A DNA stretch of 64,000 nt from Schaalia suimastitidis DSM 15538. GTDB lineage: Bacteria; Actinomycetota; Actinomycetes; Actinomycetales; Actinomycetaceae. The notes under the pieces were generated by a model. That model worked only from the letters and a program-made list of their open reading frames with translations. It did not search any database and was not told the DNA's origin. Below, in pieces: positions 1 to 64,000 of this stretch. Location: contig NZ_AUBF01000008.1 of assembly GCF_000429105.1 (NCBI RefSeq), positions 62,001 through 126,000 of the forward strand. Reading direction: 5' to 3'. The number at the start of each line of letters is the position of its first letter. Position 1 is the first letter of the stretch. Both the position numbers and the translations under genes were made by a program.

Positions 1-427
1 TAAGGATTTGCTCCATCAAAAAGGTATCGACACGGTTATACAGATCGAAGTTAATCTCCCCTGTGACCAGTGTTGACATCGTCGGATTCCACGGGGTAGA
101 GGCGAGGAATTTTCGCGAGTACACATTTGTTTCAACCTCAGCTCGATCAGCACGTGCTGACGACAGGCTCACCCCAACAAATGCGGTGGGCATCGCGTTA
201 AGGCGTTCGGCATTGGCCACAGTGAAACGCTTGAGACGCGGAGAATAGAAACCGTAACGAACCGATCCTGCAATAAGGACCGCCTCCGCTTCAGTCGGCA
301 CCGTACGCATGACGTGCGCTGGGCGTGTATCAACTTGGTGCCCACAATCACGCAGAACCTCCGCCATCGTGTGGACGATACGTTCTGTATGTCCAAAGCG
401 ACTTGAATGTAACGCAAGGATGTTCAT
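1..427 (-). CDS. hemG: HemG-like flavodoxin, menaquinone-dependent protoporphyrinogen IX dehydrogenase (3' end beyond window)
   Basis: Reading the minus strand from ATG at 427 gives MNILALHSSRFGHTERI, the FMN phosphate-binding loop of a flavodoxin. A middle block, GSVRYGFYSPRL, resembles the GASIRYGHYHS block of E. coli HemG, and a later RKFLASTPWNP corresponds to its RKFLMNSQWRP. The known HemG oxidises protoporphyrinogen IX to protoporphyrin IX with electrons passing to menaquinone, a step of haem synthesis that works without oxygen. About 142 codons are visible; the reading frame is still open at position 1, so the C-terminus is missing. A GAGG sequence lies just upstream of the start. The gene is divergent from the ECF operon. 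A related flavodoxin-like reductase of unknown substrate cannot be excluded. Confidence 0.8.
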   Translation of the reverse strand, partial: MNILALHSSRFGHTERIVHTMAEVLRDCGHQVDTRPAHVMRTVPTEAEAVLIAGSVRYGFYSPRLKRFTVANAERLNAMPTAFVGVSLSSARADRAEVETNVYSRKFLASTPWNPTMSTLVTGEINFDLYNRVDTFLMEQIL

Positions 428-853
428 TGCCTCGTATCCTCTCATTGTCGTTCAGTGCGAAGTCAGTGTCGCAAAGCGCGAAGGTGTGCAGATTACCGAG
501 GCCTATCCACGCCTGTTCGGTAATGCGACGTCTTAGGGTATCGCGGTCGCTAGACACGGCATATGACGGGGTGTCACATCCACTGCTGCTTCCCGTTTCG
601 CACATTGTCGTGCTGGATTTGTGCGAGGCAGCGGTACGGTAACGGAGTGCTTGCCATTATTTGGGGGTGGAATTACGTCACAACCCCATGACTTAAGTGA
701 CATATTATGAAATTGTGTCAGTTTATTTTGGGTGGCTATTTTTCGTTGACGACAAGCGACTCCGACACGCTGTCACCAACATTGCACCATCGAAAGCCCA
801 TCATTACTCCCGTACACATGACGCAAAACACCACATAAAACAGAAAGACAAAA
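428..853. other. Divergent intergenic region between hemG and the ECF operon, no gene
   Basis: These 426 bases separate two divergent genes and must hold both promoters. No reading frame here looks like a protein. The part nearest the ECF gene (about 685-740) is AT-rich and is the likely promoter area. I see no convincing riboswitch fold, although such elements often control ECF S-component genes. Confidence 0.5.
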
Positions 854-1459
854 ATGCCCGCATCACCATCGCGCCGTACCACAGCCCTCGATGCCCGCAG
901 CCTCGTCAACGCCGGCGTATTCGCTGCCCTATACTTTGTCATCCTTTTCGCAACCGCTCTCATCGGCTTCATTAACCCCGCATTACACCTTCTTGGAATC
1001 CTTGTCGGCACATTGATGAATGCGGCAGTCACCCTCTTGTATATGGCAAAGACACCACGCATGTGGGCAATGACCATATTCGGCACAGCCATCGGAGCAA
1101 CAATGGTTTTGCTCGGGCAATTCTGGGGGACAGTCATCCTGTCAGCACTCTGCGGCCTAGCTGCCGACCTCATTGTGCGCGCAGGCGCATATCAAGGCCG
1201 CCTCCACGTCTGCATTGCCTACGGCGTATTCCAGTTTTGGACAATCGCTCCACTATTCCCGGTCATCTTCGGGTCGGACGCTTTCTTCCAACGCATCGCA
1301 CTGCGCCAAGGCGTCGAATACGCCGACCTTATGCGCAACCTATTTACCCCGTGGTTCCTCCTCACATTCCAAGTTGTCGTCTGTCTCGTTGGGTGCATCG
1401 CCGCATGGCTAGCCACACGCATCCTCGCCAAACACTTCACCCGCGCAGGGATACTGTGA
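854..1459 (+). CDS. ECF transporter S component, MptD/Trep_Strep type
   Basis: This 201-residue protein is mostly hydrophobic with about five or six membrane segments. Its N-terminus (DARSLVNAGVFAALYFVI) and the stretch with GFINPALHLLGILVGTLMNA fit the Trep_Strep/MptD family of putative substrate-binding S components. Such proteins capture a vitamin or other small molecule and dock on a shared T/ATPase module in the membrane. The next two genes supply exactly that module and overlap it tightly, so this is a dedicated group I ECF transporter. The substrate cannot be read from the sequence. The stop overlaps the GTG start of the T component (GTGA). Confidence 0.8.
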   Translation: MPASPSRRTTALDARSLVNAGVFAALYFVILFATALIGFINPALHLLGILVGTLMNAAVTLLYMAKTPRMWAMTIFGTAIGATMVLLGQFWGTVILSALCGLAADLIVRAGAYQGRLHVCIAYGVFQFWTIAPLFPVIFGSDAFFQRIALRQGVEYADLMRNLFTPWFLLTFQVVVCLVGCIAAWLATRILAKHFTRAGIL

Positions 1460-2160
1460 CAACCGCTTCGAGCCGCCTCGTCGATCCGCGAACCAAAATC
1501 ATCGCATTACTGGCCATCAACGTACTGGTGATGGGGCCGGGCCCCTTTTCGCTGACCCTCACCTGCGCGCTCTTACTGCTCCTGCCGTTGTCAACCCTGG
1601 GCACACCACGTGCCGTCCTCACTTGGGCAATATGGACAGGACTCTGGGCCGGGCTGTACCTGGCATTACCACTGCTGTGGCACGGCTGGGCCCCAACGAT
1701 CGTCGCCGCACTAGGGTTTTGGATGACTCGCTTTAGCGTTGGCTTTGCCTGCGCGTGGTATGTCATCGCTTCGACACGAGTCAACGAACTCGTTGCAGCC
1801 TTTCGTTGCCCCCGCGCCGCCATCATTCCATTGGCCGTGATGTTGCGCTTTGTCCCCGCTCTGGCCATCGAGTTTCGAGCAATCATCGACGCGATGCGTC
1901 TTCGAGGTATCGCCACATCACCCTTGCGTCTTCTGGCGCATCCCGCACAGTGCGCGGAATACATCCTTGTGCCACTCTTGGCCTCGGCGACGCGTATGGC
2001 AGACGAGTTAAGCGCCTCAGCAATACTTCGCGGCCTGGGCAAAGACGGGCAGCGGACCTCCATTGTCCGCATCGGTTACACATGGGCTGACGCGGCAGTC
2101 GGCCTCGTACTAGTTGCAGTTTGTGCCCTGCGTTGGGCCCAGTGGGAGGTCCTGCAATGA
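1456..2160 (+). CDS. ECF transporter transmembrane T component (EcfT/CbiQ family)
   Basis: Starting from the GTG that overlaps the stop of the S gene gives 234 residues beginning VTTASSRLVDPRTKIIALLA, the usual start of CbiQ/EcfT proteins. The cytoplasmic part holds two short Ala-Arg-Gly motifs of the type that couple T components to ATPases (DAMRLRGIA and SAILRGLG). It should form the membrane scaffold between the S component and the fused ATPase. A longer open frame back to 1063 lies inside the S gene and is a shadow. Its stop overlaps the ATPase start (ATGA), which implies translational coupling. Confidence 0.85.
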   Translation: MTTASSRLVDPRTKIIALLAINVLVMGPGPFSLTLTCALLLLLPLSTLGTPRAVLTWAIWTGLWAGLYLALPLLWHGWAPTIVAALGFWMTRFSVGFACAWYVIASTRVNELVAAFRCPRAAIIPLAVMLRFVPALAIEFRAIIDAMRLRGIATSPLRLLAHPAQCAEYILVPLLASATRMADELSASAILRGLGKDGQRTSIVRIGYTWADAAVGLVLVAVCALRWAQWEVLQ

Positions 2161-3758
2161 TTGAACTTTCCGACGTGTCATGCACCTACGGCCCTTCTGG
2201 AGCCGCTGCCCCAGGGTGGGCTTATGCTGTCGCCGACAACGAGGAAAAGCCCACTGCTGAATCCGCACTCACCAACGTGTCACTGCGCTGCAAGGCAGGG
2301 AGCATCACGCTGTTATGCGGCCCCAGTGGTGGCGGCAAAAGTACACTCCTTCGCCTGCTCAACGGATTAGTGCCACATTTCCATTCAGCCCACGTCACCG
2401 GAACCGTGCGGGTAGCAAATATAGACCTTGCCAAGGGCGACCTTATTGACGCAGGCCAGTATTCAACGACCGTATTTCAAAACCCAAGGACGCAATTTTT
2501 CAGCACCCATGTTGGCGACGAACTTGCCTTTAGAGGCGAAAACTACGGTGTAGAACCTGACGTTTTACGTTCTCATATCGCCATTGCTGCGCACGACATG
2601 GCGATTACGGCTCTCCTTGATCGACCATTGTCACAACTGTCAGGCGGCGAGTTACAAAAGGTAGCCTGCACGCAGGCATTGATCGCCAATACACCGGTAG
2701 TACTCCTCGACGAACCCACCTCAAACCTGTCGGCCTCGGCAATAACATTGCTACGCGAAGCCCTTACTCAACTCAAAGCCGCGGGGAAAACCGTCGTCAT
2801 TGCCGAACATCGTCTGTATTTTCTGCGTGGCCTTATCGATCGCGTTGCCCGCATAGCCGGAGGGCGCCTCACTCATGAGTGGAGTGGAGAGGAGTTTTTC
2901 GCACTTTCTGCCACCGAGCAGAGCAGCCTGGGCTTGCGCAGTCTGAGCGATCCTCATCGGCAGTTGCCGAATCTTCCTCGCCCGCAAACGCGACGCATCT
3001 TAGATCCGCAGACCCCGCGAATACCCCTCCCCCTACCGCACACCATGCACACCCCTGCGACCGCCTCGGCAATCGCAGGCATACACATACGCGACCTGCA
3101 TTTTGCCTACGGAAAAACGCCGGTCTTAGCTATTAAGGACCTCCGCATTCCCCGAGGGGAGGTCATTGCGCTCGTAGGCGCAAATGGGGCAGGCAAAACC
3201 ACCCTGAGCCGTCTTCTGACAGGACTCCTTGACATTACGCGGCACGGACGGCACCGCCGTGGCTCCATCAGTTTTGATGGCAATCCTCTGTCTGCGCCCG
3301 AGCGGGCCAAGCGGTCGGCTATGGTAATGCAAGACGTTAACCGGCAGCTGTTTTGCGCATCGGCGCTCGACGAGGTGCGCCTGGGCAGTATTCCTCCTCT
3401 TGACGAGGCGGTCGCAGGTACGCTTCTGGAGCGATACGACCTGGCAGCGCAGAGCACGCGACATCCACAATCGCTATCAGGAGGACAAAAACAACGGCTC
3501 GCAGCAGCTTGCGCCGTTGCCTCCGGTGCAGAACTTCACGTGTGGGACGAACCAACATCTGGCGTTGATGCACGACATATGGCTGAGATTGCACGGCAAT
3601 TGCGTGCTTTGGCCGCAGATGGACGCATTGTCATGGTGGTCACACATGACTGGGAACTTATCGGCGCGTGCGCTGACCGTGTTTTGACGTTGCATCCACT
3701 CTGTTCCCTGTCACCCGGCCATTCGCAGGCTCGGTGGCACGAAGCCGATGATGAGTGA
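2157..3758 (+). CDS. ECF transporter ATPase, two ABC domains fused
   Basis: The protein has 533 residues and two complete nucleotide-binding domains. Domain 1 has Walker A GPSGGGKST and signature LSGGELQK. Domain 2 has Walker A GANGAGKTT, signature LSGGQKQRLA and a Walker B ending in WDEPTSG. Many ECF systems use two separate proteins (EcfA1 and EcfA2); here they are one chain, as in the YkoD-like subfamily. It powers uptake through the T and S components encoded just upstream. The start is the ATG overlapping the T-gene stop, preceded by GGGAGGT. The region between the domains (about residues 240-305) is Pro-rich and likely a flexible linker. Confidence 0.9.
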   Translation: MIELSDVSCTYGPSGAAAPGWAYAVADNEEKPTAESALTNVSLRCKAGSITLLCGPSGGGKSTLLRLLNGLVPHFHSAHVTGTVRVANIDLAKGDLIDAGQYSTTVFQNPRTQFFSTHVGDELAFRGENYGVEPDVLRSHIAIAAHDMAITALLDRPLSQLSGGELQKVACTQALIANTPVVLLDEPTSNLSASAITLLREALTQLKAAGKTVVIAEHRLYFLRGLIDRVARIAGGRLTHEWSGEEFFALSATEQSSLGLRSLSDPHRQLPNLPRPQTRRILDPQTPRIPLPLPHTMHTPATASAIAGIHIRDLHFAYGKTPVLAIKDLRIPRGEVIALVGANGAGKTTLSRLLTGLLDITRHGRHRRGSISFDGNPLSAPERAKRSAMVMQDVNRQLFCASALDEVRLGSIPPLDEAVAGTLLERYDLAAQSTRHPQSLSGGQKQRLAAACAVASGAELHVWDEPTSGVDARHMAEIARQLRALAADGRIVMVVTHDWELIGACADRVLTLHPLCSLSPGHSQARWHEADDE

Positions 3759-3855
3759 AGATATGGATTGCCGCCAACCTTGGTAGCCCTGTTCTCCACT
3801 TATGGCCAGTAACCCGGTAGTCCTCATTGACACAGTGAGCAGCAATAGAAAATAA

Positions 3856-3945
3856 AGGACCCTCCGCGTACCCGGCAGCGCGCCCTTATCCTTGCTGCCT
3901 TCCGGCCCTGGGGAGGTTCGGACGATACCGTCACGCGGAGGATCA
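3856..3945 (-). ncRNA. ffs: Small bacterial signal recognition particle RNA (4.5S type)
   Basis: Read on the minus strand, this stretch carries the conserved SRP domain IV core GGCCGGAAGGCAGCAAGG. It is enclosed by a long hairpin whose outer arms, CCTCCGCGT (3861-3869) and ACGCGGAGG (3933-3941), pair perfectly. The RNA binds Ffh and helps target membrane and secreted proteins. At about 90 nucleotides it is the short form without an Alu domain. The exact ends are estimated from the hairpin. Confidence 0.9.
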
Positions 3946-4216
3946 GCTCGATTCTACACGCCTTTGCTCAATACTCCACATAGGGTGAAATATTCACCGA
4001 TGTGATATCGCCTGTCGTCGACTGCGATGCCGACAGGGCAGCCGCCTCGACAGCGCGAGATACCCGTTGGCAGGTCATCGCCTCTGGGCATCGGCGCTTG
4101 TTTCACGCGGGCGCTAATCGGGATCTATTGCGGATCTAGAAAAAGGTGTGTACATGAACGCTAATGAGTCACGCTGAGGGGAAACGCTAGACACTCTTTC
4201 CGTGTCATTTCAACGA
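3946..4216. other. Intergenic stretch without a gene
   Basis: Between the SRP RNA and the tRNA-Ser terminator I see no coding frame and no strong repeat. The part next to the SRP RNA must contain its minus-strand promoter. Confidence 0.4.
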
Positions 4217-4248
4217 AAAGCCCCGCGATTCCAATGGAATCGCGGGGA
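4217..4248 (-). terminator. Rho-independent terminator after tRNA-Ser
   Basis: Arms of 12 bases (CCCCGCGATTCC and GGAATCGCGGGG) are separated by three bases. On the minus strand the hairpin is followed by CTTTT. It lies directly downstream of tRNA-Ser. Confidence 0.8.
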
Positions 4249-4253
4249 GAGCG

Positions 4254-4338
4254 CGGAGGATGGGGGATTCGAACCCCCGAGGGCTTGCACCCAACACGCT
4301 TTCCAAGCGTGCGCCATAGGCCACTAGGCGAATCCTCC
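4254..4338 (-). tRNA. serT: tRNA-Ser, anticodon GGA
   Basis: The minus strand folds as a type II tRNA with a long variable arm. The acceptor arms GGAGGAT and ATCCTCC pair, the anticodon loop CTTGGAAAG gives anticodon GGA, and the T arm contains GTTCGAATC. The length of about 85 nucleotides and the variable arm fit serine. CCA is not encoded. The gene symbol is only indicative. The mobile element in this window did not use this tRNA as its target. Confidence 0.93.
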
Positions 4339-4458
4339 AGCTGCGCGAAGTTACGGACACCGCAACGACGTGCCTGGCTAGTTTATATGGAGACAGCCAA
4401 GAAATGCCAACCGGCATCCAGCGTGACGGTGGTGTCATCGCTCACGAGGCCCACCTCG

Positions 4459-5199
4459 TCAGGCAAGCGAACGGCTGAGTCGCACAAAATTGCGGATCAA
4501 TGCACCTGCTTGGTGACGCCCTTGGCCACTACGTCCCATCATGACAAGTGTCTCCAAGTCGTCGGTACCGGGATAGCCTGCGTCCTCAAAAGCTTGTAGG
4601 CGCGCACGTATGGCATCCGAATCCAGCTCCGGGTTAAATTGTGTCGCCCAGAAACGCTCGCCTAGTCGAATCATTTGGTACGGGCATGTCAGGGAGCGAG
4701 CTAGTACTACTGCGCCTTCCGGTAATACCTCAACGGCCTCACGATGTCCTACGTAGGTGGCGAATTCGTGCGGAAAGCCTTCAAGTAGGGGATCTTCGAG
4801 GCCTTCTCGGGTGAGCATAATGTCAACGATCTGGGACCATTCACCCCATTTCTTCGACACGAGGCCACCACGAAGAACAGCTGCCACCTCTGAGCCGAAA
4901 CCAGTTGTCAGGCACGGAACCCCGTAAGTTTCGACGTCGCGAAAGATTTGGAGAAGTTCGGCTTCAGTTCGTTTTTGTGTTGCTGATTTGCGGTCATCAG
5001 GTGTCGTAGTTCCGTAGGGAGAGCCCGCCACGATAATGCCAGCGTAGTCTCGGACCTCAATATCGGGCAGGCCAAGCATATCGAGGCGCACCTGCTGTAA
5101 TTCATCGGCTTCAAGCTGCGAGACCGTGAGAAATATTCGGTATTCCGCTTCAATAGCTTCATCTTCGGGTCGAGTAGAGACCAAGAGAAAAGGCAACAT
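4459..5199 (-). CDS. Class I glutamine amidotransferase-fold protein lacking the catalytic residues
   Basis: The 246-residue protein has the layout of a class I GATase. The nucleophile elbow reads GVPCLTTGFGSEV where active enzymes have a form like GVPVLGVCLGHQ, so the expected Cys is Gly. The C-terminal block reads WATQFNPELD where active enzymes have QFHPE, so the catalytic His is Asn. Glutamine hydrolysis therefore looks impossible by the standard mechanism. It may be a binding or regulatory relative of GuaA-like amidotransferases (often annotated simply as glutamine amidotransferase). It stands alone between tRNA-Ser and a small membrane-protein gene. Its role is unknown. Confidence 0.75.
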   Translation of the reverse strand: MLPFLLVSTRPEDEAIEAEYRIFLTVSQLEADELQQVRLDMLGLPDIEVRDYAGIIVAGSPYGTTTPDDRKSATQKRTEAELLQIFRDVETYGVPCLTTGFGSEVAAVLRGGLVSKKWGEWSQIVDIMLTREGLEDPLLEGFPHEFATYVGHREAVEVLPEGAVVLARSLTCPYQMIRLGERFWATQFNPELDSDAIRARLQAFEDAGYPGTDDLETLVMMGRSGQGRHQAGALIRNFVRLSRSLA

Positions 5200-5415
5200 G
5201 TTTCAAGCCTAGGCAAAGAAAAAGGAAGGAGATAGCCCCAATGGTCCTATGACAAAGCACGCAAAGACACCCTGAGCACGGGAGCCAACACCGACCAAAA
5301 GGAGCGCCAACTTGGACAAACACCATGGCACTACGCGCAACATAAGCATGAATTGACGCACCACGCTGCTCGCGGAACTCAAACACAGAGCCCGATCGCA
5401 GAGTTTAGGCGCCCA

Positions 5416-5748
5416 TTAAGCATTCGTCGAAATAAAGAAGATTAAAAGCAAGCTCAGGACACCGTAAAGCCCGCTGATCACCACTGCCGCTAGCGCCTCG
5501 TGTCTGCCAGCGCCACGAAGCAACCCTGCACGAATGAATCCAACGCCACCCAAGATCAAAGCGACAACGAAAAAGGGAGGAAAAAAGATGCTTGCCACGC
5601 ACATCCACAGGGCTGTGCGCGCAATCCCATTAGTTGGCATTAACGCCGAAGTATAGCCCGGACCTGAGAAAACCTCTGCCGGATTCGCTGCATCCGCAGC
5701 AGGGAATTGACAGTCGTCCAGCACCTGGCGACCCACTGACGCGCGCAT
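5416..5748 (-). CDS. Small membrane protein, DUF4190-like
   Basis: I chose the ATG at 5748 because AGGAG lies five bases upstream, rather than the first ATG at 5868. The result is 110 residues with a short soluble N-terminal part and two hydrophobic segments (around FFPPFFVVALILGGVGFI and AAVVISGLYGVLSLLLIFF) joined by a basic loop. This two-helix pattern resembles DUF4190-type proteins common in actinobacteria. No enzymatic motif is visible and function is unknown. The stretch 5200-5415 downstream holds no gene I can support. Confidence 0.55.
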   Translation of the reverse strand: MRASVGRQVLDDCQFPAADAANPAEVFSGPGYTSALMPTNGIARTALWMCVASIFFPPFFVVALILGGVGFIRAGLLRGAGRHEALAAVVISGLYGVLSLLLIFFISTNA

Positions 5749-5979
5749 TGCGGCTCCTGCTGCTGGGGTCAACTGCCACCTATCAGCACGTAGGTAGGCG
5801 CTATTATCTCCACTCACCCCTTTACGATACGTCACGCCCAGAACTTTTGCGTGAGCGATCCCACCCATTCATCTGGTCACGTTATGGCAAAAAATGTCTA
5901 ACCGACCACTGTCGGCGCACTATCCTGGTATTCCGACCGGTTCAACGGCCACGCCCATCAACTGATCGGAGAGCTCCTT

Positions 5980-7344
5980 ATGAGCGACAAGCACAGCGGC
6001 TTTTTCCGCTGGAAGGTGCACGGCACTGGCAATCACATTTCCCCTGGCGAAGTTGTCGCAGCCAACGAACGTCTTTCATGGCCTCGCACCATCGGTATCG
6101 GCGCCCAGCATGTTGTTGCAATGTTTGGCGCAACCTTCCTCGTTCCGCTTCTCACCGGCTTCCCACCAGCTACCACCCTGTTCTTCAGTGCGGTTGGCAC
6201 ACTGCTGTTCTTCCTTATTACAGCGGGCCGACTGCCTTCTTATCTCGGTTCATCATTTGCGTTGATCGCACCGATCGGAGCCGTTTCCACCACCCTGGGC
6301 GCTAGTTACGCACAGGGTGGAATTATTGCTACCGGTGTTACATTGGCACTGGTCGGCCTTGTCGTCCATTTCGCCGGTGTGCGTTGGATTGACGCACTTA
6401 TGCCGCCTGTAGTCACAGGTGCCATCGTGGCCCTTATCGGTCTCAATCTTGCCCCCGCAGCGTGGAATAACGTCAAAGAAGGACCGCTGACTGCGGTCAT
6501 CACAATTGCGTCTATCTGCCTGATCACGGTGCTATTCAAGGGCATCATCGGACGTCTTTCCATCCTGTTTGGCGTGCTCATTGGCTACCTTGCTGCCGTC
6601 CTTCAAGGTGAAGTCAACTTCGAAAACGTGACCGCTGCAGCGTGGTTTGGCCTTCCGCAATTCAGTGCCCCCGCATTCGATATCTCCACCCTCGGCCTAT
6701 TCATTCCCGTGGTTTTCGTACTGGTGGCGGAAAACGTTGGCCACGTGAAATCTGTGGCCGCAATGACCGGCGAAAACCTCGACGATGTCACAGGTCGCGC
6801 CCTTCTGGCTGACGGCCTTGCCACCGCTTTTGCAGGCGCAGGCGGCGGTTCTGGCACCACCACCTACGCTGAGAACATCGGCGTAATGGCTGCAACCCGC
6901 GTCTATTCGACGGCAGCCTATGTTGTGGCAGCAGGATTTGCTCTGGTCCTTTCCCTTATGCCGAAATTTGGCGCCCTCATTGCGACCATTCCACCAGGTG
7001 TTCTTGGCGGTGCCGGTACGGTCCTCTACGGCATGATCGGCATGCTCGGTGTCCGCATTTGGGTTCAAAACCGCGTCGATTTCTCCAACCCGGTGAACCT
7101 CAATACAGCTGCCATCTCGCTGATCATCGCCATTGCCAACTTCACTTGGTCACCGCTAGGCATGACCTTCGAAGGTATCGCCCTTGGCACCGCCGCTGCG
7201 ATCATCATCTACCACGTCATGCGTTTGATTTCGAATCTGCGTGGCACCAACCTTGAACAAGCCTCGCCAGCATCAGCACCCGCGGGTACCGAACTTGAGG
7301 GCGAAGCGTACGCGAAGCGTCACCGGACGATTAGCCACGACTAA
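5980..7344 (+). CDS. uraA: Uracil permease, NCS2 (UraA) family
   Basis: This 454-residue protein has about 14 hydrophobic segments and close similarity to UraA blocks. QHVVAMFGATFLVPLLTGF matches the first helix, and LPSYLGSSFALIAPIGA matches the half-helix region. It has two glutamates in the usual substrate-site positions, FVLVAENVGH and TTTYAENIGVMAATRVYS. It should take up uracil with protons across the cytoplasmic membrane for pyrimidine salvage. The start has GGAG nine bases upstream. The N-terminal 35 residues and an Ala/Glu-rich tail extend beyond the usual core. No pyr genes flank it, so it appears monocistronic and ends at a large inverted repeat. Confidence 0.9.
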   Translation: MSDKHSGFFRWKVHGTGNHISPGEVVAANERLSWPRTIGIGAQHVVAMFGATFLVPLLTGFPPATTLFFSAVGTLLFFLITAGRLPSYLGSSFALIAPIGAVSTTLGASYAQGGIIATGVTLALVGLVVHFAGVRWIDALMPPVVTGAIVALIGLNLAPAAWNNVKEGPLTAVITIASICLITVLFKGIIGRLSILFGVLIGYLAAVLQGEVNFENVTAAAWFGLPQFSAPAFDISTLGLFIPVVFVLVAENVGHVKSVAAMTGENLDDVTGRALLADGLATAFAGAGGGSGTTTYAENIGVMAATRVYSTAAYVVAAGFALVLSLMPKFGALIATIPPGVLGGAGTVLYGMIGMLGVRIWVQNRVDFSNPVNLNTAAISLIIAIANFTWSPLGMTFEGIALGTAAAIIIYHVMRLISNLRGTNLEQASPASAPAGTELEGEAYAKRHRTISHD

Positions 7345-7447
7345 CGTCTGAATGACGTGACCGTCCACTTATTCGTCTTTGACCCGTCAGCTCACCGTGC
7401 GAGGTATTCACGGTACTAAAAGCTGAAGAGGCGTCAGTTGGCATTAT

Positions 7448-7498
7448 CAATGCAATCCGCCCGGCCACCTATGTGAGATGGCCGGGCGGATTGCATTG
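7448..7498. terminator. Large perfect inverted repeat between convergent genes
   Basis: Two perfectly complementary 20-base arms (7448-7467 and 7479-7498) flank an 11-base loop. The repeat lies between the convergent uracil permease and MFS genes and probably ends transcription from both sides. It has no clear T-run. Confidence 0.65.
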
Positions 7499-7662
7499 GA
7501 CGATATCAGGGTGATCGGCCACATCCCGCTGGGAAATGGAGGCTTCTGCGCCTTGACGTGAGGGAGTACGGAGCTGCCGGGCTGTTGCCCAATGTTCAAA
7601 GGATGCGACAAGGTCTACAGGACCACTGCGGCTATTGCGCCTGGGCTAAAGCCCTAGTCGGG

Positions 7663-8967
7663 CTAGTTCGGCACATCGGACGTATTGGCTCTGTTTCCAT
7701 CAATGCCCGAGTCTTTCGCTACTTCCCTGCCGATCGGGGCAGCAAATGCTAACGAAACAAAGACAACCGCAATAACACCGGTAGCGACAAGTATCGTTTC
7801 GACACTGACGATGTCAGCCAGCGGTCCGAATGCGAGCATACCGACAGGCATGGCCAGCGTGACCACCACATTAATAATTGACGACACGCGCCCCATATAT
7901 TCCGTTTCCACGCTGCGTTGAATCAATGTATTGACGGGAGCAGAAAAATACGGAATGGCAGCAGCGATCAGGGCACCTAAGGCGTAGAACACGACAAGTC
8001 CAGCCGTATATCCCAGCAGTGGCGTGAATCCGAGCAGCGCAGAGGCAACACCGAAAATAAAGCACGCTGTTTTCAACATGCGACCTTGGTGCCATGCGGC
8101 AGCAATAGTGGCAATGCTGATTCCGCCAAGGGCCATCCCCAGCGAGAAGACGAGTTCGTTGACGGTCAGCAGCCACACCTCGTCACTGAAACTGCGCGCA
8201 AGCATTAGCGGTGTGAGGAAACTGGGTGCCACAACCAAAGTGAAAATGACAGCGAAAAGCACAAGGAGCCACGCCACTTTGCGGTGGTGGTAGACGTACC
8301 GTAAGCCGTCACGCAGGTCGGCGATAAGCGAGCTGTCAAGATTTGCTGCTGAACGCACTGTGGCCACAGGAATGGTCAACATAATGCCCACACCGATCAG
8401 AGCAGTGACAACGTCCACCCAGAATGTTGGCACGAGGCCACCCCAGGCATAGATCGCGCCACCTACTGCTGGGGCCAGCAAAGCCATCGCTGACTGAATC
8501 GACTGGTTCAGTCCATTGATTCGCATCAATTGGCTTGGGGGCGTGAGCTGCGGAATGAGTGCGGCAACTGCTGGCGACTGGAAGCCTTGTCCCACCGATC
8601 GTATTGCAACGGCGAGCAGGATCATCCACAGCCCAGCATTCCCCATTGTCATGAGGATCGCTAGACCAAGGGTGACCACGGCAATGACAGTGTCGGCAAC
8701 GACGATGACCGTGCGGCGATTCATTCGGTCGGCCAATGCGCCGCCAAAGAGTGACAGGATCGCTTGGGGCATAAATGCTGCCACTGCGTACAGCATGATG
8801 ACCCAACCGGCTTTAGTGGTGAGGGTAAGGTGCCACATCACCGCATATTGCACGATTGAAGAGCCGAACAGGGAGATCGTTTGCGAACCAAGGAACAGCG
8901 CCATCCGCTGTTTCCACTTTGGGTCGCCTTCGGTGGGCGCACTGGGTGTTATTTGCTCGTCAGTCAC
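7663..8967 (-). CDS. MFS transporter, EntS/macrolide-efflux-like family
   Basis: The 434-residue protein has about 12 membrane segments. The family loop after helix 2 reads GGALADRMNRRTVIV and the N-terminal pattern is LFLGSQTISLFGSSIVQYAVMW, typical of the MFS_3 group that includes EntS-like and Mef-like exporters. Such proteins use the proton gradient to export drugs or siderophores. The substrate cannot be inferred; the siderophore uptake operon is 46 kb away. The start is GTG at 8967. It is not in an operon: the next gene on this strand begins 250 bases upstream and is a TetR regulator pairing with another transporter. Confidence 0.85.
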   Translation of the reverse strand: MTDEQITPSAPTEGDPKWKQRMALFLGSQTISLFGSSIVQYAVMWHLTLTTKAGWVIMLYAVAAFMPQAILSLFGGALADRMNRRTVIVVADTVIAVVTLGLAILMTMGNAGLWMILLAVAIRSVGQGFQSPAVAALIPQLTPPSQLMRINGLNQSIQSAMALLAPAVGGAIYAWGGLVPTFWVDVVTALIGVGIMLTIPVATVRSAANLDSSLIADLRDGLRYVYHHRKVAWLLVLFAVIFTLVVAPSFLTPLMLARSFSDEVWLLTVNELVFSLGMALGGISIATIAAAWHQGRMLKTACFIFGVASALLGFTPLLGYTAGLVVFYALGALIAAAIPYFSAPVNTLIQRSVETEYMGRVSSIINVVVTLAMPVGMLAFGPLADIVSVETILVATGVIAVVFVSLAFAAPIGREVAKDSGIDGNRANTSDVPN

Positions 8968-9107
8968 TGGTGAACGCTAGCACGGTGATATTTCAAGCGC
9001 TAGGCCAATCTCATTGGTGCTGCGCCAAGGTGGGCAACCTATGTACCGTGGTCATATTCTGCGCCAGCGTGTGGCCTTTCTGAGTACGCTGATTCACTCG
9101 CGGCCAA

Positions 9108-9186
9108 ACGAGGCGGTGCCAGGTATCGCTGTTGTGCGGGGCGGCTCTCGCCCCCACCGTTTGACGAGGCCGCGCTAGGTATCGCT
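9108..9186. repeat. Two imperfect copies of a 23-base sequence
   Basis: Positions 9108-9130 and 9164-9186 share ACGAGGC followed by AGGTATCGCT with a few differences between. They lie in the 250-base gap between the TetR and MFS genes, which otherwise holds no gene. The function is unknown. Confidence 0.5.
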
Positions 9187-9219
9187 ACCACATGTGGCCG
9201 ATCCGCCCATCCTATTGCT

Positions 9220-9903
9220 TCACGAGGCAGGGCCACCCAATTGGGAGGACTCTGACAATAGTTCGGCGGGTATGTCCATCGTGAGATAGTGATCGAGGGT
9301 CGGGCCGATAAGTGCGGCAACACTGTCGACACTCATGTCGGCAAGCCGGTTTACCTTTGCCACGTACCGGGTGTAGAGCACGCCAAGTAATTGACTACCC
9401 ATGAGTGCGATACGTACGGTCTGGGCAGGCGTGGTAGCAAGCGACACAATGCGCCGCATAATAAAGTCATTAAATGCCAGGCGAGACTCGTCATGTGTCC
9501 CCATTGACCGCAGAAGCGAAAGGAAGGCAGCGCCTCGCTGCGGATCCTCCATAATGGTGAGGATAGCTTTTAGATACCTCTGCCCGAAACCCTTAGGTTG
9601 CATGTTCGCCTGAGCAAGAAGAACTGGGAGTTCCGTTTGTGCGAAGGCTCGTTCGAGGCCCGCTGCAAATAGTTCAGCTTTGCTGCCGAAATAGTAGTGG
9701 ATGAGTTTGGCGTTGGTACCTGCCCGCTGTGCGATGCTCCTCATGGTTGTTTGTTGGAAACCGTTTGCGGCGAAACACTCCCCTGCTGCGTCAAGGATGA
9801 CTTCTTTAAGGTCACTGCGATCTTGTCGGGGCCCTCGGCGCACGCCTTGTGCTTGAGCCATTGTCACACTCATTTCTGTGGTCTCTGCGGCGCGGATTGT
9901 CAT
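9220..9903 (-). CDS. TetR family transcriptional regulator
   Basis: The 227-residue protein has a TetR DNA-binding domain at about residues 27-75: ILDAAGECFAANGFQQTTMRSIAQRAGTNAKLIHYYFGSKAELFAAG shows the expected helix-turn-helix followed by the YYFxSK block. The C-terminal part fits the ligand-sensing domain and has LLGVLYTRY in the style of TetR_C_33-type members. It is divergent from the ABC exporter pair that begins 78 bases away, so it most likely represses that pair and is relieved by an exported compound. E. coli has an analogous arrangement (CecR with ybhGFSR). I could not pick out a clear palindromic operator in the intergenic bases. Confidence 0.88.
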   Translation of the reverse strand: MTIRAAETTEMSVTMAQAQGVRRGPRQDRSDLKEVILDAAGECFAANGFQQTTMRSIAQRAGTNAKLIHYYFGSKAELFAAGLERAFAQTELPVLLAQANMQPKGFGQRYLKAILTIMEDPQRGAAFLSLLRSMGTHDESRLAFNDFIMRRIVSLATTPAQTVRIALMGSQLLGVLYTRYVAKVNRLADMSVDSVAALIGPTLDHYLTMDIPAELLSESSQLGGPAS

Positions 9904-9981
9904 GATGTGACTCTACCCATAACCTGCTTCCATGCAATAGGATTTCATCAACTGGCGAAACTCTAGTGCTAAGGACTCCTC

Positions 9982-11229
9982 GTGAAAGCAATGATGATCA
10001 AAGAGTTCCGAGAACTCGCACGCGACCGCCGCACCCTGGCGTTACTCATCGCCATTCCGATTCTCCTCCTCATAGTCTTTGGCTACGCCGCCAACTTCAG
10101 CATTAACACCTCCCGCATCCTCGTCGTTGGTGAAGCCGCCACAGAAGTCTCCGCTGAAATTACCACACTGAGCGATAGCCTCGTCATGGAGGTTGACACC
10201 AGCTATTCAACCCTCAGTGAAACCGACGCCAAAGAACTGCTACGCGACAGCCGTTACGTCGCCCTTGTGGCTGCTACCAGTGCAGATACCGCAACGCCTC
10301 TCGCGTCACGCACTCACCTTTGGATTGACGGCAGCCAACTCTTCGCCGCCCAAGAAGTCAGCAGAACATGGATTGAAACTGTCACTTCAGATAACAAAAC
10401 ACGCCTCACACAGCTACAAACAGAGATCACCCAGGCACAAGAAGTGCTAACCTCACTTGCGCAGCACAACATGACACAAGGACAAAATGCCGCACAGCTT
10501 GGTGTCCTACAACCCACTCAAATCCAACTGCCAACACTGCCCGACCAAAGCGCACTGGATCTTACTGCCCTATCAATTGACCAACTCAGCACCACCATAT
10601 TCAATCCCGACTTATCGACCTCTTGGATCATGATCCCTGGCCTTATCGGCCTCATCCTTACCTTCGTCGGCACAGTGGTCACCAGTATCGGACTCGTGCG
10701 GGAACGCGAAGCAGGCACTTTAGAACAACTCGCCGCAATGCCCCTATCCCCCGCCGCCATTATCGGAGGGAAAGTTGCCCCTTACCTCCTATTGGCGCTC
10801 GTTGATGCCGGTATTATCACGGGTGCTGGAGTGTGGATTTTTGGCGTCCCCTTTGAAGGAAATATTTTTCTCTTTATCGGCCTGATGATGCTATTCGTCA
10901 CCGTCGTCTTGGGCGTCGGCATCCTTATTTCATCAGTATCAGAAAACACCGGGCAGGCAATTCAACTGGCGATTATGACGATGGTGCCCCAAATCCTTCT
11001 ATCCGGGCTGATATTTCCACTTGAGGCGATGGCAACAGGGGTCCGCTGGATCGGCTACTGTCTGCCTTTAACGTGGTTCACCAAGGCTTCGCAAGGCATT
11101 ATGCTCCGCGGAGCACAAAGTGACGATATTTGGATGTCACTAGTGATATTGGGTGCAATGGCCATCATCGTCTTTGGTATTGCAATCGCACGGATGGCAC
11201 GCTCCCTCACGCACGGAGGTTCACGATGA
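9982..11229 (+). CDS. ABC-2 type exporter permease, YbhS/YhhJ-like
   Basis: The 415-residue protein begins MKAMMIKEFRELARDRRTLALLIAIPILLLIVFGYA, a typical ABC-2 permease first helix. A large extracytoplasmic region of about 170 residues follows, then five hydrophobic segments at the C-terminus. Those include the signature VREREAGTLEQLAAMPLSPAAIIGGK and LLSGLIFPLEAMA. It should form the membrane part of an efflux pump with the double ATPase encoded next. The start is GTG with AAGGA upstream. The stop overlaps the ATPase start (ATGA). The external domain contains a Gln-rich coiled stretch around residues 135-170. Confidence 0.87.
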   Translation: MKAMMIKEFRELARDRRTLALLIAIPILLLIVFGYAANFSINTSRILVVGEAATEVSAEITTLSDSLVMEVDTSYSTLSETDAKELLRDSRYVALVAATSADTATPLASRTHLWIDGSQLFAAQEVSRTWIETVTSDNKTRLTQLQTEITQAQEVLTSLAQHNMTQGQNAAQLGVLQPTQIQLPTLPDQSALDLTALSIDQLSTTIFNPDLSTSWIMIPGLIGLILTFVGTVVTSIGLVREREAGTLEQLAAMPLSPAAIIGGKVAPYLLLALVDAGIITGAGVWIFGVPFEGNIFLFIGLMMLFVTVVLGVGILISSVSENTGQAIQLAIMTMVPQILLSGLIFPLEAMATGVRWIGYCLPLTWFTKASQGIMLRGAQSDDIWMSLVILGAMAIIVFGIAIARMARSLTHGGSR

Positions 11230-12794
11230 TTCGCGTCAACAACCTCACGATTCGCTACCGCAATACCGTGGCCCTCGCCAACGTGAACGTGACCTTTCCT
11301 CAGGGGAAGGTCACAGCACTCGTAGGTGGCGATGGTGCGGGGAAAAGTACGCTGTTACGGGAATTGGCTACACGCAGTGGACGCAAACGCCTCCACATTA
11401 AGGGGTTTTCCGAGGCGGAGGTAACGTATCTGCCCGACGGGCCGGGCGCGTGGCCAAATTTGTCTGTCGAAGAAAACCTTGAGTTCGTCGCCCAAACATA
11501 CGGCTTACGTGACTATGCCGGTGCCGTCGACGATCTCATTGAGGCAGCTGACTTAGCGCAGGCACGCCACAGGATCGCTTCACGCCTGTCAGGCGGGATG
11601 CGTAAAAAACTTGCCACCACTATGGCATTGCTGCCACATCCACAGTTACTTCTCCTTGACGAGGCCACCACTGGTGTTGACCCACAAAGTCGCGAACGTA
11701 TCACCACGATGGTGTGGGACGCTGCCCGTCAGGGCGCCACCGTCATTATTTCAACAACCTATCTGGACGAGGCCGAATACGCGGACCACGTGGTCTTCCT
11801 CAATAATGGAAAAGTCGTGGCGGCAGGTACCCCTACTGAGGTCATCGCCCTTACCCCTGGACATATCTGGACTAATCCTGTCGACACCGAAACCACAGTA
11901 ATTCCGACCCTTAGGGCACATGATCATCTCTGGCAGCGTGGATCCGACCTTTACGAGTGGACCCCACATCCAGATACACCTCGCATTCTCAGCGAAGGAC
12001 GCACCCTTACGCCTGACCTGGAACTTTCCTCTATTGCATTCCTTCTACGCGACGAAACGCTACCCCATAGACGCTCCCACGCCTCGCGCAGGCACCCTCC
12101 TTCGGCGATAGCCGCCGCGGTGGCACCAACTGCAGTGCGCCTCGACAATACCCCTGCTGACGATCACACCCCCCTTGTGACCTGTGAGAATGTTTCGAAG
12201 AGCTTCGGACGCACCCTGGCAGTCAACGGCGTTTCACTCAAGGTTCTCCCTGGGCAGGTTGTGGGACTCACTGGTGGGAACGGTGCAGGCAAAAGCACCC
12301 TGATCCGACTCATCCTGGGGCTTGAGCAGCCAGATAGCGGAAATATTGAACTTTGTGGCCAACAACCCGGCATACAGGCACGCACCCACGTAGGTTATGT
12401 GCCGCAATCACTTGGCTTATATCCCACATTAAGCGCAGCAGAAAATATCGCCTTCACTCAAGATGTGTTCTCAACAGCACATTTAAACCCTACGATACCC
12501 AAGGCGCATGTAGAATCACCTGCTTTCGATAATGCCACTGCCGTGGGACGACTGCCGTTGGGCGAGCGCCGACAAGTCGCAGTTACCTGCGCATTAAGCC
12601 ACCCTGTCAGCCTCCTTATCCTTGATGAGCCCACTTCCGGTATGGATTCTTTGGAACGCGCACGCCTATGGAAACAAATCAGGGCAGCTGCCGCTCAGGG
12701 TGTCGGTGTCTTGGTCACCACGCACTATCAGTATGAGGCTCTCCAATGCGATATCGTGATCAGGATGTCAAATGGTGCTGTCGTTCGTTCCTAA
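11226..12794 (+). CDS. ABC exporter ATPase with two nucleotide-binding domains, YbhF-like
   Basis: From the ATG overlapping the permease stop the protein is 522 residues. Domain 1 has Walker A GGDGAGKST, signature LSGGMRKKLA and Walker B LLLLDEATTGVDP. Domain 2 has Walker A GGNGAGKST and Walker B LLILDEPTSGMD, but its signature reads LPLGERRQVAV in place of LSGGQ, so one of the two ATP sites is probably degenerate. Fused double ATPases with ABC-2 permeases are the YbhF type. It energises the pump formed with the preceding permease. The gene is convergent with the pab remnant, only four bases away. Confidence 0.88.
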   Translation: MIRVNNLTIRYRNTVALANVNVTFPQGKVTALVGGDGAGKSTLLRELATRSGRKRLHIKGFSEAEVTYLPDGPGAWPNLSVEENLEFVAQTYGLRDYAGAVDDLIEAADLAQARHRIASRLSGGMRKKLATTMALLPHPQLLLLDEATTGVDPQSRERITTMVWDAARQGATVIISTTYLDEAEYADHVVFLNNGKVVAAGTPTEVIALTPGHIWTNPVDTETTVIPTLRAHDHLWQRGSDLYEWTPHPDTPRILSEGRTLTPDLELSSIAFLLRDETLPHRRSHASRRHPPSAIAAAVAPTAVRLDNTPADDHTPLVTCENVSKSFGRTLAVNGVSLKVLPGQVVGLTGGNGAGKSTLIRLILGLEQPDSGNIELCGQQPGIQARTHVGYVPQSLGLYPTLSAAENIAFTQDVFSTAHLNPTIPKAHVESPAFDNATAVGRLPLGERRQVAVTCALSHPVSLLILDEPTSGMDSLERARLWKQIRAAAAQGVGVLVTTHYQYEALQCDIVIRMSNGAVVRS

Positions 12795-12798
12795 TCCG

Positions 12799-13845
12799 TT
12801 ACTGGAGAATTGACGAGGCGATGGTACGTGCCTTGACCAGCGTTTCCTCCCATTCACACTCAGGTACTGACAGGTGTGTAATGGCGCCGCCTACCCCGAA
12901 GGTCGCTTGAGTGCGCTCCACCACGAGGGTGCGGATCACAATGCTGAGGTCAGCGGCTCCATTGGGGGAAAACCAGCCGATAGCACCCGAATAGATACCC
13001 CGTGGTCCACCTTCAAGGGTGTCAATGATTTCAAGGGTACGTATCTTTGGCGCGCCCGTCATTGACCCGCCAGGGAACGCGGCGCGCACACAGTCAATGG
13101 TCGAGGCGTCTGAGCGCAGGCGACCTGTCACGGTGCTGACAAGTTGGTGCACTGATGGATAGGATTCCACGTCAAATAGACAGGGGACCTGCACTGATCC
13201 TGGCTCACACACAATACTCAAATCATTGCGCAACAAATCAACGATCATGAGGTTTTCAGCGCGGTCTTTTTCGCTTTCCTTAAGGTCGCGACGCAAATCC
13301 TCGTCTTCCTGGGGATTGTGACTGCGTGGCCTCGTGCCTTTAATGGGAGTGGCCGCCACATGCCCGTCAGTATCTACGCTGAGGAAACGTTCAGGTGATG
13401 CGCTCAGCACCGAGTAGGTGCCGCAACGCAACAATGCTCCGAATGGGACGCGCGCCTGGGTACGGAGGCGCCGATAGGTTTCCAACGGATCGAGGCTGTG
13501 CGGATAGGTCACCATATTGGTCAAGCACACTTCGTAAGTTTGCCCGGCAGCGATGAGTTCTTTGCAGTGGTCAATAAGGCCAAGATAGGCCTGTCGGTTG
13601 TGGCGGAATGTGAATACCTGCTCTACCTGCTCATGTGGTGGGTAGGGCAGTGGTTTCGAGGGTGCTGGGGGCGCCGAGGCCAGGGCGGCTATCTTCTGCT
13701 CGGTTTCGTTACACCACTGTATTGTCGCTTGGTCAAGGTCTGGATCGTCACCGCCAGAGTGCAAAGCCATGAGGATACAGTCACCGCTGACGTGGTCAAA
13801 GACGACGGCCCGCTCAACGAAGGTGACATAAGCATCTGGCAGCAC
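12799..13845 (-). CDS. pabB: PabB C-terminal fragment (chorismate-binding domain) cut off by a mobile element
   Basis: This is the 3' part of a gene split by the element at 13,853-19,744. The visible protein has the PabB/TrpE catalytic core: SASPERFLSV, PIKGTRPRS, and near the end GSMTGAPKIRTLEIIDTLEG and GIYSGAIGWFSPNG. PabB adds ammonia to chorismate to make aminodeoxychorismate for folate. The frame can begin at GTG 13,845, but no ribosome binding site precedes it, and the same frame runs three more codons into the element before meeting a stop (13,867-13,869). Joined to the upstream fragment it gives about 988 residues. As it stands it is probably not made as a useful protein, and the strain may lack PabB activity. 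Confidence 0.85.
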   Translation of the reverse strand: MLPDAYVTFVERAVVFDHVSGDCILMALHSGGDDPDLDQATIQWCNETEQKIAALASAPPAPSKPLPYPPHEQVEQVFTFRHNRQAYLGLIDHCKELIAAGQTYEVCLTNMVTYPHSLDPLETYRRLRTQARVPFGALLRCGTYSVLSASPERFLSVDTDGHVAATPIKGTRPRSHNPQEDEDLRRDLKESEKDRAENLMIVDLLRNDLSIVCEPGSVQVPCLFDVESYPSVHQLVSTVTGRLRSDASTIDCVRAAFPGGSMTGAPKIRTLEIIDTLEGGPRGIYSGAIGWFSPNGAADLSIVIRTLVVERTQATFGVGGAITHLSVPECEWEETLVKARTIASSILQ

Positions 13846-13846
13846 T

Positions 13847-13860
13847 GATGGGTTTGGGAA
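13847..13860. other. Element-host junction next to the pabB 3' fragment
   Basis: Host sequence CTGATGGG ends at 13,852 and is followed by TTT and then element sequence TGGGAAG. The likely crossover dinucleotide is TT at 13,853-13,854, matching TT at 19,743-19,744 on the other side. A GGACA motif at 13,871-13,875 mirrors TGTCC at 19,722-19,726, both the same distance from TT, as expected of the two arms of a serine-recombinase attP. Confidence 0.75.
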
Positions 13861-13898
13861 GATTTGTCAAGGACATAAACAAAATTTATTTGACAAAT

Positions 13899-14063
13899 TT
13901 ATATCTTCTCTGTTTCTCTCTTGATTAGCTTTAGTATTTTATCCTTGTATGTTTCGCCTGTGCCTTGCTTGAAATGTAGGTTTACAGTATATTTTGTCTT
14001 TCCAATATCCATAATTAACTGTTTATTAGGTGGTGCTTTTATTTCTCTTTTTTCTTCTTCCAT
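13899..14063 (-). CDS. tnpW: TnpW-like small transposon-encoded protein
   Basis: The start at 14,063 is preceded by AAAGGAGG at good spacing; an in-frame ATG further up has no such site. The 54-residue product, MEEEKREIKAPPN onward, has the core IGKTKYTVNLHFKQGTGETYKDKI followed by LKLIKRE, which I recognise as the TnpW family carried by clostridial elements with TnpX-type recombinases. The role of TnpW is not established. It is the last gene of the element, about 45 bases from the host junction, and sits just after a terminator hairpin. Confidence 0.7.
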   Translation of the reverse strand: MEEEKREIKAPPNKQLIMDIGKTKYTVNLHFKQGTGETYKDKILKLIKRETEKI

Positions 14064-14096
14064 AAGTCCTCCTTTCCATTTTTGACAATAAAAAAA

Positions 14097-14120
14097 CAGC
14101 AAACCATTTTTGATTTACTG
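14097..14120 (-). terminator. Terminator after the SnoaL-like genes (copy A of a repeated hairpin)
   Basis: On the minus strand CAGTAAATC, a short A-rich loop and GGTTTGCTG are followed by seven Ts. The sequence is nearly the same as the hairpin at 17,112-17,137. Confidence 0.75.
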
Positions 14121-14167
14121 CTTTTGTGTTAGTTTTTATTAAATTGCTTGATTTGCAAAATTAAAAT

Positions 14168-14536
14168 TTACCTAATGCGTTTCCCAATTTTCATTTTCTT
14201 ACGCCATTCTGGTGCCAATCCATCATCAGACCAATATTCATCCATATCAACAATCAAATTATTTTCAAGATAGATAAAACTTACTACATGAAAAGACTCA
14301 CTATTATCTGTTGGAAAAACTCGACAAGCTAAAATAATAGTATCTTCATTTTCTTCAATTCTCTCTATTTCTCCGTTCCAATTCCTCGGATATTCACAAT
14401 TTGCCCTTATATACTCATCTAAGGTAAATAACTCATTTGTGCAATGCCATTTTATAACGGCATTTTTTTGAAAAAAATTCCTAAGTTCTTCTGCATTTTG
14501 TGATAAAACCGTTTTGAAAAATCTATCTATATCCAT
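14168..14536 (-). CDS. SnoaL-like (NTF2-fold) protein, element cargo
   Basis: I use the ATG at 14,536 with GGTGA seven bases upstream. The 122-residue protein, MDIDRFFKTVLSQNAEELRNFFQKNAVIKW and so on, has the helix-helix-strand start and alternating strands of the SnoaL/NTF2-like fold. It shows WHCTNELFTLDEYI and a C-terminal YWSDDGLAPEWRKKMKIG typical of nuclear transport factor 2 family proteins in Firmicutes. Members include small enzymes and ligand-binding proteins, so no reaction can be named. It is 10 bases downstream of another SnoaL-like gene and the two probably work or fold together. Confidence 0.65.
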   Translation of the reverse strand: MDIDRFFKTVLSQNAEELRNFFQKNAVIKWHCTNELFTLDEYIRANCEYPRNWNGEIERIEENEDTIILACRVFPTDNSESFHVVSFIYLENNLIVDMDEYWSDDGLAPEWRKKMKIGKRIR

Positions 14537-14546
14537 AGTAATCACC

Positions 14547-14966
14547 TTAAAACCAATTCGCTTTTTCATCTCTAAACAATGGTGTTTCACTCTCTTTGTA
14601 AGGATTGTAGTTATTACAATTACAGCCAAACTCTTTCAATACTTTTATCTTATTATCGGCTGTCCAAACAATCAAAGAGATACCGTCAAATTCTTCAACT
14701 TTCCCCTCATTCATTTTATTTTTGAAGTGCCATTCTACAATAGTTTGATTATCCTTATGAAAAAATTGCTTTATATCCCACGCAAGAACTGCTCCTCTTG
14801 TATTCCACTCGTTAAACCAGTGTTTTACTGTTTGTCGATTTTCATACTTAGGACACCAGCTCTCAATATAAATTACATCATCTGAAAAAATATCATCTAT
14901 CCCTAAGTCTTGTTGAGCAAGCCACATATCAAACCATAAACGAATGATTTTCTCTCTTTCATCCAT
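14547..14966 (-). CDS. SnoaL-like (NTF2-fold) protein, element cargo, first of a pair
   Basis: The ATG at 14,966 gives 139 residues; GGAGG lies 11 bases upstream, and an ATG six codons earlier overlaps that site and is less likely. The pattern EREKIIRLWFDMWLAQQDLGIDDIFSDDVIYIESWCPKYENRQTVKHWFNEWN is typical of SnoaL-like domains, with an NTF2-like second half KNKMNEGKVEEFDGISLIVW. The C-terminus contains CNCNNYNPY, which is Cys-rich. It is transcribed from the promoter-like sequence at 15,004 and followed by the second SnoaL-like gene. The substrate is unknown. Confidence 0.7.
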   Translation of the reverse strand: MDEREKIIRLWFDMWLAQQDLGIDDIFSDDVIYIESWCPKYENRQTVKHWFNEWNTRGAVLAWDIKQFFHKDNQTIVEWHFKNKMNEGKVEEFDGISLIVWTADNKIKVLKEFGCNCNNYNPYKESETPLFRDEKANWF

Positions 14967-15003
14967 AAATTTAAGCACCTCCAAAAATCAAATATTTGTT
15001 TAT

Positions 15004-15018
15004 TATTATACCATTTTT
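15004..15018 (-). promoter_or_regulatory. Promoter-like sequence before the SnoaL pair (copy A)
   Basis: The minus strand reads AAAAATGGTATAATA, containing a perfect -10 box TATAAT with extended TGG. The same 15 bases occur at 18,001-18,015 ahead of the hydrolase gene. Confidence 0.6.
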
Positions 15019-15028
15019 CAGCTCGGTT

Positions 15029-16513
15029 TTATAGTTCTAACTCGTTCTTCTTTACCTGTGTTAGTTCCTTTGACTTTTCCTGTAATCGCTCTATACAAGT
15101 CTTAACTTTTTCTGCCTGTTTAACTTCTTCTCGTATTTCTAATATTTGATTATATAGACTCTTTTTTTCTTTCTTCAAAGTATCAACTTCCGATTTCCAT
15201 TTGCTAATGGCTAAGTTCTTGCTTTCTCCTAAATGTTCTTTCAGATATTTTTTCGCACTCTCAAATAAAATAATCTCTGCCGTATGCTCATTATAAAAAT
15301 CTTCTTGCTTGCTTTTCTTCAACTTGACATAGGTTTTGTATGTGTCTTTATGTTTCAAATACTTTTCTGCTTGGTCGATAAGCTCTACTTTGTCATTGGT
15401 TTTCTTTTCGGTATCTTTGATAGCTCTTGTAGTCTTGTAGTTCTTATCTCTTAATGCTGATATACTTTCTTTTAATTCTGATAATGATGTAATATTTTTC
15501 TCTTTAAGAAATTGATAGCTTTCAATATATTTTTCTGAGTTTATATTACTGTTATCTGCATTTTCTTTTATGAGATGGGAGAGTATATCTGTTAAATTAT
15601 TTTGTCTTGGCAGGGTGGTGGATTGTAAAGATATATCCTCTTGGTTCTCCGTTAGATTATCTTTGTTCTTGTTTGTTGTTAAACTTCTTATCCATCTCAT
15701 TAAGGCTTTTATTCGTCTTGTAATTTCTCTTAATATCTTGTTTTGATGTCTGATTTCTCTGTTGATATTTCCTCTGTCGGTGACTATACCCTTCTTTTCC
15801 ATTTGACTTGCTGATACACCTAAATGAATTGTCGGTATTTGTTCTATACCTTGTCTTTCATAGGAGCGATGGTCTACTTTTTCTTGTATGCTGTTTTCTT
15901 CAAGATACTTGTTTGTAATGTCTGCCCACGACTTTCGCCACTGTTCTGCTTTGTCTTGCTCATTCCAATCTACTGTATCTATTTTTCTTGTTTTGTAATT
16001 ACCGTTTTTGAGTTTTACTTTTTCTCCGTTTTCATCAAGGATATATTCCTTTTTTGATTTTGCTCCCCATGTCTTATCTTCGTTTAGTGGTCGCATAGTT
16101 AGTAAGATATGAGCGTGTGGGTTTCCGTCATTTTTATCGTGTAATGCAATATCGGCACACATACCAACTTTCACAAAATTTTCTTTTACATATTCCCTTA
16201 CAAGTTCTATCTGTTTTTCCCTATCTAATTCTTTGGGTAAAGCAATTTCGATTTCTCTTGCAAGCTGTGATTTTTTACTTTTTTCTATTTTCTCAACACT
16301 ATTCCATAAGACAGAACGATTTACAAAATCCTGTGGTGCATTTTGCGGTAATAGGATTTCTGTATGTGCTATTCCGCCTTTTCTTGTAAAATCGTGGACT
16401 ATTCCGTCATACTCATTTTTTATCATTTCGCCACTACGATAGGCAGAAGCTGCTACTGCACTTTTGCCTTTGCCTCTTGAGATAATTTTGATACTGAGAT
16501 GATAGATTGCCAT
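15029..16513 (-). CDS. mobA: MobA/MobL family relaxase
   Basis: From the ATG at 16,513 (GAGGAGG eight bases upstream) the protein has 494 residues. The N-terminal relaxase domain starts MAIYHLSIKIISRGKGKSAVAASAYRSGE, with the nicking tyrosine at residue 25, and contains the metal-binding motif GNPHAHILLTMR. The C-terminal 250 residues are Lys/Glu-rich and likely coiled coil. MobA/MobL proteins nick oriT and lead the strand into a recipient cell using a helper mating apparatus. A matching oriT lies just upstream (16,636-16,751). DUF3847 and oriT neighbours are typical of this element type. Confidence 0.92.
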   Translation of the reverse strand: MAIYHLSIKIISRGKGKSAVAASAYRSGEMIKNEYDGIVHDFTRKGGIAHTEILLPQNAPQDFVNRSVLWNSVEKIEKSKKSQLAREIEIALPKELDREKQIELVREYVKENFVKVGMCADIALHDKNDGNPHAHILLTMRPLNEDKTWGAKSKKEYILDENGEKVKLKNGNYKTRKIDTVDWNEQDKAEQWRKSWADITNKYLEENSIQEKVDHRSYERQGIEQIPTIHLGVSASQMEKKGIVTDRGNINREIRHQNKILREITRRIKALMRWIRSLTTNKNKDNLTENQEDISLQSTTLPRQNNLTDILSHLIKENADNSNINSEKYIESYQFLKEKNITSLSELKESISALRDKNYKTTRAIKDTEKKTNDKVELIDQAEKYLKHKDTYKTYVKLKKSKQEDFYNEHTAEIILFESAKKYLKEHLGESKNLAISKWKSEVDTLKKEKKSLYNQILEIREEVKQAEKVKTCIERLQEKSKELTQVKKNELEL

Positions 16514-16635
16514 AAGAAAAAACCTCCTCTCTTTTCTGATGTGGGTATGGTGGCGATGGATAAGACTTACTAAAAAAATCGGATAGCTTTTATCCGATTT
16601 CTTTTGGGAAGTACACAAGGGGTAGGAAATTTATT

Positions 16636-16751
16636 TCCGTAGGGGAGTGTAGCTCCCCTGTATCAGCGTTAAGCTGATATGCTCTCTGCAAGAGCCTTCG
16701 GAGAACGCACACACCCTTTAGGGTGTATAAGTGCGCCCTTGTCAACAAGGG
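16636..16751. other. oriT: Candidate origin of transfer (oriT), IncQ-like nic region
   Basis: Between the relaxase and DUF3847 genes are several hairpins: AGGGGAG/CTCCCCT at 16,641-16,659, TATCAGC/GCTGATA at 16,661-16,679, ACACCCT/AGGGTGT at 16,711-16,726 and CCCTTGT/ACAAGGG at 16,736-16,751. Right after the third hairpin comes ATAAGTGCGCCCTTG (16,727-16,741). The well-studied oriT of IncQ plasmids R1162/RSF1010 has the same design: an inverted repeat followed by TAAGTGCGCCCT, with the nick just after GCGCCC. The block has higher GC than the rest of the element. A relaxase of the matching MobA family is encoded next to it. Confidence 0.8.
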
Positions 16752-16752
16752 A

Positions 16753-17073
16753 CTATTCCTCTGTTTCCATTACTCCCTCTTGTGTTTCTGTAATTTGATT
16801 TTCGCTTTGTCCTCGTTTCTCTATGATTTTTAAGATTTTTTGATTAACTGCTTCTTTGATATTTTGGAATGTGATTAGCTGATAAAATTCATCTTTGGTA
16901 AAATCCCTACTCTCGTTAAAGATACTTTCAAAAACTGCTCCTTTTTCATATATCCTTTTATCTCTCTTTTTTCTTTCTTCCTGTTTCTGCTGACTGATGA
17001 GTTTTCTTCTTTTGTTTTGTAACTGCTTAATTTCTTCTTCTGCCATTAAGATTTTTTCATCTATGTTTTTCAT
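16753..17073 (-). CDS. DUF3847 family protein of mobilizable elements
   Basis: The 106-residue protein begins MKNIDEKILMAEEEIKQLQNKRRKL, then has a Lys/Glu/Arg-rich helix and the block RIYEKGAVFESIFNESRDFTKDEFYQLI, which is characteristic of DUF3847. Such proteins are regularly encoded beside MobA/MobL relaxases in Firmicute elements and may assist relaxosome assembly; this is inferred from context only. The N-terminal 40 residues look like a coiled coil. The gene ends just before the candidate oriT. Confidence 0.75.
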   Translation of the reverse strand: MKNIDEKILMAEEEIKQLQNKRRKLISQQKQEERKKRDKRIYEKGAVFESIFNESRDFTKDEFYQLITFQNIKEAVNQKILKIIEKRGQSENQITETQEGVMETEE

Positions 17074-17111
17074 TTCTGTTTTCCTTTCTTCTGTTTTTGG
17101 ACAAAGAAAAA

Positions 17112-17137
17112 ACAGTAAACCTTTTTTGATTTACTGT
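17112..17137 (-). terminator. Terminator after the hydrolase gene (copy B of a repeated hairpin)
   Basis: Arms ACAGTAAA and TTTACTGT pair perfectly around a ten-base loop, and on the minus strand are followed by six Ts. The sequence nearly repeats the hairpin at 14,097-14,120. Confidence 0.8.
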
Positions 17138-17195
17138 TTCGTAAGTTGTTATATCATTGCTTGTATTTAATTGTTTTACTTCGACAAACTGGGAG

Positions 17196-17954
17196 TTATA
17201 AACACTGTTTTATAGCTTCTGCAAGACCTTCAGGATTTTCCCAAGCCATTGAATGACCAGCATTTGGAACAATTTCAATTTTCACACCATGTTCTTTTAG
17301 ATTTTCAAAATCCGCATCAGGCAATGATTTCTCTCCAAAAATAAAATATTTAGGGAACTCAAATTTGTACAGAAGATGTCTCCATGATATTCTTCCTCCA
17401 CTAACTGCATTTTTAGAAATTTCAAAAGCAGCTTTTGGCAACCAATTTCTTAAAGTAGCCACCCACATTGTATTTCCTGATTTCTCATACTCTGTCAACT
17501 TTCTCTCAAAAATCTTATTCAAATCACTTTCACTAAGATTAGCAATTTCAAAACTTGCAGAACCATAACTACTTGGATCTAAATTAGATTCACTAAGTAT
17601 CAGAGTTTTAACTTTGTTTTTGAATAAATTACACAATTCTATTGCAATAGGACCACCTAAACTATGCCCAAATATGATAATTTTTTCTAGGTCAAGATCC
17701 TCAATGAATTCTTTTAAGTATTTAACATGTGAATCTATCGTATATTTAAAATGTAATGGCTTATCACTATAACCTGCACCCAATAAATCAATTAAAATTA
17801 TTCGATGGCTAGATTTTAAAAGGGACGCTACTTCCACATAATCAAAGGAACCTGCGCATCCTAAGCCATGTATAAAAATAATAGGTGTCAATTCACCGTG
17901 GAAATCATTATAACGAATTTTATAATTTGTGCCTCTAATTATATATTCTCTCAT
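17196..17954 (-). CDS. Alpha/beta hydrolase, element cargo
   Basis: The ATG at 17,954, with GGAGG six bases upstream, gives 252 residues. The oxyanion loop is FIHGLGCAGS, the nucleophile elbow GHSLGG places the catalytic Ser at about residue 98, and the terminal NAGHSMAWENPEGLAEAI supplies the catalytic His. This is a standard small alpha/beta hydrolase (MhpC/RsbQ-like). It has no signal peptide, so it acts in the cytoplasm. The substrate is unknown. It lies between a promoter-like repeat and a terminator repeat and appears to be an independent cargo cassette between the recombinase and mobilization genes. Confidence 0.8.
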   Translation of the reverse strand: MREYIIRGTNYKIRYNDFHGELTPIIFIHGLGCAGSFDYVEVASLLKSSHRIILIDLLGAGYSDKPLHFKYTIDSHVKYLKEFIEDLDLEKIIIFGHSLGGPIAIELCNLFKNKVKTLILSESNLDPSSYGSASFEIANLSESDLNKIFERKLTEYEKSGNTMWVATLRNWLPKAAFEISKNAVSGGRISWRHLLYKFEFPKYFIFGEKSLPDADFENLKEHGVKIEIVPNAGHSMAWENPEGLAEAIKQCL

Positions 17955-18000
17955 CTTTATCCTCCACAAATTCAAATTTTTCTATCTCAATAATTAGTAA

Positions 18001-18015
18001 TATTATACCATTTTT
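18001..18015 (-). promoter_or_regulatory. Promoter-like sequence before the hydrolase gene (copy B)
   Basis: The minus strand reads AAAAATGGTATAATA with a perfect TATAAT. It is identical over 15 bases to the sequence before the SnoaL pair and overlaps the end of the recombinase gene. Confidence 0.6.
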
Positions 18016-19684
18016 AAGCCATTTTTTCCATATCAGCTTTCTGTGGTACTTGACAGTTTCCTATAAAGTTAAAGTAAACATCAACTTGTTGTTTTCGGTC
18101 TTTGCCTTTTCTTCCTCCTGTTGCTTCATGAACTACAACTTTTTCTATATACTCATTTATCATCGGTACTGTAAGTTCTTCAATATCAGTATACTTCTCT
18201 ATCATCTTTAAGAATTTATCGGTGTCAACTTTTCTCTGATGATAGCTTTCTATTTCTTGTTCAAAATACTGTATTTGCTTTTCTAAGTCTTGTTGCTCCG
18301 TATCATAGGTATTAAGTAGTCTGTCAAAATGTTTTACGGGAATTTTTCCAAGTGCGTGGTCTTCATATAGCTTTGTAATGAGGGTTGTTAGTTCTTCATT
18401 TCTTGATGACAGTTTTTCTAACTTTTCTTTATCTCCTTGATACTTTTCTTCTCGTTTTTCATCGGATAACTTGTTCATCACTTTTAGAAATTCTTGTTTA
18501 TCTTCTTTTGCAAAATCTGTGATTTCTCTGATTGATTTTAGGAGAATTTCATTCACTGTTTTTACTTTGATATAGTGCATACTGCAAGTGCCTTTTCTGT
18601 GTCTGTAATGTTGACATACAAAAGAGTAATCACAATCATATTTCTTTTCTTTATGTTCTGCCGGCTCTCTGTAACTTAATTTACCTCCACAATCTGCACA
18701 GATTAAAAGTCCTGTAAATGGGTGTGAGGTTGTTCCGTATTTTGGACTTCTTCTTACTGTTTTTCTTAGCCTTTGAGCATTATTCCATGTTTCTTCATCA
18801 ATGATGGCTTCATGGGTATTTTTGAAGATAATGAGTTCATCTTCTTTTGCCTTTCTTCTTTTCTTAGTTTTGTAATCAAGGCATATTGTTTTACCAAGTA
18901 CAGTGTGTCCCATATATTCTCTTTTTTCTAAAATATAACCTACTGTGGTCGGTGTCCAAAAATATGGATCGGCTATTCCTCTTTTCTTGGAACTGTGGTT
19001 ATTTTCTGGGTAATGTATTTCTGCATAGGCTGATGGTATAAGAACTTTATCCTTGGTTAGTATATCTGCTATCTGCGTTACTCCATATCCCTCTATTACA
19101 AGATGGTAAATGCGTTTTACGACCTTTGAACTCTCTTTATCGACAAGTAGCTCCTGTTTGTTCTTAGGGTTTCTATAATAGCCGTATGGAACGCTGGGTG
19201 ATACTCTTTTACCCTCTTCCATTCTTGCTCTAAAGATGGATTGTATTTTTCTTGAGGTATCTCTTGCATACCATTCATTCATAATATTTAGAAATGGGGT
19301 AAAGTCGCTTTCTGCTTGTTTTTCGCTATCTATTCCGTTATTGATGGCGATAAACCTTACTCCCTTTTCTTTGAAAAGTATTTCGGTGTAAAAGCCTACT
19401 TTGAGGTAATCTCTGCCAAACCTACTCATATCTTTTACTATCACAGTAGATACTTTGTTTTCTTCTACTGCTTTTATCATCTTTTGAAATCCCTCTCTAT
19501 CGAAGGTCGTTCCGCTTACTCCATCATCGGTATAGTGATAGATATTTACAAAACCGTTTCTTTTCGCATAGCTTTCAAGTAGCTGTTTTTGATTGGTGAT
19601 GGAATTGCTTTCTCCTTGCATTTCGTCATCACGACTTAAACGCTCATAAAGGGCTGTTTGTCCTGTTCTTTTCATATTTGACAT
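18014..19684 (-). CDS. tnpX: Large serine recombinase, TnpX/TndX type
   Basis: The 556-residue protein has the three parts of a large serine recombinase. The resolvase domain (about 1-155) begins TALYERLSRDDEMQGESNSI with the catalytic Ser at residue 17, and has DDGVSGTTFDREGF and KDMSRFGRDYL. The recombinase domain follows (YGYYRNPKNKQELLVDKE). The Zn-ribbon has CADCGG and a later Cys pair, followed by a coiled coil and a DUF4368-like tail (EKVVVHEATGG). It integrates and excises the element by joining two att sites at a dinucleotide, without host factors. The start has AAAGGAGG upstream. It lies next to one end of the element, as usual. Confidence 0.93.
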   Translation of the reverse strand: MSNMKRTGQTALYERLSRDDEMQGESNSITNQKQLLESYAKRNGFVNIYHYTDDGVSGTTFDREGFQKMIKAVEENKVSTVIVKDMSRFGRDYLKVGFYTEILFKEKGVRFIAINNGIDSEKQAESDFTPFLNIMNEWYARDTSRKIQSIFRARMEEGKRVSPSVPYGYYRNPKNKQELLVDKESSKVVKRIYHLVIEGYGVTQIADILTKDKVLIPSAYAEIHYPENNHSSKKRGIADPYFWTPTTVGYILEKREYMGHTVLGKTICLDYKTKKRRKAKEDELIIFKNTHEAIIDEETWNNAQRLRKTVRRSPKYGTTSHPFTGLLICADCGGKLSYREPAEHKEKKYDCDYSFVCQHYRHRKGTCSMHYIKVKTVNEILLKSIREITDFAKEDKQEFLKVMNKLSDEKREEKYQGDKEKLEKLSSRNEELTTLITKLYEDHALGKIPVKHFDRLLNTYDTEQQDLEKQIQYFEQEIESYHQRKVDTDKFLKMIEKYTDIEELTVPMINEYIEKVVVHEATGGRKGKDRKQQVDVYFNFIGNCQVPQKADMEKMA

Positions 19685-19726
19685 GAGAATTACCTCCTTT
19701 CCAAGTTCTTATTATTTTCTCTGTCC

Positions 19727-21655
19727 CTAAAAGGTTAATCCTTTCGGATCAGCTACCCCGCAGGTGTCGCCCTTGAGGCCATACCCCAGGTACCCGACGT
19801 ATCCGAGCATAAATCCGTGGACAGATGATTCCTTCCGCAGCCTCCCATATGCGGCAAGGGTGGTGTGGATTAGCGTGAAAATATCTGCGGCGATCTTTTG
19901 GGTGCGCCCGTCGGAGGTTTCGCACAGGGTGTTGCCAGAGTCCGCCTGGTAGCGAAGCGTGTGGGCGTATTTGCCGTCGCAGCTTCCCATGATGCTTAGT
20001 TGGCAGCGCTGGTCGCCGCTATTGCTGTCGAGCCAAAAACTATGATGATCAGCGCCGTACAGGGCGCGAAATATTGTCTCGGGGTCATGTCCCAGACCAA
20101 GGTGGCGACGTTCAATGCGCCACGTGCGTGTGGGAGCAGGAATATGCGGGAGCACGGGCTGCGGCTCACAGCCAGCAGCCTCTGCCAGGGCACTTTCGTG
20201 GTCCTGACTGCATTCACTCGCCTGGGCGGTGTCATCCCCCTGGGCGCCTTCCCGGTCTTGACCGCCAATGCGCTGTTCAGAGGGAAAACCTTGCTCGCAA
20301 TGCCAAGCAAGCTGGGTACCTGCATGAGGTGGTTCACTAGCCAAACTATGAGTCGTTGGCATGGACAGAAAATTTCTGAGGATAGTGGCACCGTATTCAG
20401 TGAGGATCGACTCTGGGTGGAATTGCACGCCCCACAGCGGTCGCTCACGGTGACGAAAGGCCATTACCACGCCATCATCAGACACCGCACTCATCTGCAG
20501 CACTGATGGAAGTGAGGTCGCAGCAAGCGAGTGATAACGCACGACCTGAAAGTCCTTTGGCACACCCTCAAATAATCCCTCGCCTTGATGACGTACCGTT
20601 GAGCGGCGACCATGCATTGGCTGTGGCGCTCGTTCAATCCGCGCACCGCATATGTGGGCAATCAATTGATGTCCCAGGCACACGCCCAGTATGGGGACCG
20701 TTGCTACTTCTAATATCTGCGCGCAGATACCCACATCGGCGCCCTCTTCAGGACTGCCGGGACCGGGAGAAAAAATAATGTGGGTGTACCGGTCAAGGTC
20801 AATATCGTCCAGTTCAGTGTCATTACGCACGACGTGCGGTTCTTTTCCGGTGCATGCTGCCACTAGGTGGGCAAGGTTGTAGGTGAAAGAATCGTAATTA
20901 TCGACCAGCAGCACCCGACACCGCTCCAGCATGGGTGTAATGCCTATTTCCCGCAGCGTTGAAATAGCAACCTCTTTGGCGCGCAACGCTGTGCGAAAAT
21001 CCTCAGCAATACCAGCGTGACGAACTGGCATGGCATCCCACGCGGTAACGACGCGAATCCCATGAAGTGACGACAGGCACCACACTTCATCGGCGGAGGC
21101 AACCTCACAAGGACTTGCACCTCGGACAACAACCTGGATACCTTTTTCGCGGGCAATTTCGGTCACGAGTTCCTCGGTGACGCTGGGCATCCGACCATCG
21201 CGGGGCGCAAGGACAAGTGTGCCGTCAACCCAATGCACAATGGCACTAAAGGCACCTTCGCGTACCACCCCATCTGCACCCAGCAGCACCGCCTCGTTGG
21301 CGCCGTGGGACTGTGCCTGCTCACGCAAGCTTTTTTGGATGGGGAAATCTGGCCCCTTGAAATGTGGCAGCGTCCGAGGGTCAACGTTGGGATACGTCCA
21401 CAAGGTTGCGGTGTCGTCGAGCGCTGTTGGCGACATGAAACGCAGGTCGTAACTCACGTACCCATCGCAGGCGGTAACAAGCGGGAAAGCCCACCGGTCC
21501 TGTGCAGCGATCTCGCCAAGTATCGCCTGGTAGGTAGCGCGAAGCGTCACCTCAGGCAGTGCAGCACTTGTTGCGAGGCGGCGAATGTGTCGATCAAGGC
21601 CAGCGACTCGTCCCTGTCTTACCAGGAAGGAATCGTGAAAAACGTGCTTAGTCAC
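19727..21655 (-). CDS. pabA: PabC-PabA-PabB fusion, truncated in PabB by the mobile element
   Basis: The 642-residue frame joins three para-aminobenzoate functions. Residues 1-250 are an aminodeoxychorismate lyase (PLP fold type IV), with the Schiff-base Lys likely in HFKGPDF and the NEAVLLGADGVVREG block. Residues 255-450 are the PabA glutaminase, with nucleophile LGVCLGHQ and QFHPES. After an Asp/Glu-rich linker comes the N-terminal part of PabB, ending in MLGYVGYLGYGLKGDTCGVADP. The last residues KGLTF come from the element, followed by its stop codon. Lyase and glutaminase may still be made, but the chorismate-binding core is in the separate fragment at 12,799-13,845. The lyase-first order is unusual. 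Confidence 0.88.
   Translation of the reverse strand: MTKHVFHDSFLVRQGRVAGLDRHIRRLATSAALPEVTLRATYQAILGEIAAQDRWAFPLVTACDGYVSYDLRFMSPTALDDTATLWTYPNVDPRTLPHFKGPDFPIQKSLREQAQSHGANEAVLLGADGVVREGAFSAIVHWVDGTLVLAPRDGRMPSVTEELVTEIAREKGIQVVVRGASPCEVASADEVWCLSSLHGIRVVTAWDAMPVRHAGIAEDFRTALRAKEVAISTLREIGITPMLERCRVLLVDNYDSFTYNLAHLVAACTGKEPHVVRNDTELDDIDLDRYTHIIFSPGPGSPEEGADVGICAQILEVATVPILGVCLGHQLIAHICGARIERAPQPMHGRRSTVRHQGEGLFEGVPKDFQVVRYHSLAATSLPSVLQMSAVSDDGVVMAFRHRERPLWGVQFHPESILTEYGATILRNFLSMPTTHSLASEPPHAGTQLAWHCEQGFPSEQRIGGQDREGAQGDDTAQASECSQDHESALAEAAGCEPQPVLPHIPAPTRTWRIERRHLGLGHDPETIFRALYGADHHSFWLDSNSGDQRCQLSIMGSCDGKYAHTLRYQADSGNTLCETSDGRTQKIAADIFTLIHTTLAAYGRLRKESSVHGFMLGYVGYLGYGLKGDTCGVADPKGLTF
19735..19750. 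other. Element-host junction inside the pab fusion gene
   Basis: Element sequence GTTAATCCT ends at 19,742, TT at 19,743-19,744 is the likely crossover dinucleotide, and host sequence CGGATC follows. In the pab frame the host codons GAT CCG are followed by AA, which continues with CCCATCAGT of the other fragment. Confidence 0.75.
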
Positions 21656-21800
21656 CGCACGCCCTAGCGCATTTCATCAGACACATGGCTTTACTTTAAA
21701 GCATCATGCCGCGCCTTGATGAGTGCTGCCAGCACTGCACCCTAAGGTCGCCGCACCAGCATAAGCTTTGCCAAGCTGGTCGCAAATAACACCCCGCAGT

Positions 21801-21836
21801 CGCAGACGCATCATCACAAACCGCGATGCGTCTGCG
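21801..21836 (-). terminator. Hairpin downstream of the MacB-like permease gene
   Basis: Perfect 12-base arms, CGCAGACGCATC and GATGCGTCTGCG, flank a 12-base loop. It follows the stop of the permease gene on the minus strand and lies ahead of the pab gene. Confidence 0.6.
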
Positions 21837-21843
21837 TCGCAGT

Positions 21844-23229
21844 CTAGGAACGAATCGCATCAATAGGCTTGACGCGAACCGCCGAAATCGCCGGAATAAT
21901 ACCGCATAGCGCACCGATCCCCACAGAGATACCCACCCCGGCAAGGGCCGCCCGCATGGGGAAGGACGGCGTTTCTTCGAGCACCACAGCAAGGATGGAT
22001 TCCAACGGAAGATACCGCAGGATTACCACAGCGAACGCAACACCTAGGACGCCCGCAACAAAGGTAGCGACCACTGACTCCATAAATACTGCGAAGAACA
22101 CACGGGAAGCAGATGCACCCATCGCTCGGCGGATACCAATTTCGCGCATCCGCTGTTTTACCGTGACTATCGCAACGTTAAGAAGACCCAGTGCACCTAG
22201 GAAAATGACGATGCCGCCAATGACCATGATGACTTTCTGCGTGGCGTCCATTTGTGCTTCGAAACCATCCGTCGTTTCACCGCCCCAAGCTTCAGCACTC
22301 CATCCCTGGCCAAGGACAGCGGCAATGGACAGCGGAAGTAAGCGCCTCGCCTCGTCCACTTGCTCTGGGCCAGCCCACACCAGCATCTCCGCGGTCGGTG
22401 ACTGGTCTGTGCGCGTATACTGCCATGCTGCATAGGACATAATGACTTGCGGAGGGTCCCAGTGCGTTTTGGATTTCACAACACCCACCACACGATACAT
22501 GCGGGGGATATCCTCATTGGTTGACAAGACAACGGGGTCGTTAATATCGGGCCGGGCAAGTGCTTTCCACATCACGTCATTAATAACGACCGGTGTGATG
22601 CGATGCTGTTCATCTCCTGGTTCCAACCAGCGCCCAGAAAGCACTTTCAGCCGATAGATCACTTGGTAAGCAGGGTCAACAGCCATCACTTCGGGATGCA
22701 CGCTTCCCGATTCGGGCAATTCAATGGGTTTCTCGCGGAAGGTACCTGTCGACTGTGCCTGTAAGACTTCTTTGAATTCCGTAGGTACTGTGACCTTCCG
22801 CGACCAGTACGGTATGGCGTAACGCTGGGCCACAGACGCCATGGCTGAACCTACCGGATCGTTAATCGACCCGGTGTCGACTGCGGTGAGTTCCCCTTCG
22901 GTCGCCGATTCAGATGTGGAAGGCATCGGGCCGCTATATGTCACGATATGACCATTCTCGGTTGCCATACCGCCCATGATCATTGGCTCTGCGTTGGTAT
23001 CGCCACTGCTTTTACTCGCCTGGATATGCAGGGTGACGGAGCGGCCCTCGTAGGACTCATTCATTTCTTTTTGTGCCTGGACCTGCAGATCACCCAAGGC
23101 TATGACGGTTGCCAATGCAGCAACGGCCGCCACCACACCCACAAGGGACAAAATGACGCGTGCCTTCTGGACTTTCACTTCGCCCCAAGCTTCCACAAGG
23201 GGACCCACTATGCGCGTAAGAAAGGTCAT
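21844..23229 (-). CDS. MacB/FtsX-like ABC transporter permease
   Basis: The 461-residue protein has the MacB design: one N-terminal helix (KARVILSLVGVVAAVAALATVIAL), a large external domain of about 280 residues, and three C-terminal helices. These include MRAMGASASRV-like IGIRRAMGASASRVFFAVFMESVVATFVAGV, the standard FtsX-family block. These permeases transmit force across the membrane rather than forming a simple channel, and often export peptides, lipids or toxins. Its ATG overlaps the ATPase stop (ATGA). With the adaptor encoded upstream the three form a tripartite-like complex suited to a Gram-positive envelope. Confidence 0.88.
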   Translation of the reverse strand: MTFLTRIVGPLVEAWGEVKVQKARVILSLVGVVAAVAALATVIALGDLQVQAQKEMNESYEGRSVTLHIQASKSSGDTNAEPMIMGGMATENGHIVTYSGPMPSTSESATEGELTAVDTGSINDPVGSAMASVAQRYAIPYWSRKVTVPTEFKEVLQAQSTGTFREKPIELPESGSVHPEVMAVDPAYQVIYRLKVLSGRWLEPGDEQHRITPVVINDVMWKALARPDINDPVVLSTNEDIPRMYRVVGVVKSKTHWDPPQVIMSYAAWQYTRTDQSPTAEMLVWAGPEQVDEARRLLPLSIAAVLGQGWSAEAWGGETTDGFEAQMDATQKVIMVIGGIVIFLGALGLLNVAIVTVKQRMREIGIRRAMGASASRVFFAVFMESVVATFVAGVLGVAFAVVILRYLPLESILAVVLEETPSFPMRAALAGVGISVGIGALCGIIPAISAVRVKPIDAIRS

Positions 23230-24032
23230 GGTGTCACCTCTGTGGCTAATTGTGTGTGCTCGCCACCGATACCTTGGCCACCTGCGTCCCGCCCCTTACC
23301 GGCACGAATCGCCTGTTCTCGCTCTGTAGGAGCCAGCGCCGATGCAGGATCATCAATAAGATGCAGACGCCCTTCGCTGAGCGACAGTACTCGGTCAGCA
23401 CGCACAGCAACATTAAGGTCGTGCGTAATCACGATGAGGGCTGCATCATTTTCGTGGGCAACCTGCTCCAATAGGGTCATCACTGAACGTCCCGTATCAG
23501 GATCAAGTGCGCCTGTGGGTTCGTCAGCGAGGATCACTCGCGGCTTGCGGACAAGGGCGCGTGCGATGGCAATACGTTGCTGCTCACCACCTGACATTTG
23601 AGTTGGGTAGGAGTCGAGGCGCGTACCCAAGCCAACGCGCTCCAGCATCGCTGCGCACCGCGAGCGCCGCTGCCAAAACATGCCGCCAGAGGCGTACAGC
23701 AGCGGCACCTCAACATTTTCCAGCGCAGTACGCGCATTGAAGATATTGAACTGTTGGAAAACAAAGCCGAATGTGTCGCCACGCATACGCGCTCGGCTGC
23801 CTTCAGATAATTTGACAGCATCACGCCCGTCAATGGTGTAGGTCCCACCGTCGGGTTTATCCAACATGCCAATGATATTGAGAAGCGTGGACTTGCCCGT
23901 ACCTGAACGACCAACGACCGACACGTGCTCCCCCGCCTCGATGCTCAGATCGATCCCCCGCAAAATGTGAAGATCTGAACCATCAGGCAGGACCACGCTG
24001 CGCGTGACGCCTTGAAGTTCTACCAGGGACAT
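23226..24032 (-). CDS. MacB/LolD-like ABC transporter ATPase
   Basis: From the ATG at 24,032 the protein has 268 residues. Walker A is GRSGTGKST, the signature is MSGGEQQRIAIARAL, and Walker B is VILADEPTGALDPDTG, all typical of the MacB/LolD branch that partners FtsX-like permeases. A C-terminal tail of about 45 residues, rich in Gly and Glu, lies beyond the domain. It should drive the adjacent permease. The upstream extension to 24,092 lies within the adaptor gene and is not needed. It is one base from the adaptor stop and overlaps the permease start, so the three genes are one operon. Confidence 0.88.
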   Translation of the reverse strand: MSLVELQGVTRSVVLPDGSDLHILRGIDLSIEAGEHVSVVGRSGTGKSTLLNIIGMLDKPDGGTYTIDGRDAVKLSEGSRARMRGDTFGFVFQQFNIFNARTALENVEVPLLYASGGMFWQRRSRCAAMLERVGLGTRLDSYPTQMSGGEQQRIAIARALVRKPRVILADEPTGALDPDTGRSVMTLLEQVAHENDAALIVITHDLNVAVRADRVLSLSEGRLHLIDDPASALAPTEREQAIRAGKGRDAGGQGIGGEHTQLATEVTP

Positions 24033-24033
24033 G

Positions 24034-25107
24034 TCACGCACCCTCACCCGATGTGTCTTCGGTAAGAGCCTCTTTACCCTCAGGCACCACACCCATATCC
24101 TGGTCCATCATTTGCTGAAGCTGCTCCTGCTTACGGTTGGGGATGAACTCAAGGACCTCCTGGGTTTCTTCCAGACCTTCTTTGATTTCAACACGTTTTC
24201 CATCAGTCAACCCAAGTTTGACTGACACTTTGTCGGGCGTACCGGTTTGCGCGTTCGGAATATAAACGAAACCTGTTTCAAATCGGCCTTCCACAGCACT
24301 TATTGGCAGCGTCATGACACCTTGCACGGAACCTGCGATAAGGTCCATCTGTACTTGAAGGCCAGGGAAAACCTGCTGCTCGGCTGGCACAGCACATACG
24401 GCGCGTATACCGGATGTGTTGGAGCCTTCGGTACTGCCTGAGGTTTGGGGAGTTTGGGTTGCTTTAGATGTTTCCACACGTAGTGACGTGCATTCAAAGG
24501 GGGCCGGGCCGTCTTTAATGGTGACTGTCGCGGTTTCTGGCAGGTTTTGGATTCGATACATCTGCTCCGGGCTAAGGCTCGCCACCGCTGAGTAATTGGG
24601 TGGTTGTATGCGTGCCACCACGTCCCCGATATTGAAGTGTTGACCTTTGAGCGCAGAAATTGACACCGTTCCCGAAGTTGGGGAGCTAAAAGTCTCGTAT
24701 TTATACCATGGCCTGCCTGGAATAATTTCTACATTTCCTTCTGCATCGGTGCGCTGAGTGTCTTGCCCAGGCATTTCCTTTCGGACCTCAACAAGTGGGG
24801 CGCCTGCTTCCACCCAAGCTCCGTCCGCAACATGCACCACCGTTACCTCGCCGTCAAGGGTGGCCTTCGTATCAACGGTGGGTACGGCCTCGATCGTTCC
24901 TTGTATTTTCACCGTATTCGTAATATCGCCACGCTCAGGCATTACAGTGATTTCACCATAGGTCGCTGAAGGATCCACCACTACCGTGTCCTCGGCTTTA
25001 ATACTGGGGAAGAAAGCAAATTTCACAAAGGCCGCGGCTATAACAAGCCAGCACAACGTTTTCACAATATTGAAAACCATGGCGGCTTTGCCTTGATGGG
25101 TTGACAT
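24034..25107 (-). CDS. MacA/HlyD-like membrane fusion (adaptor) protein
   Basis: The ATG at 25,107 follows GGAGGATCCCA; an ATG five codons earlier lacks such a site. The 357-residue protein has one N-terminal helix (IVKTLCWLVIAAAFVKFAFF), then a long extracytoplasmic region. It contains a lipoyl/barrel-sandwich half-motif VTVVHVADGAWVEAGAPLVEV and a second half with SGTVSISALKGQHFNIGDVVARI. The C-terminal tail is Gln/Glu/Met-rich. It probably links the permease to an external substrate. It is the first gene of the operon and its promoter region contains three 11-base direct repeats. Confidence 0.82.
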   Translation of the reverse strand: MSTHQGKAAMVFNIVKTLCWLVIAAAFVKFAFFPSIKAEDTVVVDPSATYGEITVMPERGDITNTVKIQGTIEAVPTVDTKATLDGEVTVVHVADGAWVEAGAPLVEVRKEMPGQDTQRTDAEGNVEIIPGRPWYKYETFSSPTSGTVSISALKGQHFNIGDVVARIQPPNYSAVASLSPEQMYRIQNLPETATVTIKDGPAPFECTSLRVETSKATQTPQTSGSTEGSNTSGIRAVCAVPAEQQVFPGLQVQMDLIAGSVQGVMTLPISAVEGRFETGFVYIPNAQTGTPDKVSVKLGLTDGKRVEIKEGLEETQEVLEFIPNRKQEQLQQMMDQDMGVVPEGKEALTEDTSGEGA

Positions 25108-25199
25108 TGGGATCCTCCTCAACGGCGAGTGATAATCGGACGCACTGCCGATCAGGTTACCGGTTACTTTCCCTGGTTCACTACTATTTTTGAAGTTAC

Positions 25200-25235
25200 T
25201 TAGGGAAAGTTCAGGGTATTCTCAGGGTGCCCTGA
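25200..25235. promoter_or_regulatory. Three 11-base direct repeats, candidate response-regulator site
   Basis: TTAGGGAAAGT (25,200-25,210), TCAGGGTATTC (25,211-25,221) and TCAGGGTGCCC (25,222-25,232) follow one another without gaps. Repeats with a helical-turn period of 11 bases are typical of OmpR-type response-regulator sites. They lie in the divergent region between the MacAB-like operon and the GDPD gene. The third repeat also forms the palindrome TCAGGGTGCCCTGA. Confidence 0.5.
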
Positions 25236-25304
25236 AACCCGTTGCGGTTGACGCATATTGCACCCGACAGCTTACTCTGTAAGCCCCCGTTGTGAAGGAA
25301 TACT

Positions 25305-27143
25305 ATGCCGCCCAAATCTGACGTACAGCACGAACCGCTCCCTGTCGCTATCCCGTGGCTTATTAGAGGCGGCACCCCATCGGATTTATGGCTCTACATC
25401 CGATACCATCTGTTGTCCAAACTGCTTTTGTCGCTCGTGGTCTTTCCGTTATTTCGCTTTCTTGCCCACGGTCTGATCCTCCTGTCAGGACGCACATCAA
25501 TCAGTTCAGGGGACTTCAAAGGCTTCCTTTTTAGCCCCTATGGCTTCATCATCATTGTGCTGAGTCTTTTTCTCCTCACAGTAATGCTGGTCACCGACAT
25601 TGTTGCCTTTGTCATTGTCGAAATGCGTCGCATGTGCGGTGAAGCTCTCCCCAGTGCCCGCACGCTGCTGTGGATGGCACTACGCCACGTGCCGCGCTTC
25701 TTCCACCCTGGCACCTTGGTTTTCGTACTTGTACCCAGCCTTTTTGTTCCGCTGGCCGGTTTTGGTCCCTCCCTCGCAGGCTTGTCATGGCTGAAGATAC
25801 CGGCATTCGTCCAGCACGTCATCTTCGACAATACGTGGTATAGCCTCGCATACGGATTTGTCGTTCTTGTGTGTGTTGTGGTGACCTTTTTCCTACTGCA
25901 AACGGTGCCCGCCATGTTGGTCTTAGACCTCAATCCGTTGCAGGCCATGCGCATGTCGGCGCGTTTCACGAGGCGTCACTGGCGCCACCAACTTCGCTCT
26001 GTACTGCGCAGCTTCCTCTCACTTGCTGTCAGTGTCATCTGCGTATTTGGACCTGTTGCACTGTTAACCGTTATAGGTACCCAGTGGGCGTCGTCATCCC
26101 TGTTTGCTTCACGTATGTCCGCTATTGCGGTCACTTTGTCAGCCTCAGCTGCGATGGCTGTCATTATTTTCCTGTCGGCTCCGTTACGACTGCGCGGCTC
26201 TACACGCTATTTTGCTCAGAGCGAGGGGGGCCAGGAGTTTACGCGGCGTGATATTGCCCTTGTTCGTCGTGAAGATCGCAAAGCGTGGCCACGCTTAATT
26301 GGTGCCTTCACCTCAGGCATCGTGGCGTTGATTGGCCTATCTGCTTTTGGCGCTTATGCCTTTGATGTGCTATTCCCCCACTCCGGCCCTATTGCGGTCG
26401 TTGCTCACCGAGGCGGGGGGAACCTTGATGCAGAAAACTCCGTTGAGGGCGTGGTTGCTGCCGCTAATGCTGGTGCGGCGTGGACTGAAATTGATGTGCA
26501 ACGAACCGCGGACGGGTACTACATCGTCAACCACGACGAGACCTTCCAGCGCCTCGCAGGCGACTCACGCCGCGCCTCGAAGATGACTCTTGAGCAAATC
26601 CGCGCATTGCAGGTGAAAAATACTTTCACTGCTGGTGCCCCGTCGCGCCATATCGCCACTTTGGATGAGGTTTTCGAAGCCGCCCGTGGACGCATTGGTC
26701 TCTATATTGAGCTGAAGGGTGCCACCGCGGATAAGCAGATGGTGGACGATGTGGCCCAGATGATCCGCCGCAACCACATGGAATCCCAGGCGGTGATCCT
26801 CAGCCTCGATCTTGACCTCATTAAATATTCTGAGGCGCACTACCCGCAGCTACTATCGGGGTATCTGTTCTACTTTGCGTTAGGCGATATTACAGCGATA
26901 CCCGCTGACTACCTCATTATGGAAGAAGGATTAGCGTCTGAGGATCGCATTTTCCAGGTCCAGTCAGCGGGGAAACGTGCTGTGGTGTGGACGGTGAATT
27001 CGGCTGAGTCGATTACTCGTTTTTCTGCCTCAAGTGTTGATGGGATTATCACCGACAAGCCTGTTGAGGTTTTGCAGGCACTCACACAAGCCAAACTTCG
27101 TTCGGATTTTGAACGTGTAGTTGACGCACTGATGACTTTCTAA
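25305..27143 (+). CDS. Membrane-anchored glycerophosphodiester phosphodiesterase
   Basis: This 612-residue protein has an N-terminal membrane region of about 350 residues with six or more helices (the GPDPase_memb type). A GDPD catalytic domain follows, starting AVVAHRGGGNLDAENSVEGVVAAANAGA. The catalytic His and Arg (HRG), metal ligands in WTEIDVQRTADGYYIVNHDETFQR and the closing VVWTVNSAESITRF are present. The enzyme would hydrolyse glycerophosphodiesters, from lipid or teichoic acid turnover, to glycerol-3-phosphate and an alcohol at the cell surface. The ATG follows GAAGGAA. It is monocistronic and ends before a large hairpin shared with the convergent TM2 gene. Confidence 0.88.
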   Translation: MPPKSDVQHEPLPVAIPWLIRGGTPSDLWLYIRYHLLSKLLLSLVVFPLFRFLAHGLILLSGRTSISSGDFKGFLFSPYGFIIIVLSLFLLTVMLVTDIVAFVIVEMRRMCGEALPSARTLLWMALRHVPRFFHPGTLVFVLVPSLFVPLAGFGPSLAGLSWLKIPAFVQHVIFDNTWYSLAYGFVVLVCVVVTFFLLQTVPAMLVLDLNPLQAMRMSARFTRRHWRHQLRSVLRSFLSLAVSVICVFGPVALLTVIGTQWASSSLFASRMSAIAVTLSASAAMAVIIFLSAPLRLRGSTRYFAQSEGGQEFTRRDIALVRREDRKAWPRLIGAFTSGIVALIGLSAFGAYAFDVLFPHSGPIAVVAHRGGGNLDAENSVEGVVAAANAGAAWTEIDVQRTADGYYIVNHDETFQRLAGDSRRASKMTLEQIRALQVKNTFTAGAPSRHIATLDEVFEAARGRIGLYIELKGATADKQMVDDVAQMIRRNHMESQAVILSLDLDLIKYSEAHYPQLLSGYLFYFALGDITAIPADYLIMEEGLASEDRIFQVQSAGKRAVVWTVNSAESITRFSASSVDGIITDKPVEVLQALTQAKLRSDFERVVDALMTF

Positions 27144-27235
27144 ACGGTCTCAACAATTGGCCCGTGCACCTTTCGGGCCTGTGCGCAAGGGTTTTTTCTG
27201 CGCTCGAGTTGCCATGAAATGGCGGCGCACACACG

Positions 27236-27280
27236 AAATGGCGGATTTTCAAGGGAAAATATCCTGAAAATCCGCCATTT
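27236..27280. terminator. Bidirectional hairpin between convergent genes
   Basis: Perfect 16-base arms, AAATGGCGGATTTTCA and TGAAAATCCGCCATTT, flank a 13-base loop. It lies between the GDPD gene and the TM2 gene. A smaller hairpin at about 27,156-27,175 followed by TTTTTT (27,191-27,196) may act for the GDPD gene. Confidence 0.7.
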
Positions 27281-27314
27281 GTGAGCTTTTGGTGTAGCCG
27301 TTATCGGCCCACGC

Positions 27315-27647
27315 TCAGCTTGCCAGTGGCACACCGTTGGCGTCATGGCCGTAAGAGCCTGAACGCATCAAGATAAGGATGAACTCAACGAATGCCCAGA
27401 TTGCAGTCACCCACGACAAAAGGAAGAGGGACAGCAGCGTGAGCAGAAGCTGCGCGATACCGCGTCCGGTGTACCCAAGGTAGAAATTGTGGGCGCCGAA
27501 GCAGCCGAGGAAAAATGCGAGCAAAGCCGCAGCGATCATTGACTTTTGTTGAGGCTGCACCTGATATTGCGGTTGTCCGTAGGCCTGCTGTGCGTACTGC
27601 GGTTGTGCACCCTGTGCGCCCGGGTATTGGGGATCGTAAGCGCTCAT
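27315..27647 (-). CDS. TM2 domain membrane protein
   Basis: The 110-residue protein starts with a Gln/Pro/Tyr-rich soluble part of about 35 residues. A TM2 domain follows: IAAALLAFFLGCFGAHNFYLGYTGRGIAQLLLTLLSLF, with the conserved GxxGxHxFYLG pattern and two helices. TM2 proteins are widespread in actinobacteria; their function is largely unknown. The ATG has AGGAG upstream. It is divergent from mutY with 137 bases between them. Confidence 0.87.
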   Translation of the reverse strand: MSAYDPQYPGAQGAQPQYAQQAYGQPQYQVQPQQKSMIAAALLAFFLGCFGAHNFYLGYTGRGIAQLLLTLLSLFLLSWVTAIWAFVEFILILMRSGSYGHDANGVPLAS

Positions 27648-27784
27648 CGGTATATCTCCTGAGTTGTGTGGAACGAAGCCTTAGCCATTGTGGCACACAC
27701 GGCGGGGACAGCCGACAAGCCATCCACATCTAAATACATTAGGGTGTCACTTATTGCCCGCAGCGCGTCACTCAAGGAGTTTGG

Positions 27785-28723
27785 ATGCCGAAAGCCAGCC
27801 TCTACAGCACTGAAGTTGCTTTGGCTCGCATCCTCGCTCCCCTGCTTGATCAGTGGTATACCCGCTATGGCCGAGACCTTCCCATGCGCCGCCCTGACGT
27901 CACCCCGTGGGCGACATTGGTTTTTGAGGTAATGAGTCAACAGACACCCATTTTGCGTGTGGAACCTATCTGGACTGTATGGATGCGTCGCTGGCCCACT
28001 CCGGCAGCTCTTGCTCAAGCGGCATCCGCTGATGTCCTTGTGGAATGGGACCGCCTAGGCTATCCTTCCCGTGCTTTGCGCCTGCGAGACTGCGCTGCCG
28101 CCATTGCAGCTCGCCCTGGCGGCGAGGTTCCAGCTGACTACGATGAATTGCTTTCCTTACCCGGCATTGGCCCGTATACGGCCAGTGCCCTCGCTTCTTT
28201 TCAGTTTCATCAGCGTCGCCCGGTGTTGGACACAAATGTGCGGCGTGTTTTGTCGCGCGTTATCGGCGGAAAGTCTGCGCCCCCAAGTGCAGCGCCAACC
28301 AAACGCGAAATCGCGTTGGCAACGTCCGTACTTCCGGCCGATGGCCAAGCGGCTGCACGATGGAATGTGGCGGTGATGGAGTTTGGTGCGTTGGTGTGTA
28401 CCAGCCGAACACCACAGTGTGACGATTGTCCGCTCCGTCAGCATTGTCAGTGGGCGCGCACAGGTTTCCCTGTGACGCATTCGCCGAGGCGGAGCCAAGC
28501 TTGGACCGGCACTGACAGGCAGGCGCGTGGCCGGGTTATTGAGGCACTGCGACGTCGGCACCGTGGTGACGCATCGGGCGCGCCGACACTTACGTGGCAG
28601 GAGGCTCTTGCCGAGGCGACACTTCCAGGTGCGGAAGAGGCGCAGGCTGCGCGCGTATTGGAAGGCCTACTTGCTGATGGCTTGATTATTCGCGTTGGGA
28701 AAGAGCAGGTGGCTCTCCCCTAA
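27785..28723 (+). CDS. mutY: A/G-specific adenine DNA glycosylase MutY
   Basis: The 312-residue protein matches MutY. It has FEVMSQQTPILRV with the catalytic Glu, the helix-hairpin-helix LPGIGPYTASALASF, LDTNVRRVL with the catalytic Asp, and a four-Cys iron-sulfur motif CTSRTPQCDDCPLRQHC. It removes adenine mispaired with 8-oxoguanine in base excision repair. The C-terminal part is short: there is no clear NUDIX-like 8-oxoG recognition domain of the length seen in E. coli MutY, and the end looks like a winged-helix-type segment. The ATG follows AAGGAG. It overlaps the next, convergent gene by four bases. Confidence 0.92.
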   Translation: MPKASLYSTEVALARILAPLLDQWYTRYGRDLPMRRPDVTPWATLVFEVMSQQTPILRVEPIWTVWMRRWPTPAALAQAASADVLVEWDRLGYPSRALRLRDCAAAIAARPGGEVPADYDELLSLPGIGPYTASALASFQFHQRRPVLDTNVRRVLSRVIGGKSAPPSAAPTKREIALATSVLPADGQAAARWNVAVMEFGALVCTSRTPQCDDCPLRQHCQWARTGFPVTHSPRRSQAWTGTDRQARGRVIEALRRRHRGDASGAPTLTWQEALAEATLPGAEEAQAARVLEGLLADGLIIRVGKEQVALP

Positions 28724-29370
28724 TTCGAGCTTGTGTCGGTCACGGCGTTGTTATCTGAGGTAACGCCATCTTTAAGGGGAAGACAATTCGACGGGGCAAC
28801 TAGGGCACTCTGGTCGCCGATAACGTTGGCTAAATCTGCTTGGGCGACTCCGCCGTCGAAGAACTCACCCAGTTCGACGATCACAAGGTCATCGGCTGCA
28901 CCTGACAGCACTACCTGTGCGCCTGGGAAGAAACGCGCAACAGTATAGGCTTGAGCAACTGCACTAGGACCTGCACTAATGCGGACACGTCCAGCATATT
29001 CCTCAGCTGAGTTACCTGGTTCTAATGGAGTAAATCCAGCTGCCTGCAGCAACGCAGTGGCTTCGCCAGCGATACCTTGGCGTGACGTCGCATTGAGAAC
29101 TTGCACTTTGACCATCTCAGCTGCAACGGGAAGTGTGTTGGCTGGTGGACACGGTACGTCACCGACTTCGGCAAATTTTTCTTCCGCATTGAAGGTCTGG
29201 CCGATAGGCAATGGGATGATGCCGTTCAGCACCAGCAAACTGATGACAACTAAACCAGCCAGGGCAGCGAATACGACGCTGAAGGTAATATTTTGGCGGC
29301 GCTGGCGCTCACGACGAAACCTTTGGCGTGGTGTTGGCCCGTACGTAGAAGTGTCAAAAGGATTACTCAC
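28720..29370 (-). CDS. LytR C-terminal domain membrane protein
   Basis: This 216-residue protein has a basic cytoplasmic start, one membrane helix (ITFSVVFAALAGLVVISLLVLNG), and an outer LytR_C domain: VKVQVLNATSRQGIAGEATALLQAAGFTPLEP with VRISAGPSAVAQAYTVARFFPGAQVVLSG. Such proteins occur at the cell envelope and may assist cell-wall polymer ligation. The GTG start is preceded by AGG. The next gene downstream on the same strand is absent; the 100 bases after its upstream neighbour separate it from the LRV-type protein, with which it may be co-transcribed. Confidence 0.83.
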   Translation of the reverse strand: MSNPFDTSTYGPTPRQRFRRERQRRQNITFSVVFAALAGLVVISLLVLNGIIPLPIGQTFNAEEKFAEVGDVPCPPANTLPVAAEMVKVQVLNATSRQGIAGEATALLQAAGFTPLEPGNSAEEYAGRVRISAGPSAVAQAYTVARFFPGAQVVLSGAADDLVIVELGEFFDGGVAQADLANVIGDQSALVAPSNCLPLKDGVTSDNNAVTDTSSN

Positions 29371-29473
29371 AGAACAAACCTACAAGACATCGAGTGGTAA
29401 CGGCATCTGCTTGGCCACATGTCGTTGCTGTGAGCCGACACCATACCGGCCGTCCAGCGCAGCCGCGCGGTAT

Positions 29474-30319
29474 TTACCAGGGGAAATTCGCCTCGGTAAT
29501 GGGACCTTCATCGCTACTGGTCCACCCTTGGCGTGCAAGAGCAATTGCCTTACCTGTGTACCGATTCCAGCAGCTCATGCCTTTTTCCGTTGAGGTGCAG
29601 GCAAAACTTCCTGTCACTGCGCTGCTTCCATAGGCAACAGTGACACTTCCACCTGACTGCGGTATCAACGCACCACCGCAGGTACGGCGAGCCCCTTCCG
29701 AGCCCAAGATCACCTGCGTGAATTGAGTTGACGTACAGTTTTCCTGGTCTGTATTTTCCCAGTCGTGGGTGACGATCGTGCAGGTGAGGGAGTCTTGCCC
29801 ACCAACACACTCAATATTTCCTGAGGGTGAACGCACCAGTCCAACTGTCTGCGATCCTTCCGGAGCTGGGAAACGTTCCTCCGTTGTGGGCTCTACCGAC
29901 GGTGCAGGCGTTTTAGCGGGCTCCTCAGGCTGAGGATCTTTACCTTCGATGATGATCGTCGGCTCGGTCCCACCGCCTGCACCGTCGTTACGTGCGCCAA
30001 ATTCGCGCAAAAGGAACCATGTGCCACCGGCAAGTACAAGCGCTGCGACAATTACTGTGACCAACAATGGCCAGTGCGATTTTTGGGGACTTTGAGCCAC
30101 CGGCGTCAAAGGAAATAACTCCCCAGTTGTGGCGTTACCTGCTTTCTCCTGTTCGTGGATCCAACGGCGTAGAGCCGGGTAGCAGGCAGGATTTTGGGCA
30201 ACAGTTAGCCGCAGTTGCGGGTAATGGTAGGCAATTTCACGCAAAACAGCAGGCGACGTATGAGGATTAGCAGCTGAAGCCGCCAATCCGTGCGCTGCGG
30301 GCAACTCTGTTTGACTCAC
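29474..30319 (-). CDS. Membrane protein with leucine-rich-variant-like N-terminus
   Basis: The 281-residue protein starts from GTG with GGAGG upstream. Residues 10-55 (HGLAASAANPHTSPAVLREIAYHYPQLRLTVAQNPACYPALRRWI) resemble the leucine-rich-repeat-variant N-domain found in several actinobacterial proteins. A helix follows (LLVTVIVAALVLAGGTWFLL), then an outer Pro/Glu-rich linker and a domain with five or six Cys (IECVGGQDSLTCTIV, ENCTST, RTCGG, FACTS, MSCWN), likely disulfide-bonded. The function is unknown. It is upstream of the LytR_C gene on the same strand. Confidence 0.7.
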   Translation of the reverse strand: MSQTELPAAHGLAASAANPHTSPAVLREIAYHYPQLRLTVAQNPACYPALRRWIHEQEKAGNATTGELFPLTPVAQSPQKSHWPLLVTVIVAALVLAGGTWFLLREFGARNDGAGGGTEPTIIIEGKDPQPEEPAKTPAPSVEPTTEERFPAPEGSQTVGLVRSPSGNIECVGGQDSLTCTIVTHDWENTDQENCTSTQFTQVILGSEGARRTCGGALIPQSGGSVTVAYGSSAVTGSFACTSTEKGMSCWNRYTGKAIALARQGWTSSDEGPITEANFPW

Positions 30320-30423
30320 TGTCCGCCTCCACTGACCGATCGAGTTCTTGCTACTTTACCCGGCAAGTAGCCGCACGTGCAGCGCGAGTATGTCACAGTC
30401 TGGTCTCGCCCCCCATCGTTCGT

Positions 30424-31269
30424 CTATGCGCTGCGGTATTCAAAGTGCGTAAAACCAAGGGTTTCGATCTGTTCAGCCCAGCGCTGGACGAGGCCGTCCC
30501 ACCCTTTCGCTGTCGCCACAAAGTCCGCTGGCGCCCCCATGGCCCGTGCCTGTTGGAGGGCAAAATAACCGACACCTGCCTGCCGCAGCCGCCGAGCTAC
30601 CTCAAGCACATCGCGTGGGCCATCAGGGTAAACGGTCAGACGTACTTCGTAGGCGGTATCCGGGCATCCCAAAAGGACGTCAAGGGACTCCCAGGCTTTT
30701 TCTCCTGCATGGGCACGGCCAGCGACCTGCTCGTAGGATGACCCAGGCAGGGCCTTAATATCGAGGCCAACCCAGTCAATGAGGCCTTGGGCCAGCAGTG
30801 TCTTCAGGCGCGTGGGGTAGGGACCGGCAGTGTGGAGCCCCACCTGGTAACCCAGGTCTTTCACGCGGCGCATCGCAGCTCCCAAGCTGATTTGCCGCGT
30901 CGCTTCACCACCTGAGAAGACGACGCCGTCAAGGAGGCCATGGCGGCGCTTTAGCAACTGTTCGACGCGTGACCAAGCAATAACGCCTGGGATACGCGGG
31001 TCGATGATAGCGACGTTATGACAGTACGGGCACTGCCACGGGCATCCTTGACAAAAGACTGTGGCGACGAGTTTTCCTGGCCAGTCCACGGCCGACATGG
31101 GGCTAAGTCCAGCGATTTGCAGGTCATCAGCACTGTCGGCACGTGGACGCACCAAGGTAGGCGGTGCCACAGCCTGCGGGGCAGACAGCTGCACATCTAT
31201 CGGCACGGCACCTGGGCTGGGCATAGGGCAGGCAGCGGACCTACCGTTCCCGGCCTCGTTAATCGTCAC
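30424..31269 (-). CDS. nrdG: Anaerobic ribonucleotide reductase activating protein, radical SAM
   Basis: The 281-residue protein carries the radical SAM cluster motif CPWQCPYC (Cys 76, 80 and 83) within VFCQGCPWQCPYCHN, preceded by GLSPMSAVDWPGKL, as in the NrdG2 type. It also has DGVVFSGGEATRQ, the SAM-binding GGE motif. It makes the glycyl radical in NrdD using S-adenosylmethionine. The first 45 or so residues are not conserved, so translation may begin later. Its GTG overlaps the nrdD stop (GTGA), and the pair is transcribed together behind NrdR boxes. Confidence 0.9.
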   Translation of the reverse strand: MTINEAGNGRSAACPMPSPGAVPIDVQLSAPQAVAPPTLVRPRADSADDLQIAGLSPMSAVDWPGKLVATVFCQGCPWQCPYCHNVAIIDPRIPGVIAWSRVEQLLKRRHGLLDGVVFSGGEATRQISLGAAMRRVKDLGYQVGLHTAGPYPTRLKTLLAQGLIDWVGLDIKALPGSSYEQVAGRAHAGEKAWESLDVLLGCPDTAYEVRLTVYPDGPRDVLEVARRLRQAGVGYFALQQARAMGAPADFVATAKGWDGLVQRWAEQIETLGFTHFEYRSA

Positions 31270-33152
31270 CGCTGCCCAACCGGTGGGAATGCGCTGACAA
31301 GTTCACCGTGCTGCTCGGCCGCCTCTTCCGAAAACATGCGCCGCTGAGCGTATTCGCCTTTCTTGCCCACGTTAAAGGACTGTACGGGACGGAAGTACCC
31401 CATGACGCGTGTCCACACTTCACATTGAACTGCTTCACGGTCAGGGTGAGCCTGGGCGCATTTTTCGCAGGTGAGATGCTCACCTGATAGGTAGCCGTGT
31501 ACTGGGCAGATGCTGAAGGTTGGAGTGATCGTAATGTAGGGGACTTTAAAGGCCGTGAGGGAGCGACGCACCATTTCTTTACATGCCTGCCCGTTACTCA
31601 TTGCCTGCCCCATATACAGGTGCAGGACAGTCCCCCCGGTGTACTTGCCTTGGAGGACTTCCTGACGTTCCAACGCTTCGAAAGGATCGTCAGTAAAGCC
31701 CACCGGAAGCTGTGAGGAATTCGTGTAATAGGGTTGCTCGGCGCTGCCCGCCTGGAGGATGTTAGGGAAGGCTTTGCGGTCTTCTTTTGCGAAACGATAG
31801 GTGGTGCCTTCGGCAGGTGTGGCTTCCAGGTTATACATATGACCCGTCGCTTCTTGAAGAGAGACCATACGTTCACGGATATGATCAAGGAGGTCAGCAA
31901 CCATATGAAAACCAGCATCATCAGTGATGTCGTAGGCATCGCCAGTGAAGTTACGAACCATTTCATTCATGCCGTTAACACCAATGGTGGAGAAATGATT
32001 GTCAAGGCTGCCGAGGTAACGGTGGCTGTAGGGAAAAAGACCGGAGTCCATGTGGTGTTGTATCACCGCGCGTTTTGCTTCAAGGGTGGTGCTGGCGATG
32101 TCGATGAGACGGTCGGTGGCCGCATACAGTCCGTCAATGTCGCCTGCATGAAGGTACCCTAGGCGCGCCATATTGAGGGTAACCACACCGATGGAGCCGG
32201 TTAATTCTGCCGACCCAAAGAGACCGTTGCCGCGTTTGAGTAACTCACGCAGGTCCAGCTGTAGACGGCAGCACATGGAGCGGATCATATGCGGGTCAAG
32301 GTCGGAGTTAATGAAGTTTTGGAAGTACGGCAGGCCGTATTTCGCGGTCATTTCAAAGAGACGCTCAGCATTGGGTGTATCCCAATCAAAATCAGGCGTG
32401 ATGTTGTACGTGGGGATAGGGAAGGTGAAGACGCGACCATCGGCGTCACCTTGCTGCATGACGTCGATAAAGGCGCGGTTGATCATATCCATTTCGGCTT
32501 GAAGTTCACCATAGGTAAAGTCAACGACGTCACCGCCAATGAAAGGGTATTCGTCGACGAGGTCGTCAGGGCACGTCCAGTCGAAGGTAAGATTCGTGAA
32601 AGGGCATTGGCTGCCCCAGCGGCTTGGCACGTTGAGGTTATATACCAGTTCTTGCATACATTGGACGACCTCGTCGTATTCCATATTGTCGAGGCGAACG
32701 AAGGGTGCCATATAGGTGTCGAATGAACTGAATGCTTGTGCTCCTGCCCATTCGTTCTGAAGGGTGCCAAGGAAGTTGACGATTTGTCCGCAGGCAGAGG
32801 AGAAGTGTTTGGGTGGGGCCGAGGCGATGGCTCCTGATACGCCATTGAAGCCTTCTTGGAGGAGCCTCTTCAGTGACCAGCCAGCACAGTATCCGGCGAA
32901 CATGTCGAGGTCATGGATGTGGATGTCTCCGCTGCGGTGAGCCGCTCCGGCTTCGGGGGTGTAAATACGTTCGAGCCAGTAATTGGCCACCATTTTTCCG
33001 GCGGCGTTGAGGATCATGCCGCCCAGAGAGTAGCCCTGGTTCGCGTTGGCGTTGACGCGCCAGTCAGATCGGCTGAGGTATTCCTCAATTGTGCCAATGG
33101 CGTCCACGTCGTAGCGTGTGGGGGTGGCGGTGGTCTGGGCGCGCTCGTTCAT
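31266..33152 (-). CDS. nrdD: Anaerobic ribonucleoside-triphosphate reductase, class III
   Basis: I chose ATG 33,152 because GCGAAGG precedes it; the frame is open to ATG 33,230, whose added 26 residues are Pro/Ser-rich. The 628-residue protein has HRSGDIHIHDLDMFAGYCAGWSL, the Zn site CPVHGYLSGEHLTCEKC and the glycyl radical region TRVMGYFRPVQSFNVGKKGEYAQR. It reduces ribonucleoside triphosphates to deoxy forms without oxygen. No ATP-cone is visible at the N-terminus, so the usual dATP overall-activity control appears absent. Paired NrdR sites lie 130-176 bases upstream. Confidence 0.93.
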   Translation of the reverse strand: MNERAQTTATPTRYDVDAIGTIEEYLSRSDWRVNANANQGYSLGGMILNAAGKMVANYWLERIYTPEAGAAHRSGDIHIHDLDMFAGYCAGWSLKRLLQEGFNGVSGAIASAPPKHFSSACGQIVNFLGTLQNEWAGAQAFSSFDTYMAPFVRLDNMEYDEVVQCMQELVYNLNVPSRWGSQCPFTNLTFDWTCPDDLVDEYPFIGGDVVDFTYGELQAEMDMINRAFIDVMQQGDADGRVFTFPIPTYNITPDFDWDTPNAERLFEMTAKYGLPYFQNFINSDLDPHMIRSMCCRLQLDLRELLKRGNGLFGSAELTGSIGVVTLNMARLGYLHAGDIDGLYAATDRLIDIASTTLEAKRAVIQHHMDSGLFPYSHRYLGSLDNHFSTIGVNGMNEMVRNFTGDAYDITDDAGFHMVADLLDHIRERMVSLQEATGHMYNLEATPAEGTTYRFAKEDRKAFPNILQAGSAEQPYYTNSSQLPVGFTDDPFEALERQEVLQGKYTGGTVLHLYMGQAMSNGQACKEMVRRSLTAFKVPYITITPTFSICPVHGYLSGEHLTCEKCAQAHPDREAVQCEVWTRVMGYFRPVQSFNVGKKGEYAQRRMFSEEAAEQHGELVSAFPPVGQR

Positions 33153-33281
33153 GGCTACCTTCGCTGGTCGTTCCGAATACACGGGTGATGGGCCGTGTTG
33201 TGGGCTGTGTGGCGACGAAGCGACAGGCATTTACGCTTGGCATTGGCCTTGATGGCATCATCGCATTATTTGACGCTTCAA

Positions 33282-33328
33282 CCACTACATACAGTGGTTA
33301 GCGTGACTCTTAGACACTACATATGGGG
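33282..33328 (-). promoter_or_regulatory. Tandem NrdR boxes upstream of nrdDG
   Basis: Box 1 (33,282-33,297) is CCACTACATACAGTGG and box 2 (33,313-33,328) is GACACTACATATGGGG. Both resemble the NrdR palindrome ACACTATATATAGTGT, and the shared CACTACAT begins exactly 32 bases apart, about three helical turns, as known for NrdR. Box 2 has a weak right half. NrdR would repress nrdDG when dATP is plentiful. Confidence 0.75.
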
Positions 33329-33330
33329 GT

Positions 33331-33663
33331 GACGCTTTTCCAGTGCAACATCCCGCGTGTCTCATCACGTAAACCGTGCAGGCAGACAAATGCGCAGCTT
33401 ACCTAGTAAGGCACGGACTTTCGTCCCTTTCAGTGGTTGCAACCTGAATTAACTCACGCCACTTGACCACACGTGGCGCACGCCACTGCAGGAACAACGG
33501 CAACACGACCGCGAAACTGACACCGCCTCGGCAATATCACTGCAGTACACACCACGTCATCTACCGCGATAACGACAGGTGTAGTCGCCGCAGGTAAATA
33601 CTGACCACAGGCATGGTGGCGGTAATGCGATGACGACAGGCGTGCTGGCAGCCGCTTAGGCGA
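33331..33663. other. Intergenic stretch without a gene
   Basis: Between the NrdR boxes and the end of the PAP2 gene I find no coding frame and no clear terminator. Part must hold the nrdDG promoter. Confidence 0.4.
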
Positions 33664-34653
33664 TTACTGGCCGGAGAGACGATCAACGGCGTTAACAACG
33701 GCCCCTACAGTGGCAACGATCCACATCACAGACGCAAAAGCGAATAAACGCGTCTTTAATGGGTTGTCTGCAAGAAAATCTTCAAAACCGTAGCCATTCC
33801 CAGGCTCGGCAACAGCCGTAATATCAACGCCTAACAAAGCCCACAGGCTCATGACAGCCGCAACGACAGCCGAGAAAAGCACCACAAGAGTCATGAGCTG
33901 CTGCAGTGGCACACTGTGTCGGCGACGCGTTTCGATAGGCGACAACAGTAATGCCCACATCCCCGTAATCAACACCGACACCACCACATCACTGATGCGA
34001 TGCCACCCAAAAGCCATCACGATCACACCCACCAGCGATGTCCACACCCAACCAAACCACGCTGAAGGGCCTCGTAGCCATTCGGGGGCGACCATCACCA
34101 GCGCAATACATAACGAGATGGCAACGGCGACATGTCCTGATGGCAGTGAGTTACTCACCAAGGTCACCACACCCAAGTCAGGACGCTGCAACAGCCATTT
34201 AAGAATCTGCACAGTGGCATTGGCGGCAAGTAGCATTCCAAGTGCACGTCCTGCCAACGTCGGCCGACGACGCAGCACGGCGACTATGGCGACGACAACA
34301 GCCGCACCAATTAAAACCGGCACCGAAATAATCCCCGTCACAGTACGGCCCACATGTAAAACGCTTGCCGACCAGGTCATCAGCGCCTCCATGGCGACAG
34401 TGTCGATACTTTGTCCCCAGGTGGTAGCCATCGCCGTCAAAGTCAGGAAGAGCGCCATGATGGCGCACAGCACCGCCCCAACGATTCGCCGCCGCAAACG
34501 CAGCTCATAGGGGACCGGAGTGTTATCTATGCGAAAAAGACGCGGCAGACTTGAATGTGTCGTCGAGGACGTTGAAGCAACTTTGTGCCCTCGGGGCCGC
34601 GCGGGGCCGCGTCGACGCATCGAGGCACTAGCCGTTTCTTGCTGTTCCTTCAT
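33664..34653 (-). CDS. PAP2 family membrane phosphatase
   Basis: From ATG 34,653, preceded by GGAGGTGACA, the protein has 329 residues. It has six or more helices and the PAP2 motifs: KWLLQRPDL, SNSLPSGHVAVA and GWHRISDV. Such enzymes remove phosphate from lipid or isoprenoid phosphates (for example undecaprenyl pyrophosphate or phosphatidate) on the outer face of the membrane. The N-terminal 45 residues are basic and Ser/Thr-rich, and the C-terminal tail holds two more helices beyond the PAP2 core. The precise substrate is not evident. Confidence 0.85.
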   Translation of the reverse strand: MKEQQETASASMRRRGPARPRGHKVASTSSTTHSSLPRLFRIDNTPVPYELRLRRRIVGAVLCAIMALFLTLTAMATTWGQSIDTVAMEALMTWSASVLHVGRTVTGIISVPVLIGAAVVVAIVAVLRRRPTLAGRALGMLLAANATVQILKWLLQRPDLGVVTLVSNSLPSGHVAVAISLCIALVMVAPEWLRGPSAWFGWVWTSLVGVIVMAFGWHRISDVVVSVLITGMWALLLSPIETRRRHSVPLQQLMTLVVLFSAVVAAVMSLWALLGVDITAVAEPGNGYGFEDFLADNPLKTRLFAFASVMWIVATVGAVVNAVDRLSGQ

Positions 34654-35030
34654 TGTCACCTCCACCAAAATGTCTACCTCTGTTGGCCCACTGTACTTGC
34701 CGAGGCAAGAATCGTCTTCCGCAGCACGCGGGCCGCACGTCCAACACTATCGCCGCAACGGCAAAGTACGACACTGCTCAGACCCCCGGACCCACTGACA
34801 ACGCGGACTAAGCAAGCATGCGGCACGGACTGGGCGTGCACGCCACACAGCTAGGCCCACCATGGACCTAGCCACAAAACCCACCGCTCATCCACACCGC
34901 TAAGCCCAGCGCCTACCCACGTTACATAGCCCAGCCCACGACCGACACCGGAACAAGGACGCTTGCCCGCGCCGTCACGGCTGACCTCAACTACAGTGGA
35001 CTACGCCCGTCAACCCTCGCAGGAGGAATC
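34654..35030. other. Divergent intergenic region without a gene
   Basis: These 377 bases lie between divergent genes. I see no protein-like frame. The end has AGGAGGAAT as the ribosome binding site of the YbjN-like gene. Confidence 0.4.
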
Positions 35031-35486
35031 GTGTCCACTCCGACACCTGTCGATACCGCGCGCATCGAAAAGATGCTGAGCCGACGCGACATTCATTTTG
35101 GTTCGATCTCAGATTCCGAATTCGCGGTCCCCACCCACAATGCGGTATTCCACATCAACACCTCGAATCCGCAGATACTACAGGTACGCGGGCAATGGCG
35201 TGGTGTTGCTGCAGACGGATCATCCTTTGCGCTACTCGCCGAACAAATCGCACAGTGCAATGCCACACGCACCGGACCGAAAGCCTACCTTGCACCCTTT
35301 GAAGACGGGGAACACTTCGGCTTGATCGCAGAGTCAAATATCGTTGCCACTGCTGGCCTCACCCCCACTCAATTGGACACCTTTTTCGAATCATCCATGT
35401 CACTCATCATGTGTTTCTTCCGTGATCTTGAAGCCGCATGTCCATCCCTTGTGACGTGGGATGACAATGAGGAGGTTGAGCCGTGA
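35031..35486 (+). CDS. YbjN domain protein (first of a pair)
   Basis: The GTG at 35,031 has AGGAGGAATC upstream. The 151-residue protein has the YbjN-type alpha/beta layout: IEKMLSRRDIHFGSISDSEFAVPTHNAVFHI, then a second strand-rich half GEHFGLIAESNIVATAGLTPTQLDTFFESSMSLIM and an acidic tail. YbjN-like proteins resemble type III secretion chaperones in fold; actinobacterial members are common and poorly understood. It overlaps the next gene, another YbjN-like protein, by four bases, so the two are likely made together and may form a heterodimer. Confidence 0.75.
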   Translation: MSTPTPVDTARIEKMLSRRDIHFGSISDSEFAVPTHNAVFHINTSNPQILQVRGQWRGVAADGSSFALLAEQIAQCNATRTGPKAYLAPFEDGEHFGLIAESNIVATAGLTPTQLDTFFESSMSLIMCFFRDLEAACPSLVTWDDNEEVEP

Positions 35487-35959
35487 GCGTTCCATTCGCC
35501 GTTCCCGACAACGACACAACACCATGGCCGCTGGACTTTGAACGTCTACTCAAGACCATGAATGACATGGATTACGCAGCCGACATCCTCGTCCCAGGCA
35601 AGGCAGCCGGCGCAGTCTTCGACAAGGTTCCTTTCCTTTTCTCCATTGACTCAACGGGCCGCTTCCTCTCAATCCGCGCAATTTGGGATACAGGCATGAC
35701 ACCTGCGGAGGTCTCCTCGTGGGTTTTTGCTGCTTGCGACAGTTGGAATCGCGAAAAATACTTCCCCACAATGTACTGGGTCAACGGAGAGGACGGCCAC
35801 GTCCAAATATGTGCCGACTTCGCCGTCGATACTGCCGCCGGGCTTTCAAATGTGCAACTCAAAGACAACCTCGCAGCGGGCCTCTCAACGGGTATCACCG
35901 CCATTGAGTACATCCAACAGGCATGCGAGCAATGCGGTACCGGTGACACCACCAACTGA
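35483..35959 (+). CDS. YbjN domain protein (second of a pair)
   Basis: This 158-residue protein starts at the GTG that overlaps the stop of the first YbjN gene. [25 protein letters not shown] and [37 protein letters not shown] fit the same YbjN family. The two paralogues differ greatly in sequence, so the duplication is old. The downstream helicase frame begins inside its 3' end, which suggests a three-gene operon. No function can be assigned from sequence alone. Confidence 0.78.
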
Positions 35960-38525
35960 CGCCCCGACCTTTGGGCAGCAGGCGCCGCAAACCCAAGAAC
36001 ACCCGCTGGTGGAGCTGTTGCGCACACTCGCCGAAGGTGACGACCGCCTCGTATCGGTGACCACACTGCCGGCCAGGTCCGCCTCCTATGCTGCGTGGCC
36101 CGATTGGATAAACGCCGATGTGCGCGCAGCATGGGCAGCCCGTGGCGTGAAAAATCCGTGGTCACACCAGGTCCAGGCTTTAGAAGCGTTACATAATGGC
36201 CACGATATCGTGCTGGCAACCGGGACCGGTTCTGGAAAATCCATGGCAGCCTGGGCGCCGATCCTTAGCGACTTGGCGACAACGAGCCATTCACAAAGGA
36301 TCTCTGATGTCCACCGTCGCCCCACCTGCTTGTATATCGCGCCAACAAAGGCCCTTGCTGCCGACCAATTGGATGCCTTACAGCGCCTCTTACGGGGTAC
36401 GACCACGCTCGACAGCACTGCCGACAAGCCCTCGCCGCTGACGATGGTGCGAGCCGCGACGGCGGACGGGGATACGCCTCGTGAAGCAAAGGAATGGGCG
36501 CGTTCCCACGCGGATCTTCTGCTGACAAACCCCGATTATCTTCACCATGTCATGCTGCCTGGGCACGAGCGGTGGCGACGTTTCTTGGCCTCGCTACGCT
36601 ACGTGGTCATTGACGAATTGCACTATTGGCGGGGCGTAACAGGCAGTCATATTGCGCTAGTGATGCGCCGTCTGCTGCGGATTGCGCGGCGCCTAGGCGC
36701 CAACGTTCGCGTCATCATGTTGTCGGCAACCGTACGAGACCCCGCTAGTGTTGGCCAAGCGATGACAGGCAGGCCATGCGTCGCCATTGATACGGACGGG
36801 TCACCTGCTGGGCAACACCATATTGTCCTGTGGCAAGGTGCGCAGATCCTTGACCCTGACACGGTCGATATCGACCACTATCTACGCGCCGTAACGGCTG
36901 CTGAACAGGCTAAACGTGCAGCAGAATTAGGTAGCGATGGACGTGGCGACCAGGGGCCAATGGACCCTGCGCTCCTGTATGCGCCGATGCAGCGCCGTTC
37001 AGCACAGACCGAAGCAGCCATCCTCACGTCGGCAATGGTCTCTCAAGGTGCGCGTCTGCTTACCTTTGTGCGTTCACGTGCGGGGGCCGAGGCGGTAGCT
37101 GCGCAGGTACATGAGCGTTTACGGTCGCTTTCGCACCAGTACGCTGATGCGGTATCAGCCTATCGTGGCGGGTATTTGCCCAATGAGCGACGTGCTTTAG
37201 AACAAGCGCTGCGACAAGGAGATATTCGTGCACTCGCGACGACCTCTGCTTTGGAATTGGGGGTGGACGTCTCGGGCTTGGATGCCACGATTACCGCTGG
37301 GTGGCCGGGTACGCGTGCCTCTTTCTGGCAGCAGGCTGGCCGCGCGGGCCGCGCCGGTTCCGAAGGGGTTTCGGTGTTGGTGGCCTCTGAGAATCCTTTA
37401 GATACCTATCTGGTGCACCATGGTGAGGAAATTTTTGAGCAGGTTGAAGCTGCCGTCATTGATCCGAATAACCCGTGGGTACTGGCTCCTCATCTGTGTG
37501 CCGCTGCTGCAGAGTTCCCGCTTGTAGCACCGCACCTGGATAATGGGGACGATCTGAGCATTTTTGGCCCTTCTGCGCCAGCGGTTTTAGCTCGGCTCAC
37601 TGATGATGCGTTGCTCAAGCGTCGCGACGCAGGGTGGTTTTGGGATGCGACACGGAAGGAACGCCCCAGTGACCTCACCGATTTGCGAGGCGCCGGTGGC
37701 GACGTGCAAATCATCGACGTGCGTTCGGGTGCCGTGATTGGCACCGTGGATAACACATCGGCTGATGCGCAGGTCTTTCCCGATGCGATCTATGTCCATC
37801 AGGGCCGCACCTTCCACGTCTTGTCATTGGCGCCGCTCCTTCAAGGTGCCTCAGGCGAGTCGGATGACCGTCAACGCGTCGCCATGGTCGAGGAGGTGCG
37901 CACACCACTGCGTACGCGCGCCAAACAGCATGTGTCGGTGGACATTATAGGTGTTGAGGCATCGTGGACAAGTCCCGATGGTGCTGTGACATGGCATTTT
38001 GGCCCTGTTGTTGTGTCAACGAAGGTCACCGATTTTGATCTGTTGCGCCTACCCGGTCTCGACTTTATCCGCAACCAGGAGTTGTCACTTCCAACGCACC
38101 GTTTGGACACGAAAGCGGTGTGGTACACGCTCACTGCCAGTTCTGTTGCACGCATGGGAATAGCTGACGCTGACCTACCTGGGGCACTTCATGCCGCAGA
38201 ACATGCCTCAATCGCGATGTTGCCCCTACTGGCACGATGCGACCGGTGGGATCTGGGTGGCTTGTCGGCTGCGTTACATCCCGACACGAATGCACCAACA
38301 GTATTTGTCCACGACGCCTATCGAGGCGGTGCAGGCCACGCACAAACCGGGTTCGATCGCCTCGCGCAGTGGATGACGTCCACGCTTGAGGTAGTGTCCA
38401 CCTGCGCATGTAGTGATGGGTGTCCGCGGTGTATCCAATCTCCAAAGTGCGGCAATGGCAATGATCCTTTGTCGAAAGACGGGGCCATCGCGCTCTTGAC
38501 TTTCCTTGTCCAGCATTGTCCGTGA
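35943..38525 (+). CDS. MrfA/YprA-like DEAD/DEAH helicase with C-terminal Cys cluster
   Basis: Taking the GTG at 35,943 gives 860 residues. It has Walker [10 protein letters not shown] (about residue 95), [10 protein letters not shown], box [10 protein letters not shown] (about 225), SATVRDP, and motif [12 protein letters not shown]. The C-terminus has [20 protein letters not shown], four conserved Cys as in the DUF1998/MZB region of MrfA. MrfA of Bacillus is a DNA helicase for repair of mitomycin damage. The start is uncertain because no good ribosome binding site is visible; the frame is open much further up, inside the YbjN gene. It is transcribed with the YbjN pair. Confidence 0.88.
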
Positions 38526-38693
38526 TAGTACGCGCTGCACCCTGGTAGAACGTGCGCGGAGCCGATGGTGTAAGCATTTCTCTGTGTGACATACCCACAG
38601 GCGTCACATGGCCAGCGTCACGCACTCAACTTCGTGTAACGCCTCGATGCCTAGTTTTCCCGTTGTGACGTGACTACGCGCAAGGTCGCCAGG

Positions 38694-39164
38694 CTACTCC
38701 CCTTCTTGCGGACCTGCCCGTGCTTTGCCACTCACATACGGCGCAATGCCCAAATGCGTAACAGTAGACAAGGCAACCCGTTGCCTTAATTCGAGGCGAA
38801 TATCGGTACCAGCTACTTCACAGCGAATCAGCTCGGCACCGTTAGCCGACGCGACCTGCTGGGCACGATCGCATGGCTGTTGCGCCACCGCTGACATGTC
38901 AGCGACTGCTGAGATATCGGCACCTGCTAATGCAGACAGATCAGCAATTGCATTGACGCGCGCCTGAGCATAGTGAAGCGCAGAAACCACCAAAAGTGCA
39001 CCCAAAAGGACAATTGCCACCACGAGTACACCCACTGTGGCAACAGTGCCGGAGCCTCTTTCCCTCTGATCTGCGCATCTGCACGCCCGGAGTCGGAAGT
39101 TGTGTTTACTCAGGCAGGTCGCAGTGGTGTTGATCCACCGCATCGAAAGAAGTGGCGCAGTCAT
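38694..39164 (-). CDS. TadG/Rv3654c-like pilus-locus protein
   Basis: The ATG at 39,164 overlaps the TadE-like stop (ATGA), giving 156 residues. After a basic N-terminal part comes RERGSGTVATVGVLVVAIVLLGALLVVSALHYAQARVNAIADLSALAGA, the N-terminal helix and following pattern of TadE/TadG-like pseudopilin proteins in actinobacteria (Rv3654c type). It is probably a minor component of the Tad pilus. The external part has two Cys (CDRA, RCEV) that may form a disulfide. It is the last gene of the locus. Confidence 0.72.
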   Translation of the reverse strand: MTAPLLSMRWINTTATCLSKHNFRLRACRCADQRERGSGTVATVGVLVVAIVLLGALLVVSALHYAQARVNAIADLSALAGADISAVADMSAVAQQPCDRAQQVASANGAELIRCEVAGTDIRLELRQRVALSTVTHLGIAPYVSGKARAGPQEGE

Positions 39165-39517
39165 GGGAGATGGCTTTCCATGAGTGTGGTCACCGAACAC
39201 TGGGCGACACCTCCTGGTAGCAATTCGCGACCAAGATGAGCAGTGGCAGTGGCGGTAATCCATCGTCCATTCACACTGACCGACACTGAGGGGTCAGCCA
39301 AGGTGAGGCCAGTGGAAGCGGCGCGCGCAACGTCACGGGCTGTTTGGCAGGCCTTTACCCTAGCGATACCTGCACTGACCACTGCAACGACGATAGCAAG
39401 GACGATCACCACCGCAACCATGCCGATCGCTATTTCGACGGTAGCCATCCCCTCTTCATTGCTAGACGCACGGTTGCGTTCCCGTTGTGTAGTGGCGCGC
39501 CGCCTCACCGTACTCAT
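39161..39517 (-). CDS. TadE-like minor pilin
   Basis: The 118-residue protein has a basic leader ending NEEGMATVEIAIGMVAVVIVLAIVVAVV. The Glu five residues after the Gly, within a long hydrophobic helix, is typical of prepilins processed by a TadV-type peptidase. It should be a minor component of the Tad pilus. It overlaps the pilin gene upstream by four bases and the TadG-like gene downstream by four, so the three are one coupled unit. Confidence 0.78.
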   Translation of the reverse strand: MSTVRRRATTQRERNRASSNEEGMATVEIAIGMVAVVIVLAIVVAVVSAGIARVKACQTARDVARAASTGLTLADPSVSVSVNGRWITATATAHLGRELLPGGVAQCSVTTLMESHLP

Positions 39518-39747
39518 AGCGACAATGCCTGCTCAATAATGTTTTGCAGAGCTGCACGCATACCGTCTGATTTGAGAATGACCAATAGCAGTCCAGCAAA
39601 TGCTGCGGCAGCAACCGCACCAATGGCGTATTCCACCGTAGTGGAACCTTCTTCGGCATCATCTGCCTTGCGCCTAGCGATCGTGTCAGGCACGGACCTA
39701 CTTAGGTTATTTCTGACGCTCATTGCGTTGCGAAGCGTATTCATCAT
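39514..39747 (-). CDS. DUF4244 Flp-type major pilin
   Basis: The 77-residue protein has a leader of about 34 residues ending DAEEGSTTVEYAIGAVAAAAFAGLLLVILKS. The Gly-Ser junction with Glu at +5 (mature STTVEYA) is the class III signal of Flp pilins, and the composition fits DUF4244, the actinobacterial Flp family. It is likely the main pilus subunit. The start has AAAGGAGG upstream, the strongest ribosome binding site in the locus, as expected for an abundant subunit. A gap of 229 bases separates it from tadB-C upstream. Confidence 0.83.
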   Translation of the reverse strand: MMNTLRNAMSVRNNLSRSVPDTIARRKADDAEEGSTTVEYAIGAVAAAAFAGLLLVILKSDGMRAALQNIIEQALSL

Positions 39748-39976
39748 GGGACCTCCTTTGGGTAAACCGGTATTTCCGGTACCACCACCATGCGACTGCT
39801 CCTAGCCGCCCGCGAGCGCACGTCTATGGTTTGTGGAAATACGAAAGACGACCAATGCGTCTTGTGGAAAAGTGCCGGTTGTCCACTGTGCAAAACGGCC
39901 ACTGTGAGTGTGTCGGCGCCTACCCAGTCGACCGATGCTCATGCAGTGCAGTCGTTGCAGCTGTCGTGACCACATA
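39748..39976. other. Gap inside the Tad locus, likely pilin promoter
   Basis: The 229 bases between the TadB-C fusion and the pilin gene hold no gene I can support. A separate promoter for the pilin genes is likely here. Confidence 0.4.
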
Positions 39977-41131
39977 TCACTGTGCGAATATCCCAGATTC
40001 GACAAGGAAAAGCACAATCGGCACCACACCTAAGGCAATGAATGCTGGTAGCAGGCAGGCACCAAGCGGCAGTACAAGACGCACTCCCAGTTTTTCTGCA
40101 TCTATTCGCGCCTCAACAAGACGGCGTGCACGAATCTGCGCCGCTGTACGTGCCAGCAGCACAGTTGGTGACGCGCCATCACACCAGGCTGGTTCCAAAC
40201 TCTGCGCAAGTATATTCCACGGCTCGTCCACACCTCGCCATGCTCCCCTCCATGACATACCAACGCGCAGACGTCGCCCGATGGCGGCTACCGCAGTGTC
40301 TTCACACGCATTTCCAAGAGCTTCGATCACGGTGGGGATTGCTGCCCCAGCCTCAAGTCCAGCCGTCGCTAAATCGCAGATCATGGGCCCATCGAGGCCG
40401 TAGCGCACGCTGTGGCGTGCGCGGCGCAACAGCGTTGTAGTGATCCCCAGTCCGCTGACGAAAAAGGCCACACCTACCGCCAGGCTGATGCTCCCTGACG
40501 CGCCATCACCAAATCGGGCGATCGGATTGGCGCCGATGACCTGCGCTAAGGCCACACCCACCAGCGGCATCGCAACGAGTATGCGCGCCGAGGTGAGGGC
40601 ACCTGCCGCTGCCACAGCTCGGGCATCGTGGGCGGCCTCGGCCTCGTCAATACCTGCAGCAGTCGACTCAAGGATGTCCGCAAGTGGTGCACCCGCATGT
40701 GCGGTGTAGCGACAGGCGATTAGGAGGGCACGTGCTGTGCGCGCAACGGCGGCTCGTCGTCGACGCACGACGTGCACCATTCCCAAGTCACCCCAGCGTC
40801 GCTCTGCCAGAGCGTGAAGTACCTCGGGTATGCCTGTCCCATCGGCTTCAAGTAGTGTTGCGTCCTGTCCCATATTGAGTCGCGCCCAGGAACGTTGCCA
40901 TGCCTGAACGGTCGAGTTGCCTGCACGTATTCGCGCGGCCACTTCCACGCACAGCAGGGCAAGTGTGGCTTCATCAAGGCGCACCGAGGAAGAACGTCGT
41001 GCTCCCAGCCCACGGTGGTGCCCACTGCGGCCAATCCGTTGACGGATGCGCTGTGCCCGATAGATCTGTTCACCCAGCCAGGTGAGAACACTCAGTGTTG
41101 CCACGACGCTGAGGATTCGTACGTTGTCCAT
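39977..41131 (-). CDS. tadB: TadB-TadC fusion, pilus inner-membrane platform
   Basis: The 384-residue protein contains two GspF-like units. The first (about 110-210) has GAPLADILESTAAGIDEAEAAHDARAVAAAGALTSARILVAMPLVG. The second (about 255-380) has GLEAGAAIPTVIEALGNA and ends LGVRLVLPLGACLLPAFIALGVVPIV, a C-terminal TadC pattern. In many Tad systems these are two genes of about 300 residues each; here both are shortened and joined. The product should anchor the TadA motor to the membrane. The symbol covers only part of the fusion. It begins 15 bases after the tadA stop. Confidence 0.78.
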   Translation of the reverse strand: MDNVRILSVVATLSVLTWLGEQIYRAQRIRQRIGRSGHHRGLGARRSSSVRLDEATLALLCVEVAARIRAGNSTVQAWQRSWARLNMGQDATLLEADGTGIPEVLHALAERRWGDLGMVHVVRRRRAAVARTARALLIACRYTAHAGAPLADILESTAAGIDEAEAAHDARAVAAAGALTSARILVAMPLVGVALAQVIGANPIARFGDGASGSISLAVGVAFFVSGLGITTTLLRRARHSVRYGLDGPMICDLATAGLEAGAAIPTVIEALGNACEDTAVAAIGRRLRVGMSWRGAWRGVDEPWNILAQSLEPAWCDGASPTVLLARTAAQIRARRLVEARIDAEKLGVRLVLPLGACLLPAFIALGVVPIVLFLVESGIFAQ

Positions 41132-41146
41132 GGTCGGTGCCTTGTC

Positions 41147-42400
41147 TTATGTGTCAATTCCGAGGCGCCGACACAGGCTCTCCCAGCCGGGTCCGAGGTG
41201 TTCAGAACCGTCAGCGTCGATCTTTATGGCACTCATGCAGGTAAGGGTTCCTTCGCGCAGGTCAAATATGCCCACCTGCCCCACCCACCGATGTCCTGGG
41301 TATTCAGGTGTCTTCCCTGCGGTTCGACGCATGTGAATCACAGCGTCGAGTGCGGCGATCGTTTGTACGCTCACCGCTTGTGGGCTCATGGAGGCCAGCG
41401 ATCCCAGCGCGATGAGGCGGGCAGGCACGTCTTCAACGCTGTTGGCGTGGACAGTAGCAAGCCCACCGTCATGGCCCGTATTGAGTGCGGTCAGAACTTC
41501 CCGTACTTCAGCTCCGCGGCATTCTCCAAGGACGAGGCGGTCGGGGCGCATCCGCATCGCGGCACGTACCAGGTCCACGAGGGTTACCGCACCTGCGCCT
41601 TGGATATTTGCTGTGCGTTCTTGAAGGGATACCACGTGGGGATGGTCGGGTCGAAGCTCAGCTACTTCTTCTATGCAGATGATGCGCTGATCGTGTGGGA
41701 CCAGCGCCAGCAGGGCGGCCAGCAGGGTTGTTTTACCTGAGCCTGTGGCGCCGGAAATCAAAATATTGGCCCGCCTATCCACCATCGCTTCAAGCAGACG
41801 TGCCATCCGCTTGTTGATACTGCCCTGCTGACACATTTGCGGGAAATTCACCGCCGAAGGCCCAAAGGAGCGTAGGGATATCAGTGTGCCGTCGCGCGAA
41901 ATGGGTGGCAGTACCGCATGGAGGCGAACACCTCCGGGTAGGGTACCGTCCACTACTGGGCACGCATCGTCGAGGCGTCTGCCGCAGGCGGCGGCCATGC
42001 GGGTAGCAAGTGCCCGCACCTTGTTTTCGTCGCCAAGGCTGACACCGAGGTTTTCTATCCCGCTCCCCCGGTCTACCCATACGTTGCCTGCGACAACGAA
42101 AACGTCGCTGACTGCAGGGTCGGCGAGGATTGCGGCCAGTACTGGTTCCGTTCCGGCAGCGATGGCGCGTGCTTCGTATTCCAATGCGGCATATTCGCTG
42201 CTTCCTGCACCTGGCCGCAAAGCTTTGCGTGCTGATTCGTCGGCCTTCGCACCGTCAGCAATGGCGCGGAGCATCGTTTCGCGCCGCTGCACTGCTTCAC
42301 TGTGCTGCACCGAATCGTTGCGCTGCACAGGTTCGCGGCGTTGCATTCCTCTGTCGAGTGGTACGCCCACCCGCGGTGGCACGTATCGGCTGATACTCAT
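41147..42400 (-). CDS. tadA: TadA/CpaF secretion ATPase
   Basis: From ATG 42,400 the protein has 417 residues. An unusual N-terminal stretch is rich in Arg and Gln (RREPVQRNDSVQHSEAVQRRE). The ATPase core has Walker A ISGATGSGKTTLLAALL, the Asp/Glu box CIEEVAELRPDHPHVVSL, and Walker B/His box PDRLVLGECRGAEVREVLTALNTGHDGGLATVHANS. It powers assembly of the Tad pilus from the cytoplasmic face. The ATG overlaps the stop of the CpaE-like gene upstream. Confidence 0.92.
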   Translation of the reverse strand: MSISRYVPPRVGVPLDRGMQRREPVQRNDSVQHSEAVQRRETMLRAIADGAKADESARKALRPGAGSSEYAALEYEARAIAAGTEPVLAAILADPAVSDVFVVAGNVWVDRGSGIENLGVSLGDENKVRALATRMAAACGRRLDDACPVVDGTLPGGVRLHAVLPPISRDGTLISLRSFGPSAVNFPQMCQQGSINKRMARLLEAMVDRRANILISGATGSGKTTLLAALLALVPHDQRIICIEEVAELRPDHPHVVSLQERTANIQGAGAVTLVDLVRAAMRMRPDRLVLGECRGAEVREVLTALNTGHDGGLATVHANSVEDVPARLIALGSLASMSPQAVSVQTIAALDAVIHMRRTAGKTPEYPGHRWVGQVGIFDLREGTLTCMSAIKIDADGSEHLGPGWESLCRRLGIDT

Positions 42401-43350
42401 GGTCCGATGTCCCTCACGTCTTGGTGGGTCAGGCGATGAACGAGGCGCAGCCACGAGGCGCGACCACGCGGGCATCGCTGTACATGCGATGGCCCATCGG
42501 TGGCTTGATCAAGCAATGCACGTGCCAGCGGCCACGTCTTGCCAGTGGTCAGGAGTGCCAGCGGCACCTGCGGTGCCCACCGGCTAAGTGCGATGCAGGC
42601 GGCCTCAATGGAGTCAGCTCTGCCCGATCCGCACAGAATTAGTGCGTCGACCCACTCAATTGCCTTGTGTGCGCGGTCATCCCAGCGGCCCACATCTAGC
42701 AAGGTGACATGCGTAGTCAGCGCCTCCAAGACTTTTACTATCCGCACGTCGTCAGCACATGCGGCACCGTGATGGTTGCTTTCAAGGACTCTGAAGGTTC
42801 CACATGCTGGCAGCGCCGATGCCATCTCAGGCAGGTATGTGTCTTCGTTGGCGTCAAGATCTGCCCAGAAGATCCCATTCGTATCAGGGCAATATGTCGC
42901 GTCGCCGGCAGCATTGATGACAACTGGCTGGTATGTACTTTTGGATGCAGCCAAAGCCCGCGCGCAGGCGCTCACGACCTGTGGTGGTGTATCACGGCGC
43001 CCATAACCAGCAAATGCCAAGCGAAGTGCGTGTTTCGCATTGTCGGGGGAGCCACCCCCAAGGGTTGCCTCAATGAGCGTAAGCAGCACGGCCTCGTCAC
43101 GCGGCAGTTGTATGCCGCCGCCTGAACCCACATGGATTGCTGTCACGAAGCGACTACGCCACCATTGGCACGCATCGATCGTGCCACATAGGGCAAGCGC
43201 GACGTCGTCACCGTCTTGTCGTTGTTGCAGGACGGTGAGTGAAGGGGCGCCCGCCTTTAGCGGCAGGCGGGCGATAAGGGCACGCAGGGCGCGCAGGTCT
43301 GCACGTGTTAAGTCGTCGCCCACAATGTGGGGGCCAAGGCGTTGCTGCAC
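42397..43350 (-). CDS. CpaE/TadZ-like (Ssd) protein without a P-loop
   Basis: I chose GTG 43,350, which has AAAGGAGA at good spacing, over the first ATG at 43,386. The 317-residue protein precedes tadA in the place where actinobacteria carry the CpaE/Ssd gene. It retains fold hints such as THVTLLDVGRWDDRAHKAIEWVDALILCGSGRADSIEAACIAL, the part after switch II of ParA/MinD ATPases. I cannot find the KGGVGKT-type motif, so it is likely an inactive relative. TadZ-type proteins place the pilus machine at the pole. It starts the Tad operon. Confidence 0.65.
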   Translation of the reverse strand: MQQRLGPHIVGDDLTRADLRALRALIARLPLKAGAPSLTVLQQRQDGDDVALALCGTIDACQWWRSRFVTAIHVGSGGGIQLPRDEAVLLTLIEATLGGGSPDNAKHALRLAFAGYGRRDTPPQVVSACARALAASKSTYQPVVINAAGDATYCPDTNGIFWADLDANEDTYLPEMASALPACGTFRVLESNHHGAACADDVRIVKVLEALTTHVTLLDVGRWDDRAHKAIEWVDALILCGSGRADSIEAACIALSRWAPQVPLALLTTGKTWPLARALLDQATDGPSHVQRCPRGRASWLRLVHRLTHQDVRDIGP

Positions 43351-43514
43351 CGGATCTCCTTTCTCCTCATATGTAGTTGAGCGCATTAGGTGAGCCAGAG
43401 TGCGCCAAGACTGCTAAGGTGTGGAAAACTGTCAAATCGATAGTTATTGTGAAAACATGACGATGTCTTTCCACATGGCTGCACCGACGCGCCATGACGA
43501 GCAGGAGTTGGATA

Positions 43515-44324
43515 ATGAGTGAGCCACATCGACCAGCGGGACACCCCCCTCGTGGCGCAGCATTTTTCGACCTCGACAAAACCATCCTCGCCACCGCAGC
43601 AGCAATGGCATTGCGCCGCTCACTGCGCCAAGCAGGGATGCTGAGCCGCCGCGCACTGGCCGCCGCCGTGCTGCTCCACATTCCTTATCTTCTGCGCGGA
43701 GCGGACGATTCACGTATGCAGCAAATGGCCCAAAGTATGGGGTCACTTGCTAAAGGCTGGGATGCGCGGGCATTGGAGGAACTTGTCGTTGCCTGTGTTG
43801 ACGAAGCACTCATCCCGCAGTGTTTCGTTGGTGCCCTTGACGAAATCAAACGCCACCAACTTGACGGCACTCCGGTGGTCCTTGCCTCTGCATCCGTTGG
43901 TGAAATGGTGCGCCCAATCGCTACTGCCCTCGGTGCGCAACACGCCATTGGGTCTGTTGCCGAATGCGACGACGAGGGGCATTTCACTGGCACAATCCCG
44001 CATTTCAACTACGCGGAGAATAAGGCACGTGCCTGCGCGGAATTGGCCGCGGAGCAGGGGTGGGATCTCAACGAATCGTGGGCGTATTCTGATTCCATTA
44101 CTGATGTTCCCTTGCTGGAACTCGTTGGTCACCCGGTGGCCGTCAACCCCGATGCAGCGCTGGCGAAGGTCGCTAAGGAGCGTGGCTGGGAAATGATGAC
44201 CTTTAAACGCACGATCCATGAAGATCATGTGGGCTTGTATGTCGCCATCGCTGCCGCGGTCCTTACCGGTGTGAGCGTGACCGCTGCCTTGGCCGCGTGG
44301 GCTATTCGCACCAAACGCCACTAA
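43515..44324 (+). CDS. HAD-IB family phosphatase with C-terminal membrane helix
   Basis: ATG 43,515 follows GGAG; an ATG seven codons earlier is less likely. The 269-residue protein has HAD motif I FFDLDKT, motif II VLASASVGE, a Lys in NYAENKARA and motif III YSDSITDVPLLELVGHPVAVNPD, all of the SerB-like HAD-IB family. A helix near the C-terminus (GLYVAIAAAVLTGVSVTAALAAWAI) would anchor it in the membrane. Such proteins often sit beside Tad loci in actinobacteria and may act on a lipid or small phosphate. It is divergent from the Tad operon. Confidence 0.85.
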   Translation: MSEPHRPAGHPPRGAAFFDLDKTILATAAAMALRRSLRQAGMLSRRALAAAVLLHIPYLLRGADDSRMQQMAQSMGSLAKGWDARALEELVVACVDEALIPQCFVGALDEIKRHQLDGTPVVLASASVGEMVRPIATALGAQHAIGSVAECDDEGHFTGTIPHFNYAENKARACAELAAEQGWDLNESWAYSDSITDVPLLELVGHPVAVNPDAALAKVAKERGWEMMTFKRTIHEDHVGLYVAIAAAVLTGVSVTAALAAWAIRTKRH

Positions 44325-44350
44325 TGCCATTGGCACACCTATCGGTACAC

Positions 44351-45187
44351 CTAGTGCAGGCGCCCAGCCTGCACGTGCCGCGCGACGTCGGCTCCTATGC
44401 GGGCACCATGGATCATCGCGTCGAGGGCATGCAGGTACCAGCGCGCAACCCCCGCCGTATCGGCACGGACCCAGCCTGCCATCATTTGCGAGGCGCGCGC
44501 CGCGTCGGTGCCGTCAAGGGCAGAAATCACGGCCACGCCGGTTGGATCAACGCCACGAGTTACCAAAAGCCACCGTGCAACAGCGCTGCCCACAGCACCT
44601 GATGCTGGGGTAAATACCTCACGGAATCGGAAGTGAGCAATCAGAGCCGCGCAGAGCAGTGGTGCCGGTAGTGACGAGGCTATGAGTTCTTGAGCATAGG
44701 ACAGGTGCATGGTGTCGCGAGGGATGGCAACCATATCGGCCTCTACCCACCCACCTGCCAGCATGACGGAAGCAATATCCCGATGACAACCCGCAATGAC
44801 GCGCGGCAAGGGGTGGGCGAGCGGCGTATGTCCGTGGCGGCTATTGAGTGCCGGGAACGACGAAGCGAGATTCCATTGGCTTCGCCATATTCCAAGCGCA
44901 AGTGCCAGGCCAGGGTCGGTGTTCTTTCTGTCAAGGTTAGTATCTGACAGTGTCCATGCACGTAGATCATCCACGCTGGTACGTACGCCTTCGAGTAAGG
45001 ACAGGGCAACTGCTTCACGTATGGCGGCCTCGGCACGTGCAGCTTCCCAGGTGCGACGTAGACCCTCGTGGAAGCGGAGGCGTGTCATTGCCTCACGCAC
45101 CTGAAGAAGGCGCGCCTGTACTGCCGGATCGTCGGCCGCTTCATACAGCACAGACAACGGCGGGTTCACAAGGGCATCTATAGTCAC
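44351..45187 (-). CDS. Helical protein, possibly a degenerate Fic-like fold
   Basis: The 278-residue protein begins at GTG with AGG upstream. It is mainly helical. The region AALIAHFRFREVFTPASGAVGSAVARWLL has the position and spacing of a Fic motif (HPFxxGNGR), but the catalytic His, the Asn-Gly pair and the Arg are missing. A related gene next to the HAD phosphatase in other actinobacteria is often annotated as an oxidoreductase, but no nucleotide-binding motif is seen. It is convergent with the HAD gene. I treat the fold assignment as tentative. Confidence 0.5.
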   Translation of the reverse strand: MTIDALVNPPLSVLYEAADDPAVQARLLQVREAMTRLRFHEGLRRTWEAARAEAAIREAVALSLLEGVRTSVDDLRAWTLSDTNLDRKNTDPGLALALGIWRSQWNLASSFPALNSRHGHTPLAHPLPRVIAGCHRDIASVMLAGGWVEADMVAIPRDTMHLSYAQELIASSLPAPLLCAALIAHFRFREVFTPASGAVGSAVARWLLVTRGVDPTGVAVISALDGTDAARASQMMAGWVRADTAGVARWYLHALDAMIHGARIGADVARHVQAGRLH

Positions 45188-45269
45188 TGTCCTACCCTAA
45201 CCTTCCTTCGCATCTGCAGATCGTGGCATGTGCCAGGCAAAACTTGTGTGACGGTGCGACACTGGAGGA

Positions 45270-46298
45270 ATGCAGCGCCCCAATTTTGCTTCGCCTGCCT
45301 TCCGGTCGGCGCTATTTTCCTTGGTTTTTTCCCCGATCGCACTCACATTGCTGGGCAGTGCGATGGCTGACGTGTTGATGCGAACAGCTACGGGACAGCC
45401 CTTGGCGTCTGTGGAAGGCATGATCGGCATGGCGATGTCAGCCATCCTCATTGGATTAGTGTCAATTAACTGCGAGGATTCCGTAGCTGGCCTTGTAGTG
45501 GCTACAGTTATTTCATTGCCCATTGCCGTGCTCCAATTCTTGGGTGTGCTTCATATTCCGGGCGTCTTCTCAATGTCGACCACCGCCGATGATCTTGGAG
45601 CGTCAGCTGTGTGGAATCTTCACCCTGTGGGGATATTCGCCATCCTGCTCGGGTCGACATTGGCGGTGGCACTTAAACGTTCCGCTGTGAAACGCTGCGT
45701 CCTCCGATCTGACGAAACTTCGCGCGCGGCTCGCCTGAAGCACCAACGGATTCGTGCTCTTGTTGCGGTTGCAACAGTGCCGCTGACGCTGGCCGCGGCC
45801 TTTGCATTGGCCTCTGCCGCGCCCAAAGACAGTGGCCTTGTAGCAATCGAAGGTTTGTCTGGCCTTTTCGATCCAGCGACTTTTAATCCGGGATTGGCGG
45901 CAGTGGCGGCGTTATGTCTTGGCCTGGTGGCCTTTGCGTCGCGATGGTCTCTTTTTGGGCCGCAGGTATGCGCATGGGCATTCCTTATTTTCCCGTTCTA
46001 CCTTGTCCTACCACTGTGGGCAACGTTGAGTGGAAGCGTGGTCACACCTGGCACCAAATCCGCAACGGCCATTGCTTTGAGTGCGCCAATTTTGGCGAGT
46101 TGGGGGTTGGTACTTGCTGCTGCCACCTTGGGTGTGCACTGGGTGCGGAAGGCTGTCGCTCGATCAATAAGTGATAACGCGCCCATTGCGGACCGCAGCA
46201 CGGCAGGAACACCGGACCACAGTGCAACTGGTACACCAGACTGCAGCACGGCAGACACACCGGACCACGACACCGAGGTCAGCACAACACTGGGGTAG
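45270..46298 (+). CDS. Multi-helix membrane protein with repeat-bearing tail
   Basis: The 342-residue protein has seven or eight hydrophobic segments and no motif I recognise. Notable parts are an N-terminal helix SPIALTLLGSAMADVLM, a basic loop around residue 145 and a C-terminal soluble tail encoded by a 24-base tandem repeat (DHSATGTPDCSTADTPDH). GGAGG lies directly before the ATG at only one base spacing, which is abnormally close, so initiation may be weak or leaderless; the first in-frame stop upstream lies 20 bases away. The following gene on the same strand is also a membrane protein. Function is unknown. Confidence 0.6.
   Translation: MQRPNFASPAFRSALFSLVFSPIALTLLGSAMADVLMRTATGQPLASVEGMIGMAMSAILIGLVSINCEDSVAGLVVATVISLPIAVLQFLGVLHIPGVFSMSTTADDLGASAVWNLHPVGIFAILLGSTLAVALKRSAVKRCVLRSDETSRAARLKHQRIRALVAVATVPLTLAAAFALASAAPKDSGLVAIEGLSGLFDPATFNPGLAAVAALCLGLVAFASRWSLFGPQVCAWAFLIFPFYLVLPLWATLSGSVVTPGTKSATAIALSAPILASWGLVLAAATLGVHWVRKAVARSISDNAPIADRSTAGTPDHSATGTPDCSTADTPDHDTEVSTTLG
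46191..46262 (+). repeat. Three 24-base tandem repeats in a membrane-protein gene
   Basis: Units start with GACCGCAGC, GACCACAGT and GACTGCAGC and each ends in ACACC(A/G). They encode D(R/H/C)S(T/A)(A/T)(G/D)TP repeats. A fourth partial copy follows. Confidence 0.75.
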
Positions 46299-46406
46299 CC
46301 AAGGCGCCAGGGTCAATATTTGCCATATTTTTGCGGCGGGCCGTCACGCTTGACTCATTTGGCGCCATTAGGGAGTTATCGTGTGCCCTGAACAAGGAGG
46401 ATCTTC

Positions 46407-48230
46407 ATGTCGGAAAAAGACCAGGAATTGCCACCTCAAGGGGACCGCGACACAGACCAACCTTTCGAGGCTTCATCAGCTCACATCGCGAGCCAAAGTG
46501 TGGAAGATGCCGTTGACGAGGCCTCGGCCCTGCCATCAAATGAGGCAAGTGCCGTCGAAAAATTGGACGAGGCCGTCGCACTCAGCACACCGGACGACAC
46601 ACCCACCCAGCAGGACAAGGTCGCCACTGGTACCGCGGATGCGCCTCACGACCATGGGGCCTCAACAGCCTCCGATGCTACTTCCTCTGTTGTGGAAGCG
46701 GAGCAATCAGCCTTTGGCACCAACGAAACTGACCATGTTGACATCGAGATCACCCGCCCGATTGTCTCATCTGAGTCTTCCTCACTGCCCATCGCTGAGG
46801 AAGCCCCGACGCAGGCTGTGCCTGTGACCACGCAGGTAACAGACGGTACCAACACGCCGCAGACAGACGATACCAACACGGCGAAGACAGACACACACTC
46901 TGAAAACGCTGAGGCCGACACGGCGCAGGCAGGCGATACCGTAGTAGCGCACGAAACCTCATCGCAGGCAGCCTCAACGACTGTTGAAGCCACAGCGCAG
47001 CCAGCACCAGCACCAACACCAACACCAACACCAACACCAACACCAACACCAACACCATCGGTTGATCGTGTTGCGGAGTCAATTTGGGCTGCAGTACGTG
47101 ACCGCGAACCTGTACTCTCCGGCGAAGAAGTCACCTTAGAATCTCCAGCATTACCTGACACACGCCCCGCCGCTGCCCCCACGGAAGAATCGGGCACCCA
47201 GGCAAGCGCGGTGCCCGCACCAAACACGAGTGCGCACGACACCGACCAAGGCGCCGCCGAGACCTTAGGAAGCGCAACCGGACAAGAAACGCAAAACGGT
47301 GAGGACCGCCTCGACAATGAAGACGCCGAATCCTCCTACGCCAGCGCACACACCACGACCATTCCGGTGATGTCAGCTGACGATGCTGCCGCAGTACGAC
47401 AGGCAGCAGACATCAGCACCGATGCGCCTGTTGAAGATGTGCTCCGCAATCGCTTTGATGATGCATCAGTTGACGAAGATATCCAGTCGGAAATAGAAGA
47501 CACGATCGTCCAACGACGTTCCTTGATGGCAGCCGTTGACACCCCGGATACTCCCGCCGCGGGAGCGTGGAAGCCGCGCGCTGACGACGAAGAGGTCCGG
47601 CCCCTCCCCTCTCAAACCCCACAAAGCCTTGACGATGCGCTCTTTGACGGTGCATCACTCGCACCAGAAATGCCGTCCCGGTCAGGAGCGCACTGGTGGT
47701 CCCTCATCCTGTTCCTTCTTTTCGTTCCCTTCGCGTGGTTCCTTGCAGCTGACGCAGGCGCTCGCATGGCACTTAACCCGGCTGGCCCTGGTGTTACTGG
47801 CAACCTGTCCCCCACAGCACTGATCGAGTTGAGCGCAGCCGTTGTCCTTGCGTTTATTCTCGTATTGGCGAGCATTCGCTCTTCGCTGGGCGCCTGGGTC
47901 AGTGGCGTGATCATGCTCATTGTGGGGCTTCCATGGCTCTTTGCCCCCGCGTGGACACGCACTGTGACCGAGGCGTTCCTCGCGTGGGTGTCGAACCTGC
48001 ATGTGGTAGGCGGCAATTTCGCCCACCACATCCAAGCGTCGGGGTACTCAGGTCGGCTGACACTGCTGGCATTGGGGCTGATTGCGTTGGGTATGGTGTC
48101 TCACTCTGTTCGACGCCGTGGCCGCAAAGAAGAAGCGTTGCGTGCGGAGGTCGAGGTCGTCAACCCTACCGGCGCACATTTCACTGCCCGCGCACGCCGC
48201 AAGGCAGAAAAGGCAGCGGGCCTACGTTAA
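46407..48230 (+). CDS. Membrane protein with long acidic disordered region and Pro-Thr linker
   Basis: The ATG follows AGGAGGATCTTC. Of 607 residues, the first 430 or so are acidic, rich in Ala, Thr, Asp, Glu and Ser, and surely disordered. They include the linker PAPAPTPTPTPTPTPTPTPS encoded by a hexanucleotide repeat. The C-terminal 180 residues hold about four helices (WSLILFLLFVPFAWFLAADAG, LIELSAAVVLAFILVLASI, VSGVIMLIVGLPWLFAP, LTLLALGLIALGMV) and a basic tail. No signal peptide is visible, so the acidic part probably stays in the cytoplasm. Function is unknown. Its stop overlaps the convergent nth gene by four bases. Confidence 0.75.
   Translation: MSEKDQELPPQGDRDTDQPFEASSAHIASQSVEDAVDEASALPSNEASAVEKLDEAVALSTPDDTPTQQDKVATGTADAPHDHGASTASDATSSVVEAEQSAFGTNETDHVDIEITRPIVSSESSSLPIAEEAPTQAVPVTTQVTDGTNTPQTDDTNTAKTDTHSENAEADTAQAGDTVVAHETSSQAASTTVEATAQPAPAPTPTPTPTPTPTPTPSVDRVAESIWAAVRDREPVLSGEEVTLESPALPDTRPAAAPTEESGTQASAVPAPNTSAHDTDQGAAETLGSATGQETQNGEDRLDNEDAESSYASAHTTTIPVMSADDAAAVRQAADISTDAPVEDVLRNRFDDASVDEDIQSEIEDTIVQRRSLMAAVDTPDTPAAGAWKPRADDEEVRPLPSQTPQSLDDALFDGASLAPEMPSRSGAHWWSLILFLLFVPFAWFLAADAGARMALNPAGPGVTGNLSPTALIELSAAVVLAFILVLASIRSSLGAWVSGVIMLIVGLPWLFAPAWTRTVTEAFLAWVSNLHVVGGNFAHHIQASGYSGRLTLLALGLIALGMVSHSVRRRGRKEEALRAEVEVVNPTGAHFTARARRKAEKAAGLR
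47001..47056 (+). repeat. Hexanucleotide tandem repeat (CCAGCA, CCAACA)
   Basis: Two CCAGCA units are followed by seven CCAACA units, encoding Pro-Ala and Pro-Thr pairs. Loss or gain of units would change the linker length but not the frame. Confidence 0.9.
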
Positions 48231-48889
48231 AGGCCGATACGCGGGCAATGGGAACGTAGCGCACAGGTGCCACACGCAGGGTTTTTTGCGCTGCACACCG
48301 CTCGCCCGTGGTCGATGAGTTGGTGGGATAGCCTCGTCAGGTTGATACCTGGCGAGGCTTGCTCCACTACGGCGACAATCTGACGTTCCGCAATGGCAGG
48401 GTTTGTCGAGGCGGCCCATCCGAAGCGCCTCGACAAGCGGCCGACGTGGGTGTCTACCGTGAGATACGATCCGCCGAACCAGTTACCCAATACGACATTA
48501 GCTGTCTTGTGGCCGACCCCCGCAAGGGCTTCAAGGTGGGTGGCAACACCGGGCACCTCACCGCCGTAATATTCGACAAGGTCGTGGCTAAGCGCAATGA
48601 TATGAGCTGCTCGACGACGCTGAAAACCTAGCGGGCGCACGACAGCTTCCACTTCGGTGATAGGTGCCTGGGAAAGGCGGTGTGGTGTCGGCCATTTGCC
48701 AAATAGAACTGGTGTGACCTGATTGACACGCACATCCGTGGTTTGTGCCGAGAGCACCGTTGCGACCAGCAATTCAAAGGCATTGCTGTGATTGAGTGCG
48801 CATCGAGCATCAGGATAGAGATGATTAAGGCCATCAATCATGGCAAGTATTTCGTCTACTGCGCGCGGCACTGTGTTTTTTTGCGTCAC
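48227..48889 (-). CDS. nth: Endonuclease III, DNA glycosylase/AP lyase
   Basis: GTG 48,889 gives 220 residues, the normal length; the open frame extends 101 codons further into the crp promoter and start region but has no similarity there. Motifs are LLVATVLSAQTTDVRVNQVTP, the helix-hairpin-helix LEALAGVGHKTANVVLGNWFG with the catalytic Lys, VDTHVGRLSRRFGW with the catalytic Asp, and a four-Cys iron-sulfur site CSAKNPACGTCALRSHC. It excises oxidised pyrimidines. It is divergent from crp, as in mycobacteria. Confidence 0.92.
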   Translation of the reverse strand: MTQKNTVPRAVDEILAMIDGLNHLYPDARCALNHSNAFELLVATVLSAQTTDVRVNQVTPVLFGKWPTPHRLSQAPITEVEAVVRPLGFQRRRAAHIIALSHDLVEYYGGEVPGVATHLEALAGVGHKTANVVLGNWFGGSYLTVDTHVGRLSRRFGWAASTNPAIAERQIVAVVEQASPGINLTRLSHQLIDHGRAVCSAKNPACGTCALRSHCPRIGL

Positions 48890-49006
48890 AGGCGCATAAT
48901 AGATGTGATACAGGCAACCGCGCGCGCGAACGTGCGCAACTTCATTGGTTGCCCCGCAGCAGTACTCCTGCGGATACTCGTAGACAAGAACGGAGACCAG
49001 CCTCAT

Positions 49007-49690
49007 ATGATCGGCGACGGAAACTTCATTAGTCAGGTCCCCCTCTTTGGAGGCCTCGACGAGGCTCAGCAGATTTCTCTGCAACAAAAGATGGGGCACA
49101 CCACCCTCCGCCGCGGCGAAACCCTGTTTGACGAAGGCGACCTTGGTGACCGCCTCTATATCGTCACTGAAGGAAAGGTGAAACTCGGCCACACGTCAGC
49201 AGATGGCCGCGAATCACTGCTCGCCGTCCTTGGCCCAGGTGAAATCATTGGTGAACTCACCCTTTTCGATCCAGGCCCGCGTTCAACCACTGCCACCGCA
49301 GTGTCCCCCGCATCCCTCCTATTCCTCGAACATGAGGATCTGATGGAAATCCTCGATACGAACCCCACGCTGGCCAAGCATATGTTGCGCGCCCTTGCAC
49401 AACGCCTGCGGCGCACCAATGAATCACTATCTGATCTGGTGTTTTCTGATGTTCCCGGCCGTGTGGCTAAGGCACTGCTTGACCTGGCTGACCGTTTCGG
49501 TAACACCACTGACAAGGGCGTGCATGTGCCGCACGACCTCACCCAGGAAGAATTGGCTCAACTCGTTGGCGCTTCTCGCGAAACTGTGAATAAGTCACTG
49601 GCAGACTTTGTTTCACGTGGATGGATCCGCCTTGAAGGACGCGCCGTTACGCTCCTTGACGTTGATCGCCTTGCGCGTCGCGCACGCTGA
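49007..49690 (+). CDS. glxR: Crp/Fnr family regulator, GlxR-like
   Basis: From ATG 49,007 the protein has 227 residues, the length of corynebacterial GlxR. The cyclic-nucleotide pocket is GELTLFDPGPRSTTATAV, with the Arg-Ser pair that binds the cAMP phosphate. The helix-turn-helix is LTQEELAQLVGASRETVNKSLADFVSRGWIRLEG. It should be a cAMP-responsive global regulator. The frame is open further upstream over nth, but that part is not conserved. A CRP-like half site TGTGATAC occurs about 100 bases before the start, so autoregulation is possible. Confidence 0.9.
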   Translation: MIGDGNFISQVPLFGGLDEAQQISLQQKMGHTTLRRGETLFDEGDLGDRLYIVTEGKVKLGHTSADGRESLLAVLGPGEIIGELTLFDPGPRSTTATAVSPASLLFLEHEDLMEILDTNPTLAKHMLRALAQRLRRTNESLSDLVFSDVPGRVAKALLDLADRFGNTTDKGVHVPHDLTQEELAQLVGASRETVNKSLADFVSRGWIRLEGRAVTLLDVDRLARRAR

Positions 49691-49697
49691 ACACTAA

Positions 49698-49735
49698 GGG
49701 CGGGTCGCTACACCATGTGGTGTAGCGACCCGCCC
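49698..49735. terminator. Perfect inverted repeat after crp
   Basis: Eighteen-base arms, GGGCGGGTCGCTACACCA and TGGTGTAGCGACCCGCCC, are separated by two bases. The hairpin lies seven bases after the crp stop and between crp and the convergent DUF4177 gene. Confidence 0.8.
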
Positions 49736-49800
49736 TCACGTTATCTACTCTGTGTTTCCGCGGTGGCTCAGCACTTCATGTTGGCGCAGCACCTGCTGCC

Positions 49801-49965
49801 TTATTTCTCGCCTTTTGGTCGCCTCAGGTAGGCAACCAGATTGTCTGAACCCATCGGCCCAGGGATGACTTGAACAAGTTCCCAGCCATCAGCGCCCCAC
49901 TGGTCAAGGATGGCTTTGGTGGCGTGAGTCAGTAGCGGCACAGTTGCATATTCCCAAGTAGTCAT
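49801..49965 (-). CDS. DUF4177-like small protein
   Basis: The minus strand from ATG 49,965 encodes 54 residues: MTTWEYATVPLLTHATKAIL, then DQWGADGWELVQVIPGP and a tail LRRPKGEK. The WEYATVPLL start and the DGWELVQV block are the marks of DUF4177. AGGATC precedes the ATG. In mycobacteria a DUF4177 gene lies between crp and whiB4 as here, which supports the call. The function is unknown. It is too short for many gene finders. Confidence 0.8.
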   Translation of the reverse strand: MTTWEYATVPLLTHATKAILDQWGADGWELVQVIPGPMGSDNLVAYLRRPKGEK

Positions 49966-50130
49966 AGGCAGATCCTACGCGCACTAAAGGTTATTCACCA
50001 TACTGCCCCCGCCTCGGACCGTGCTGTTCAAAAGCCTTGGGTCGGAATGGCGCGCTGCCTCAGACCATGCTGCGTCCCCGCATTAAGCCAAGCTGCACCC
50101 CACCTCGACAATGGCGACGCGTAGGGAGGC

Positions 50131-50466
50131 TTAGGCTCTGACCCGGGCGAGGATCCGCGGGACCTTGGGGGCGCGAATCTCGCAGGCCAACGGATCGTCG
50201 GAGGTAGTGATCCACTCTGCCCAATCAGTCACATGCGGATAGTGTTTGAGCAGCGCTCGGCGTTCCCGCTCTGTCAAGCCACCCCATACGCCATAATTTG
50301 CTGACGATTGGAGCGCGTCAGCCAAACATTCCAAACGCACCTCGCACTCCATGCAGCGAAGTCGAATTTGCCTTTGCGAGGCGCCCTGAACAAAGAGTGC
50401 ATCTGGTTCATACTCGGCACACAGTGCGCGTGCAACCCAACTTTGATCGTTGCCATCGAGAGGCAT
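50131..50466 (-). CDS. whiB: WhiB family iron-sulfur regulator, WhiB4-like by position
   Basis: The 111-residue protein has the four cluster Cys of WhiB proteins (16, 38, 41 and 47, with CMECEVRLEC) and the signature GVWGGLTERERR. WhiB proteins bind a redox-sensitive 4Fe-4S cluster and modulate transcription with sigma factors. Its position beside a ponA2-like gene equals that of WhiB4 in mycobacteria, a redox regulator. The C-terminal part has a basic stretch (RAPKVPRILARVRA) suitable for DNA contact. The 165 bases downstream to the DUF4177 gene contain nothing more. Confidence 0.93.
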   Translation of the reverse strand: MPLDGNDQSWVARALCAEYEPDALFVQGASQRQIRLRCMECEVRLECLADALQSSANYGVWGGLTERERRALLKHYPHVTDWAEWITTSDDPLACEIRAPKVPRILARVRA

Positions 50467-50661
50467 GTCTTATCTCCTTTTGGGGTCATCATTGACCTTT
50501 CACATGCGACGATACACAATAACTAGTCGCCACTGCAAGCCAGCATCCAACCCAACAGTTTTCAAATATTTGACTAACGCTGCTTGAAATATGCATTTTC
50601 ACGCATTAACACGGTTTTTTTCACAATGGCAATTGTCTCGAAGGGACGTATCCTTAGAGCT

Positions 50662-52827
50662 ATGGCAAAGACCCGCAAACGTTCAGTGAGCCTCGCACAA
50701 TTACTTACGCTGCTCCTCGCCTTCCTGCTGTTTTCGGGAACGCTGGGACTACTGAGCGCAGGCTTACTTGTCCCCGCCGCGGGTTCTGCCGCCGTGGTCA
50801 CCAAGACTGTACCCAAGGTCTTCGAGGACCTGCCTGGCGATCTACAAATCGTCCAACCTGCAGAAGAATCGGTCATGCTCGATGCGGGCGGCAATATCAT
50901 TGCCCGTTTCTACGACAAACAACGGGTTGTTGTCGCTTCAGACCAGATCGCTGCCACAATGAAGGCTGCAATAGTCGCCATTGAAGACAAGCGTTTTTAC
51001 GAACATGTTGGTGTTGATGCCACAGGTATTGGCCGCGCATTCATCAATAACCTTGGCGGTTCAGGTACACAAGGTGCCTCGACTATCACCCAACAATTCG
51101 TCCGAAATGCTCTCCAGGAACGCGGATATCTCGAAGGTGACCCAGACTTAGTGAACTCTGCGGTGGAGCAGACGCCTCAGCGTAAACTCCGCGAAATGAA
51201 ATATGCGATGGCCCTTGAGAGGCGCATGTCCAAGGATGAGATCCTCACTGGCTACCTCAACATCGCCCCCTTTGGTCCCATTACCTACGGGGTGGAGGCC
51301 GCTTCACAACGCTATTTTTCCAAGAGTGCTGCAGAACTCGACTGGGGCCAGGCTGCATTGCTCGCCGGTCTGGTTCAGTCGCCAGTGGAATATGACCCGC
51401 TGACAAATCCCGAAGCCGCACAAACCCGACGCGATATCGTCCTTGGCGTGATGAGGAACGAGCAGATCATCACCGAAGAGGAATACCAACAGTACGTTGC
51501 TATTGCGGTACCTGACCAACTCAATCCAACGGTCACCCCACAGGGGTGCCTCGGCGCCTCTGATGTAATGGCATATTTTTGCACCTACGTTGTCAAAGCG
51601 TTTCTTGCAGACGAATCCTTTGGTGCCACTGCCGCTGAACGTGACCACCTTTTAAAGACCGGTGGCCTCACCATTCGCACGACCATTGATCCGACGAAAC
51701 AACAACATGCCTACAACGCCTTGGTTGGGACCATCCCCGTTGACGACGCTTCAGATGTCGACACAGCGCTCGCATCCCTTTCCCCGTCGACAGGCCAAAT
51801 CGTCGCGATGGCTCAAAATACGGCCTTTGGCCTGGAAGAGGGTCGGACGATGAATAACTACGCAGCGGATGGACACTTCCAAGTGGGGTCAACCTTCAAA
51901 CTGTTCTCACTGATCCAGTGGTTCAAAGAAGGACATTCTGCATACGAAGCCGTTGGCCGCGCCAACCGTGTTTACACAAACGGCGAATTCACCTGCGACG
52001 GCGCACCCTATGTCACCAGCCAATATCGCGTGACTGACTTGGGTGGCACCTTGAAAGATGGGCCAATGGACGTTATTCGGGCAACGGGTACCTCTGCCAA
52101 CCAGGCCTTTGTCAATATGGGCACCAAAGTTGACTTCTGTGGCATTTTCCAAACCGCAGCCGACTTTGGTTTCACTAAGGAAGACGGCTCACCAATCGAC
52201 GCCTACCCGTCAAATATCCTTGGCTCCGCTGAGGCCTCACCATTGGCGTTGGCAGGCGCCTACGCGGCCATCGCCAATGATGGGAGCTACTGCGAGCCTC
52301 AGTCCATGACCACAGTGACCGACAATAACGACAACGTCATCAAGGAATACCAGCCGCAATGCCGTGAAGTAGTCACACCAGGCGTGGCGCGTCAGGTCGC
52401 CACCATCCTCACCCGCTCTACCAGCGGCTACTACAATGCGACGCGCCTTGCTGGGGGACGTCCTTTCGCTGCAAAATCAGGCACAACGAACTCTAACGCG
52501 AATACGTGGCTTGCCGGTTTTACCCCCGAACTGGCCACAGCGGCATGGGTTGGGCATGCCAACGCCTCACAAACACCGGTCAATAACGTCACCATTAATG
52601 GGCGTTACTACAGTGCAATCTATGGTGAAACCTTCGTCGGGCAAAATATTTGGGCACCCTATATGAGCGCCGCATTGGAGGGTACTCCCATCACGCCGAT
52701 TAACACTGCGTACATCGGTGCCCCTGCACCCGCACCCACGCCTCGGGTCGAGACCCAGGAGCAAAACCAAACAAACTCAGGTGCCCAGGCTACCGACGCT
52801 CCACAAGAAGCAACGGAAGGGGACTAA
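50662..52827 (+). CDS. ponA: Class A penicillin-binding protein, PonA2-like
   Basis: I use ATG 50,662, which begins MAKTRKRSVSLAQLLTLLLAFLLF; the frame also has an ATG 26 codons earlier. The 721-residue protein has one helix, then a GT51 glycosyltransferase (AIEDKRFYEHVGVD and TQGASTITQQFVRNAL), and a transpeptidase with SxxK in QVGSTFKLF, SxN in GTSANQAF and KSG in AAKSGTTNS. It polymerises and cross-links peptidoglycan. The Pro/Gln/Ala-rich tail is likely disordered. It is coupled to the metallophosphatase downstream and divergent from whiB. Confidence 0.93.
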   Translation: MAKTRKRSVSLAQLLTLLLAFLLFSGTLGLLSAGLLVPAAGSAAVVTKTVPKVFEDLPGDLQIVQPAEESVMLDAGGNIIARFYDKQRVVVASDQIAATMKAAIVAIEDKRFYEHVGVDATGIGRAFINNLGGSGTQGASTITQQFVRNALQERGYLEGDPDLVNSAVEQTPQRKLREMKYAMALERRMSKDEILTGYLNIAPFGPITYGVEAASQRYFSKSAAELDWGQAALLAGLVQSPVEYDPLTNPEAAQTRRDIVLGVMRNEQIITEEEYQQYVAIAVPDQLNPTVTPQGCLGASDVMAYFCTYVVKAFLADESFGATAAERDHLLKTGGLTIRTTIDPTKQQHAYNALVGTIPVDDASDVDTALASLSPSTGQIVAMAQNTAFGLEEGRTMNNYAADGHFQVGSTFKLFSLIQWFKEGHSAYEAVGRANRVYTNGEFTCDGAPYVTSQYRVTDLGGTLKDGPMDVIRATGTSANQAFVNMGTKVDFCGIFQTAADFGFTKEDGSPIDAYPSNILGSAEASPLALAGAYAAIANDGSYCEPQSMTTVTDNNDNVIKEYQPQCREVVTPGVARQVATILTRSTSGYYNATRLAGGRPFAAKSGTTNSNANTWLAGFTPELATAAWVGHANASQTPVNNVTINGRYYSAIYGETFVGQNIWAPYMSAALEGTPITPINTAYIGAPAPAPTPRVETQEQNQTNSGAQATDAPQEATEGD

Positions 52828-52829
52828 TA

Positions 52830-53792
52830 ATGTCTCCCACCCACCGCCGCTGCTGTGCAGGCATTACCTCTTTGGGTCGTGGACTCGCATGGGGAGCGGC
52901 GACAACCGCTGCTTTAGGTGGTGCAGCACTGCTATGGGGCTCTATTGAGCGTAGGCTCCCCACCATTCGCCGCTACGAGATTGAAATGCCAGCCTACCGC
53001 GGCATACATGACGTCACACTGCTCCACATTTCCGATCTTCATATGTATCCTGGCCAAGAATTTCTTCTTGATTTCTTGGCCGAGGTGGCGGCCACACAAC
53101 ATTTCGATGCGGTAATCTCCACTGGTGACAACCTCGGCGCATCGGAAGGTATTGATCTGGCGATCGCCGCACATGAGCTCTTCGCTGACCGTCCTGGCGC
53201 CTTCGTATTCGGTTCCAATGACTATTTTTCGCCGCGCCGCAAACGCTGGTCCCGCTATCTACGCACAGATGCACGCGACCACGATGACCACCGCCAAACA
53301 GACCTTCCCTGGGCTGAACTCGCCAATTCTCTCCGGCAGGCAGGATGGCGAGATCTATCCAACCAATCCCTTACGATGGATATTGTCTCTTCTGCGGGGA
53401 CACAGACTCTTGCACTGCTGGGCGTCGATGACCCGCATATCGACCGGGATCGTCTGGTTAAACCTGTTTCACAATGGTCCGATGATCAGGTCTTGCGCTT
53501 GGGCGTCACACATGCACCATATCTTCGTATCGTCAATGCGATGAGTAACGCGGGTGCTGACCTCATTCTTGCGGGACACACCCACGGTGGACAGATTGGC
53601 CTACCGGGGTACGGCGCCTTGGTGACCAACTGTGATCTGCCGCGTGCCTGGGCTAAAGGTGTACATGAGTGGGTGACGCCAGCGTCGCAGACGCTTTTAC
53701 ATGTTTCGGCAGGTTTGGGAACATCGCCTTACGCTCCAGTCAGAATTGCCACGAGGCCAGAGGTGTCGCTACTACATTTCATCTCTGTGTGA
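52830..53792 (+). CDS. Membrane-anchored metallophosphoesterase, YkuE/Rv3683-like
   Basis: The ATG is three bases after the ponA stop. The 320-residue protein has an N-terminal helix (LAWGAATTAALGGAALLWG) and the calcineurin-like motifs HISDLHMYPG, STGDNLG, FGSNDYF in place of GNHE, LGVTHAP and AGHTHGGQIGLP. The SNDY form is a feature of the Rv3683 group and is not a defect. It hydrolyses phosphate esters, possibly of lipid-linked wall precursors. Tight coupling to a penicillin-binding protein, kept in mycobacteria too, supports a role in cell-wall synthesis. Confidence 0.88.
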   Translation: MSPTHRRCCAGITSLGRGLAWGAATTAALGGAALLWGSIERRLPTIRRYEIEMPAYRGIHDVTLLHISDLHMYPGQEFLLDFLAEVAATQHFDAVISTGDNLGASEGIDLAIAAHELFADRPGAFVFGSNDYFSPRRKRWSRYLRTDARDHDDHRQTDLPWAELANSLRQAGWRDLSNQSLTMDIVSSAGTQTLALLGVDDPHIDRDRLVKPVSQWSDDQVLRLGVTHAPYLRIVNAMSNAGADLILAGHTHGGQIGLPGYGALVTNCDLPRAWAKGVHEWVTPASQTLLHVSAGLGTSPYAPVRIATRPEVSLLHFISV

Positions 53793-53865
53793 TCTACCGT
53801 TCATCCTGTGCCTGCACGTAATTTTGGTGCTGTCGCCAAAGGGTGGCTATACTCATCTAGTCGTA

Positions 53866-53939
<74 letters not shown>

Positions 53940-53941
53940 CA

Positions 53942-53973
53942 GACAAAAACCGCTGCTTACCAGCGGTTTTGTC
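53942..53973 (+). terminator. Terminator after tRNA-Pro
   Basis: AAAACCGCTG and CAGCGGTTTT pair around a five-base loop and are followed by GTCATTTT on the plus strand. Confidence 0.75.
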
Positions 53974-54027
53974 ATTTTAGGATGCGAGATTCAGGCACCA
54001 GCTATCATCTCCCCACATTCGGGTACC

Positions 54028-54855
54028 TCACTCGCCAACACCGCCTTCGGACGCCTTTTTGGCGCGGCGCATCGCGTAGGCCTTAGCAAGCATATTGACC
54101 ACCAGCACAAGCAAGAAGCAGGCGAATAATATATTGCCTGTTGCAGGGCTTACGCTTTTAGCCACGGCGGCACCAACCGGGGTTAGCGCTGCTGCAATTG
54201 CCCCAACGAGCAGGCCAATTTTGAGGTCTGCCAGCCCGTGTTTGATATTTGTCCACGACCCTGTGACAGCGGTGGGGATCATCACCAACAGTGAGGTGCC
54301 GCGAGCCAGGAGGTCTCCAACGCCAACGAGGAGCTCCAAACCAGGCACAATCACGCCACCTCCACCTACGCCAACCAGACCGGCGAAGATTCCCGAAAGG
54401 ATTCCAACGGCGATTAATCCGAGGGCACGAGGCGCGTCAAGGATAAGTTCAGCGTCGCGCGTAGGCACGTGAAGCTGTTGGGAGACGATAATGACGACCA
54501 CAAAACCAACGAATATCCACGGCAAAGACCATTCGGGCAGTTTCCGCAGAAGATAGACGCCAATTTGTGCACCAACAAGCGCACCCGCAACAAGGAAAAG
54601 AGCAGCAACGAGGGATACGTACCCGTTCATCGCGTAGGTGAGCATGCCAACACCTGCGGTCAGAATGATAGCAACAAGCGATGTGGCGGAGGCTCTACGC
54701 TGATCCATGTTGAAGGCCGCCATCAGTGCGGGGACGATGATCAATCCGCCACCAACACCAAAGAGGCCCGAAAGGAATCCTGCGACGACGCCAGTGATAA
54801 CGACCAGGACAATGGCCTTGGCTGGCGATTGAGGCGATGCGGTCTGCTGGCTCAT
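54028..54855 (-). CDS. TauE/SafE family membrane permease
   Basis: ATG 54,855 lies after GGGAGGAT and gives 275 residues. Two repeated blocks are diagnostic: GFLSGLFGVGGGLIIVPALM near residue 25 and GIFAGLVGVGGGGVIVPGLELL near 160, each with the GxGGG pattern. The TauE/SafE family exports sulfite or sulfoacetate-type anions, but the substrate of this member is unknown. About eight helices are present. It is divergent from the iron uptake operon and independent of it. Confidence 0.85.
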   Translation of the reverse strand: MSQQTASPQSPAKAIVLVVITGVVAGFLSGLFGVGGGLIIVPALMAAFNMDQRRASATSLVAIILTAGVGMLTYAMNGYVSLVAALFLVAGALVGAQIGVYLLRKLPEWSLPWIFVGFVVVIIVSQQLHVPTRDAELILDAPRALGLIAVGILSGIFAGLVGVGGGGVIVPGLELLVGVGDLLARGTSLLVMIPTAVTGSWTNIKHGLADLKIGLLVGAIAAALTPVGAAVAKSVSPATGNILFACFLLVLVVNMLAKAYAMRRAKKASEGGVGE

Positions 54856-54997
54856 ATCCTCCCAGTGTAGGCAACCGCATCCTGGACAAAGCATTGCTAC
54901 GTGGGCGATCCGCGGACCAGAGACGCCTCGAAACTATCGCGTAGAGCAACAATGAATTACGCAATGTGAATTTTGTCAAAATGACAGACGTGGACGT

Positions 54998-55016
54998 TTA
55001 GGTTAGCCTTACCTTT
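54998..55016 (+). promoter_or_regulatory. DtxR/IdeR iron box
   Basis: TTAGGTTAGCCTTACCTTT matches the DtxR/IdeR consensus TTAGGTTAGSCTAACCTAA with three mismatches, all in the right half. It lies 23 bases before the first gene of the siderophore operon, so the operon should be repressed when iron is sufficient. Confidence 0.85.
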
Positions 55017-55039
55017 CGTAGCTTCCCATCGAGAGAAAG

Positions 55040-56074
55040 ATGGCCACCATGCGTAGCCTGAAAGTCGCCACCGCCGCACTTGCCGCCCTGGCACTTGGTC
55101 TGCTCACCGCCTGTTCATCAGCCAGCAACACCACCAGCACCTCAGATGTTGCACAGAGCACCACTGCTAATGTCACCACCATCGAACACGCATTCGGTAC
55201 CACCGAGATCCCAGCCAAAGTTGAGCGTATTGCCTCAGTGAACTGGGCCAATCAGGATGTACCCCTTGCCCTTGGTGTCATGCCTGTAGGTTTTGCTGCG
55301 CAAACCTGGGGTGTTGAAGACGATTCACAGATGCTTGCCTGGACCAAAGCAAAGGTCGAAGAACTTGGCGGCACACCCGTTCTTTTCGATGAAACGGACG
55401 GTATCGACTTCGAAGCCGTTGCTGCCACCCAGCCCGACGTGATCCTCGCGGCCTACTCTGGGCTGACCAAGGAAGACTACGACAAACTGTCCGCAATCGC
55501 ACCTACCGTTGCCTACCCATCCGTTGCTTGGGGCACACCCTGGCGCGAATACATCACCATGAATGCCACCGCCATCGGTAAAGCCGATGAAGGCACTGCG
55601 CTCGTAGCTCAGCTTGAAAAGCAAATCGCAGACGAAGTCGCCAAATACGACAATATCGAAGGCAAATCCGCTGCCTTCTTCTATGGCTCCCCCGCAGATA
55701 TGAGCCAAATTGGCTACTACACCACCGCTGACCCACGTACCGCATTCCTTGCAGACCTTGGCCTGGCCGTTCCTGCCTCAGTGAAGACAGCCTCAGAAGC
55801 GGACCCCACCTCGTTCTACGTCCAAGTCAGCGCAGAAAACGCCGATGCACTCGCCGACGTTGACCTCATCGTGATGTACGGCGATGAAAAGGACCTAGCA
55901 ACCTTCCAAGCCGACCCGCTCCTTGGCACTATCCCCGCCATCAAAAACGGCGCTGTCGTCTTCGTTGGCAATGGCGCATTCGCTGCCTCCACGAACCCCA
56001 GCCCACTTTCGATCCCATGGGGTATCGCTGACTACGTCGCAAAAATCTCAGAAGCAGCTGCGAAAGTCCAGTGA
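55040..56074 (+). CDS. Iron-siderophore ABC transporter binding lipoprotein
   Basis: The 344-residue protein has a lipoprotein signal ending LLTAC (Cys 25) followed by a Ser/Thr-rich linker. The mature part is a FecB/FepB-type binding protein with IEHAFGTTEIPAKVERIASVNW, PDVILAAYSGLTKEDYDKL and GYYTTADPRTAFLADLG. It captures ferric siderophores on the outer face. ATG 55,040 or the one at 55,049 could be used; a GAGAGAAAG sequence precedes both. It is the first gene of a five-gene operon under an iron box. Confidence 0.9.
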   Translation: MATMRSLKVATAALAALALGLLTACSSASNTTSTSDVAQSTTANVTTIEHAFGTTEIPAKVERIASVNWANQDVPLALGVMPVGFAAQTWGVEDDSQMLAWTKAKVEELGGTPVLFDETDGIDFEAVAATQPDVILAAYSGLTKEDYDKLSAIAPTVAYPSVAWGTPWREYITMNATAIGKADEGTALVAQLEKQIADEVAKYDNIEGKSAAFFYGSPADMSQIGYYTTADPRTAFLADLGLAVPASVKTASEADPTSFYVQVSAENADALADVDLIVMYGDEKDLATFQADPLLGTIPAIKNGAVVFVGNGAFAASTNPSPLSIPWGIADYVAKISEAAAKVQ

Positions 56075-57135
56075 CCACACGCCATGCACACCCAGCCCTG
56101 GCCTCGTCAACAGATGAGGCCAGGGCTGGTGCAGCATCACAACGCATCTCACCACTGTTTATTGGGGTTGTCCTCACCCTCGCACTTGGCGCCGCCAGCC
56201 TCGCCTCGGTTGCCTTTGGTGCACGCATTGTCACCCTTGACGAAATCTACATCGGCATCACCAACACTCCCACCGACGAACTCGGTGCCCTCGCAGTGCG
56301 CGAGCGTCTGCCACGTACCGTCATTGCCTTACTTGCTGGCGCTGCGCTTGCAGTATCAGGTGCCCTTATGCAGTCCCTGACCCGCAACCCCATCGCCGAC
56401 CCAGGCATCCTTGGCATCAATACTGGTGCCGCCCTCGCCGTCGTTACTGGCATCGCATTTTTCGGCGCCACACACCTGTCACAACACATCGGATTAGCCC
56501 TTGTCGGCGCACTTGTCACCGCATTTTTCGTCAATGCAATTGGCTCAGCAGGTCCCGGCGGCGCAACCCCGGTTAAACTCGCTCTTGCCGGTATGGCAAC
56601 CACAGCCGCCCTGTCCAGCCTCATCAGCGCCATTATGCTGCCACGAGCACAAGGGCTTGATGCATTCCGCGCCTGGCAGGTGGGTTCACTTGGACGTGGA
56701 ACATGGCAAGCGATCCTCACACTCACCCCGTTCCTGCTTGTCGCCGCCATCATCACCGTTGTTATCGCACGCGCATTGGACAGCCTTGCGCTCGGCGAAG
56801 AAATGGCCATTGGGCTCGGCGTCAATGTTGACCGCACACGTGCACTCGCAGCCCTAGCAGGCGTGATCCTCTCAGCCACAGTCACCGCCATCGCAGGCCC
56901 TATCGGATTCGTCGGACTTATGGTGCCGCATGTCATCAGAATCCTCATTGGTCCTTCCCATGGCTGGCTTCTATTCCTCAGTGCCCTAGGTGGCGCATTC
57001 TTGCTCACTACCTCTGACGTCATCGGTCGCGTGCTGATTTCCCCCAGCGAAATACCTGTCGCCGTCATCACCGCATTCCTTGGTGCTCCTGTGCTTATCG
57101 CCGTTGCCCGCACAGCGAAAGTGGGGCTGAACTAA
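56071..57135 (+). CDS. Ferric siderophore ABC permease, FecCD family (first)
   Basis: The GTG overlaps the binding-protein stop. The 354-residue protein has about nine helices and the FecCD marks RLPRTVIALLAGAALAVSGALMQSLTRNPIADPGILGINTGAALAVV and GPIGFVGLMVPHVIRILIG, the coupling-helix region. It pairs with the next permease to form the pore. The N-terminus, with a DEARAGAASQ stretch, is soluble and longer than usual. Confidence 0.92.
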   Translation: MTTRHAHPALASSTDEARAGAASQRISPLFIGVVLTLALGAASLASVAFGARIVTLDEIYIGITNTPTDELGALAVRERLPRTVIALLAGAALAVSGALMQSLTRNPIADPGILGINTGAALAVVTGIAFFGATHLSQHIGLALVGALVTAFFVNAIGSAGPGGATPVKLALAGMATTAALSSLISAIMLPRAQGLDAFRAWQVGSLGRGTWQAILTLTPFLLVAAIITVVIARALDSLALGEEMAIGLGVNVDRTRALAALAGVILSATVTAIAGPIGFVGLMVPHVIRILIGPSHGWLLFLSALGGAFLLTTSDVIGRVLISPSEIPVAVITAFLGAPVLIAVARTAKVGLN

Positions 57136-58283
57136 TGTCCGTCACACACACAACGCATAATTTGACCGCCGCAGGCCAAGCGCCCACTAACTCCGCCTCC
57201 GATGAGGACACACCGCCGACGCACGTTGATTCCGCCTCGAAAACGACACCTGCAGCCGACGGCATCACCACCTTGCAGGTGCTGCACCAACACAATCGGC
57301 GTCGCTACGGTGCTTTGGCCATCGTTGCAGTGCTGGCCCTCGTTCTGTTCTGGCTCGATGTTGCTGCGGGTAATTCGTGGTATACCCCTGGTGAAATCTT
57401 CGCTGTGATTCGCGGTGAACTAATCCCCGGTGTTTCCTTTGCTGTTGGGCATCTACGCCTCCCGCGCGCAATAATCGCTGCGCTTGTTGGGATTGCCCTT
57501 GGTATCGCGGGGCGAACCAGCCAGACACTGCTCCGTAATGACCTTGCCAGTCCTGACATTATTGGTATTACCTCTGGCGCAAGTACTGCCGCAGTGATTG
57601 CAGTACTGCTCTTTGACCTCTCGGGCATGATCGTTAACACCATTGCGCTTGCCAGTGCACTTGGCATGGTCCTGCTGATCTTTGCCCTCTCTGGCCGCGC
57701 AAGCACGCAGGGTGGCAAACTCATCCTGGTGGGTATTGGCATGTCCGCAGTGGCGATGGCTATGACGAACTACGTCATCCTGCGCGCCAATATTTTTGAC
57801 ATTTCCGAGGCGTTACGGTGGCTCTCCGGTTCGCTATCGAATGCGGCATGGGAGCAGGTAGGTCCACTGTCGCTAGCCGTTGGCATAGTCGGTGTGATGA
57901 TGTTGCTCCTTGAACGAGACCTGAGGACGTTGCGTTTGGGTGACGAGGCCGCTATCGGTCTGGGTGTCAATGTGGCGCGCACACGTCTGCTTCTTCTGGT
58001 CGGGGTTGTGGTGCTCTCAGCATTTGCGGCAGCCGCCACCGGCCCCATTGCCTTCGTGGCATTCCTTGCGGGACCACTTGCGGTGCGTCTTGCTGGACCC
58101 GGAGATTCCACCCTACTGGGTTTGTCGGCTCTTATTGGGGCTCTTCTTGTTTTAGGCGCTGACCTCGCAGGACAGCACCTTTTCCCCACTGTCTTGCCTG
58201 TTGGCGTTGTCACTGGCGTCGTCGGTGCGCCTTATCTGTTGTTGTCTCTGTTCCGCCTCAATCAGTCAGGAGCAAGCGCATGA
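57135..58283 (+). CDS. Ferric siderophore ABC permease, FecCD family (second)
   Basis: The ATG shares one base with the preceding stop (TAATG). The 382-residue protein has the FecCD patterns LRLPRAIIAALVGIALGIAGRTSQTLLRNDLASPDIIGITSGAS and ATGPIAFVAFLAGPLAVRLAGPG. A soluble N-terminal part of about 55 residues comes before the first helix. It is a divergent paralogue of the previous gene, so the complex is a heterodimer, as in FepDG. Confidence 0.92.
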   Translation: MSVTHTTHNLTAAGQAPTNSASDEDTPPTHVDSASKTTPAADGITTLQVLHQHNRRRYGALAIVAVLALVLFWLDVAAGNSWYTPGEIFAVIRGELIPGVSFAVGHLRLPRAIIAALVGIALGIAGRTSQTLLRNDLASPDIIGITSGASTAAVIAVLLFDLSGMIVNTIALASALGMVLLIFALSGRASTQGGKLILVGIGMSAVAMAMTNYVILRANIFDISEALRWLSGSLSNAAWEQVGPLSLAVGIVGVMMLLLERDLRTLRLGDEAAIGLGVNVARTRLLLLVGVVVLSAFAAAATGPIAFVAFLAGPLAVRLAGPGDSTLLGLSALIGALLVLGADLAGQHLFPTVLPVGVVTGVVGAPYLLLSLFRLNQSGASA

Positions 58284-59206
58284 CCCGCATACCTCACCCC
58301 GCACTCCAATCCACGCAACGCCGCCAGGGGCCATCCTCACCCACTGCACCCCCTGCAGCAGATGACCATGCGATTGCCCGTAAGCTCAGTGCACGCCATC
58401 TGTCGTCCGGCTATGGACAGCGCACGGTCGTCAACAACGTCAGCGTCGACATTCCCACTGGGAAAATTACTGTAATTATTGGCGCCAACGCCTGCGGAAA
58501 ATCGACACTGCTCAAGACGTTGGCGCGTGTGCTCCCTACACGCGGCGGTGCGGTCACCCTTGATGACACACCGCTTGAACGGATCCCTAACCGCACGCTC
58601 GCCAAACGCCTCGGCCTGCTCCCACAGCAGCCCATCGCCCCCGAAGGCATCACCGTCGCCGACCTGGTCTCGCGTGGACGGCACCCGCACCAAGGCCTAT
58701 TTACCTCGTCGCGACGCATGGACGCGCACCTCGTCGATGAAGCCCTACGGGTCACCCACACCAGCGAGTTGGCGCAGCGACGCGTGGAAGAACTCTCTGG
58801 AGGACAACGCCAGCGCGTATGGATCGCAATGTCTTTGGCCCAACACACCGATATCTTGTTACTGGACGAACCCACCACCTTCCTTGATCTTGCCCACCAG
58901 GTGGAGGTCCTCGACCTGCTGACCGACCTTAATCGCAGGCGCGGAACCACTATCGCCATGGTGCTGCACGACATTAACCTTGCAGCCCGCTACGGCGATC
59001 ACGTGATCGCCATGAAACAGGGCAGTATTGTCGCCAGCGGTGCGCCGAGCGACATTATTGACGAGGCACTGATCCAGGAGGTCTACAACCTCCCGTCCAC
59101 TGTGGTGCGTGATCCTGCCTCAGACACGCCGCTTGTCGTACCCCTGGGACGCCACCATGTTACGAAAGCTGAAGGTCCACGAAAAACTGAGGAGGTCTGC
59201 GCATGA
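58280..59206 (+). CDS. Ferric siderophore ABC ATPase, FepC/FecE-like
   Basis: The ATG overlaps the permease stop (ATGA). The 308-residue protein has Walker A IGANACGKST (Ala and Cys where Gly residues are usual), signature LSGGQRQRVWIAMSLAQ, Walker B LLLDEPTTFLDLAHQVEVLDLL, and the H-loop MVLHDINLAARYGDHV. These match FepC/FecE proteins. It powers uptake by the two permeases. About 40 residues at the N-terminus are extra and Pro/Ala-rich. Confidence 0.92.
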   Translation: MTRIPHPALQSTQRRQGPSSPTAPPAADDHAIARKLSARHLSSGYGQRTVVNNVSVDIPTGKITVIIGANACGKSTLLKTLARVLPTRGGAVTLDDTPLERIPNRTLAKRLGLLPQQPIAPEGITVADLVSRGRHPHQGLFTSSRRMDAHLVDEALRVTHTSELAQRRVEELSGGQRQRVWIAMSLAQHTDILLLDEPTTFLDLAHQVEVLDLLTDLNRRRGTTIAMVLHDINLAARYGDHVIAMKQGSIVASGAPSDIIDEALIQEVYNLPSTVVRDPASDTPLVVPLGRHHVTKAEGPRKTEEVCA

Positions 59207-60138
59207 GTGCGACACACACTGCCAATGCTGTGCAACCTTTCGATCTTTTCGCCGTTACACTGACCGCCATTGAGGACCTCACGCCACACATTCGCCGCTT
59301 AACCTTTTCAGGCAAAGACCTTGAACACTGGGCGGACCCTGGGTGGGATCAGCGTATTAAACTTGTTTTTCCTGCGCGCTGCGGCGGCTACGCCTATCTG
59401 CCACACGGACCTTCCTGGTATGCCGACTATCTTGCCTTGCCTGAAGATCAACGCTGCCCGATCCGAACCTATACGACTCGCAGTGTCACCATTGACCAAG
59501 CCAGCGGTATGCGTCACGTTCAGATCGATGCGGTCCGCCATAGCCCTTGCGGGCCCGCCGCACAGTGGATTGAGGCAGCTCAGATTGGTGACGCGTTGAT
59601 GCTGCTCGGGCCAGACAGCCGTTACCATGGCGACCCTGGAGGCGTCGATTTTGTGCCTCCACAGCATACGGGCGCTTACCTTCTGGGCGGTGACGAAACC
59701 GCGGCTCCTGCCATCGCGCGTATCCTTGAGGATCTGCCTGAGTCGGCTCGCGGTATTGTGGTTGTGGAGATGCCAACGCAGGCCGATATGGCGTACCTTC
59801 CTTCCCACCCTGGTTTTGATGTGCGCGTGGTGGCTCGTGATGGCGGCGAACACGGGCAGCTTCTTGTCTCGGAAGTGGTTCGTGCTGCGCAGGAATTGTG
59901 TCCGACGGGGGTGCCACAGGACGTGGAAGAAATCAATGTTGACGAGGAACTGCTCTGGGAGGTACCTCGGCACGCGAAAGGTGGGGCGGCACTGCGTTCT
60001 GCGCCTCTTTACGCATGGCTTGCTGGCGAAGCCTCTGCGGTAAAGGCGATGCGTCGTCATTTGGTGGCGCAGCGTGGTCTTGATCGGCGCGCGGTCGCTT
60101 TTATGGGCTACTGGCGTCGCGGGCGCGCTGAAAGTTAG
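59203..60138 (+). CDS. Siderophore-interacting FAD-binding protein (ferric reductase)
   Basis: The ATG overlaps the ATPase stop. The 311-residue protein has the FAD-binding part with PIRTYTTRSVTIDQASGMRHVQID, the RxYTxR motif of the SIP/ViuB family, HSPCGPAAQWIEAAQIGDALMLLGP, and the C-terminal NAD(P)H part YLLGGDETAAPAIARILEDLP. It probably reduces ferric siderophore in the cytoplasm to release iron, completing the uptake route encoded by the operon. Confidence 0.92.
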   Translation: MSATHTANAVQPFDLFAVTLTAIEDLTPHIRRLTFSGKDLEHWADPGWDQRIKLVFPARCGGYAYLPHGPSWYADYLALPEDQRCPIRTYTTRSVTIDQASGMRHVQIDAVRHSPCGPAAQWIEAAQIGDALMLLGPDSRYHGDPGGVDFVPPQHTGAYLLGGDETAAPAIARILEDLPESARGIVVVEMPTQADMAYLPSHPGFDVRVVARDGGEHGQLLVSEVVRAAQELCPTGVPQDVEEINVDEELLWEVPRHAKGGAALRSAPLYAWLAGEASAVKAMRRHLVAQRGLDRRAVAFMGYWRRGRAES

Positions 60139-60162
60139 CTTCACGCCCTAGGATTGGTGGTT

Positions 60163-60927
60163 ATGGCGTCGTCATTACGAGCACACGGCTGGGTCCCTGA
60201 TCAGCATGGGGCGTGGCCGATGGCGCTGTTACCAATCCTTTTTGGGATTGCCGAGGCGGGCCTGGGTGCGTGGCATCTTGTACTGCTGGTGGCGTGGCTG
60301 AGTGCTTTTGCCTTTTTTCATGCCTTCGAATTGTGGGCAAAAACCGCGCCGCGACGCCGTCATCGTATCCGTGCCGCACTGGTCACGTGGGGCATTTTGA
60401 CGTTCCTTTCTGGTGTTCCGTTGCTGTTGTGGCGCCCAAGTCTTTGGGCGTGGGCACCGTTATTTGCTCCGCTTTTAGCGGTTGCCGGATGGGGTATTTG
60501 GCGTCGGCACAGCCGTGCCCTGTCCGTGCGCGTGACCACTATTCTTGCCTCGTGTTTGATGACGCCGGTGGCCTATGGTAGCGGCTACGGCACGCGTGAG
60601 ACATGGCTGATAGCTGCTTTTCTTTGCGCGTATTTTTTGGGCACCGTCCCCTACGTGCGTTCCCTCATACGTGGTCGTCGTGATATTCGTTGGGTATATG
60701 CAGCCGTCATCTGGCACGTGGTAGTGACTGTGGCGATGACGATGGCATGGAGTCTGGGCCAGGTACATTGGAGCGCACCGGCCGTGTGGCTACTTCTGTC
60801 TGGGCGTTCGTTGGTCGTGCCGCTGTATCAAAAGCGGCGCGAGGTACCGCTCCGCCCAGCGGTGATCGGCATTATTGAATTGGTGGCCTGCGCGTTAGTG
60901 AGTGTTGCTGCAGCGCAGATCGCATAG
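60163..60927 (+). CDS. YwiC-like membrane protein
   Basis: ATG 60,163 gives 254 residues; a TTG three codons earlier is possible. The opening SLRAHGWVPDQHGAWPMALLPILFG is the mark of the YwiC family, whose members have WxPxQHGAWxML at the start and about seven helices. The function is unknown. It lies 24 bases after the siderophore-interacting protein and is probably co-transcribed, so it may belong to the iron regulon, but nothing in the sequence requires this. Confidence 0.85.
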   Translation: MASSLRAHGWVPDQHGAWPMALLPILFGIAEAGLGAWHLVLLVAWLSAFAFFHAFELWAKTAPRRRHRIRAALVTWGILTFLSGVPLLLWRPSLWAWAPLFAPLLAVAGWGIWRRHSRALSVRVTTILASCLMTPVAYGSGYGTRETWLIAAFLCAYFLGTVPYVRSLIRGRRDIRWVYAAVIWHVVVTVAMTMAWSLGQVHWSAPAVWLLLSGRSLVVPLYQKRREVPLRPAVIGIIELVACALVSVAAAQIA

Positions 60928-61017
60928 GGCGCATGTCGCTACGAGGCAGTGTCCGCATGGGACGTTACGTGCCCTGCGCCGCTTGTGCCTTACCCGAGGC
61001 ACCACTAAGCCCGCCGT

Positions 61018-62100
61018 TTAGCGATGCCTACGTGGCTGTGTGCTGCGGCGAAGCTCTAGATAGCACTGCACCAGTGTCAGCAGTCGATCATTGTGTTCAG
61101 CAGAACCAACGGTGACCCGTACACCTTCTGGGAATGGGCGAATAATGAGGCCTTCAGCGGCACAGGAGTCCACGAAATCACGCCCAAATGTGGGCAGCCA
61201 GTAAAAATTAGCTTGTGTTTCAGGTAGCAAGACATCCATGTCGTGCAGGCGGGTAACAATTCGTTCTCGTTCGGCAACAACCTCAGCTACGGCGGCACAC
61301 ATATACGCCTGGTCATTGAGTGCCGCGAGCGCGCCCGCCTGCGCTGGACCAGAAACACCGAAGGGGACCGATAGGGCCTGCATTGCGCCTATGAGGTCAG
61401 CATGTCCCATGCCGTAGCCGACGCGCAGCCCTGCGAGTGCATAGGCCTTGGAGAAGGTACGCATCACCATGATATTGGGGTGTGTAGCAATCAGTGGCAC
61501 TGCTGTTGTCACCTCAGGGGCGGTGGCGAACTCCATGTATGCTTCGTCGACGATTAGCAGCACGTGGTCGGGTAGGCGCGCAGCCACGTCAGCTACCTGC
61601 GTGTAGGTCAGGGCCACACCGGTGGGGTTATTTGGGGTGCATAGGATCAAGGCTGCTGTTGCCTCGTTAACCGCAGCCAGCATGGCGTCAAGATCGTGGC
61701 TGCCGTCAGGGCGTAGGGCAATGGGCACAGGTGTGGCATGCGAGGTTGGCACTGCAATGGGGTAGGATTCGAAGCTGCGCCATGGGAAGATCACTTCCGC
61801 ACCTGGTTGGCACACAGCCGAAAGTGCCGCCAAGAGTACGGCCGAGGACCCTGTGCCGACACATATTTGCTCAACGTCAAGGCGATAGTGCGTGGCGATG
61901 GCGTCACGCAGTTGGTGGGCGGCCATATCAGGGTATCGGTGTGCCGAGGCGATGGCTGCGCTGGCGGCCTCAATGGCGGAGGGCGAAGGTCGTGAGGGCA
62001 TCTCGTTGGAGGAGAGTTTTGCTGCGCCAGGCACAGCGCGGCCTGGCACGTAGCGAGGGATTGTCAAAGCTTCAGGGCGCAGTCGGACAGGTAGGGTCAT
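61018..62100 (-). CDS. HisC/Pat-type aminotransferase
   Basis: The 360-residue protein is a class I/II PLP aminotransferase. It has AAKLSSNEMPSRPSPSAIEA, CTPNNPTG for PLP and substrate contact, VDEAYMEF with the pyridine-nitrogen Asp, and TFSKAYALAGLRVGYG with the Schiff-base Lys. The LSSNE-P start and its length fit either histidinol-phosphate aminotransferase or the close aromatic aminotransferase Pat of actinobacteria. No his genes flank it, which favours Pat. It would act on phenylpyruvate-like or imidazole-acetol phosphate substrates. Confidence 0.88.
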   Translation of the reverse strand: MTLPVRLRPEALTIPRYVPGRAVPGAAKLSSNEMPSRPSPSAIEAASAAIASAHRYPDMAAHQLRDAIATHYRLDVEQICVGTGSSAVLLAALSAVCQPGAEVIFPWRSFESYPIAVPTSHATPVPIALRPDGSHDLDAMLAAVNEATAALILCTPNNPTGVALTYTQVADVAARLPDHVLLIVDEAYMEFATAPEVTTAVPLIATHPNIMVMRTFSKAYALAGLRVGYGMGHADLIGAMQALSVPFGVSGPAQAGALAALNDQAYMCAAVAEVVAERERIVTRLHDMDVLLPETQANFYWLPTFGRDFVDSCAAEGLIIRPFPEGVRVTVGSAEHNDRLLTLVQCYLELRRSTQPRRHR

Positions 62101-62283
62101 ATATCTGTCCTACCGTATATTGACTGTATTTTCTTTCTCACCCCAGGGTGTGGACACGGTGAAGCTGGTGGATGCGATGGTGCCGATGAGCGCAGCGAGC
62201 AAGTGAATGCAAGACAGTCCGCACGTGCAGCAGACCGCGTCGTAAGACGAGCGCAGCGGGAGCATGGATGCGAGACTTGTGGC

Positions 62284-62667
62284 ATGAGATTTGTGATTCG
62301 TTTACTTGGCACCATGCTCGGCATTTGGGTAACCACCCTGCTGGTTTCTGGTATCTACATTTCTGAAGGTACCTCGCTTACTGAACGCTTGTTGATTTTG
62401 GCTGGTGTGGCATTAGTTCTCACCTTGGTGAACAGTCTGGTTCGTCCCGTGTTGACGGTGGTGGCTTTTCCGCTGTACCTCATCACCTTTGGCTTATTTG
62501 CCTTGGTCACGAACGCAGTGGTCTACATGATCACTGGGTGGGCAGCTACGTCCCTTGGTTTGCCGTTTATTGTCGGTGGCTTTTGGCCTGCTCTGCTGGG
62601 TGGGACGATTACGGCGATTATTTCCTCCCTCACTGTGGCGATTCTGGGCAAGGAAGACAAGAACTGA
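62284..62667 (+). CDS. PF04020-type (YvlD-like) membrane protein
   Basis: ATG 62,284 gives 127 residues, starting MRFVIRLLGTMLGIWVTTLLV. Four helices follow, with LTLVNSLVRPVLTVVAFPLYLITFGLFALVTNAVVYMITGW, the family mark. The family is sometimes called phage holin 4, but chromosomal members such as YvlD relate to envelope stress. The frame is open back to 62,203 without similarity. Function is unproven. Confidence 0.85.
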   Translation: MRFVIRLLGTMLGIWVTTLLVSGIYISEGTSLTERLLILAGVALVLTLVNSLVRPVLTVVAFPLYLITFGLFALVTNAVVYMITGWAATSLGLPFIVGGFWPALLGGTITAIISSLTVAILGKEDKN

Positions 62668-62706
62668 CCCCCGGCACATTACCGTGCCACCATTGTGCTT
62701 ACTGCA

Positions 62707-62796
62707 CGGCATGTCTTGCCTGCAGAGCACACCTCGCCTGTAGCGCACGTCTTACCTGTATGGCACACCTCGCCTTCAGTGCGCCTCTGCCTGTTA
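62707..62796. repeat. Five 18-base degenerate tandem repeats
   Basis: Units begin at 62,707, 62,725, 62,743, 62,761 and 62,779. They resemble GGGCACACCTCGCCTGTA. They lie in the 158-base gap between convergent genes. Confidence 0.7.
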
Positions 62797-62825
62797 CCCC
62801 ACGTACGCCATGAGGTGCCTGCACG

Positions 62826-64000
62826 CTAGTTACCCCGCTTGGATGTGAAAATATACGAGGTTGTCACCGTGTCTTGGTTCAACGCCAGGTGTTCTTCGCG
62901 GTCGTTGAGCCATTGAGCGACCTCAGGCACGCCCCGCCCACTGTTGACGTCATCCTCCAGTGAACCCATTGCTGCCTCGTAAACAGCAAGGCTGTGCGCA
63001 CTTCCCGCACCGTTCACGTGGGGAGCTGCATTCTTCCCGTCAAAATACACGCTGGTCAACCCTGGTTGAGACCCCGCCGAAGCACCGTCGGCTGCGGGCA
63101 CCACATCACGCGTATTTTCCAGGTTGAGCATATTCACCCCATGTGCGGGCTGGGCATAAGCTGTTGCACCACCCACACTTAAGGCTGACACCACGTTGTA
63201 CTGCTGGGCAACCTGCGGCGAAGACGCGAGCTGCGCGACCGCCATGCCACCTTGGGAATGGCCAACAAACTCTACCGCCTCTCCTGGTGCAATACCCGCC
63301 ATTTTCATCGCGTGGAGGACAGCGGCACTTTGGTCATTGCTGAGGCCGCCCACCAGTTGCGTATTCGTCAGAATATCTTGCGGGTTGGGTCCCCCGGGGC
63401 TCCACACTTTCGTTCCGGGAATAATGACACTCCACGACGTCCCGTGTCCTGGTGTGTCATGTTTGAGTATTTCGATACGTCCTTCCTCTTTGGTCCCACC
63501 AACTTCACCGACGCGATGAAGGAGATCGGAGGCACTTCTTGGTGTTTCCGTCACGCTGCCGGATAACCGAGTGGCGCCCCCTCTAGGTGCACCCACATGA
63601 GCACCCTGTCGCACCCACAACGCAGTTGGCACGCCGAAACCCAGTGCCTGCGCTATCGACCCTTTCTTATGCGACGCGGCTGCGTAGCCTGCCGCAACCC
63701 CGACAGATTCAGCGCCTGCAATTGCACCATCCGAGGTCACGTGTTGCACATTCACCTTAGTGCGACCGTCAGGGTCTCCACTCATCGCCGCAAGTAAGGC
63801 TGAAGCGGCAACACCTGCTTTTTGTCCGTTCCACCGTGCACGCTCCTTTGCCGATAGTGTGAAGTCACGGGGCGTAACGGTTGCAAGTGCAGCGAGAAGC
63901 CCAGCGGACATTTGCATACGCACACCGGACAAGTCACTGCTGGCACCGAAACGAAAATATGTAGCATCAAGTGCAGCGAAAAAGCCTGCAGCGTGGAGGG
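62826..64000 (-). CDS. Alpha/beta hydrolase (lipase-like), 5' end beyond window
   Basis: The frame is open from the right edge, where it reads LHAAGFFAALDATYFRFGASS, to the stop at 62,826: about 390 residues. The apparent start at 63,932 is a TTG inside the gene and is not the true start. GHSQGGMAVAQLA is a nucleophile elbow with Ser, and SVIIPGTKVWSPGGPNPQD precedes it, in the style of actinobacterial lipase/DUF2974-like hydrolases. Gly/Ala-rich helical segments (AGVAASALLAAMSG and VAAGYAAASHKKGSIAQALG) come first and may be regulatory or contact the envelope. The N-terminus and any signal peptide are not visible. Confidence 0.8.
   Translation of the reverse strand, partial: LHAAGFFAALDATYFRFGASSDLSGVRMQMSAGLLAALATVTPRDFTLSAKERARWNGQKAGVAASALLAAMSGDPDGRTKVNVQHVTSDGAIAGAESVGVAAGYAAASHKKGSIAQALGFGVPTALWVRQGAHVGAPRGGATRLSGSVTETPRSASDLLHRVGEVGGTKEEGRIEILKHDTPGHGTSWSVIIPGTKVWSPGGPNPQDILTNTQLVGGLSNDQSAAVLHAMKMAGIAPGEAVEFVGHSQGGMAVAQLASSPQVAQQYNVVSALSVGGATAYAQPAHGVNMLNLENTRDVVPAADGASAGSQPGLTSVYFDGKNAAPHVNGAGSAHSLAVYEAAMGSLEDDVNSGRGVPEVAQWLNDREEHLALNQDTVTTSYIFTSKRGN

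Follow-up and report, generated by a model that had tools for sequence, protein, structure and literature searches.

The DNA between positions 25200 and 25235 of the window (the whole stretch of 64,000 nucleotides analyzed here) is probably an operator at which the LuxR/NarL-type regulator of an EsrISR-like envelope-stress system would activate a MacAB-like exporter. The array of repeats is present and is conserved upstream of macA at the level of the genus; its tandem pair also occurs at the promoter of the regulator across the class.

On the plus strand, positions 25200-25227 read TTAGGGAAAGTTCAGGGTATTCTCAGGG and contain three hexamers in steps of exactly 11 bases, TTAGGG-N5-TCAGGG-N5-TCAGGG, at the place and with the spacing described in an earlier note on this DNA. 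That note spoke of three contiguous 11-base direct repeats, a wording that is too strong because the 5-base linkers differ and only the hexamers are repeated. Its interval, drawn to 25235, took in a fourth half-site that it did not mention; this half-site is inverted (TCAGGG-TG-CCCTGA), adjoins the triple after 2 bases and ends at 25235. When read on the minus strand, which is that of macA, the array becomes TCAGGG-CA-CCCTGA-N5-CCCTGA-N5-CCCTAA, that is, one inverted and three tandem half-sites.

The array is flanked by a MacAB-like operon and by a divergent gene for a GDPD membrane protein, in agreement with the previous description of the region (Table 1). The ATG of macA occupies 25105-25107, is preceded by GAGGAGG and lies 92 bp from the array, while the GDPD gene starts 69 bp from it. 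We use only the name "MacAB-like" because the curated MacA and MacB models were not reached: the adaptor scored 24.9 bits against a cut-off of 342 for MacA, and the ATPase (for which MacB is the best NCBIfam model) and the permease scored 225.9 and 60.8 bits, respectively, against 966 for MacB. The curated MacB model represents a fused ATPase and permease, and here the two are encoded by separate genes. Elsewhere in the window, judging from translations only, a minus-strand ORF at 19727-21655 resembles an aminotransferase/glutamine amidotransferase/chorismate-enzyme fusion, and two minus-strand ORFs at 30424-33230 resemble an anaerobic ribonucleotide reductase and its activating enzyme.

Table 1. 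Location of the putative operator array and of neighboring features in the window.
Feature	Position	Strand	Basis
Putative operator array	25200..25235	.	Sequence, pattern statistics, conservation upstream of macA
Proposed -10 element TAACCT	25154..25159	-	46 bp from start of last half-site
MacA-like HlyD-type adaptor	24034..25107	-	HlyD_3 22.1 bits, just below cut-off of 22.2
ABC ATPase, MacB/LolD kind	23226..24032	-	ABC_tran 115.7 bits
MacB-like permease (MacB_PCD + FtsX)	21844..23229	-	FtsX 58.9 and MacB_PCD 53.8 bits, above cut-off
Divergent membrane GDPD protein	25305..27143	+	GDPD 96.6 and GPDPase_memb 75.1 bits

If up to 3 mismatches are allowed, 0.12 copies of the triple are expected per window; the copy observed has none, and the second match of this search overlaps the same site out of register, with 3 mismatches. 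When the inverted half-site was added to the triple, again with up to 3 mismatches, matches were found in 0 of 100 shuffles. In the 2.29-Mb genome the exact triple has a single occurrence, and the reversed-pattern control has none. The earlier note had proposed a search for further genomic copies of the 11-base TCAGGG repeats. TYAGGG-N(0-20)-TYAGGG gave 28 pairs in the genome, of which 7 have the N5 spacing and 21 are spread over the remaining 20 spacings together. Two of these N5 pairs belong to the 25200-25227 array itself, which leaves 6 independent sites; the Poisson probability of the excess is ~1e-4, or 8e-4 when the 6 sites are counted.

Orthologues of the adaptor were found in 32 of 35 genomes of the genus, and upstream sequence was available for 31 of them. 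The exception, G014, has an exact pair ~200 bp before its macA match according to the genus-wide list of pairs. A pair of CCCTGA half-sites spaced by exactly 11 bp is present on the macA strand in 24 of the 31 regions (21 of them exact), while the opposite strand of the same regions has the pair in none. At spacings from 6 to 20 bp other than 11, no single spacing occurs in more than 2 regions. The repeats are thus conserved in orthologous promoters, the point on which the earlier note had let its interpretation stand or fall. The seven regions without the pair are those of G001, G003, G007, G008, G018, G019 and G031, the last of which was read over 211 bp only. Of the 24 promoters with the pair, 15 have a TANNNT element at a distance of 45 or 46 bp from where the last half-site starts, many of these 15 coming from near relatives.

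It is scarcely credible that the repeats arose by chance, or are repeats without a regulatory role. Single N5 pairs are indeed numerous in the 35 same-genus genomes (166, against 100 matches of the reversed pattern), so that the occurrence of such a pair somewhere in a genome says little and many of them are background; however, the triple is unique in its genome, and spacing, strand and place are all fixed upstream of macA in 24 of 31 regions. It is the conserved position, not the mere occurrence of an N5 pair, that carries weight. In the family outside the genus, the pair precedes only 2 of 51 macA homologues (67 genomes there have a macA match; 51 were read, and 16 were dropped because the match was partial, weak, broken or at a contig edge). 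Because of this difference between the genus and the rest of the family, we regard macAB as the predicted target at the genus level, with control apparently acquired at about that level.

The earlier note had assigned the site to two divergent envelope genes, and this part of its account was not supported. The array ends 69 bp before the GDPD start and its TCAGGG faces that gene, as it does at yccF and two ABC systems, which could suggest that it mainly serves GDPD. This is very unlikely, since GDPD adjoins macA in only 1 of 30 genus loci (1.5-kb flanks), that of the window itself, and the array goes with macA. Dual control of macA and GDPD by the array is possible.

As the earlier note had stated, the window has no two-component genes: none of the 13 receiver-domain matches in the genome (12 above cut-off) falls within it, and the regulator lies outside. 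The best reading of the array is still that of a response-regulator site, and the previous interpretation as a whole is partly supported. Tandem binding by OmpR/PhoB-type regulators typically yields 11-bp direct repeats, and half-sites placed head to tail one helical turn apart, together with 7 OmpR-type effector domains in the genome, one of them ~4 kb outside the window (C4:57409), would fit an operator of this type. However, the pair is present at 0 of the 7 OmpR-type loci of the own genome (3.2 kb each, both strands), and the regulator is therefore probably not of the OmpR type; by contrast, the promoter of a LuxR-type regulator carries the pair across the class. We consider an OmpR/PhoB-type operator unlikely.

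The LuxR/NarL-type candidate came from one of the six sites in the own genome, which is located on another contig between a gene for a PspC-domain protein and an operon encoding a PspC-kinase and the regulator. The kinase has a PspC domain at residues 43-89 (47.4 bits) and a HATPase_c domain (28 bits), both above cut-off. The regulator gene follows 8 bp after the kinase gene, and its product contains Response_reg (64.2 bits) and GerE (69.8 bits) domains; its closest solved relative is VraR (7ve6, E 4.9e-35). The divergent membrane protein, encoded on the opposite strand, matches PspC with 69.5 bits. Among the named records in the collection, the relatives nearest to the kinase come from Actinomyces and Schaalia species, in a list that may omit records very near the window's genome; the host therefore likely belongs to this group of the Actinomycetaceae.

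At the kinase promoter the pair is present in all 30 same-genus loci, 27 of them exact and 3 with one mismatch (11/12 or better). It is also found at 63 of 80 named loci, which were picked by protein patterns with the promoter disregarded (a set in which C. glutamicum is not represented by a named record), and at 26 of 40 promoters in a sample over 25 families, 17 of which were positive. Spacings of 12 and 13 bp are raised as well, to 16 and 12 of the 80 named promoters and 11 and 5 of the 40 sampled ones, and perhaps represent further half-site copies out of register. The regulator gene follows the kinase in 79 of the 80 loci, with 58-89% identity to the regulator of the own genome and a nearly constant helix-turn-helix region. 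From 57 kinase-promoter sites, the closest seven loci being left out, we derived the consensus AT[CG][GA]GGG-N4-CCCTGA-N5-CCCTGA, followed at 11 bp by a weaker CCCYG. Because the same repeats precede the regulator's own genes class-wide, the array is very probably the docking site of this regulator.

A matrix built from the full kinase-promoter array did not single out the window site, which ranks second with 0.71, after a match of 4.61, and falls below the simulated maxima (mean 5.62). The low score is due to the inverted half-site, which in the window is shifted by two bases (N2 vs N4). The element common to the window and the kinase promoters is the tandem pair only. A strong match to the kinase is found in 23 of the 24 genus genomes bearing the macA pair, and 5 of the 7 without the pair also possess it. 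G012 has the macA pair, but neither a kinase nor a regulator exceeding 35% identity was detected in it. Among the family genomes that do not belong to the genus, the macA pair occurs in 1 of 32 genomes with the kinase and 1 of 19 without it (Fisher P = 1), showing no association among these 51 homologues. G045, whose macA has an exact pair and which was counted as lacking the kinase in this comparison, contains a relative of the regulator (72-76% identity) split over two frames at G045:C17:89754-90234.

EsrISR is a three-component envelope-stress system of Corynebacterium glutamicum, reportedly described by Kleine et al. in 2017. By analogy with it, we infer that the regulator binds the array and that the effect is activation under a similar stimulus. 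In such a scheme the PspC-fused membrane kinase, restrained by the second PspC protein, would phosphorylate the regulator under envelope stress. The phosphorylated regulator would then bind the CCCTGA half-sites, one per helical turn (11 bp), upstream of the -10 element ~46 bp away, and the bound regulator would activate the MacAB-like exporter operon. In C. glutamicum, bacitracin and vancomycin elicit a response of EsrISR (PMC6975037); the system is also described there as being induced by lipid II-cycle antibiotics and inhibited by the EsrI protein (PMC6975037, PMC7283102). EsrISR has further been reported as the repressor of one C. glutamicum operon (PMC9960051); for this reason activation is not certain, and repression of the MacAB-like operon would be possible.

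The two systems have in common a PspC-fused kinase (PMC9239133 for that of EsrISR), a response regulator and a divergently encoded second PspC protein. The regulon of EsrISR comprises its own locus and ABC transporters (PMC7283102); here the shared array is found at both kinds of promoter, which may be controlled likewise. Unlike in EsrISR, the predicted target here is a MacAB-like operon in another genus; the comparison covers protein domains, gene layout and targets. The same gene layout is found in the PspA-free Lia-like systems of Actinobacteria, in which a PspC-kinase and a REC-HTH regulator share their promoter region with an opposite PspC gene; the part of that source available to us gives no operator or regulon (PMC11237479). 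Our literature searches with TCAGGG, CCCTGA and EsrISR, in a collection that does not cover the primary EsrISR and MacRS papers, returned no motif for the system.

LiaSR/VraSR of Firmicutes also employ a NarL-family regulator in envelope stress. While the regulator family is common to these systems and the one considered here, the kinase of the latter is PspC-fused and did not reach the Streptococcus LiaS model (23.9 bits against a cut-off of 450). MacS was rejected as an identity for the kinase (77.5 bits against a cut-off of 300). The published consensus for MacRS is said to be an inverted repeat, not CCCTGA. Like the system considered here, MacRS of Streptomyces is an actinobacterial kinase/regulator pair, which controls membrane-protein genes according to a title cited in PMC12623338.

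Taken at the level of sequence, the array is a real, conserved predicted operator belonging to a known kind of stress system, and the operator motif itself may be new. We also put forward, tentatively and with some doubt, the existence of a hitherto unpublished operator code that the PspC-kinase stress systems of actinobacteria share across the class. According to this proposal, a NarL-type regulator would assemble head to tail on successive CCCTGA half-sites, each one turn of the helix from the next, with one inverted half-site as a cap, and individual genera would recruit exporters of their own, here the MacAB-like operon, by gaining a tandem array. Such a motif would allow PspC-kinase envelope-stress regulons to be predicted from sequence in many actinobacteria, and would tie an uncharacterized MacAB-like exporter to the envelope-stress response. 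Tandem direct repeats would be an uncommon binding geometry for a NarL-type regulator, one for which a short DNA fragment would suffice as a test.

The 11-bp pair also precedes yccF (L120:6977-7425), an ABC-FtsX pair (L119:7403-8182) and another ABC ATPase gene (L118:7384-8317) in the own genome, and because of this a small envelope regulon is likely. A further 30 loci were selected because they contain arrays or pairs, so that counts among them are not frequencies. Nine of these loci, including that of the own genome, have the array before yccF, 5 before the gene for a 970-residue ABC protein, 4 before macA and 2, again including the own one, before an ABC-FtsX pair; several others have no recognized target. 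TCAGGG points toward yccF and toward both of these ABC systems, and CCCTGA points toward macA, the kinase gene and another ABC gene of the own genome. An additional 11-bp pair at L119:10751-10767, with no promoter evident alongside, may be background. At G000:C8:108709-108738, copies of TCAGGGCA follow one another head to tail every 8 bp; the spacing differs, and this repeat is apparently not related to the array.
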